Shown: positions 1 through 34,136 of the stretch, one piece after another
How the letters are laid out: the number at the start of each line of letters is the position of its first letter
How positions within the stretch are numbered: position 1 is the first letter of the stretch
Translations under genes and position numbers: made by a program
Notes under the pieces: model-generated
The model's input: only the letters and a program-made list of their open reading frames with translations
Databases searched by the model: none
What the model was told of the DNA's origin: nothing
NCBI GenBank assembly: GCA_009778475.1
Contig: WRJS01000030.1
Coordinates: 1 to 34,136, forward strand
Length of the DNA stretch: 34,136 bases
Origin: Kiritimatiellota bacterium
GTDB taxonomy: Bacteria > Verrucomicrobiota > Kiritimatiellia > RFP12 > UBA1067
Reading direction: 5' to 3'

Positions 1-1852
1 AGAAGAACAGCAACCCCTCCTCGAGGTGGATGTCGCCCGTGAACGTGTGGCCCGCGCCCGAGAGGCGCAGGACGCCCGGCCCGCGCTTGATGAGGCCGCC
101 GTCCTTCGTCGCACCCAGCGCGGGGTCGTGCAGCAGCGCGCGCTGGAGGGTGATGTCCGTGGGCGGCCGCCTGTTGTCGGAGATGACGTCGAACACCGCG
201 CCGCCCGCCTGCACGAACAGGTTCGTCATGTTCGCGTTGTTGATGAAATCGCCCTGACCGCTCATGTTCCGCAACACGCCGCCGTTGAAGTAAATCGTGT
301 TCTGCCCCTCGGTCTTATCGACGCTGATGCGCTGTATTTGCAGCACCCCGCCGTTGAGGTACAGGATCGCCTCCGAGTCGGCCTGCGCCGTGCCGATCGA
401 AAGTTCCAGCAGGTTCGTCACGCGCACGAGGCCGTCGTTCATCTCCAGCACACCCCTGCCGCCGTTGTTGACCAGCGTGATGCGCGGGTAGATGACCGTG
501 CCGCCGTCCACGGTCAGCATCCCGTCTGCGCGGCTCAGTCCCACATGGATGCGGTAGTCGTTGTTCGCGTCGCCCGGGCGGACCAGCGTCCCGTTGGCCA
601 AGACGTTCAACCGCCCCGTCGAGCCCGCATTGTTCCCGACGTAAATGTCGCGGCTCACCTCCACCCGCGCCGGGAGCGTCCCGCCGCCGATGTTCGCCGT
701 GCCGAGCGCGTTGGGCGCCGACCCGAGGATGAACTGCCCCTGCGCGTTCTCGCGGATGCCCAGAAGGCCCTCCACCACATTCAGCGTCGCCGTCGCGCCC
801 GCCGCGTCCGCCACATAGAACGCTGTCCCCGGCGCGGCGGTCCACACCTCCATCTCCGCGCCCCCCGACAGCCACAGTTCGCCGTCCGTCACCGCCATCG
901 CGCGGAGCGGCCCGGCCGGCGTGGTCAGGCTCGCGCTGCCGCCATTCTGGATGAGCGCGCGCACCTCCGCCGACGGCTCGAGGCCTTCGACCCAGTTCGC
1001 CGCGCTCGCCCACGGCTGCGGCGCCGTTGACGGGTTGCCCCAGACGGCGACATTGCACTCACGCCCGTACGCGCCGCACTCGTTCGCATAATTCACAATC
1101 GCGTCATGCAGCGGCATGAAACCCGAATGCACCCGAATCTGGGAGATGTGCGCCACCGCAGCCATCTCATAGCCGGTGCGGCCGGCGTTCTCCGTCGCCC
1201 CGATGGTGAAGATGCCGTCCGGCAGGATGTTGACTCTATCCCTGAATACATTTCCCATCGTCTGCACACCGTTCACATAGACATACTCCATCTTCGTCGC
1301 GCCGTCACGCGTCATCACCACATGATGCCACTCTCCCCAAGGCGGCCTCGTGCCCCAGCCCACATTATCGCTGTGATGCTCGATCGCGTTCCCGTCATTC
1401 GAGTACCGCGCCTCGAACAGGCGGTAATTCGGCCCGCCCAGCCCGTCCGAACTCACGCCTCGGAACGTCCACGCGAAATACGTCGTGTTGCCCGACTGTG
1501 CGGTCGGGACATTGATCCACGTCTCCATCGTCCACGAGCCCGTCCCCGTGATGGCCTGATCCGGCTGCATCCCCGCGAGGACAGAGTTCACGTTCCCCGC
1601 GAAATACACCGACGGCGTATTCATCGCGCCAAACGTCGTCAGCGCGGGCCCCTCATTCGCGGTGACGTTCGTGAACACCCCGCCCTGCGACCCCATGTTC
1701 GGCCACTCCTGCACCTTCCCCCCGACCACGACCGACACATTCGTCGCCGCCAAATCCACCAGCAGCGAACCCTTCACCTGTATCGCCAGCACATTGAACG
1801 CCGACGCACAAACTGCACACACGAGTAGTCCCGAGACCATTGATTTTTTCAT
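1..1852 (-). CDS. Giant secreted LamG / autotransporter-associated beta-strand repeat protein, C-terminus beyond the window
   Basis: The frame is open from the ATG at 1852 to the left edge, about 617 codons, so the C-terminus is missing. It starts MKKSMVSGLLVCAVCASAF, a signal peptide with likely cleavage after FNVLA. Residues about 25-270 form a LamG/concanavalin-like domain (WTMETWINVP, GEWHHVVMTRDG, EYVYVNGVQ, ISQIRVHSGFM). Repetitive beta-strand sequence follows (GTLNVVEG-like, DGGTVIYPRI, HTFTGDIHLEEGLLFF), typical of PATR passenger proteins. It aligns almost without gaps to the first 600 residues of the protein at 1994-8146, so the two are tandem paralogs. A Shine-Dalgarno-like GAAGGAAA lies about 12 nt before the ATG. 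An in-frame ATG at 1870 would add six residues and is less likely. A cell-surface or extracellular adhesive or glycan-binding role is an inference. Confident about the class, not the function. Confidence 0.85.
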   Translation of the reverse strand, partial: MKKSMVSGLLVCAVCASAFNVLAIQVKGSLLVDLAATNVSVVVGGKVQEWPNMGSQGGVFTNVTANEGPALTTFGAMNTPSVYFAGNVNSVLAGMQPDQAITGTGSWTMETWINVPTAQSGNTTYFAWTFRGVSSDGLGGPNYRLFEARYSNDGNAIEHHSDNVGWGTRPPWGEWHHVVMTRDGATKMEYVYVNGVQTMGNVFRDRVNILPDGIFTIGATENAGRTGYEMAAVAHISQIRVHSGFMPLHDAIVNYANECGAYGRECNVAVWGNPSTAPQPWASAANWVEGLEPSAEVRALIQNGGSASLTTPAGPLRAMAVTDGELWLSGGAEMEVWTAAPGTAFYVADAAGATATLNVVEGLLGIRENAQGQFILGSAPNALGTANIGGGTLPARVEVSRDIYVGNNAGSTGRLNVLANGTLVRPGDANNDYRIHVGLSRADGMLTVDGGTVIYPRITLVNNGGRGVLEMNDGLVRVTNLLELSIGTAQADSEAILYLNGGVLQIQRISVDKTEGQNTIYFNGGVLRNMSGQGDFINNANMTNLFVQAGGAVFDVISDNRRPPTDITLQRALLHDPALGATKDGGLIKRGPGVLRLSGAGHTFTGDIHLEEGLLFF

Positions 1853-1876
1853 AACTAACTTTTCCTTCATTTTTGA

Positions 1877-1983
1877 TTTAACCACAATGGACACAATAGA
1901 ATTCACAATGGACACTATTTTCAATATAGCGTGTTCGTGCTATTGTGCCTATTGTGAAAACCATTGTGTCCATTGTGGTTAAA
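1877..1983. repeat. Palindromic dispersed repeat, copy 1
   Basis: The ends are inverted copies of TTTAACCACAATGGACACAA, and the interior repeats CACAATGGACA and its complement. It fills the gap between the two giant paralogs. A shorter copy with the same ends lies at 17850-17913, so this is a family. Transcribed leftward it forms a long hairpin in the leader of the left paralog or at the 3' end of the right one. It encodes nothing convincing. Confidence 0.75.
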
Positions 1984-1993
1984 AATCGTTTCC

Positions 1994-4900
1994 TTACCTC
2001 AAAATGATGAGCGTTGCGCCGTGGGAGATGCGGTAGAGGTTGTTGCGGAAGTTGCCGCTCCAGGCTTTGGGCAGGTTCTCTTTGGCGAACGGGGTTGCGG
2101 GCGACACGGTGGTGGCGGTGAACACGTCAATCACGCCCTTGGCGTATTCCATGCCGTTGACGATGAGCCGCGCGTTCGGTCCCAGCACGAGGTTGTCGAA
2201 CGCGACCAGCCCTGCGGTGCTGCCGTCGGGCAGGAGGGTGATGATGAGCGTGTCGGTGACGGTGAGGGTGCCGTTGATGACGCTGCCACCGCCTTCGCCC
2301 GCGATGACGGTGGCGACGGTCTGCGACGTGCCGTTCAGGTTCAGCACCCCGCCGTTGCCCAGTTCGATGGCCAGCCCTTCCGGCAGCATGGTGTCCGTCT
2401 GCACCAGCCCCGGCGTGAGCCATTTGTTCATCAGGTAGGCCTCGACCGTCTCGCGCTCGCCGTCCGCCAGCGCGCGGTTGTACACGAGCAGTTCGCCGAT
2501 CTCGCCACGGTAGTTGCGGGTGCCGGAGTTCGACCACCAGTAGTTGCCGACCGTGGTGTAGATGGAGGCGTTCCAACTGTTGTTCGCGTTCCCGGCGAGT
2601 TGCGTCAGCAGGAACGGCGCGGTCCCGACATCGGGATCGACGAGCGAACTGATGTCAACGCCGTTGGTATAAACCTTGCCGTTGTTGTTCACGAAGTCGT
2701 CGCCGCTGCCGGGCATGCGCAGTTTGGTCGAGTTCTCCTGATAGCGGATGCCCTTGTCGGCGTTGGACTGGCCGAAGATGCCCGAGTAGGCCCGCTGCTG
2801 GGCGTTCAGGCGGTTGACGATGAACACCGTTTTCATGACCGTCTCGTCGGTGGAGGAGAGCCATGTCGGGGCGTAGGTGTCGGTGAGCAGGTTCGTGCCG
2901 AACACGACGCCGCCCTTGCCGTCGAATGCGTCGGGGAGGTAGAAGGGGCTGGTCGCGGCGGCGGGGTTCGTGTGGCTCATCGTCCCGCCGATGGTGGAGT
3001 CCCATTGCGAGACGACGCCGCCCGCGCCGATGGTCAGCGTGGAGAAGTTGGACGCGTCGAGCGCGACGGTGAGGCCGTCCAGTATCGGCGGGGTGTTGTT
3101 CTTGTTGCCTTGGATCGACCATTCCGCGTCGTCGATGATGATGTGCGAGGGGGGCAGTTCGTCGCTGTCGAGGATGATGACTTTCCCGCCGCCGGTGAAG
3201 CCCCACGACGCGCCCTCCGCCACGTCCATCGTCCCGCGCAGGAACAGTGTGCCGCCCTGCGTGTCGAACACGACGCGGCCGCCCTCGACCGTGAAGGATT
3301 GCGAGAGGGGCGCGTTGTTCACGCTGCTGACGTAGAGCGTCCCGTCGCCGCGCTTGACGACCGTCCCGTTCCCGCCTTGCAGGGTTGCGGCGTAGTCCTC
3401 GTCGCCGCTGAAACGGAGTTCGGCGTTGTTGACGACCGCGCCGCTGCCGAGGGTGCCGCCCGCGCCGACGTCCAACACGCCGTTGTGGATGACCCATGTG
3501 CCGAGGAAGCCGTCGTTGTCGCCCGTAAGGGTCAGCACCTGCTGGTCGTTCTTCACGATGACGGTCTGCGCGGGGCCTTCGATTGAACCCGCGAACGCGG
3601 TGTCCTCCGTGGCGCGGTTCATCTTGAGGTTGCACCCCGCGTCGAGCAGCAGCACGCCGCCGGGCGCGCCGCCCGTGAGGCTCGAGAGGATCACGCCCTG
3701 ATAGTTGTTGTCGGGGTTGGACGTGTTCAGGTAACTCGCGAGGAAGGCGGCGGCGTTGCCGGGCGTGGCGATCTGGAGGGTGCCTTCGCTGGCGTCGATG
3801 TAGCCGAGGGTCAGCGGCTGCGCGGAGGCGATGACCTGCAGGCCGGGGCCGACTTTGCGGAGCACGGAGTTTGTCGTGGCGTTCACGGTTCCGGAGAAGG
3901 TGGCGGTGCTGCCATCGGCAGTCCCCACGTTCGCGATGGCGCTGCCGTTGAGGTTGAGGCGCGTGGAGGCGGGGCCGCTCAGCCCGCCGACGCGGGCGGC
4001 GCCTTCCAGCGTGAACGCGGGCGAGAGCAGCGCTTGCGGCAACTCGCTGATGGCCGCGTCCGACGGGGCCTGCATCCACACCGCGAACCCTTGATTGCCG
4101 CCGCGCTCGTAGAAGCCGATGGCGATGTCATGCTCGCCCGCCTCCAGATGGATGGGTGCGCCTTGGACAATGTTCCCTGAGGTCGTCGCGGTGACGGCCA
4201 ACACGCCGTCGATGAACACGACGACGAAATCGTCGCTCCACTGCGTGCCGAAGATGTAGTCGCCGCTCTCCTCGGCAGTGAACGCGCCGCGATAGATGGC
4301 GATGAAGTTGTCGGCGCCGTTCGCGTCGAAGGGCACGGGGAACAGGCAAGGCTCGGTGCTGGTGCTCAGGCCGAAGTTCAGCGTCTCGCCCGCGTGGGTG
4401 GTGTTGGTGACGAGCATCGGGGTCGTCGAATAGAAGAAGGCGTTGAGTGCGCCGAGCGTGGGCATGAGGTTGGCGTTCAGGCGGTCGGCGTTGGTCATCT
4501 GGTAGTAATACGCCGTCAGCCCCTGCGGCTCGCCGATGGCGGCGGGCGGCTGTATGCCGTTGACCGTGAGCGTGCCGCCGCCCGTCAGCGTGAAGTCGCC
4601 TGTGATGCCCCCCGGCATGGTCAGCGCGGCGGTCCCGGCCGCGACGGCCACGTCGCGCACCTGCGCGGTGGGGTCCACCGTCATGGTTCCGCTCCCGGTC
4701 TTGACGAGCGTGAGGGCCGGGTCGATCGTCGCCATGAGCGTCCAACTGCTGGCATCCGCGCCGACGGTGACGGTCTGCGCGCCCCCGAGGCCGTCGGTCA
4801 CGAGGCCGGGGTTGATGATGCCGTTGACGGTGATGTCGCGCCCGTTGACGTCCAGCACCGCGCCGTCCGCGACGCCGACCTTGCCGCGGCCGATGCCCTT

Positions 4901-7900
4901 GGGCAGCGCGTCGTCGTGCGCGACTTTGAGTGTGCCTTGCTCGATGAGCGTGTCGCCCGTGTAGTCCTGCGCCACGTCAACCGTGAGCGTCCCCGCGCCG
5001 CGCTTGCGAAGCCCCAGCCCGTAGCCGTGCGAGTCCACCCCCATCGGACGCACGAGGTCGGCCGACCACAGCAGATCGTCCTCGTACCCGAGGCCGAAGT
5101 AGCCCGTGACGTTGACGGCGGAGTTGGTGAGGACGATGGCCGGGTTCCAAGCGAAGGTCATGCCCGCGCCCACGCCCAGCGTCGAGCCCGAGTTGCACGG
5201 GTCGAACACGCCCGCGAAGCCGCTCGCGTCCGCGAAGAACGTGTGGCCGCTGTCGGTGGTGAAGATGCGCCCTGTGCCGGCCAGCGCGCCCGCGAAACTC
5301 GGGTACGTCGAGCCGGCCGTGTTCACCTCCATGCCCTCCGCGCCGACCGTCAGGGTGACGCGGCTGGGGACGGTCACGCCGTCGCGCAGTTTCACCGTCC
5401 CGTTGTTGACGTAGAGGGACGAGGAGGCGGCGAGGTTCTGCGCGTCGTTGCCGATCATGAGGCCGCCCCTGTTCGTCACCGCGATGTTGCCCGTGAACGC
5501 GCTGGCGTTGCGTATCCGCACCGCGCCCTCGCCCTCGATCGCGAGGTGGCGCGGCGAGCCGCCGTTGTCCGTCAGGTTCTGGAGGGACAGGCCGGGGTTG
5601 CCGTTGTTCCTGAACCCCATCCAGCCGCCGCCCGCGCGGTAGGTGTCGCCGTGCGGGGTGAGGGTGGCGTTATAGGTGCGGTCGTTCTCGATGGCCCCGA
5701 GGTAGAGGCCGGGGTGGCCCGACGTGGCGAAGTCGAAACTCGTGCCAGTCGTGTTGCCGTTGATGAGGATGTAGCCGCGTGAGCCAGTCGTGATGCGCGC
5801 GAGCAGCGCGGCCGAGGGGTTGAAGTTGTTCGCGTTGAGGTGCAGTGCGCCGTCGTCCGCCAGCGTGATCATCCCCGAGCCGAGTTGGCCGAGGTTCTCG
5901 AGGCGTATCTTGCCCCCCGTGATTGTCGTGCCGCCCGTGTAATTGTTCGCGCCCGTGTTGTCCAAGATCAACGTGCCGCTGCCCTGCCCCGCGACCAGCA
6001 GCGCCGTCGTGCCGGTGATCGGGTGGTTGTACGTCAGCGTCGCGCCGTTCAGCGGGCAGAGGCTGAGCGGCACCCCCGGCGCGGTGATGACGGGCTTCGA
6101 CAGCGTGAACTCCCCGCGCGTCGCGAGTTTCAGGTACGGGTGCGTGGACAGGTCGATGATGTCGTCCTTGTTCTCTTGGAAGATCGCGAGGTAGCCCACC
6201 GCGTCCGTCGGGATGATCGAGAGCAGCCACGGGACGCCGCCCGCGAAGTTGCACCCCACCACCGCGTCGGGATTGGCGAAGCGCACCTTGCCCGCGTACC
6301 CCGGCATGAGGTCGTCGCGCCCGAAGAACAGCAGGCCGTCCTCAAGGATGATGTCGCCCGTGAACGTGTGCGGCCCGCCCGTGAGGCGCAGCAGCCCCGT
6401 CCCGCGCTTGACGATGCCCCCGTCCACCGTGACCCCCAGCGCGGGGTCGTGCCGCAGCGCGCGCTGGATGGCGACATCCGTGTTGTCGATGATGTCGAAC
6501 ACCGCGCCGCCCGCCTGCACGTACAGCCTCGTGCTGTCTTTGTTGATGAAGTCGCTCTGATTGTTCACGCTCCGCACCGTGCCGCCGTTGAAATAGATCT
6601 CGTTCACCCCGTTTTCCTTGTCGATGTTGAAGCGCGGCAACTGCAACACGCCGCCGTTGAGGTACACGATGGCCTGCGCGTCGGCATACCCCGTGTCCGC
6701 CGAGAAATACACCGAGTCCGTCAGGCGCACGAACCCCCCGTTCATCTCCAGCACACCCGTGCCGCCGTTGCTAACCAGTTGGATGCGCGGGTAAAACACC
6801 GTGCCGCCGTTCACCGTCAGTTTGCCGTCCCCGCGATCCTGCCCCATGCGTATATAACCGCCCTCATTACCCCAGCGCGTCAGCGTCCCGTTGTCCCAGA
6901 TGGTCAGCCGACCCGTCGCCCCGAGGTTGCTCCCGACGCGTATGTCACGGTTAATCTCCACCCGCGCCGGGAGCGCCCCGCCGCCGATGTTCATCGTCCC
7001 CAGCGAATTGGTCGTGTTCCCGAGATAGAGTTGCGTCGCCACGCCCGGGTCGCGCATGGCCAGGAAGCCCTCCACCACGTTCAGCGTCCCCGTCGTGCCG
7101 GCCGCGTCCGACACATAGAGCGGCGCCCCCGGCGAGGCCGCCCACATCTCCAGCGACGCGCCCCCCTCCAGCGTCAGCGACCCCTCCGCCACCTTCAGCG
7201 AACGGATGAGACCCAACGGCGTGGACAGCACCGCGCTCCCGCCATTGGCGATAATCCCCGGGAGCGACGCGGACGGCTTCACCCCCACCAGCCAGTTCGA
7301 CGGCGACTCCCACGGCTGCGGCGGGCTAACCGACGGGTTGTCCCAGATCGCGAGCTGCGGCACCACCCCGTAGGCCGCATGTTCCTGCGCGAAATTCACC
7401 TGCGCCTCCAGCAGCCGCATGAACCCCGTATGCACCCGAATCTGCCCGATGTACGCCGTCGCCTGATAATCCCAACCGTTGCGGTTGCCGTTCTGCGTCG
7501 TCCCGACGAGGAAGATGCCGTCCGCCAAAAGGTTGATGCTCGTGCGCGATGCCGCCGTCGTCTGCATACCGTTCACATAGACGTACTCCATCTGCGTCGA
7601 GCCGTCACGCGTCAGCACCACATGATGCCACGACCCCGCCGGAGGCCTCGTGCCCCAACTCACGTTATGCCCGCTCCCGTAATGCTCGATCGCGTTCCCG
7701 TCATTCGAATACCGCGCCTCAAACAAACGCGCGTCCACGCTCGAGCCCCGATACGTCCACGAGAAAAACGTCGAGCTCGCCGTCGACACCGCCGGCACCG
7801 CGATCCACGCCTCCACCGTCCACGAGTTCCCGCCCGTGATCGCCGCATCCGGCGTCATGCCCGCGAGAATCGAGTTACTATTCCGCGCCCCGTTCGCATC

Positions 7901-8146
7901 CCCCGAGAAATACAGCGCCGGGGTGTTTGCCGCGCCAAACGTCGTCAGCAGCGGCCCCTCATTCGCCACCACGTTCGTGAACGACCCGCCCTGCGAGCCC
8001 TCGTTCGGCCACTTCTGCACCTTGCCGTTCACCACCTCCGCCACATTCGTCGCCGCCAGATCCACCAGCAACGACCCCTTCACCTCTATCGCCAGCGCAT
8101 TGAGCGAAAGCGCAACCATCACACACGACATTACATACTTTTTCAT
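1994..8146 (-). CDS. Giant secreted LamG / PATR / PA14 protein (2050 aa)
   Basis: The start is the ATG at 8146 (MKKYVMSCVMVALSLNALA, a signal peptide) with TTGGAG 8 nt upstream; the open frame extends 19 codons further but without a signal sequence. Domains: LamG-like at about 20-258 (WTVEAWIAVP, SWHHVVLTRDG); beta-strand repeats over most of 300-1200, including GGTTITGGKIRLENLGQLGS and GDTLIEQGTLKVAHDDALP, which match autotransporter-associated repeats; PA14/GLEYA-like at about 1210-1362 (AYYYQMTNADRL, GDYIFGTQWSDDFVVVFIDG); more repeats; a second LamG-like domain at about 1687-1908 (GEIGELLVYNRAL, VEAYLMNKWL). It ends HGATLIILR. I see neither a C-terminal autotransporter barrel nor a PEP-CTERM signal, so its route to the surface is unclear. 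A role in adhesion or polysaccharide binding is inferred. No strong promoter was found; TTGACA near 8210 has only a weak partner. Confidence 0.88.
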   Translation of the reverse strand: MKKYVMSCVMVALSLNALAIEVKGSLLVDLAATNVAEVVNGKVQKWPNEGSQGGSFTNVVANEGPLLTTFGAANTPALYFSGDANGARNSNSILAGMTPDAAITGGNSWTVEAWIAVPAVSTASSTFFSWTYRGSSVDARLFEARYSNDGNAIEHYGSGHNVSWGTRPPAGSWHHVVLTRDGSTQMEYVYVNGMQTTAASRTSINLLADGIFLVGTTQNGNRNGWDYQATAYIGQIRVHTGFMRLLEAQVNFAQEHAAYGVVPQLAIWDNPSVSPPQPWESPSNWLVGVKPSASLPGIIANGGSAVLSTPLGLIRSLKVAEGSLTLEGGASLEMWAASPGAPLYVSDAAGTTGTLNVVEGFLAMRDPGVATQLYLGNTTNSLGTMNIGGGALPARVEINRDIRVGSNLGATGRLTIWDNGTLTRWGNEGGYIRMGQDRGDGKLTVNGGTVFYPRIQLVSNGGTGVLEMNGGFVRLTDSVYFSADTGYADAQAIVYLNGGVLQLPRFNIDKENGVNEIYFNGGTVRSVNNQSDFINKDSTRLYVQAGGAVFDIIDNTDVAIQRALRHDPALGVTVDGGIVKRGTGLLRLTGGPHTFTGDIILEDGLLFFGRDDLMPGYAGKVRFANPDAVVGCNFAGGVPWLLSIIPTDAVGYLAIFQENKDDIIDLSTHPYLKLATRGEFTLSKPVITAPGVPLSLCPLNGATLTYNHPITGTTALLVAGQGSGTLILDNTGANNYTGGTTITGGKIRLENLGQLGSGMITLADDGALHLNANNFNPSAALLARITTGSRGYILINGNTTGTSFDFATSGHPGLYLGAIENDRTYNATLTPHGDTYRAGGGWMGFRNNGNPGLSLQNLTDNGGSPRHLAIEGEGAVRIRNASAFTGNIAVTNRGGLMIGNDAQNLAASSSLYVNNGTVKLRDGVTVPSRVTLTVGAEGMEVNTAGSTYPSFAGALAGTGRIFTTDSGHTFFADASGFAGVFDPCNSGSTLGVGAGMTFAWNPAIVLTNSAVNVTGYFGLGYEDDLLWSADLVRPMGVDSHGYGLGLRKRGAGTLTVDVAQDYTGDTLIEQGTLKVAHDDALPKGIGRGKVGVADGAVLDVNGRDITVNGIINPGLVTDGLGGAQTVTVGADASSWTLMATIDPALTLVKTGSGTMTVDPTAQVRDVAVAAGTAALTMPGGITGDFTLTGGGTLTVNGIQPPAAIGEPQGLTAYYYQMTNADRLNANLMPTLGALNAFFYSTTPMLVTNTTHAGETLNFGLSTSTEPCLFPVPFDANGADNFIAIYRGAFTAEESGDYIFGTQWSDDFVVVFIDGVLAVTATTSGNIVQGAPIHLEAGEHDIAIGFYERGGNQGFAVWMQAPSDAAISELPQALLSPAFTLEGAARVGGLSGPASTRLNLNGSAIANVGTADGSTATFSGTVNATTNSVLRKVGPGLQVIASAQPLTLGYIDASEGTLQIATPGNAAAFLASYLNTSNPDNNYQGVILSSLTGGAPGGVLLLDAGCNLKMNRATEDTAFAGSIEGPAQTVIVKNDQQVLTLTGDNDGFLGTWVIHNGVLDVGAGGTLGSGAVVNNAELRFSGDEDYAATLQGGNGTVVKRGDGTLYVSSVNNAPLSQSFTVEGGRVVFDTQGGTLFLRGTMDVAEGASWGFTGGGKVIILDSDELPPSHIIIDDAEWSIQGNKNNTPPILDGLTVALDASNFSTLTIGAGGVVSQWDSTIGGTMSHTNPAAATSPFYLPDAFDGKGGVVFGTNLLTDTYAPTWLSSTDETVMKTVFIVNRLNAQQRAYSGIFGQSNADKGIRYQENSTKLRMPGSGDDFVNNNGKVYTNGVDISSLVDPDVGTAPFLLTQLAGNANNSWNASIYTTVGNYWWSNSGTRNYRGEIGELLVYNRALADGERETVEAYLMNKWLTPGLVQTDTMLPEGLAIELGNGGVLNLNGTSQTVATVIAGEGGGSVINGTLTVTDTLIITLLPDGSTAGLVAFDNLVLGPNARLIVNGMEYAKGVIDVFTATTVSPATPFAKENLPKAWSGNFRNNLYRISHGATLIILR

Positions 8147-8330
8147 TTGATTCTCCAATTTGCATGAGGTAAAAAATACTCCATGATTGAAAAAGGATGA
8201 CACATTACCCTTCGGGTGTCAACGATTATTTTAGCCGGGACAATGCCGCTTGACGACGGAACCGCGGAGAGGCTGAAGGCGATAAAGGGAAACACCTGCG
8301 TCCCCTAAGTCCCCTCCGCCACCCTCATTC

Positions 8331-10577
8331 CTAATTTCTAATTCCTGATTTGAAATACTCCAGCGCCTCTTGGTAGCGGGGGTTGCCGGGCTCGAGCTCG
8401 AGGGCGGTGCGGCAGAGGTCGGCGGCGGCGGCGGGGTCGCGGGGGCCGATGAGGACGGCGAGGTTGTAGGCGGCCTGGGCGCGGCAGTCGGGGTCGGCGA
8501 GGGCGGTGCGGAGGTGCGCCTCGGCCTGCGCGGTGTCGCCGGTCTCGGCGAGGGCGAGGCCGAGGTTGAGGTTGGCCGCGCCGTTGCGGGGCGCGGCGCG
8601 AAGGGCGGTGCGGAGGTAGCCGATGGCCTCGTCGAGGCGGCCGCTTTGCGAGGCGAGGATGGCGGCGTTGACGTGGGGCATGACGGTGTCGTCGCGCAGA
8701 CGCATGGATTCGTGGTAGGCGGCCATCGCGCCTTTCGCGTCGCCGCGTGCGAGGCGGTGGTTGCCGGTGTTGTAGTGGCTGGCCCAGTCGTCGGGGCGGG
8801 CGTTGTACATGGCGAGCAGTTCGGCTTCGGCGGCGAGGAGGTGTTGGAGGGTGTCGGCGGGGAGGGCGGTGCGGGGGTATGGCGCGAGGGCCTGGGCGGC
8901 GTGGACGCGCACGAGGCGGGAGGGGTCGGTGAGGGCGCGGCAGAGGGCGGCGGCGGTGGCGTTGTCGCGCAGGTTGTCGCCGAGGAGGGCCGCGGCCGCG
9001 CTCCGAACAAGGGGGGAGGCGGAGGGGGAGAGGGAATGTCCAATATCCAACACGGAATGTCCAATGTCCAAGTGGGTGCGCTCGGGAAGGGTGGCGCAAG
9101 AGCGGATGGTGGTCCATTGCTGGGGGGTGAGGGGGGCGTTGCGGAGGAGGCGGAGGAGGGAGGCGGCGATGACGGGTTCGGGGGCGGGTTCGGCGAGGTG
9201 GGCGAGGATGTCGGGGAGGCGTTCCCAGTCGCGCTTGCGGGCGGCGGCGATGAGGTCGCCTTGGCGGAGGGCCTTGGCGCGGCGGGTGTCGTCGGGGTGC
9301 CATTTGCGGACGTGCGCGGCGGCCCATGCCTCGTCCTTACCGGTGTGGCAGAGGGTGCAGGCGGAGGCGGCGCCGAAGCGTTGGGCGGCCTCGGGGTTGG
9401 GGGGGCGGTGGGAGTGGTCGCTGCGGCGCATGGCGGCGAAGGCGGTCTGGGGCATGTGGCAGGAGATGCAGGTGGGGAGTGTGGAGGGTGGAGGGTGGAG
9501 GGTGGAGTTGGTGGCGGTGTGGCGGGAGTGGGCGGTGAGGTCGCGGGGGTGGCAGGTGGCGCAGGCGGCGGAGGGGAGAAGTTCGGAGTTCGGGCTGGCC
9601 TTGTCTCCTGTTGGCGCGAAGCGGTTGCGGCCGCTGGAGGTGTGGCAGTGGGTGCAGGAGAGGCCGCCGCGCTGGGCGCAGGGGTTGAGGAGCCAGAGGG
9701 TGTAGGTGTAGTTCTCGCCGAGGTCGCGGCCGTCGGGGGTGAAGTCGGGGTCCTCGAGGGTGACGAGGCCGTAGTGGTCGGAGAAGTCGTCGCCGGGGGT
9801 GAAGGCGGGCGTGAGGGGGTACATCTTGGCGTGGCAGGTGGCGCAGGCGCTGTTGACTTGGGCGGGGGTGAAGGCGCGCCAGCTGGTGAGGCGGGGGTCG
9901 GGCATGGCGGAGCCTTTGCGGGCGGCGCGGGCGTGTTCGGCGGAGGGGCCGTGGCAGGTCTCGCAGCTGATGCCGGGCTCGCGCCAAGTGGTGCGGTAGG
10001 TGTTGCGCAAGGGGTCGTAGTTTTTCTCGAGCTGGCTGACGTGGCAGCCGAAGCATGCGGTGTTGAAGGTGAGCATGGGGTCGCGCCAGTCGAGGGGGGC
10101 GTCGGAGGGGGCGAAGTGGCGCACCGCGCTGTCGGTGGTGCTGAACCATGTCGCGGCGCGGACGTCGTAGGCGACGGGGAGGACTTGGAGCCGGCCCTTG
10201 TCGAGGGGGGTGAGGAAGTAGAGGACGTTCTTGCCGCCGAGCGCGTGGCGCATGGGGTAGCTGGCGGAGGGGGCCTCGGTGACGCGGCCGCGACGGAGGT
10301 CAACGGTGTAGGTGCGGTTGCTGACGGTGACGGGCGCGTCGGGCGGGGTGAGGCCGCGGAGCAGCGCGGGGGTGACGGGCTGCATGGCCTTGCCGTGGTG
10401 CGACGTTTCCCAGCGTTCGTAGAAGTCCGCGTGGCACTCGCGGCAGGAGCGCGACCCGGCGTATCGGGAGGGGGCGCGGGATGTTTTTGCGAGCCAGCAT
10501 ACCGCCAGCAGAAGGGCAAGGCAGGTGATGCCGATTATGGTTTTAGATTTGTGATGTGTGATTTTAGCCTTTTTCAC
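8331..10577 (-). CDS. Octahaem c-type cytochrome with HEAT-like and TPR C-terminal region
   Basis: A GTG start at 10577 is preceded by GGAG (6-nt spacer) and by a good promoter at 10616-10644. A longer frame to 10682 would begin upstream of that promoter. The 748-aa product has one membrane anchor or signal (about residues 13-30, [18 protein letters not shown]), then eight CxxCH haem sites: CRECH (45-49), CFGCH (~175), CETCH (~204), CATCH (~244), CTHCH (~307), CATCH (~338), CISCH (~369) and CTLCH (~407). A helical HEAT-like part ([14 protein letters not shown]) and TPRs ([31 protein letters not shown]) follow. This fits a periplasmic electron-transfer protein of the multihaem cytochrome-TPR type; the redox partner is unknown. 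Short simple repeats are translated in frame (9033-9072, 9481-9507), and the last residues (FKSGIRN) come from an AATTAGGA-type repeat. Confidence 0.87.
9033..9072. repeat. In-frame direct repeat inside the cytochrome gene
   Basis: Two near-identical units built from GGAATGTCCAA are read on the minus strand as [13 protein letters not shown], in the linker between the haem region and the HEAT-like part. The peptide looks unrelated to its surroundings, as if a small intergenic repeat had been inserted in frame. Confidence 0.6.
9481..9507. repeat. Heptanucleotide tandem repeat (GTGGAGG)
   Basis: Nearly four copies of a 7-bp unit lie between the sixth and seventh haem sites and are read on the minus strand as [14 protein letters not shown] 7-bp unit is not a codon multiple, so unit gain or loss would shift the frame. 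Confidence 0.65.
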
Positions 10578-10615
10578 TCGAGACTCCAACTCTAAACCAA
10601 GATTGAACAAAACAA

Positions 10616-10644
10616 ATATTACACCTTTTCCGGGTAGGGTGCAA
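10616..10644 (-). promoter_or_regulatory. Sigma70-type promoter of the cytochrome gene
   Basis: On the minus strand, TTGCAC (10639-10644), a 17-nt spacer and TATA-like TAATAT (10616-10621). The predicted transcript start near 10609 leaves a leader of about 32 nt before the GTG. Confidence 0.65.
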
Positions 10645-10781
10645 GAAGAACACCCATTGTGGTTGTTAAAAAACAGGGGCAAGGCAGCGGAGGGAACGAA
10701 AGAGACTCAAGAGGCAACGGGGAAAAGAAAAACACTTTCGTCCCCCGTCATCGCCCCTAATTCCTAACTCCTCTTTTCTAA

Positions 10782-12668
10782 TTATAGATACCGCACGACG
10801 GCGAGCGGCTGGCCTTTCGTGACGGCGGTGCCGTGCTCGACAAGGAACTGCACGACGGCCAGCGGCTTGTCGGCCTTGATCTGGTTGAAGAGCTTCATGG
10901 CCTCGACGATGCAGATCGGCTCGCCGGCCTTGACGCTTGCGCCCTCGTCCGCAAGGTTCGGCTTGCCGGGGCCGGGCGAGCGGTAGAACGTGCCGCTGAG
11001 CGGCGCGTTGACCGTCGGGCCGGAGACGGCGGCCTTTTTCTCTTCTGGAGGGCGAGCGTCCTCGCGAGCCGCCGCCGTTTCGATTGCGTCCGTTTGCAAT
11101 CGGATGCGGTCGAAGCCTCCGACGATGCCGCCGTTGCTCAGCCGCGAGAAGAGGTGCAGCACGAGCTGACCGATCTCCGCGTGCTGCGCGTTGCCCGCCT
11201 CCTGCGCGGCTGGGGCGGGGGCTTCCGCAGGTGCGGGTGCGCTCGCCTTCTGGCTCTCGAGGTCGGCGGGGATGGGGTCGCGCTGGCCCTCGGCGGCGGC
11301 ACGCCACTTGAAGTAGCCCAAGGCGACTTCAGGGAACATGCAGTAGGAGAGGATGTCTTCCTCCTTCTCGATGAGCGCGGGGTCGAGCTCGGCGGCGGCG
11401 GCGGCGAGACCGGGCTTGAGCAGGTCCGCCGGGCGGCAGGTGATGGGCTTCTCGCCGCCAAGGATTTTCTTGGCGAGCTTGGCGTCCACGGGCGCGGGCG
11501 GGCGACCATACAAACCCTTGATGTAGTTGCGCGTCTCCTGCGTGACCATCTCGTAGCGTTTGCCGGCCAGCACGTTCAGCACGGCCTGCACGCCGACGAT
11601 CTGGCTGGTGGGCGTGACGAGCGGGGGGTAGCCCATGTCGGCGCGGGTGCGGGGCAGCTCGGCCATGACCTCGGGGAGGCGGTCGAGCGCGTCCTGCTGC
11701 TGGAGCTGGGAGCGCAGGTTGGAGATCATGCCGCCGGGGATGTGGTGCTCCAGCACGCCCGCGTCGATGAGCTCGCCGAGACCCGCCGAGGGCTCGCGCA
11801 AGGCCTTGACCTTGCGGAAGTGCTCGTTCTCCTGCGCGACCTTGGCGTGGTCGATGCCCGTGTCGTAGCCCTCGGCCTCCAGCATGGCGACCATGGTCTC
11901 GGCGGGCGGCTGGGAAGAGAACCCGGCCATGGCGGAGACGGCGGTGTCGATCGCGCCCGCGCCGGCCTTCACCGCCGCCATATACATCGTGGCGGCCATG
12001 CCGCTGGTCATGTGCGAGTGGACCTGCACGGGGATTTTGACGCTCCTCACCAAGGCCGTCACCAGCTCCGTGGCCGCGGCGGGCGAGAGGATGCCGGCCA
12101 TGTCCTTGATGCAGATGGAGTCCGCGCCCATGTCCTCCTGCTCCTTGGCGACGGCCACGAAGTTCGCGACCGTGTGGACGGGGCTGTAGGTGTAGCTGAT
12201 GGTGCCCTGCGCGTGGCCGCCGTATTTCTTGACCGCGCGGATGGCGCACGCCAGATTGCGGTTGTCGTTCAGCGCGTCGAAGATGCGGAAGATGTCCATG
12301 CCGTTCTCGCACGCCACGGCCACGCAACGCTCGAGAATGTCGTCGGGGTAGTGCCTGTAGCCCAAGGCGTTCTGACCGCGCAGGAGCATCTGCAACGGGG
12401 TCCGTTTCGCGACGGCCTTGATCTGGCGCAGGCGTTCCCACGGGTTTTCGCGCAGGAAGCGCAGGCACACGTCGAACGTCGCCCCGCCCCAGCATTCGAG
12501 CGAGTAGTAACCCGCGCCGTCCACCGCCTCCGCAATCGCGAGGATGTCGTCCGTGCGCATCCGCGTCGCCCACAGCGACTGGTGCGCATCGCGCAGCGTG
12601 GTGTCGGTGATTCTCACACGGGGCTTCACGGCCGCGGCCGCCTTTTTTGCATCTGTCTTTCTTGCCAT
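10782..12668 (-). CDS. Pyruvate carboxylase subunit B / oxaloacetate decarboxylase alpha-type carboxyltransferase with biotinyl domain
   Basis: The 628-aa protein starts MARKTDAKK at the ATG at 12668, chosen because the promoter at 12698-12726 puts the transcript start about 22 nt upstream; a TTG at 12686 would leave almost no leader. Residues about 18-300 are the HMGL-like TIM barrel of the carboxyltransferase (ITDTTLRDAHQSLWATRMRT, GADSICIKDMAG, VQVHSHMTSGM with the metal-binding His pair). A conserved carboxylase domain and an Ala/Pro linker follow. The biotinyl domain ends VEAMKLFNQI with the biotin Lys at residue 592, 36 from the end. It moves CO2 between biotin and pyruvate/oxaloacetate. 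The biotinyl domain (LSGTFYRSPGPGKP) looks more like acetyl-CoA carboxylase AccB than usual OadA. No biotin carboxylase, OadB or OadG lies nearby, so PycB versus OadA cannot be settled here. A dispersed repeat fragment is embedded in the linker (11046-11070). Confidence 0.9.
   Translation of the reverse strand: MARKTDAKKAAAAVKPRVRITDTTLRDAHQSLWATRMRTDDILAIAEAVDGAGYYSLECWGGATFDVCLRFLRENPWERLRQIKAVAKRTPLQMLLRGQNALGYRHYPDDILERCVAVACENGMDIFRIFDALNDNRNLACAIRAVKKYGGHAQGTISYTYSPVHTVANFVAVAKEQEDMGADSICIKDMAGILSPAAATELVTALVRSVKIPVQVHSHMTSGMAATMYMAAVKAGAGAIDTAVSAMAGFSSQPPAETMVAMLEAEGYDTGIDHAKVAQENEHFRKVKALREPSAGLGELIDAGVLEHHIPGGMISNLRSQLQQQDALDRLPEVMAELPRTRADMGYPPLVTPTSQIVGVQAVLNVLAGKRYEMVTQETRNYIKGLYGRPPAPVDAKLAKKILGGEKPITCRPADLLKPGLAAAAAELDPALIEKEEDILSYCMFPEVALGYFKWRAAAEGQRDPIPADLESQKASAPAPAEAPAPAAQEAGNAQHAEIGQLVLHLFSRLSNGGIVGGFDRIRLQTDAIETAAAREDARPPEEKKAAVSGPTVNAPLSGTFYRSPGPGKPNLADEGASVKAGEPICIVEAMKLFNQIKADKPLAVVQFLVEHGTAVTKGQPLAVVRYL
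11046..11070 (-). repeat. Fragment of the 14884-15075 element embedded in frame in the carboxylase gene
   Basis: On the minus strand these 25 bases match 15019-15043 (plus strand) at 24 of 25 positions; the shared core begins GGCTCGCGAGGACG and ends TCGCCCTCCA. They are translated as AREDARPP in the linker before the biotinyl domain, where an insertion would be tolerated. Confidence 0.65.
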
Positions 12669-12697
12669 AATCCCTCTGGTCTCCAAAAGAAGCGAAC

Positions 12698-12726
12698 ACT
12701 ATCGCACATTCGCGGTTTTTTTTCAA
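12698..12726 (-). promoter_or_regulatory. Sigma70-type promoter of the carboxylase gene
   Basis: On the minus strand, TTGAAA (12721-12726), a 17-nt spacer and GATAGT (12698-12703). The predicted start near 12691 leaves about 22 nt before the ATG at 12668. Confidence 0.65.
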
Positions 12727-12790
12727 CACAATTCGGGTGCGGCCGAAGGCAGTCTAAGGCGACCGGTGACCACACCCGTAACAACACAAA

Positions 12791-12813
12791 AAGACCAACC
12801 CGATCGGGTCGGC
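12791..12813 (-). terminator. Intrinsic terminator after the small basic protein gene
   Basis: On the minus strand, CCGACCCG and CGGGTTGG form a compact stem with one G-U pair, followed by TCTTTTTG. It lies about 30 nt after the stop codon at 12843 and ahead of the carboxylase promoter. Confidence 0.6.
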
Positions 12814-12842
12814 CTTCCTGCGCGACGCGAAACGCGGCGCAT

Positions 12843-13058
12843 TTACACCGCGACTGCCGCGGCGACGCTCTTCTTGACCCTCGCTGGCCGCTGGACGAGC
12901 TTACGCACCGCCTCCGGCTGCATCTTCGCGACTGCCTCTTCCGCAAGCCCCAGCTTCACCAAACGCGCGCGCTGCACCTTTGTGCGGCGCTTCTTCTCGC
13001 TCGGCGTTTTGATCGGACGCGTGCGCGGCGCCTTGTTTAATGTACGGCCTGTGCCCAT
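12843..13058 (-). CDS. Small, highly basic protein (71 aa), unknown function
   Basis: Starts MGTGRTLNKAPRTRPIKTPS and is rich in Lys and Arg, with a mixed alpha-helical centre (RARLVKLGLAEEAVAKMQPE) and a VKKSVAAAVAV tail. A strong GGAGG lies 9 nt before the ATG, a promoter-like pair at 13103-13131 and a terminator just downstream, so it looks like a real monocistronic gene. It has no membrane segment. I do not recognise the family; a nucleic-acid- or ribosome-binding role would fit the charge but is a guess. Confidence 0.72.
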   Translation of the reverse strand: MGTGRTLNKAPRTRPIKTPSEKKRRTKVQRARLVKLGLAEEAVAKMQPEAVRKLVQRPARVKKSVAAAVAV

Positions 13059-13102
13059 AAAACGTTTCCTCCATCCTTTCTCATTGGTAAAAAGTGGTCA
13101 AT

Positions 13103-13131
13103 ACTATGACGGAATTTTCCGGAAGTTGCAA
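13103..13131 (-). promoter_or_regulatory. Promoter of the small basic protein gene
   Basis: On the minus strand, TTGCAA (13126-13131), a 17-nt spacer and CATAGT (13103-13108), about 45 nt before the ATG. The spacer contains the palindrome TTCCGGAA. Confidence 0.5.
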
Positions 13132-13202
13132 GCCATTGTTGCAAAAATTTTTCAGGACGCTGTTTCGGGGATAGGGTAACCGCGACATTCGTGTTCCGCC
13201 CG

Positions 13203-13242
13203 ATACAGATTTCAGAGTGGATCGCAAGCGTCTTCGCGAGCC
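13203..13242 (-). repeat. Degenerate copy of the right end of the 14884-15075 element
   Basis: Read on the minus strand, 33 of 40 bases match 15019-15058, including GGCTCGCGA and CTGAAATCTGTAT. It lies in the 218-bp gap between the L,D-transpeptidase and the small basic protein gene. Apart from the promoter at 13103-13131, I see no other feature in that gap. Confidence 0.55.
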
Positions 13243-13276
13243 GAACCTGTGCCATCGAATCTCACGGACACCCCCT

Positions 13277-13966
13277 TCATGGAAACTTCTCCAGCGCGGC
13301 ATGGATACGCTCGTAGAGGGGTTTTAGCCACTTCGGTTTATCCGCAGGGACATCGCTCACCGGGCGGGTGCGGAAATCGATGGGGCTGATGATGACCTGA
13401 ATGTTCTTCAGGCCGACGGCATGCGCCAAAACGAACACCTCCTCCACGGCAGGGTCGCCAATCGCAATGCACCCGACCGAGACCGCGTCGCCGTGGATCA
13501 TGATGTCGCCGCCCAGGTTTGCCCGCCCCTCCTCCTTGGCGTGCCGGCGATCCTCCTTGTTCGGGTAGCCCACCCGCAACGAGAGGTGATACCGGCTGTT
13601 CGGGTTCAGCGACTCAACCGTATAAAAGCCCTCGGGGACCTGCAAGTCCCCCTCGCGCAGCTTCGGCCCGGACGTCCCGCTGGCAGCCAAGATGGGATAG
13701 CGTTTGACCATGCGATACACACCGTCCTTGCCCGCAAGGCGCAGCTCCAGCACCTTCTCGTCCTTCAGCCCGATCAGCGCCATTTTGGTCAACGGGTAGG
13801 GCAAGGCCTGCGCCGCCATCAGCGGCGCAAGGCGCTTCATCGCCAGGTCCCCGTACTGCGCGACCCGCTCCTCCACCGTCGCCGCGCGCCCGCATCCTGC
13901 GGCGGCGCAAAGAGAAGCCATCCAAAACAAGAAGTAATGCCTTGCGCGTAACGCATCCATGCTCAT
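13277..13966 (-). CDS. YafK-type L,D-transpeptidase (YkuD domain), secreted
   Basis: The start is the ATG at 13966 (MSMDALRARHYF) with GAGGG and GAGAGG upstream; an ATG at 13960 is also possible. The N-terminus is a signal peptide ending FWMASLCAAAGCGRA, where AAGC may be a weak lipobox. The catalytic YkuD motif is clear: His158 in IMIHGD, then SVGC with the nucleophile Cys166, then IAIGDPAVEEVF. VPEGFYTVESLNPNSRYHLS is typical of the YafK branch. Such enzymes form or cut L,D-type crosslinks of peptidoglycan peptides, or attach lipoproteins to them, in the periplasm; which one applies is not visible. It is transcribed alone from the promoter at 14005-14034, divergent from the methyltransferase gene. 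Confidence 0.88.
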   Translation of the reverse strand: MSMDALRARHYFLFWMASLCAAAGCGRAATVEERVAQYGDLAMKRLAPLMAAQALPYPLTKMALIGLKDEKVLELRLAGKDGVYRMVKRYPILAASGTSGPKLREGDLQVPEGFYTVESLNPNSRYHLSLRVGYPNKEDRRHAKEEGRANLGGDIMIHGDAVSVGCIAIGDPAVEEVFVLAHAVGLKNIQVIISPIDFRTRPVSDVPADKPKWLKPLYERIHAALEKFP

Positions 13967-14004
13967 CGTCCTCTCGCCCTCAGAGATTGCAACATAATGC
14001 AACA

Positions 14005-14034
14005 TGATTACCATAAAGGGACTGGCATTGTCAA
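14005..14034 (-). promoter_or_regulatory. Promoter of the L,D-transpeptidase gene
   Basis: On the minus strand, TTGACA (14029-14034), an 18-nt spacer and TAATCA (14005-14010), preceded by TGG as an extended -10. Confidence 0.5.
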
Positions 14035-14044
14035 CAAGAATGGC

Positions 14045-14074
14045 GGCAGGGCGCGTCCACATTATCGCCCTGCC
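14045..14074. promoter_or_regulatory. 9-bp perfect inverted repeat between divergent promoters
   Basis: GGCAGGGCG and CGCCCTGCC are separated by 12 nt, midway between the promoters of the L,D-transpeptidase and methyltransferase genes. It could be an operator controlling both or a transcript hairpin. No regulator gene is nearby. Confidence 0.35.
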
Positions 14075-14082
14075 CTATGTTC

Positions 14083-14111
14083 TTGAAAGGGCAAACGGCC
14101 TGTGGTATATT
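14083..14111 (+). promoter_or_regulatory. Sigma70-type promoter of the methyltransferase-like gene
   Basis: TTGAAA (14083-14088), a 17-nt spacer and TATATT (14106-14111). The predicted start is about 20 nt before the ATG at 14138. Confidence 0.65.
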
Positions 14112-14137
14112 CATGTCATTCTGAAAGGGGCATTGCG

Positions 14138-14623
14138 ATGTTGTTTGCATGGATACGGGCGGTCGTCATCCTCCCGATGAGCGTGCTGGTGTTCATCCCG
14201 GCGCTTGCGCTTTACTTTTCCGGGTATCGCTGGGCGCCGAACCACCCTGCGCTGCTGGCGCTCGGCGGTCTCCTGCTGGCGCTTGGCCTGTCGCTCGCGG
14301 GCTGGACGATGCGCCTGTTCGCGGTCAAGGGGAAAGGGACCGCCGCGCCTTGGGACCCGCCCAAGAAACTGGTCGTGGCAGGCCCTTACCGCCACGTCCG
14401 CAACCCGATGATCTCGAGCGTCCTAGCCATGCAGATTGCGGAGGCGCTGCTGCTCAACGCGGCACTGTGCTGGGGGTTGTTCGCCCTGTTCCTGACGCTC
14501 AATATGCTCTACTTCCCGCTTGTCGAGGAAAAGGAGTTGCTGGCGCGTTTCGGCGAGCCCTACCGCCTCTATAAGCGCAACGTCCCGCGCTGGCTTCCGC
14601 GCCTGACCCCGTGGGAACCGTAG
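14138..14623 (+). CDS. Isoprenylcysteine carboxyl methyltransferase-like membrane protein
   Basis: The 161-aa protein starts MLFAWIRAVV at an ATG with AAAGGGG 7 nt upstream. It has three or four membrane segments (about 5-28, 36-58, 92-120). The family signature AGPYRHVRNPM lies at residues 81-91, followed by VEEKELLARFGEPYRLYKRNVPRWLP, the C-terminal ICMT/PEMT motif that binds S-adenosylmethionine. Bacterial members are small inner-membrane methyltransferases of mostly unknown substrate; a lipid or isoprenoid acceptor is likely but not shown. It is a single-gene unit. Confidence 0.85.
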   Translation: MLFAWIRAVVILPMSVLVFIPALALYFSGYRWAPNHPALLALGGLLLALGLSLAGWTMRLFAVKGKGTAAPWDPPKKLVVAGPYRHVRNPMISSVLAMQIAEALLLNAALCWGLFALFLTLNMLYFPLVEEKELLARFGEPYRLYKRNVPRWLPRLTPWEP

Positions 14624-14653
14624 ATCGCTCTGCTGCTGAGTGGCTGGAAATTT

Positions 14654-14729
14654 TGGGGCGAATGACGGGTCTCGAACCCGCGACACTCGGAACCACAATC
14701 CGATGCTCTACCCCTGAGCTACATTCGCC
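14654..14729 (-). tRNA. tRNA-His (GTG)
   Basis: On the minus strand the sequence folds as a complete cloverleaf: acceptor GCGAATG pairs with CATTCGC, the D arm is AGCTCAGGGGTAGAGC, the anticodon stem is TCGGA/TCCGA with loop TTGTGGT (anticodon GTG at 14694-14696), and the T arm is GCGGGTTCGAGACCCGT. The extra 5' G (position -1) opposite C73 is the tRNA-His identity element. The 3' CCA is encoded. Confidence 0.97.
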
Positions 14730-14746
14730 ATAAAAAAGTGGGGAAT

Positions 14747-14775
14747 ATAATACAGGCTCCCGCGCCGAAACGCAA
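14747..14775 (-). promoter_or_regulatory. Promoter of the tRNA-His gene
   Basis: On the minus strand, TTGCGT (14770-14775), a 17-nt spacer and TATTAT (14747-14752), about 18 nt before the mature tRNA 5' end. Confidence 0.6.
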
Positions 14776-14883
14776 GCCCATATTTGAAAAAATTACAGGT
14801 TGTCGATTTGGCATTGCAGATTATAAAATTGAGGCTTTAAAATCAATCTATCAATGGAATAATCGCGTTGCCTGTTTTACCCA

Positions 14884-15075
14884 AGCTCGTGTCCTGTAAA
14901 ATACAGATGACGGGACAGGGGATTAGCCTATTTGGATGGCGTGATATGGAGGGCGAGACAGGGGTCCCCATTTGCGCGGCGTGCGGTCAATGGGGCAGGA
15001 AACCGCAATGTGTCTAACGGCTCGCGAGGACGTTCGCCCTCCATCCTGAAATCTGTATTTTACAGGACACTAGCT
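14884..15075. mobile_element. MITE-like foldback element (192 bp)
   Basis: The ends are 25-bp inverted repeats (14884-14908 and 15051-15075) with one mismatch, sharing the core GTGTCCTGTAAAATACAGAT. Nested inside are an 11-bp perfect pair, ATGGAGGGCGA (14946-14956) and TCGCCCTCCAT (15034-15044), and a CCCCATT/AATGGGG pair, so the whole unit can fold into one long hairpin. It has no transposase frame. Relatives occur at 11046-11070, 13203-13242 and 18625-18645. It fills much of the 416-bp gap between tRNA-His and the solute-binding protein gene. The rest of that gap is AT-rich tRNA promoter DNA and the short repeats near 15084-15147. Confidence 0.7.
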
Positions 15076-15083
15076 CTGAACTT

Positions 15084-15147
15084 AAAACTCTACGCCTCTG
15101 CGCGAGACAAAAAAACGGACGTTTTTTTTGACAGGATTTGCAGGATC
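15084..15147. repeat. Cluster of short dispersed repeats and possible terminator
   Basis: It contains CTACGCCTCTGCGCGAGA, which matches an arm of the inverted repeat at 17738-17816. Then comes an A/T-tract hairpin, AAAAAAACG/CGTTTTTTT, that could terminate transcription from either side. Last is ACAGGATTTGCAGGAT, a tandem word running into the stop codon of the solute-binding protein gene. Confidence 0.5.
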
Positions 15148-16831
15148 ACTTCTTGCTCGCTTCTTGCTCTGCAATACGGTACTGGCGGCGGAAGAAGGCG
15201 GTCCATTCGCGGAGGATGTCCATGCGCGGGACTTTGGCGTAACCGCCGACGGCGCTCTCCCACGTCAGCGGCAGGGGTGCGTCGGGCAGGGCCTCGAGGT
15301 GACGCATGGCCTCGGGGTTCGCGCCGGGGCCGCCGTTGCGCAGGATGACCGCCCATGCGGCCGTGAGCTCTTCGGCGGAGTCCATGCACATGCAGCGGAC
15401 AAGGTCGCGCTGGATGCCGAAGTGCGCGGTCGTCCAGCGCGGCTCGTAGCGGAACGCCTCCGCCAAGCGGTAGGCATCGACGTCAGGCTGTAGCAACGGG
15501 TCGGAGAGGTGTTCGCGCCGCGCCTCGGCGATGGCGTGTTGCACGGGGTCGGCGGACGGGTAGAAGTCGCGGCGGATGGGGAGGCGGCGCAACGCGAAGC
15601 GGCGCGGGCCGCCCGGCGCACCGGCCTTGTAGTTCCACAGTTTCTGGCCGTCCTCGCCCAGCACGAACTCGATGAAGCGCACCGCGAGCTCACGGCTGGG
15701 TGCGCCGCGCAACAGGCTGAGCGGGTCGGCGGTCATGCTGGAACCCGCCTCGGGGTTGACGTACTCCATGACGGGCTCCTGCCCGTGCGGGGTGGACATC
15801 TCGGACTGGAAGCGCCCCATGAAGTCGATCGCGATGCCCGCCGCCGCCACGCCCATGCTCACGTCCACAGGCACTTTGCTGGACGAGTCGCTGAAGTAGA
15901 GCGCGTTGGCGCCGATGCGCCGCAGGAGGTTCACGCCGTCCACCCATCCCTGCTCAATCGCGGCATGATACGCGGGGGGCGCGTCCTTGACGGCGGCCTC
16001 GTGCGCGGCGATGGCCTCGCGCGTGAAGCCCGCGGCGGCCACGGCCTTCGCGCACTGGGCATGGACGATCATCTCGAACGCCTTGGCGACGCTCCCGCTC
16101 TTGGTCGGGTCGGCGAGGGCGAGCTGCCCGAAGTAACGCGCATCCGCCAGATCCTCCCATGTGCGCGGCGGCGCGGCGATGCCGAGGTCCGCGAGGCGGT
16201 CCTTGTTGTAGCAAATGCCGAACGCGCTCAGCACCGTTCCGTAGAACGCCTCGCCGCGCCACACCTCGCCGTTGACCGCCTTCGGGATGAGGACGCGCCC
16301 CTCGGCGTCCTCGAACAGCCCGGCGGGCGGGCCGCCCTTCCACGCGGGGACGGTCAGGCCTTGGCGCTGGGCCTTCTGATGATCATACTCGCCACCGCCG
16401 AAGAACACGTCCATCTGGCACGAGATTTCATCCGGCGCGTCGCTCGCGCGGAAGGCCCGCCAGAGGGTCTCCCCATCGGGCGCGGGCTTGGCGGCGAAAA
16501 TGATTTCCGCGCCGTTGGCGGGCCAGTCGTGTCCTTGCGCGCGCAGGAAGCGACGCGCCGACGCGCCGTACTCGGCCGCGAGGTAGCGCATGATTTCGGT
16601 CGTGCCGCCGATGACCCGCCAGTCCACGCGCACGGGCTTACCGTAACGCTCATGGTGCCATGCGGAGAAGCCTTCCGCGAACTCCTGCCGTATCGCCTCA
16701 TTGTGCGGCGTGACGACGATAAGCTCCGGGTCGCCCGGCCGCCACTCCCCCTGCGGCGGCGCGCGGTGGAACACAAACGGCAACGCAACCACCCCCGCCG
16801 CCAGCAAAACGATAGCAAGGTTTTTCAGCAT
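15146..16831 (-). CDS. ABC transporter extracellular solute-binding protein (family 1 type)
   Basis: The 561-aa product has an N-terminal signal peptide or anchor, MLKNLAIVLLAAGVVALPFV. It shows family-1 binding-protein features: ELIVVTPHNEAIRQEFAEGF near the start, FGICYNKDRLADLGIAAPPRTWEDLADARYFGQLALADPTKSGS in the hinge, and FIEFVLGEDGQKLW in the second lobe. These resemble iron(III)- or polyamine-type periplasmic receptors. A C-terminal extension of roughly 150 residues makes it longer than usual. No permease or ATPase gene lies next to it, so the transporter is elsewhere or absent. The gene follows the hydrolase gene by 61 nt, perhaps in one transcript. Its ribosome site is weak. Confidence 0.82.
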   Translation of the reverse strand: MLKNLAIVLLAAGVVALPFVFHRAPPQGEWRPGDPELIVVTPHNEAIRQEFAEGFSAWHHERYGKPVRVDWRVIGGTTEIMRYLAAEYGASARRFLRAQGHDWPANGAEIIFAAKPAPDGETLWRAFRASDAPDEISCQMDVFFGGGEYDHQKAQRQGLTVPAWKGGPPAGLFEDAEGRVLIPKAVNGEVWRGEAFYGTVLSAFGICYNKDRLADLGIAAPPRTWEDLADARYFGQLALADPTKSGSVAKAFEMIVHAQCAKAVAAAGFTREAIAAHEAAVKDAPPAYHAAIEQGWVDGVNLLRRIGANALYFSDSSSKVPVDVSMGVAAAGIAIDFMGRFQSEMSTPHGQEPVMEYVNPEAGSSMTADPLSLLRGAPSRELAVRFIEFVLGEDGQKLWNYKAGAPGGPRRFALRRLPIRRDFYPSADPVQHAIAEARREHLSDPLLQPDVDAYRLAEAFRYEPRWTTAHFGIQRDLVRCMCMDSAEELTAAWAVILRNGGPGANPEAMRHLEALPDAPLPLTWESAVGGYAKVPRMDILREWTAFFRRQYRIAEQEASKK

Positions 16832-16860
16832 AGCACACTGTCGATTCTAACCGAGACCAG

Positions 16861-16887
16861 CAACTAGAAACTAGCAACTAGAAACTT
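16861..16887. repeat. Short direct repeat (GCAACTAGAAACTA)
   Basis: Two tandem copies of a 14-bp word lie in the 61-nt gap between the hydrolase and solute-binding protein genes. It is an intergenic filler like the other simple repeats at gene ends in this window. Confidence 0.5.
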
Positions 16888-16892
16888 CCCCC

Positions 16893-17714
16893 TCACTTCA
16901 CCTCCGTGAACGTGAAGCCCTCGCCCTGCTCCTTGACCGTTCCGATGTAGGGCAGGTGGCACCCCGCGACGGGCTTGCCGGACTGCGCGGCCTTCTTCAG
17001 CCACGCCTTGCGCTGCGCGACGGCGGCGGGCTTGTCCATGTCGAACGAGGCGCAGACCTCGGGGTGCGCGAACTGGACGGACGCGCCGTGCAGCAGGTCA
17101 CCGACGAAGAGCACGTCCTCCGTCTCGAACAGGGCGTGGCCCGGCGTGTGGCCGAACGCGAAACGCCCGAAGAGGCCCGGCAGGACCTCCTCGCCGTCGG
17201 CGAAGCCGAGAACCCGTTCCCCGTATGCCTTGAAGATTTTCTGCGCCAGTTGCGCACGGTCGCCCGTCGCCGTCTTCCAGTGGTCGAGCGCGGGCTTCGC
17301 CATGTAAACCTTACAGTCCGGGAAACGCGCCTCCTCGCCGTCGAGCAGGCCGCCGATGTGGTCGCTGTGCAGGTGCGTGAGCAGGATCACGTCCGGGCCT
17401 TTCGCGCCCTTCGGGTAGGCATTGGGCAGCGGGCTGTTCTTGTCGCCCATGCCCGTGTCCACCATCACCCGCTTGCCGCCGTGCGTGAACGTGAAGACGC
17501 TGCGCCACAGGCGCACCGTCCCCTCCGGCGCAAGGGTCTTCATCTGCTCCTCGGGGAGTCCCGTGAACATGGCGACGGGCAGGTTATTCGGCGGCGCGTC
17601 CGGCAGCGCTGTGACCGCGGTCTTGCCTACGGTCACGACGCTCTCCTCATCCGCAATGGCGGCCGCCGCGCACAGCAGGACACCGCAAAAGAAAAGGAAC
17701 ATCATGCGATTCAT
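16893..17714 (-). CDS. Secreted metallo-beta-lactamase-fold hydrolase
   Basis: The 273-aa protein starts at an ATG with a strong GGAGG 5 nt upstream. Residues 1-21 are a signal peptide ending CAAAAIA. Metal ligands are visible: His114-x-His116-x-Asp118-His119 in THLHSDHIGG, the His in GHTPGHALF, Asp206 in FVGDLLHG and a final His in GCHLPYIG. This is the binuclear MBL fold, most like quorum-quenching lactonase or generic MBL hydrolases. The substrate is unknown. The export signal puts it in the periplasm. It lies upstream of the solute-binding protein gene on the same strand. Confidence 0.88.
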   Translation of the reverse strand: MNRMMFLFFCGVLLCAAAAIADEESVVTVGKTAVTALPDAPPNNLPVAMFTGLPEEQMKTLAPEGTVRLWRSVFTFTHGGKRVMVDTGMGDKNSPLPNAYPKGAKGPDVILLTHLHSDHIGGLLDGEEARFPDCKVYMAKPALDHWKTATGDRAQLAQKIFKAYGERVLGFADGEEVLPGLFGRFAFGHTPGHALFETEDVLFVGDLLHGASVQFAHPEVCASFDMDKPAAVAQRKAWLKKAAQSGKPVAGCHLPYIGTVKEQGEGFTFTEVK

Positions 17715-17737
17715 CTTTCCCTCCGTTTTCGTTTATC

Positions 17738-17816
17738 TCGCGCAGAGGCGCGGAGACGCAGAGTTTTTTTCAAGAGTGGATCATAAAAAATCTCTGCGCC
17801 TTAGCGTCTCTGCGCG
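17738..17816. repeat. Imperfect inverted repeat with GCAGAG arms
   Basis: TCGCGCAGAGGCGCGGAGA and its near-complement enclose an AT-rich loop. A half copy lies at about 15090-15110. It is just upstream of the hydrolase gene and may shape its leader. Similar GCAGAGGCGC words are dispersed in several bacterial genomes, as I recall. Confidence 0.6.
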
Positions 17817-17849
17817 AAAATAAACCTGCAAAAAATAAAACTCCGTTTT

Positions 17850-17913
17850 CTTTAACCGCAATGGACACTGTTGTGCCTATTGTGAAAACCATTGTGCCTG
17901 TTGTGGTTAAAAT
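17850..17913. repeat. Palindromic dispersed repeat, copy 2
   Basis: The ends are TTTAACCGCAATGGACAC and, inverted, TGTGGTTAAA, with CCTATTGTGAAAACCATTGTG inside as in the copy at 1877-1983. It sits just after the DUF1097-like gene, where its hairpin could act as a 3' end. Confidence 0.7.
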
Positions 17914-17923
17914 CCTCCTGTCC

Positions 17924-18478
17924 TCATTTGCTGAGCGTGGCCTCGTACTTGCCGCGCCAGAAAACCGTGATGAAACCGAACAGCAGGCCCACCGCGCAAT
18001 AGACGAGCTCCGCGCGCGTCGCCAGCCCGTAATTCGTCCATTTGCAATCCGTCACGTACTCAGGCGTCTTGGCGATGATCTCGGACAGGCCGAAGAACGC
18101 GCCCGAGCCGATGAACAGCGCGGGGACCATATTCTTCAGGTTCTCCGACATGATGGCCGGGATCACGACGATGAACACCGCAATCGCCATGACAATGTTC
18201 ATGCCGCCCACGGGCTGGATGTCCTTAAGACCCGGCACGCCCATCAGCTCGATGATGGCGATGGAGGCCGCGATACCCGTCGCGTAACCGATCCACGCCT
18301 TGACCCCGCCCATGGGGTTGCACCCCGAGAGGAAATACACCGCCCACGCCTGGAACGCGATCCACATCGCATCCGCGCCCGCCGCCTTCGGGATGAACGC
18401 GTTAAGCAACACGAGGATAAACGCCTGCAACGCAAGCCCGCACGAGACGACCATCAACTGACTGTTCTTCAATGCCAT
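17924..18478 (-). CDS. DUF1097-like integral membrane protein
   Basis: The start is the ATG at 18478 (MALKNSQLMVV) with AAGGA 9 nt upstream and a promoter at 18532-18560. The 184-aa protein has about five membrane segments (around 7-28, 38-58, 67-90, 96-120, 155-175). It contains NPMGGVKAWIGYATGIAASI and SENLKNMVPALFIGSGAFFG, which resemble the DUF1097 (YcdZ-like) family of inner-membrane proteins of unknown function. Family assignment is from memory of the pattern, so moderate. It is not evidently linked to its neighbours. Confidence 0.72.
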   Translation of the reverse strand: MALKNSQLMVVSCGLALQAFILVLLNAFIPKAAGADAMWIAFQAWAVYFLSGCNPMGGVKAWIGYATGIAASIAIIELMGVPGLKDIQPVGGMNIVMAIAVFIVVIPAIMSENLKNMVPALFIGSGAFFGLSEIIAKTPEYVTDCKWTNYGLATRAELVYCAVGLLFGFITVFWRGKYEATLSK

Positions 18479-18531
18479 AACGACTATTCCTTTTTTTGAC
18501 AACACGCAAACGCACGTGTAATTAATCAGAC

Positions 18532-18560
18532 ACTATACCCTAATCCGCCGCGCTTTGCAA
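18532..18560 (-). promoter_or_regulatory. Sigma70-type promoter of the DUF1097-like gene
   Basis: On the minus strand, TTGCAA (18555-18560), a 17-nt spacer and TATAGT (18532-18537). The predicted leader is about 47 nt. Confidence 0.65.
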
Positions 18561-18624
18561 GCCCGAGAAAAGCGTGTCGGCAAATTTTACCGCAAAGGAC
18601 ACAACGGCAATGCTTCGTCGTGGA

Positions 18625-18645
18625 ATCTGTATTTCACAAGACACT
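18625..18645 (+). repeat. Solo terminal repeat related to the 14884-15075 element
   Basis: ATCTGTATTT, one variant base, then ACA and GACACT match the right terminal repeat at 15051-15071 with two differences. It lies in the 217-bp divergent gap upstream of the exosortase gene, with no partner end nearby. Confidence 0.5.
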
Positions 18646-18695
18646 CGAATCTCATTTTGCTCGACTTGAAGCAGCAACGTGGTATCATCTTTCCC

Positions 18696-19208
18696 ATGAC
18701 TGATGGAAAACACATTCGGCGCGGCGACACCGTTGCCTTGCTGGTGAGCGGCGGCGTGACGCTTGCCGTGTGTTGGCTGACGCGCACGCTGGCGGATGCC
18801 GTCATCGTGCCACTCTTTTGCCGCGCCCCCGCCGAGGTTGCGGCGCGGTATTACAATGCCGCGCTTGAAAAGCCGGGACTGGTTTTTGCTGTGCATGGCA
18901 CGGTGTTTGAAGTGGCGCGGTCGTGTGCGGCGACGGATTTCTTCTCGATGGTGACGGGGCTGTTGACATACCTGTGCATGAGCAAACGCTCCGCCGCGTT
19001 CGCAATCGCCGTCCTCCCGCTCGCGTGGTGCGTCACGATTGCCGCCAACACGATGCGCCTCATCTTCCTCGTCCCCGCGACGGCGTGGATACATCACGCG
19101 CTCCCCGAAAAAGCGTATGCCGCCAGCCACCAAGCCATTGGGACGCTCATCTTCTTAACATCATTCATCATCCTCTGGGAAGGGGTCCGTCATGCCATAC
19201 GACATTAA
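18696..19208 (+). CDS. Exosortase, XrtK-like
   Basis: The 170-aa protein starts at the ATG at 18696 (MTDGKHIRRG); the frame is open upstream, but that part looks noncoding. It has about five membrane segments and the exosortase/archaeosortase triad: Cys77 in ARSCAATDFFSM, Arg121 in AANTMRLIFL and His145 in AASHQAIGTLIF. These enzymes cut a C-terminal tripartite signal of secreted proteins at the inner membrane, like sortases. The short length and the neighbouring MSEP-CTERM-like gene fit the XrtK subgroup, which is thought to be dedicated to one partner. Its stop overlaps the start of the RAYT frame by 17 nt. The ribosome site is weak. Exosortase identity is quite sure, the K subgroup less so. 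Confidence 0.75.
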   Translation: MTDGKHIRRGDTVALLVSGGVTLAVCWLTRTLADAVIVPLFCRAPAEVAARYYNAALEKPGLVFAVHGTVFEVARSCAATDFFSMVTGLLTYLCMSKRSAAFAIAVLPLAWCVTIAANTMRLIFLVPATAWIHHALPEKAYAASHQAIGTLIFLTSFIILWEGVRHAIRH

Positions 19209-19977
19209 CGCAAATGCCGGGAGCGCAGGGCTTCCGCCCTGCAAAACGAGCGAGGAAGGGCTTCCGCCCGGCAATATCAACGAGGCAGGGCAGAAGCCCT
19301 GCGCTCCCGGCACTTGCGCTCCCGGCATTTGCGCTCCCGGCACTTGCGCTCCCGGCACGTGCGCTCCCGGCACGTGCGCTCTCGGTAGGTGGTACTCACG
19401 CGGTTATCTGCCGCATCGCGATGAAATGCACCTTACCCAATCGCTGACATTTCGGCTTGCCGATTCACTGCCCCAAGAAAAACTCCGCCAACTGGAAGAG
19501 GAGTTGAGAAGCATCCCCGCCGAAAAGCAAGACGCGTACCGACGGATTCAAATCGAGAACTGGGTTGACACAAGCATGGGGTGTTGCGCGTTGCGGCACG
19601 CTGCGCTTGCGGAGGTCGTTGAACACGCCCTTTGTTCCCATGACGGTACCCGTTATCATCTGCTTGCATGGTGCGTCATGCCCAACCATGTGCATGTGCT
19701 GATTAAGCCGCTGGTTGAGATGGCAACAATCACGAGGTCGTGGAAAGGCTACAGCGGGCACTGGGCGATGGCGCACAACGCGGAGTTGGGGCTTGGGATT
19801 TTCGGGGAAACCTTGTGGCAACGCGAGACGTGGGATCGCTACATGAGAGATGAGAAGCATTTGCACGACACCGTTGCGTATATCCATAACAACCCCGTGA
19901 AAGCGGGGCTTTGCGGAAGGGCGGAAGAATGGCGCTGGTCAAGCGCATGGAAATGGCGGAACGATGGAAAGGAATAA
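19192..19977 (+). CDS. REP-associated tyrosine transposase (RAYT, TnpA_REP family)
   Basis: The 261-aa frame has the Y1 HUH core: His166-Val-His168 in MPNHVHVLIK, and the catalytic Tyr230 in VAYIHNNPVKAGL, preceded by FGETLWQRETWDRYMRDEKHL and followed by WRWSSAWK. RAYTs cut and join single-stranded REP hairpins and are usually single-copy domesticated relatives of IS200/IS605. The family normally begins near RGYLPHRDE. Here the first 65 residues are translated REP DNA (CKTSEEGLPPG, then five copies of CAPGT). AAGGGG lies 6 nt before the ATG at 19192, so this start is plausible and coupled to the exosortase stop. REP palindromes flank it on both sides (19216-19311, 20015-20110). Confidence 0.9.
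   Translation: MPYDINANAGSAGLPPCKTSEEGLPPGNINEAGQKPCAPGTCAPGICAPGTCAPGTCAPGTCALGRWYSRGYLPHRDEMHLTQSLTFRLADSLPQEKLRQLEEELRSIPAEKQDAYRRIQIENWVDTSMGCCALRHAALAEVVEHALCSHDGTRYHLLAWCVMPNHVHVLIKPLVEMATITRSWKGYSGHWAMAHNAELGLGIFGETLWQRETWDRYMRDEKHLHDTVAYIHNNPVKAGLCGRAEEWRWSSAWKWRNDGKE
19216..19311. repeat. REP pair A, left of and inside the RAYT frame
   Basis: GCCGGGAGCGCAGGG...CCCTGC (19216-19242) and its inverted partner (19285-19311) flank a smaller GGGCTTCCGCCC hairpin. Together they form a BIME-like module. It is translated as part of the RAYT N-terminus. Confidence 0.85.
19298..19386 (+). repeat. 15-bp tandem repeat encoding CAPGT
   Basis: Five to six units of the form TGCGCTCCCGGCACT, derived from the REP head, run in the RAYT frame and encode CAPG(T/I) repeats. 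The period is a codon multiple, so copy-number change would keep the frame. Confidence 0.8.
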
Positions 19978-19981
19978 CGTT

Positions 19982-20974
19982 ATGCAAAACGACATCAATG
20001 CCGGAAGCGCAAGTGCCGGGAGCGCAGGGCTTCCGCCCTGCAAAACGAGCGAGGAAGGGCTTCCGCTTTGCAATGTTGACGAGGCAGGGCGGAAGCCCTG
20101 CGCTCCCGGCATTTGCGTCTTTGGGAACCCATGGGCTTGGCTGGTCACGCACTGCGCGTTTCCCTTGCTGACCCTTTGCTCGGTCACTTTCTGCGCGTGG
20201 CTGCTGTGGGGGGAGTTGACGCCCAACGGGAGGTATATGTCGATTGCCTTCATCGCCGTGACCGCCGTCATGATGGCGCTGTCCGCCGTCGCCGCGCTCA
20301 TCTTCCGCCGACGCGCAATCCCGTTGTGGATGTCAATTGCGGGTGCGGTCGTTGGCATCGCCTATCTTGTCGGGTATATCGTTGCGCATAATTCATTGAT
20401 CCCGCCGAATACACCCGACTGGATGATTTCAGGCAGCCACACCTTGCTGGTATTCGCGGGGATGATGCCTTTGGTGCTGACGGACATCTGGCGCATCGCG
20501 ACCGTGCCGCTGCCATTGTCGCCGAAGAAAGATGCGGTCATCACGCTCGCCTCCACGTTCGGCATCCCCGTTGCGGCGTTCATGTTCTTACAGACGCTCT
20601 TTATCGCATCCCGCTTTGGAGGCGATGTGTTTAGAAATATTTCTACTTGGTTTTTCGTGATAACGCTCTGCGCCATCGTCCCGATCCTTTTCTTCCTCGC
20701 GCTTTTCCGCGCCCTGATGTGGATCCGCCTGTGGGTGAAGGCGCGCAACTCGCAACACCGTTGGGGTGCGCCCGCGATGACGCTGCTCGTCGCCGTCGTC
20801 CTGCCCATCGCGGGGCTGTTGCTCAACCGTCTCATCCCTTTCCCTGCGGACTTCCAAGCGCCGTGGGTCTATGCGCTGACAATCGTCAACGCGCTCGTCC
20901 TTCTGTTGCCGGGAGCGCATATGCATTTTTTCTCCGCTGGCTCACCTTCCCGTTCACGCTTTATTTCTTCCTGA
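19982..20974 (+). CDS. MSEP-CTERM-like membrane protein, N-terminal part (before a frameshift)
   Basis: The start is the ATG at 19982 (MQNDINAGSASAGS), with AAGGA 8 nt upstream and 4 nt after the RAYT stop. Residues 10-44 are translated REP DNA. About seven membrane segments follow (AWLVTHCAFPLLTLC, YMSIAFIAVTAVMMALSAVAAL and later ones). After residue 315 the frame turns into SAGSPSRSRFISS and stops at 20974. The sequence continues sensibly in the +1 frame from 20926, so this is one gene broken at a six-T tract (20926-20931); adding one T would restore LLLPGAHMHFFLRWLTFPFTLYFF. Joined length is about 957 residues, close to the roughly 950 I recall for MSEP-CTERM proteins, the presumed substrate of exosortase K. 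Confidence 0.65.
   Translation: MQNDINAGSASAGSAGLPPCKTSEEGLPLCNVDEAGRKPCAPGICVFGNPWAWLVTHCAFPLLTLCSVTFCAWLLWGELTPNGRYMSIAFIAVTAVMMALSAVAALIFRRRAIPLWMSIAGAVVGIAYLVGYIVAHNSLIPPNTPDWMISGSHTLLVFAGMMPLVLTDIWRIATVPLPLSPKKDAVITLASTFGIPVAAFMFLQTLFIASRFGGDVFRNISTWFFVITLCAIVPILFFLALFRALMWIRLWVKARNSQHRWGAPAMTLLVAVVLPIAGLLLNRLIPFPADFQAPWVYALTIVNALVLLLPGAHMHFFSAGSPSRSRFISS
20015..20110. repeat. REP pair B, at the start of the MSEP-like gene
   Basis: The same module as pair A: GCCGGGAGCGCAGGG at 20015 and the inverted partner ending CTCCCGGC at 20110, with GAGGAAGGGCTTCCGC between. It is translated as part of the MSEP-like N-terminus. Confidence 0.85.
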
Positions 20975-22854
20975 TTTTCATCCCCTTCTTCCCGTTGGCG
21001 ATTCTCGCGATGATTGCCGTCGGCATGGGGTTCCTCATCCTTGCGCCCGTCCTCCTATTCTCGCGGCACGTCACGCTCTTGGCGCAGGACTGGCGTAACG
21101 CCGCATTGCCGTGGTTTCATAAACTGGCACTGGCGCTCATCGCCGTCGCCGTCATCCCCGTAAGTATCCTGACCAACGCCTACCTCGACCGCGCCGCCTT
21201 CCGTGCGCTACTCGATTACGCATTCTCGCCCGACATCACGCAAGACACCACGCTCCCCGTCTCCCCCGCCCGCGCCCGCCGCGTCCTCGAACGCGCCGAC
21301 GCCTTCAAGCACTCCAACGAGACCCCCATCCTCTCCGCCGTCTATACGCAAATCGTGTTCGACGGTCTCGTCCTCCCCGACGACCGCTTCAACTTCATGT
21401 GGGACTGCTACGTCGGCGGGGAACGCCCCGACGGCTCGTCCGACACGTGGCGAAACGTGTTTGGCAATCTCTTCTCGAGGAATCAGGCTCGCCGGGAGCG
21501 CAGGGCTTCTGTCCGGCTTGCATCGTTGCCGGGCGGAAGCCCGGCGCTCCCGGCCATCGAATCGGGCGAGGTGACCGTCGCCGTCTCCACCAACAACTAC
21601 GAGCAGACCGTCACCCTCCGCCTCCGCATCACCTCGCCCGACAGCCAGCAACAGGAGTTCCGCGCCCCCGTCACCCTCCCTTCCGCCACGTGGGTCACGG
21701 GCATGAGGCTCAAGATAGACGGCGAATGGCAGGACGCCTCCATCATCGAGCGCCGCGCCGCCGAGTGGGTGTACAAGCAAATCACCACCCAACGCCGCGA
21801 CCCCGCCATCCTCACGCTCGACACCCCCGAGCGCGGACTCCTCCGCGTCTTCCCCGTCTCCTCCGCCCTCCCCCGCGAACTCGAAATCACGTTCCTGCAA
21901 CCAGCAGGGATGCAAAAGAAAATCACAATCGGGGAGAATGTTTTCAAGGTTACATCTGAAGCAATATTGCAACAACCCATTTGTGCGGCAGATACGGTTT
22001 TCAATCAAACACAACATTCCGTGTCAGTGTCACACCAAAATCCTACCCTTATCGTCATTGACTCTTCTGTCAATGGAGTATCCCCCGAAAACGTCAATGA
22101 ATGCCTTGAGAAATATCGTGGCATATCTCATTGCGTCCTGTCGGTCAATGCGGAGACCAAAAAGACGGATATTGGTCCTACAGATGCCATACCTCCAACA
22201 GGTGTTATCTTGCTTCCCAATCGGTTTGGGCTTGATGTTGTTCGCGCCGTTAGAGATGTGGAATATGGAATCCGTGCGCACAATAATAACCAATCCGATG
22301 AGCCATGGCATCCTTCAGATGTGATTTTCATAGGAGACAAATGGGAAAAATTGCTTCCAACTGTTTCTCCGAAAGATTACGGTCTGCTTCGTGATTGTTT
22401 AATCTTTACGTCGGATGGTCAAAAAATCAATTACACCTTTAACAATGATGGTCTAATAGTCGAAAGGTGGTATCCAGAAAACTGCACGGGGTATGCCGAA
22501 ATCCGCACCCCGACCTATCCCGACCACCTCCTCTGGACGCAAGGGGCGACACTTTGGAAGTTCCAGCAGGACTGCTACGACCACGGGACGCTCAACGCCA
22601 ACTTCAAAAAAATCCTCGCCGACTCTTCGCGCACGGGCATCCTCGTGCCGCAGACCGCCTACATCGTCGTCGAGACCGACGCCCAGCGCAAGATGCTTCA
22701 GGTCAAGCAAGCCGAAGCCGCCAACGCTCACCACGCCCTCGACTTCGACTACGTCACGACCGACGCCCCTCCCCTGCTCATCCTCGCGCTCGCGTTCGCG
22801 CTAATCAAACTCCTCCCGAAGCTCTTGCGCCCGACTGACAACCGAACAACCTAA
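20926..22854 (+). CDS. MSEP-CTERM-like protein, C-terminal part (after the frameshift)
   Basis: This frame continues the protein: two or three membrane segments (WLTFPFTLYFFLIFIPFFPL, LAMIAVGMGFLILAPVLLF, KLALALIAVAVIPVSI). Next is a VIT-like domain (about 21560-21905: MRLKIDGEWQDASIIERRAAEWVYKQITTQRRDPAIL). A region that may be vWA-like (LIVIDSSVNG) follows, and last a tail HHALDFDYVTTDAPPLLILA, a hydrophobic helix and KLLPKLLRP. Short motif, helix and basic end form the tripartite exosortase signal. The usual Met-Ser-Glu-Pro is replaced by TTDAPP, so processing is uncertain. A REP (21491-21554) is translated in frame. No good start lies at the beginning of this part; ATG at 21009 is the first. 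Confidence 0.65.
   Translation, partial: FFLRWLTFPFTLYFFLIFIPFFPLAILAMIAVGMGFLILAPVLLFSRHVTLLAQDWRNAALPWFHKLALALIAVAVIPVSILTNAYLDRAAFRALLDYAFSPDITQDTTLPVSPARARRVLERADAFKHSNETPILSAVYTQIVFDGLVLPDDRFNFMWDCYVGGERPDGSSDTWRNVFGNLFSRNQARRERRASVRLASLPGGSPALPAIESGEVTVAVSTNNYEQTVTLRLRITSPDSQQQEFRAPVTLPSATWVTGMRLKIDGEWQDASIIERRAAEWVYKQITTQRRDPAILTLDTPERGLLRVFPVSSALPRELEITFLQPAGMQKKITIGENVFKVTSEAILQQPICAADTVFNQTQHSVSVSHQNPTLIVIDSSVNGVSPENVNECLEKYRGISHCVLSVNAETKKTDIGPTDAIPPTGVILLPNRFGLDVVRAVRDVEYGIRAHNNNQSDEPWHPSDVIFIGDKWEKLLPTVSPKDYGLLRDCLIFTSDGQKINYTFNNDGLIVERWYPENCTGYAEIRTPTYPDHLLWTQGATLWKFQQDCYDHGTLNANFKKILADSSRTGILVPQTAYIVVETDAQRKMLQVKQAEAANAHHALDFDYVTTDAPPLLILALAFALIKLLPKLLRPTDNRTT
21491..21554. repeat. 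REP pair C, in frame inside the MSEP-like gene
   Basis: GCCGGGAGCGCAGGGCTTC (from 21491) and the inverted partner ending GCGCTCCCGGC (21554) form a 64-bp module. It is read as ARRERRASVRLASLPGGSPA between the membrane region and the VIT-like domain, with no stop and no frame change. Confidence 0.85.
21905..22495. other. Low-GC tract inside the MSEP-like gene
   Basis: Between GC-rich flanks rich in C or G at third positions, this stretch has many A/T third positions (for example around 22010-22080 and 22380-22460). The reading frame is intact across both borders, so it looks like a mosaic replacement of the region after the VIT-like domain. Confidence 0.6.
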
Positions 22855-22977
22855 CAACGGGATGCCGGGACAACAGGAAATGGCGTGCGGCGGGTTCCCC
22901 CCATTGGGTGCATTGTATGACAACGCAAGGTTAAATAGACTATAGTCCGTCAGGGCGTTACGTCAACCCTTGCATCC

Positions 22978-22997
22978 AAAATATTTTCAAAAATATT
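22978..22997. promoter_or_regulatory. AT-rich repeat upstream of the third giant gene promoter
   Basis: AAATATTTTCAAAAATATTT is a direct and nearly palindromic pair ending 10 bp before the -35 box. It could be an UP element or an operator. The rest of the 224-bp gap from 22855 shows no gene. Confidence 0.35.
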
Positions 22998-23007
22998 TCT
23001 CGCACCC

Positions 23008-23036
23008 TTGACATCTTCGCACGTAACCCTCATAAT
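23008..23036 (+). promoter_or_regulatory. Strong sigma70-type promoter of the third giant gene
   Basis: Consensus TTGACA (23008-23013), a 17-nt spacer and CATAAT (23031-23036), 42 nt before the ATG. Confidence 0.7.
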
Positions 23037-23078
23037 TTTTTCCCAATTGTGGAAAACTTTTTATTGTGGGGTGTTCGT

Positions 23079-26000
23079 ATGAAACGGAAGTGTGGTCTGT
23101 TGTGTGCGTTGGCGTTGGCGGGCGGGTTCGCGGATGCGCAGGTGCTGACGTGGAATGGGGCGGGCGGCGCGGCGTGGGATGCGGCGTCGGTGAGTTGGGT
23201 GGATGAGGGCAACGTGCCGTCGGCGTGGGTGCCGGGGGCGGTGGCGAAGTTTGATGGGGCTGGCGGGCTGGTCGAGGTGTCGGCGGATGTGTCGGCAAGC
23301 GGGCTGGTGTTCGCGTCGGGGGGGTATGCGCTGGTCGGCGGCGGGCGCATCCGGCTGGAGGGCGATCTCTCCGTGGACGCGGGCGCGACGAACAGCGTGG
23401 GCGTGGAGATTTTCAGCGCGAGCGGCATCGCGAAAACGGGTCTCGGCGCGGTGGCGCTGGGGCAGTGCGTGGGCAAGGTGTCGGTGAGCGCGGGCGATCT
23501 GCTGGCGTGCGCGTCGCAGTTCGCGGATGCGCAGGTGGCGGTGGCGGCGGGGGCGCGGATTGTGACGGCGGGTGAGCCGGACCGTGCGCTGAACATGATC
23601 CTGAATGCGGGCTTCGAGGACTTCCCGCGTGACCCCGGCACCTGGGGGTATAACCCGAGCATCGCGCCGTGGTACGTCACGCAGGAGACGGGGCGCGTGG
23701 GTTTGCAGAACGTCGCGGCCGCGACGGCGTGGAGCGCGGCGGGCGTGGCGCCGGAGGGGAGCCACACCCTGATTTTGCAGTACGGCGGCGCGGTGGCGCA
23801 GGTGCTGACGGTGGCGCAGGCGGGCTGGCATCAGGTCGCGTTCTATTATTTCCTGCGTTCCACTTATGCGGAAACGGTGCTGTATGCGTCGCTGGACGGC
23901 GTGACGCTGGCGATGATCGTGAATGACGTGCCGGAGTATCATGCGCGGCGCTTCGTGAGTGTGCCGGTCTGGCTGGAGGCGGGGACGCACACGCTGGGGC
24001 TGGCCGCCGAGGATCGGTGGGGCGACCGCACGTCGATGGTCGATGACGTGTGCGTGGCGCCGGCGTTCAGCGCGGCGACGGCGTGCCAGTCGCTGGGCGG
24101 TGATTCGGAGGTGAGCCTCGCGGCGGGCGCGTATGCGGTGCGGGATCACGCGGGCAACCTGGATGTCGCGAAACTGAATGTGGATCCCGGCGCGGTGGTG
24201 TCGGGGAGCGGCGCGTGGGGTGCGCCGATGGCGGGCTTCTGGTTCGAGTACCTGGGCGGCGTGTGGGACCCTGCGCTGGCGCTGGGCATGGACGCGTTCC
24301 TGCGTGTCCGCGATTCCGGCACGCTGACGCTCGAGGGCGAGGCGCGGCGCGTGTGGGCGTCCGGCGCGGCGAGCGTGGCGATCGACGGCGCGGGCCTGAC
24401 GCTGACGAACGCGGTGCCGGCGCTGGGGTCGCAGCTCACGGTGGACGCGGGGAGCGCGGTGGCGGTGGCCGCGCCGCTGGACCTGCGGCAATGGACGGCG
24501 CTGGACGTGTTCGGCACGCTGGCCGTTGACGACGCGGTGGCGCTGACGAATAAATTCGTGAGCAAGCGCGGGACAGGCGCGGCGGCGTTCGCGCAGCCGC
24601 TGACGCTGTACAACCCCTTGGACCTGCTGGAAGGGCAGATGGCGATCGGCGCGGTGACGATGGTCGGGACGGGCGACCGGGGCGGGTGTGTCTCGATGCT
24701 GACGCTCCCCGGCCGCGCGGCGGGGTTGACGATGCGCCAGCCGGGCATCACCTACACCGCGCAGCATTATTTCGGCGGGCGCGGCGAGGCGCTTTGGGCA
24801 ACGGGTTTCGGCGGCGGCGAATTGAGCATCACGGGCAACTCGCCGCGCACGGCGCAGGACACGCCGCTGCGCATCGATGTGGCGGGCGGCGACACGCTCT
24901 CGCTGCCGCGCCTGCTGGTGTGGATACCGGGCGGCCCCGCGCCGCTGGGCGGCCTGCTCAAGTCGGGCGCGGGCCTGCTGGAGTTCCGAGAGGGCGGCGC
25001 GAACAACGGCAATGACCGCACGTATTTGGGGCGCACCATCCTGCGCAACGGGACGCTGCGGGTGTTGGCGGACGACGTGGGCGACATGAGGGGCGCGCTG
25101 GCGTACACCGGCACGACGCCGGACGGGCGCGGCGGCCCGCTGGGCGCGGGGCCGCTCACGAACGCGGTGTGGGTCGGTGACGGCGAAACCCTCCCGGCGG
25201 ATGACCTGACGTTCGTCGCGTCCGGCAACAAGCGTTACATCGGTCATGACTTCGAGGTGTTCAACGTGGGCAACGATGTGCGCTTCGAGGTGGCGGACAG
25301 CACGGAGGCGTTTTTCGCCGGCACGTTCACCCTGCACCGCGGCGTGACGTTCGCGGGGCCGGGCGGCGGCGCGCACCTCATCCTGAACGGCGTCCAAGGC
25401 GCGGGCGATGTCGCGCTGGAGGGCTTCACGCACGTCACGGTGCTGGACGCCATCTCGGGCGGCATCAACCTCAACGTGGACGCGGCGGCGCTGACGCTCA
25501 GCAAAGCGCGCGCGGCGGCAAGCGTCCTCGACACCTTCACGATGGGCGACGGCGTGATGGATCTGTACTTCGGGGGCGGCGCGCACAGCCGCATTGAGGC
25601 GGCGGATATTACGCTCGGCGAAGTCGCGCTCAACCTCTATTATCAGGGCACGGAGACACCCTACAGCGAGCCGGGCGTCTATGCGCTGGCGGCCTGCTCC
25701 GGCACGCTGGCGGTGAACCCGGCCGCCCTCTCCGTCGCGAACGCGGTGGGCGGCTTCTCGTACGCGTTCAGCGTGGCGGGCAACACGCTGACGCTCACGA
25801 TCCAAAGCACCAGCCCCGGCGACTTCGCGGTGTGGGCGTCGCCAGACAGCGGCGCGTGGGACACAGGCGCAAACTGGAACCCCGCCGCCGTGCCGGACAG
25901 CGCCGCGCTCTCCGTGCTGATGGGCGGGGCGATCGCCTCGAACGCGACGGTCACGCTCGGCTCATCCCGCACCGTCGGCGAGTTGCTTTTCAACCACCCG

Positions 26001-29000
26001 CTGTTCGGCTACACGCTGGACGGCGCCGCGCTGACCTTCGGCGGCGCAACGCCGAGGCTCGACGTGCTGAACGGCGCGCACACCATCCTGAACACGCTGG
26101 CCGGGGCCGGCCCGCTCGCCGTCGCGGTGCAGAGCGGCAAACTGACCCTCGGCAACGGCGCGGCCATCCTCCCGCCCGTGCTGCTGGAGCAGGGAACGCT
26201 GACCGTCAGCGGCGCGAACGCCGCGCTCGGCGCGGGACTCGAGGGCGCGGCCGACACGGCGCTCGCGCTCGAGGACGGAAGCCGCCTGACCGTGGCGCAG
26301 GCCGCGGCCGGGACCTTCAGCGGCTTCGTCCAAGGCGCGGTGAACACGGCGCTCGTCAAGGACGGGCCCGGCGCGTGGACGCTGGACGATTACACGTCGT
26401 GGCATCTGGGCGCGTTCCATCAGGCGGCGGGCAAGACGGTGCTGGAGGGCGTGCCGCTGTACGGGACGGTCACGGCGGACGCGGGCGCGACGCTGGCCGT
26501 CGCACCGGCCGCCACGAACGGCCTGATGGGGCATTACTACCACGTCGGCGACAGCGCGGCCATGAACGCGTACTCCAACGCATTCCTCTCGATCACCGCG
26601 CTGGAGGCCGCCGCCGCCGCGCGCGGCACGCCCACCCTCATCTCGCCCAGCGGCCTGGACGGCGAGGTCTTCGACTACCCGGCGGCAAGCGACTCTGCCC
26701 TCTCGAACCTCCCCTACCCCTTCGGCAGCGGCGGCCCGCACCTGCTCAACTTCTTCGCCATCTGGCGCGGCAGCATCACGCTCCCCGAATCAGGCCTCTA
26801 CAGTTTCTCCCTGTGGGCGGACGACTTCCAACTGATGACCATCGACGGCAACATCCTCTTCTCCAACAACCGCTACGAGAACACCACCCTTTACAACTCG
26901 ATCGAACTCTCCGCCGGCCGCCACGACATCTTCGTCGGCCTGGGGCAGGTCGGCGGCGGCGTGGGCATACGCCTGGGGGTGCACTGCCCGTCCGACCCTC
27001 CCGGATCGGGGCACGCCTACATCCCCAACAGTTGGCTCTCGCCCGCGACCGCGCTGGGCGCGTTCAACGGCGCCGGGCAACTGGCGTTGCAGGCGGGCGC
27101 CAGCGCGGTCGTCGGCGCGAAAGGCTTCAGCCTGATGACGGGGCCGCTGGCCTCGAGCGCGGGCAGCCTGCTCACGAAGGTGGGGAACGACGTGCTCGAC
27201 CTGCGCGGCGGCGCGGCGAACCAGGCCCAGGGCGACGTGGTCATCCGCACCGGCCGCCTCGCCGTCTCCGCCGAAAACCTGATCGGCGACGCCACCCCCG
27301 TGACCGTCGCCAGCGGCGCGGCCTTCTCCGTCATCGCGCCGCAGACCATCGGCGCGCTCAGCGGCGCCGGCCGCACGATACTCGGCAACGCGGGCGATGT
27401 GACGGTCGATGTGTTCCCGTTCACGGACGAGACCGACTCCGGCATCTCCCCCTCGAAGAACTACACCCACCTCGTGGACCTCCCGCTGACCCAGGACCCG
27501 TTCGCGACCATCAACGGCGTGACGTTCGACAAGAACGCGAACTGGTCGTGGGTGAGCGCGGCCGTCCCCGACGGCGCCCAAGGCGCCGTAACGGAGACAG
27601 GCATTGACCGCCTCCTGCGCGGCTTCATCTACAACAAGACCGATTTCACGTTCCGCCTCACGGCCCTGCAACCGTTCACCGCATACGAGTTCTGCCTCTA
27701 CTTCCGCAACTACGGCGGGAACCCCCGCGACATCACCGTCACCTTCACGACGGGGCTGGACGGGGGCAAGACCATCAACCACAACCCCGACACCCTCGCG
27801 CGGAGCATCATCCGCTGCTGCTACGTCACCGAGGCCACCGGAACGCTCGACGTCCGCATCGTCTCCCACAACGGCTCCCACACCTGCCACCTCTACGCGT
27901 TCTCCAACGAGGAGACCGGCGGCAGCGGGTCGGGCAGCGCCACGGCCACCCTCACCCTCGCCCCCGCGGCCGGCGAGGCCCCGCACTACTGGGGCCCCCT
28001 CTCCGGCAAGGGAACGGTCATCGTGGACGGCGCGGGCGCGCAGGTGTTCGACGGCGCGAACCGGACCGACGGCGGGCTGGCCGTGCTGGCCGGCGGCGCC
28101 GTGCTGGGCGCGGACGCATCCGTCTCCAACGGCGTGTCCATCGCGGCGGGCGCGGCCGTCACCGTGCCGCAGGGCGCGGCCACGCTCGGCGGCCTGACCG
28201 GCAGCGGCACGCTCGGCCTGCCGGGCGACACCTCCATCGGCTACGCGCGCGGGCGGCCCTACCTGCACTTCTTCACGAACGACGTGACCAGCCAAATCTC
28301 ACCCGCCAAGGTGTACACCCACGCGCTGGACTTCGGCAGCAGGGCCGGCACCACCATCGGCGGCCCCGGCGCCACCGTCAACAACGTGGCCTTCCTGAAG
28401 GCCGACGCGAGCGGCACAAACCCCCAAGGCTACGGCTGGAACAATTTCGGCACGGGCACCCACGCCGGGAACACGTTCCACCTGAACGCGCTCGACAGCG
28501 ACGAAGGCGTGTTCACCCTCCTGACCGACCTGCGCTACAACAACGCGGCCGGCACCACCGCCAGCCTCACCGGCCTCACCCCCGGCAGGCAGTACGAGGT
28601 GCGCTTCTACAACCGCTGGTGGGACTCGACCACCGCCAACCGCACGCAGACCCTCCAACTCTACGCGGACCCCGCGGAGCCCTACAGCATCTCCTTCAAC
28701 CCCGACACGATCGGCCCGAACTTCCTCGGCTTCCGCTACACGGCCGCGGCCTCCGGCTCGCTGACCCTCGTCTTCGGCCCGGAAGGCGGCACCACCTACC
28801 ACCTCTACGCGCTCACGAACGAGGAGATCCCCGAAGGCCAGGACGCGCCGCCCCCCGGCACCTTCGCGCCCAGCCCCTGGGGCGCCACCCCGCCCGGCGA
28901 GCCGCTCTACCTGCAACTCTTCACGGACGAGGCGACCTGCCAGATCTCGCCCCTGAAACGCTACACCCACAAGCTGGACTTCGGCACGCGGGACGCCATG

Positions 29001-30119
29001 GTCATCGGCGCCCCCGGCGCCACCGTCAACGGCGTCACCTTCGTCAAGGCCTCCGCGCGCGGCACCGTCGTCAGCGGCGGCCGCACCTATGGCTGGAGCG
29101 GCTTCGGCGGGGGCACGCACGGCGGGAGCACAGCCCACGGCTGGCTCATCAACTCCCCCGGCCTCTTCGAGTTGATGCGGGACATGTCCTATGCCGTCGC
29201 GAGCAGCACGGCCCACGTGACCGGGCTGACGCCGGGGCAAGAATACGAGATGCGGATCTACCTCCGCAGATGGGACGAGTGGAGGGCCGGCGGCCGCGTC
29301 CAGGACGTCCGCTTCACCAGCGACCCCGCGGTGACCAACGCCATCACCATCTACCCCGACCACCAAGCCCCGCACATCCTCGCCTACCGCTACACCGCGT
29401 CCGCCAACGGCACGGTGACCATGCTCTACACCGCCGGCAGCGCCGACAGTTGGCACATCTACGCCATGACCAACGAAGAGATCCATAACCCCGACGAATG
29501 CCCCCTCACCATCGACGTGGACAACCGCACCGACACCTTCGGCGGCGACATCACCGGCGGCCAGCGCTGGGAGAAGCGCGGCAACGGCACCCTCCTGCTC
29601 ACCGGCAACAGCACCGCCACCGGCCCGCTCACCGTCAACGGCGGCGCCCTCGGCGTGGACCTCAACGGCGTCGCCACCCTCGGCCCTGTCCTCGTGCAGA
29701 ACGGCAGCCTCCTTTTCGGCAGCGGCGCCTTCGGCGGCGACGTGTACGTCACCGCCGACTCCGGGCTGCACGCCGGCACCGCCGCCGCGTGCGGCACGCT
29801 CGCCATCGGCGGCCTGCTGACCCTCGAGGACGGCGCGCGCCTCGACTGGCGCTACGGCGCAAAGCCCGCTGCCGACACCACCACCGTCGGCGGCCTGACG
29901 TTCCCTGAAACCGGCACGCTCCACGTCGCCCCCCTCGTCCCCGGCGCGACCCCGCCCGCCAGGCACGCCGTCTTCGACTCCGCCACCCCCATCAACGGCC
30001 CAGCCAACCTCTCCGGCTGGGAGATCGACGGCATCAGAGGCGCGAAACTAGGCTACAACGCCGCCCGCACCCAAATCCTCTTCCACAGCGCACGCGGAAC
30101 GGTCATTTTACTGAGGTGA
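23079..30119 (+). CDS. Giant secreted PATR / PA14 protein with three tandem unknown domains (2346 aa)
   Basis: The start is the ATG at 23079 (MKRKCGLLCALALAGGFADA, a signal peptide); GTG at 23049 would add ten residues. VLTWNGAGGAAWDAASVSW opens the first PATR-like segment. Residues about 172-328 form a carbohydrate-binding-like domain (NAGFEDFPRDPGTWGYN, GTHTLGLAAEDRWGD). Beta-strand repeats follow. PA14 lies at about 1147-1307 (GLMGHYYHVGDSAAMNAYSN, GLYSFSLWADDFQLMTIDGN). Three copies of an unrecognised 175-190-residue domain lie at about 1440-1614, 1727-1917 and 1943-2135, each from ISPxKxYTH to HxYAxTNEE. It ends ARGTVILLR with no barrel and no PEP-CTERM signal. Same protein class as the genes at 1-8146, opposite strand. 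Function is inferred as surface binding. Confidence 0.87.
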   Translation: MKRKCGLLCALALAGGFADAQVLTWNGAGGAAWDAASVSWVDEGNVPSAWVPGAVAKFDGAGGLVEVSADVSASGLVFASGGYALVGGGRIRLEGDLSVDAGATNSVGVEIFSASGIAKTGLGAVALGQCVGKVSVSAGDLLACASQFADAQVAVAAGARIVTAGEPDRALNMILNAGFEDFPRDPGTWGYNPSIAPWYVTQETGRVGLQNVAAATAWSAAGVAPEGSHTLILQYGGAVAQVLTVAQAGWHQVAFYYFLRSTYAETVLYASLDGVTLAMIVNDVPEYHARRFVSVPVWLEAGTHTLGLAAEDRWGDRTSMVDDVCVAPAFSAATACQSLGGDSEVSLAAGAYAVRDHAGNLDVAKLNVDPGAVVSGSGAWGAPMAGFWFEYLGGVWDPALALGMDAFLRVRDSGTLTLEGEARRVWASGAASVAIDGAGLTLTNAVPALGSQLTVDAGSAVAVAAPLDLRQWTALDVFGTLAVDDAVALTNKFVSKRGTGAAAFAQPLTLYNPLDLLEGQMAIGAVTMVGTGDRGGCVSMLTLPGRAAGLTMRQPGITYTAQHYFGGRGEALWATGFGGGELSITGNSPRTAQDTPLRIDVAGGDTLSLPRLLVWIPGGPAPLGGLLKSGAGLLEFREGGANNGNDRTYLGRTILRNGTLRVLADDVGDMRGALAYTGTTPDGRGGPLGAGPLTNAVWVGDGETLPADDLTFVASGNKRYIGHDFEVFNVGNDVRFEVADSTEAFFAGTFTLHRGVTFAGPGGGAHLILNGVQGAGDVALEGFTHVTVLDAISGGINLNVDAAALTLSKARAAASVLDTFTMGDGVMDLYFGGGAHSRIEAADITLGEVALNLYYQGTETPYSEPGVYALAACSGTLAVNPAALSVANAVGGFSYAFSVAGNTLTLTIQSTSPGDFAVWASPDSGAWDTGANWNPAAVPDSAALSVLMGGAIASNATVTLGSSRTVGELLFNHPLFGYTLDGAALTFGGATPRLDVLNGAHTILNTLAGAGPLAVAVQSGKLTLGNGAAILPPVLLEQGTLTVSGANAALGAGLEGAADTALALEDGSRLTVAQAAAGTFSGFVQGAVNTALVKDGPGAWTLDDYTSWHLGAFHQAAGKTVLEGVPLYGTVTADAGATLAVAPAATNGLMGHYYHVGDSAAMNAYSNAFLSITALEAAAAARGTPTLISPSGLDGEVFDYPAASDSALSNLPYPFGSGGPHLLNFFAIWRGSITLPESGLYSFSLWADDFQLMTIDGNILFSNNRYENTTLYNSIELSAGRHDIFVGLGQVGGGVGIRLGVHCPSDPPGSGHAYIPNSWLSPATALGAFNGAGQLALQAGASAVVGAKGFSLMTGPLASSAGSLLTKVGNDVLDLRGGAANQAQGDVVIRTGRLAVSAENLIGDATPVTVASGAAFSVIAPQTIGALSGAGRTILGNAGDVTVDVFPFTDETDSGISPSKNYTHLVDLPLTQDPFATINGVTFDKNANWSWVSAAVPDGAQGAVTETGIDRLLRGFIYNKTDFTFRLTALQPFTAYEFCLYFRNYGGNPRDITVTFTTGLDGGKTINHNPDTLARSIIRCCYVTEATGTLDVRIVSHNGSHTCHLYAFSNEETGGSGSGSATATLTLAPAAGEAPHYWGPLSGKGTVIVDGAGAQVFDGANRTDGGLAVLAGGAVLGADASVSNGVSIAAGAAVTVPQGAATLGGLTGSGTLGLPGDTSIGYARGRPYLHFFTNDVTSQISPAKVYTHALDFGSRAGTTIGGPGATVNNVAFLKADASGTNPQGYGWNNFGTGTHAGNTFHLNALDSDEGVFTLLTDLRYNNAAGTTASLTGLTPGRQYEVRFYNRWWDSTTANRTQTLQLYADPAEPYSISFNPDTIGPNFLGFRYTAAASGSLTLVFGPEGGTTYHLYALTNEEIPEGQDAPPPGTFAPSPWGATPPGEPLYLQLFTDEATCQISPLKRYTHKLDFGTRDAMVIGAPGATVNGVTFVKASARGTVVSGGRTYGWSGFGGGTHGGSTAHGWLINSPGLFELMRDMSYAVASSTAHVTGLTPGQEYEMRIYLRRWDEWRAGGRVQDVRFTSDPAVTNAITIYPDHQAPHILAYRYTASANGTVTMLYTAGSADSWHIYAMTNEEIHNPDECPLTIDVDNRTDTFGGDITGGQRWEKRGNGTLLLTGNSTATGPLTVNGGALGVDLNGVATLGPVLVQNGSLLFGSGAFGGDVYVTADSGLHAGTAAACGTLAIGGLLTLEDGARLDWRYGAKPAADTTTVGGLTFPETGTLHVAPLVPGATPPARHAVFDSATPINGPANLSGWEIDGIRGAKLGYNAARTQILFHSARGTVILLR

Positions 30120-30120
30120 C

Positions 30121-30185
30121 GCACGGCTTCCGCCGTGCCGATTGAACAGATGCAAGGCAGAAGCCTTGCGCTCTCGGCATTGGCG
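30121..30185. repeat. REP-like palindrome D after the giant gene
   Basis: GCACGGCTTCCGCCGTGC forms one hairpin, and GCAAGGCAGAAGCCTTGC followed by GCTCTCGGC forms the second, related to the REP modules at 19-21 kb. It begins right after the TGA and lies between convergent genes, where it may stabilise or end both transcripts. The 113-bp gap holds nothing else clear. Confidence 0.7.
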
Positions 30186-30232
30186 CCTGAAACGGGTTAA
30201 GCTGAACCATTGGCTTCATGGGGTAACGACCC

Positions 30233-31681
30233 CTACTTGAAGTCGCGCAGGTGGCCGACGAGATGCCAGAAGCCGCGCCAAAAGAATTTGAGGTCTTCGA
30301 GCGGCGCGCGCATGGAGAGGAGGCGGCGGGCAATCGTCTCGGGATGCAGGAAGGCGCGGTAGATGTCGCGGATGGCGGTCTTCACGCGCTCTTCCGTGAC
30401 GCCGGATTTCATCACGAGCGTGCGCATGTCGTAGTCGTCCCAGTCGCGGGTGAGGAGCAGTCCGGCGGCATCGAGCTCGCGGAAGAGCGGCGTGCCGGGG
30501 TACGGGATGACCATCGTGACCTGAAGCGTGTAGGCGTGGCTCTTGCGGAGCAGGCGGCGGGCGAAACAAACCGTGTTCGCGATCTCCGCCTCGCCCTCCC
30601 AAGGGTAGCCGAGCATGACGGTGACGTGGACGCTCAGCCCGGCCTTGGCCGCGGCCCGCGCACCGCGCTCGATGTCCTCCACCTTCACCGCCTTCACGAG
30701 GCGGTCGAGGGTGGGCTGGTTGGCGGACTCCAGTCCGAACAGCACGAGGCGGAATCCGGCCTTGCGCATGAGGCGGCAGAGCGCGTCGTCGAGCGCGCCG
30801 AAACGCATGTTGCAGTCGATGCGGATTTTCTTGTGGTAGCCGCGCGCGATCATCTCCTCGCAGAACGTGCGCAGCCACGCGCCCGCGGGCAGGCAGCCGG
30901 TGTCGTCCATGATCTCGCGCACGCCGTAATGCGTGATGAGGTGGCCGATCTCGTCGCACACCTCCTTGGGGTCGCGGGCGCGGAAGGCGGGGTAGAGCGT
31001 GGTCCATGAGCAGAACGTGCAGCGGCCGTGCCAGCAGTCGCGGCCGGACATGATGTAGGTGCCGGGGGTGCGCGAGTAGTTGCCGTTCTTCTCGGAGTAG
31101 AGCTTCCACTGCGTGAGGTCGCGGTCGATCCACGGCAGGGTCTTCAGGTCGTGGTCGAGGCGGAACGGGCCGCTGTCCTGCACCGCGCCGTCCGCGCCGC
31201 GCCACCAGACGCCGGGCTCGAGCGGGACGCCGCCGGCGATGTGCTCCAGCAGGTTGACGAGCAGGAAATCGTAGTCGCCGCCCGTGAGGATGTAATCCAC
31301 GGGGCAGCTGGCCATGGTCTCCTCGGGCAGGGCGGTGACGTGGTCGCCGACCATGACGACGCGCATGGCGGGATACCGCGCCTTCAGGTCGCGCACGATC
31401 TGCCAGTGGCGTTTCACGACGGGGGTCTTGGTCTCGATGACCGTCACGTCGGGCGCGAAGGCCGCGAGCTTCTCGTCGAACGCCTCGGGCGTCCATCCCG
31501 ACGCGATGCCGTCGAGCCACGCGACCTCATGCCCGGCACGCTTGGCCTGCGTGGCCGCGTAGGCCGGCACGACGGGGTAGATATAGACAGGGCGGTTGAA
31601 CCACTGGAACTGACGGTTCTGCCCCAGCAGCGGCACCCCCTTCTCGGAGGGCAGCGGCGGATATGCGATAGCTACTTTCAT
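30233..31681 (-). CDS. B12-binding-domain radical SAM protein
   Basis: The 482-aa protein starts MKVAIAYPPLPSEKG at the ATG at 31681; 36 extra upstream codons look noncoding. The N-terminal 150 residues are a cobalamin-binding-type Rossmann fold (VVMVGDHVTALPEETM, DYILTGGDYDFLLVNLLEHI). The radical SAM core follows, with a cluster motif Cys216-WHGR-Cys221-TF-Cys224, which is Cx4Cx2C rather than the standard Cx3Cx2C. FRLVLFGLESANQPTLDRL and VTVMLGYPWEGEAEI are typical of this class. Such enzymes use a 4Fe-4S cluster and S-adenosylmethionine, often for methylation or ring chemistry in lipids, cofactors or natural products. The substrate is unknown. No Shine-Dalgarno is visible and the -10 box is only 11 nt before the ATG, so translation may be leaderless. 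Confidence 0.88.
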   Translation of the reverse strand: MKVAIAYPPLPSEKGVPLLGQNRQFQWFNRPVYIYPVVPAYAATQAKRAGHEVAWLDGIASGWTPEAFDEKLAAFAPDVTVIETKTPVVKRHWQIVRDLKARYPAMRVVMVGDHVTALPEETMASCPVDYILTGGDYDFLLVNLLEHIAGGVPLEPGVWWRGADGAVQDSGPFRLDHDLKTLPWIDRDLTQWKLYSEKNGNYSRTPGTYIMSGRDCWHGRCTFCSWTTLYPAFRARDPKEVCDEIGHLITHYGVREIMDDTGCLPAGAWLRTFCEEMIARGYHKKIRIDCNMRFGALDDALCRLMRKAGFRLVLFGLESANQPTLDRLVKAVKVEDIERGARAAAKAGLSVHVTVMLGYPWEGEAEIANTVCFARRLLRKSHAYTLQVTMVIPYPGTPLFRELDAAGLLLTRDWDDYDMRTLVMKSGVTEERVKTAIRDIYRAFLHPETIARRLLSMRAPLEDLKFFWRGFWHLVGHLRDFK

Positions 31682-31692
31682 CGAGGAGAGAT

Positions 31693-31721
31693 AGTGTACG
31701 TTTTTTCCGTGCGCAGATAAA
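31693..31721 (-). promoter_or_regulatory. Promoter of the radical SAM gene, giving a near-leaderless mRNA
   Basis: On the minus strand, TTTATC (31716-31721, weak), a 17-nt spacer and TACACT (31693-31698). The expected start is 3-5 nt before the ATG, whose upstream CTCTCCTCG is not a ribosome site. Confidence 0.45.
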
Positions 31722-31763
31722 GGAATTTTTTCACGGATACCGCCGCAACTATTGGGTTCACCT

Positions 31764-31790
31764 GATGTCGATTCGCATCGAATCGACATC
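31764..31790. promoter_or_regulatory. 12-bp perfect palindrome upstream of the radical SAM gene
   Basis: GATGTCGATTCG and CGAATCGACATC flank the loop CAT, about 45 bp upstream of the -35 box. No T-tract follows on either strand, so an operator is more likely than a terminator. The rest of the 228-bp gap to 31909 shows no gene. Confidence 0.55.
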
Positions 31791-31909
31791 GACCGGGGAA
31801 AGCTGATGGTCGCAAGAGCTGCAAACGAAAACCTCCACTATAGTCGTTTAACGGCGGTCGGACAACGGGACGGCAAACCGTTTGGGACCGTCAGGGACGG
31901 GATGCGTTG

Positions 31910-34136
31910 CTACCTCAAAACAGGGATGAAGAGGAGGTCGAGCTTGGCGCGGCCTTCGGCGGGGCGCTCGTAGCGGAAGAAGCGCCAGAGGAAGGAGGTC
32001 TTGCGGCTGCCGTCGGCCTTGGCGTCCCAGGTGATGGCGGGGAAGATGTCGAGGGAGGTGTCGCCGTTAAGTTTCTCGTAGTGCATCAGGCGCCAGAGGA
32101 TACGGCGGCGGGTGTAACTGTGGCTCTCGGATTGGCTGAACTCGCGCTTGTAGTCGTAGAGGAAAAACAGGAGGGCGTTTTTCTCGAGGAGGCCGTCGTG
32201 GCGGACGGCGGACAGGTCGTCTTCGAAAATGGTTTCTTTCCGGCTGGAGGCGTTCCAGAGCGGGAAGATGTAGGCGGAGGATTTTTCGCTATAGGCCGGG
32301 TGCGCCGAATCATGCGGGAGCGTGTCATCTTTGAGTAACTTCATCCATTGGCTTTCACGTTTGCAATCGAAGGAGTAATCGCGTGAGGCTTTGGCGAGGA
32401 TGAGGATTCGTGTGTGCGTATAGTGTTGGTAGTAAGCGTTGTGCTGGTGTTCGCGCGCGAAGCCGAGCGGGTCGCCGTGGAAACGCTGGGCGCCTCGCGT
32501 CTCGTGCGAGAAGAGCGGAAAAAAACAAGATTCGTGGTAGGATGGCGAATGGACGGATCTTACGAGCGGTGTGAGATAGTAGCGGTGTTGCCGGACCGTT
32601 CCGTCGCCCCTTTGCACGGACCATTGCCCGTAAAGCAGCGTGTAGAAAGAGCGGTCCGAGGTGTCGTAGGCGTAGAGGGGGAAGAGGTAGCCTTTGCGGT
32701 TGTCGGCGTTGTGGCGCTGGTGGAAGAGGCCGCCGAGGGTGTAGAAGTCTTTGGCGCCCGTGGCGGGGTCGGCGCTCTGCCACGAGAGCAGGGGCGGGAT
32801 GGCGGTAGTGCCCTTGTCGCGGATGTACAGCGGGGTGAGGAGGTAGTCGTGGGCGCGGTCGTAGGAGTAGAGGGGGAAGAGGTGGCCGGCGCCTTTGCCG
32901 TCGGGGTTGCCGTGGCGCAGGCGGAAGAGGCCGCCGAGGGCGTTGAAGTCTTTGGCGCCGGTGTCGGGGTCGGTGCCCTGCCACGAGAGCAGGGGCGGGA
33001 TGACGGTGGTGTTGCGGTGGCGGGTGTAGAGGAGGGAGTAGAAGGCGTCGTGGGCGTTGTCGTAGGCGTAGAGGGGGAAGAGGTGCCCGGCGCGTTGGGC
33101 GTCGGGGACGTTGTAGCGCTGGCGGAAGAGGCCGCCGAGGGTGTAGAAGTCTTTGGCACCCGTGGCGGGGTCGGTGTCCCACCATGAGATGAGCGGGGGG
33201 ACGATGCGCCACGCGGGCTGGCCGTCCTTGCCGGTGCCGTGCGCCCAGAGGGGCGAGATGAAGTTGCGGCTGTCGCTGTAGTAGAGCGGCAGGAGCCATG
33301 AGCGGTCTTCGCCGTCGGGGCCGCCGCTGCGGTTGTGGAAGAGGCCGCCGAGGGCGTAGAGGTCGCGGGTGTGCGTCCGTGGGTTGACGCTCCGCCACGA
33401 GAGCAGGGGCGGGATGAGGGTGGTGTCGCGGTGGCGCGTGTAGAGGAGGGAGTAGAAGGCGTTGTCTTCATCGTCGTAGGCGTAGAGCGGCAGGAGGCGG
33501 CCGGCGCGCTGGCCGGGCGGGGCGTTGTAGCGCTGGTGGAAGAGGCCCGCGAGGGAGTAGAAGTCCGTCGCGCCGGTGGCGGGGTCTTTGCGCCAGAGCG
33601 AGAGCAGGGGCGGGATGGCGGTAGTGTCGCCGGAGCGGGCGTAGGCGAGGGAGTAGAAGGACGCGTCCGCGCTGTCGTAGGCGTAGAACGGGAGGAGCCA
33701 GTGGGCGGCCGTGCCGTCGGCGCGCGTCTCGGCGCCGCCCAGCCCGGCGAGCCACCAGGCGGAGGAGGAGCGGTCGCCGTTGCGCGTGTGGCTGAAGAGC
33801 GGGAAGACGCGCAGACCATGATCGCTGTCCCCGTGATGATAACGGTTGAAGAGCGGCCAGAGGATGTCGAGGTTGTAGCCGTATGTGTGGGGCTGATAAA
33901 TCCAGAGGGGGAAGAGGCTGTCGAGTTTCCTGTCGATGTGCCAGTAGAGCGGGGCGACGTGGAAATAGTCCTTGCCCCAGAACACGGGGAGGACGTGGCT
34001 GCCGTTGCCGTTGAGGCTGAAATGCGCGAGCGGCCAGAGGGCGTTGACCTCGGAGTACGGCTCGCCGGGGCGGGCGCGGGAGAGGGGGGGGAGGGGGCGG
34101 GACGCGGGGCTGGGGGCGGGGCGCTCGCCCCTGGGC
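31910..34136 (-). CDS. Aromatic-rich tandem-repeat protein, N-terminus beyond the window
   Basis: The frame is open from the right edge to the stop at 31910, about 741 codons, so the start is missing; a GTG at 33985 is internal. The centre is about five tandem units of 67-71 residues, each with LFPLYAYD, FYSLLYTRHRxTTxIPPLLSW, DPATGAKDFYTLGGLF and QRxN. Before and after are non-repeated segments of similar style (SLFPLWIYQPHTYGYNLDILWPLFNRYHHG; FLWRFFRYERP). Short alternating aromatic strands suggest a beta-rich fold, perhaps an outer-membrane or propeller-like structure; this is inference. No catalytic motif is visible. I do not recognise a named family. It ends LLFIPVLR. Confidence 0.8.
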   Translation of the reverse strand, partial: PRGERPAPSPASRPLPPLSRARPGEPYSEVNALWPLAHFSLNGNGSHVLPVFWGKDYFHVAPLYWHIDRKLDSLFPLWIYQPHTYGYNLDILWPLFNRYHHGDSDHGLRVFPLFSHTRNGDRSSSAWWLAGLGGAETRADGTAAHWLLPFYAYDSADASFYSLAYARSGDTTAIPPLLSLWRKDPATGATDFYSLAGLFHQRYNAPPGQRAGRLLPLYAYDDEDNAFYSLLYTRHRDTTLIPPLLSWRSVNPRTHTRDLYALGGLFHNRSGGPDGEDRSWLLPLYYSDSRNFISPLWAHGTGKDGQPAWRIVPPLISWWDTDPATGAKDFYTLGGLFRQRYNVPDAQRAGHLFPLYAYDNAHDAFYSLLYTRHRNTTVIPPLLSWQGTDPDTGAKDFNALGGLFRLRHGNPDGKGAGHLFPLYSYDRAHDYLLTPLYIRDKGTTAIPPLLSWQSADPATGAKDFYTLGGLFHQRHNADNRKGYLFPLYAYDTSDRSFYTLLYGQWSVQRGDGTVRQHRYYLTPLVRSVHSPSYHESCFFPLFSHETRGAQRFHGDPLGFAREHQHNAYYQHYTHTRILILAKASRDYSFDCKRESQWMKLLKDDTLPHDSAHPAYSEKSSAYIFPLWNASSRKETIFEDDLSAVRHDGLLEKNALLFFLYDYKREFSQSESHSYTRRRILWRLMHYEKLNGDTSLDIFPAITWDAKADGSRKTSFLWRFFRYERPAEGRAKLDLLFIPVLR

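Follow-up and report, generated by a model that had tools for sequence, protein, structure and literature searches.

A probable MITE-like repeat family with CTAG-like borders and REP-containing interiors in a Kiritimatiellota genome

The foldback at positions 14884-15075 (192 bp) of the window, that is, of the whole 34,136-nucleotide stretch analysed here (contig WRJS01000030.1 of the Kiritimatiellota bacterium assembly GCA_009778475.1), is best read as a MITE-like element moved in trans at CTAG-like targets and carrying an interior built from REP (repetitive extragenic palindrome) modules, and we consider this reading likely. The stretch would be one copy of a non-autonomous family whose terminal inverted repeats are 19 bp long (TGTCCTGTAAAATACAGAT) and which inserts at CTAG-like sites with duplication of 4 bp. 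Movement would probably depend on a DDE-type transposase acting in trans, either lost or missing from the 91 per cent complete assembly. The interior would have been assembled from older REP modules in varying number (REP-A; in other copies also REP-B), so that both the ends and the REPs contribute pairing to the fold. On this reading, the genome would have undergone a species-restricted burst of a MITE-like element packaging older REP arrays.

Structure of the element in the window

The sequence-only reading had described pairs of 25, 11 and 7 bp that fold the entire 192 bp, and all of them are present at the claimed places. In the outer arms (14884-14908 and 15051-15075), 24 of the 25 bases are paired (96%), and the arms extend without gaps to 32 nt at 88 per cent; the inner pair (14946-14956 and 15034-15044, 11 nt) and the central pair (14966-14972 and 14989-14995, 7 nt) are exact. 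Folding energies lie far below those of shuffled sequences: -88.7 kcal/mol for the plus strand as RNA (z -6.1; none of 200 shuffles equals it), -83.6 kcal/mol for the minus strand as RNA (z -7.9) and -50.4 kcal/mol as DNA (z -7.7). The claimed extent of the element has to be reduced, however. Conservation between copies ends sharply four bases beyond the terminal repeat, and the outermost bases, including an AGCT/AGCT pair, therefore belong to the flank. The features of this copy are as follows.

14890-15069, plus strand: mobile-element copy proper, 180 bp, A end on the left and B end on the right, delimited by conservation across 124 ends and by full-length relatives
14890-14908, plus strand: left terminal inverted repeat, A-type, exact TGTCCTGTAAAATACAGAT
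15051-15069, minus strand: right terminal inverted repeat, B-type, exact TGTCCTGTAAAATACAGAT
14886-14889, plus strand: left target 4-mer, CTCG, which departs from CTAG at one base
15070-15073, plus strand: right target 4-mer CTAG, one base different from the left 4-mer
14967-14994, plus strand: central hairpin module CCCATT...AATGGG; the fetched DNA has 56 such places when up to 3 mismatches are allowed
15018-15042, minus strand: REP-A module GGAGGGCGAACGTCCTCGCGAGCCG, one change from the consensus

The 11-bp inner pair derives from the REP module (GGAGGGCGAG... / ...CTCGCCCTCC), which occurs independently elsewhere; this copy contains REP-A only, without REP-B.

A structured RNA gene had been offered as the alternative, and a transcribed regulatory hairpin conserved because of its structure would belong to the same explanation. 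The fold is indeed very stable on either strand, and the copy has a solute-binding-protein gene on one side and tRNA-His on the other, each encoded on the minus strand, so that read-through is possible. Against this, Rfam gave no match except the neighbouring tRNA-His, which also removes a tRNA or another known RNA from consideration, and neither a terminator-like site around the copy nor a minus-strand promoter-like site was found. The copies are truncated at many points. Arm mismatches number 32 within copies against 30.0 expected between copies (p = 0.80); arms from one copy thus resemble each other no more than arms from different copies do, and pairing is not kept by compensating change. 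Co-varying base pairs between copies, which would characterize a structured RNA, were not found. The RNA alternative has gained no support, and we regard it as very improbable.

Copy number and distribution

The genome to which the window belongs comprises 3.97 Mb in 208 contigs and is 91 per cent complete. With up to 3 mismatches allowed, the 19-bp end is found in it 154 times and the reversed control not at all; a similarity search with the element, in which 40 of 281 candidates were scored, gave at least 76 matches. The sequence-only reading had proposed such a genome-wide search and named a single occurrence with no related ends as the outcome that would speak against a mobile element; the terminal repeat proves instead to be multi-copy, matched 4-bp flanks are in excess, and one copy lies in a gene with an uninterrupted paralogue (see below). 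A chance single palindrome is ruled out by the 154 ends.

As a dispersed multi-copy family, these repeats resemble bacterial MITEs, which carry terminal inverted repeats, have no coding capacity and measure about 50-500 bp. The 21 two-ended copies are 79-341 bp long and cannot, at this length, hold a transposase gene.

At up to 2 mismatches, the end occurs 140 times in its own genome, is absent from one genome of the same genus (72% complete) and matches once each in eight of 344 other genomes of the class; control matches occurred in two genomes, and the matches elsewhere in the class are chance-level. Extended by two bases, the exact end has no match in genome_contigs, a set that may omit near relatives of the window genome. 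The end has no match in viral contigs, and the element has none in 72,556 plasmid or 50,697 phage records. At the tRNA-His locus of the same-genus genome the element is absent, but gene order differs on both sides and the locus provides no clean empty site. The family is nearly absent elsewhere in the class and, among the genomes examined, restricted to one species.

Ends, interiors and REP modules

A total of 124 ends were aligned within 232 kb of fetched DNA (231,626 positions). Conservation covers the 4-mer outside the terminal repeat (C 0.92, T 0.81, A 0.85, G 0.96) and does not extend to the base beyond it. CTAG precedes 76 of the 124 ends, CGAG 13 and CTCG eight, the rest having other 4-mers; the background is 144 CTAG per 231,626 positions.

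Beyond the 4-mer, the flank is near random over the 124 ends, which places most copies in different DNA. This argues against a passive repeat whose copies multiplied, without transposition, through recombination and through duplication of the DNA around them. The copies on contigs C28 and C75 do have flanks in common, which means that a locus duplication produced at least one pair of copies; many copies are also joined to other dispersed repeats where modules meet, as such spread would allow. As an account of the whole family, we find passive spread highly unlikely.

Two types of end are distinguished by what follows the terminal repeat, GACGR in A ends and TTCACG in B ends. Of the 21 two-ended copies, 20 were scored as having one A and one B end and one as BB; a copy on C10 was among those scored BA, but its second end reads GTCACG, which brings it nearer to BB. 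A separate count of end types, made with loose patterns, put at least two copies with another interior into the A class.

Two REP modules were recognized: REP-A (GGAGGGCGAGCGTCCYCGCGAGCCG) and REP-B (GGAGCGCAGGGCTTCCGCCCTGC), the latter only in copies other than that of the window. The fetched DNA contains 123 and 46 of them, respectively, at 2 mismatches. Genome-wide there are 330 REP-A units, and the module is present in 24 of 114 genomes of the taxonomic family, the window genome included, so it is older and more widespread than the element. The interior REP-A units are hairpins of the GTAG/GGAG-tagged kind typical of REPs and BIMEs, present as modules and not as element ends. Some interiors have no match to REP-A, REP-B or the core (C52, 79 bp; C21 and C49, 103 bp each), and at C120:3211-3298 (88 bp) family ends surround an unrelated interior. 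Since the ends are common and the interiors differ, comparison of the copies suggests that the ends are the mobile signal of the family.

Six loci (L023, L025, L036, L042, L044 and L110) have elements that run, at a module border, directly into other dispersed repeats (ATTGGGACACAAAACC... and GAGACGGATAATCATCCGTCTC...). These fusions make the genome a mosaic of several palindromic repeat families.

Flanking duplications and an insertion within a gene

For target-site duplications, which the sequence-only reading had recommended looking for, the evidence is mixed. Of the 21 two-ended copies, 12 have the same 4-mer on the left and on the right (p = 0.014 after re-dealing the 4-mers in 20,000 trials), and 71 of 84 flanking bases match (p = 0.028). 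Exact matches other than CTAG are only two, CTGG on C28 and CGAG on C108 (p = 0.05). The two 4-mers are unequal in the remaining nine copies, that of the window included (CTCG/CTAG), and on C31 (CGAG/CTCG) and C120 (CTCG/CGAG) the variants are inverted, not direct.

The clearest single case for a 4-bp duplication is the copy at C28:11421-11569 (L041), which lies inside a membrane-protein gene and has CTGG on each side; with the insert removed, the gene encodes 120 residues. When the gene is read with a single CTGG, its product aligns without a gap at the insertion site with an uninterrupted paralogue on C26 (MFVTLVAY against MFLTAIAF); 59 of 104 residues are identical in an alignment that spans the insertion point, the match past this point being short. 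Comparison of the two genes thus fits a 4-bp duplication. The insert adds 153 bp, leaves the frame open and is predicted to add 51 residues. An in-frame copy within a gene is reminiscent of the Rickettsia palindromic elements, as far as these are described in the available part of PMC10969869.

Single-ended copies

When ends were paired with partners at most 700 bp away and at up to 5 edits, 30 two-ended stretches (one on C160 counted twice, overlapping) and 73 single ends were obtained, 24 of the latter with less than 300 bp to look in; most copies thus have one end. A narrower tally, leaving out copies with less than 250 bp inward or with a partner at up to 3 edits, comprises 59 single-ended copies: the B end remains in 48 and the A end in 11, the A class including two ends with another interior (C50 and C101:10614) and the B class a few TTCC interiors. 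Break points are scattered along the element.

Deletion accounts for at least one such copy. On C75, the right flank and the CTGG border are the same as on C28, and the left half of the element is missing together with most of the gene, so the deletion reached into the flank. Copies of QMITE2 of Coxiella burnetii that have lost about 40 bases at one end are also mentioned in the available part of PMC10969869.

The excess of B ends is not predicted by cut-and-paste transposition. It could possibly result from loss through REP-rich sequence or from a one-ended process. Copying from a fixed B end to an arbitrary stop, with the other end variable, would explain why 48 of 59 single-ended copies have kept B; if true, this would be a new mode of spread for a MITE-like element, with a mechanism unlike that of ordinary MITEs. 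We consider such one-ended spread improbable; the skewed loss of ends is in any case a testable oddity.

Search for a mobilizing enzyme

The sequence-only reading had suggested a MITE moved in trans. The MITE part of this suggestion stands on the 154 ends, the matched 4-bp flanks and the copy within a gene; the trans-acting transposase was sought and not found. The fetched DNA covers 133 of the 154 ends (121 in a main set, which has three further ends at 4 mismatches, and 12 in additional stretches). Apart from an IS1595-type gene beside the copy on C4, no transposase was recognized by eye among the inward sequences listed, those of the ends between C47 and C73 being covered in part. No autonomous element sharing the ends was found in the 91 per cent complete assembly (133 of 154 ends fetched), in plasmids, in phages or in viral contigs.

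Several candidate partners were rejected. The only protein of the assembly matching PF00665 (rve), on C104, is IS481-like (136.8 bits, below the cut-off of 224) and is followed by an ORF that appears, by eye, to encode an ATPase; the inverted repeats surrounding it differ from those of the family, and the 4.7 kb searched around it contain no family end at up to 6 mismatches. An IS1595-type gene on C4 is an adjacent insertion, apparently with a different end of its own. Two ends 4.6 kb apart on C31 enclose a long unrelated ORF and no transposase recognizable by eye, and contig C50, which begins at an end, has only further repeats and no recognized transposase.

IS481, IS5-group and IS701 elements prefer CTAG- or YTAR-like targets, and the TGT...ACA ends of the element resemble those of IS481 or IS3. 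A CTAG-like 4-bp target is common to these groups and to the family described here, but the assembly encodes no protein matching PF01609 or PF13546. Assignment to IS481, IS5 or IS701 would draw on generally known target preferences only. The available part of PMC8024623 gives no CTAG consensus for IS701.

The REP modules of the interior raise the alternative of a REP- or BIME-derived element spread by a Y1 tyrosine transposase, either a RAYT or a relative of the TIRYT/TIRtron enzymes, the long ends then being a TIRYT-type repeat. The window itself encodes a RAYT, 4 kb from the element (19192-19977, plus strand; NF047646, 80.2 bits against a cut-off of 80), with inverted REP-B pairs on both sides (19220-19242/19285-19307 and 20019-20041/20084-20106). 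Its nearest named relatives belong to mixed phyla, the best being from a MAG labelled Betaproteobacteria (70% identity). REP-B units are inserted in some other copies of the element, and the genome has seven Y1_Tnp matches, six of them above the cut-off. REP dimers within long palindromes and Y1 genes flanked by terminal inverted repeats have been reported (available part of PMC3733652).

Other observations do not fit a Y1 enzyme. The window copy is without REP-B, and copies without any REP carry identical ends. A REP/BIME system would have the same unit around its RAYT, and a REP-A pair flanks none of the eight transposase stretches scanned. In the stretches fetched at the seven Y1 matches, a family end occurs only near the RAYT of the window, as one lone degenerate end at 18625 and not as a flanking pair. 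Matched 4-bp flanks are in excess and the C28 copy fits a 4-bp duplication, whereas Y1 enzymes, to our knowledge, are not expected to duplicate their targets. Spread by a Y1 transposase is thus unlikely in our judgement, though it is the alternative to which we give most weight.

The lone end near the RAYT (18625-18643, minus strand) has 2 mismatches and no REP interior; its inner sequence (TTCC...) resembles that of lone ends on C7, C13 and C139.

Relation to known repeat families

REP-carrying MITEs have already been published; the statements on them here follow the available parts of the sources cited. A close precedent is QMITE2 of C. burnetii, a MITE of 150-190 bp with terminal inverted repeats and a GTAG REP (PMC5896051). 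Like the present family, it has a REP inside, copies that have lost one end and resemble REPs, and no transposase (PMC5896051, PMC10969869). The direct repeats of QMITE2 are 7-11 nt long and variable in sequence, whereas the putative duplication here is 4 bp and CTAG-like; and in place of the GTAG REP there are GGAG-type REPs, of which a copy may contain several units of two kinds.

BrickBuilt of Porphyromonas gingivalis also has inverted ends (leader and tail) around a variable number of internal repeats, and both ends are present in only four of 19 copies (PMC4596501). Its internal units are 23-nt tandem repeats and not palindromic REPs, its terminal inverted repeats resemble those of the IS5 family, and it is always intergenic, whereas one copy here lies within a gene (PMC4596501). 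BIMEs and REPs with RAYT transposases (PMC3733652, PMC2817692) share with the present family the alternating REP modules, a nearby RAYT flanked by REPs of its own and palindromic DNA around REPs (PMC3733652). They differ in that the outer ends described here are found without REPs as well, and the CTAG-like 4-mers next to these ends tend to match.

Because QMITE2, BrickBuilt and REP-dimer palindromes are published, the present family is an addition to the known small repeats. It did not appear in literature searches on REPs in the phylum or on REPs within MITEs, and its absence is claimed within that scope only. Its own features are the CTAG-like 4-bp border, the two kinds of GGAG-type REP, the restriction to one species among the genomes examined and the skewed loss of ends.

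Other repeats in the window

A 42-bp repeat at 17871-17912 is found at more than 15 places in the same-genus genome and therefore belongs to another repeat family. An exact REP-A lies at 11047-11071, within an open carboxylase gene (10782-12686, minus strand) and before the biotin domain; the stretch of the same-genus genome that matches this region of the gene is 25 nt shorter.
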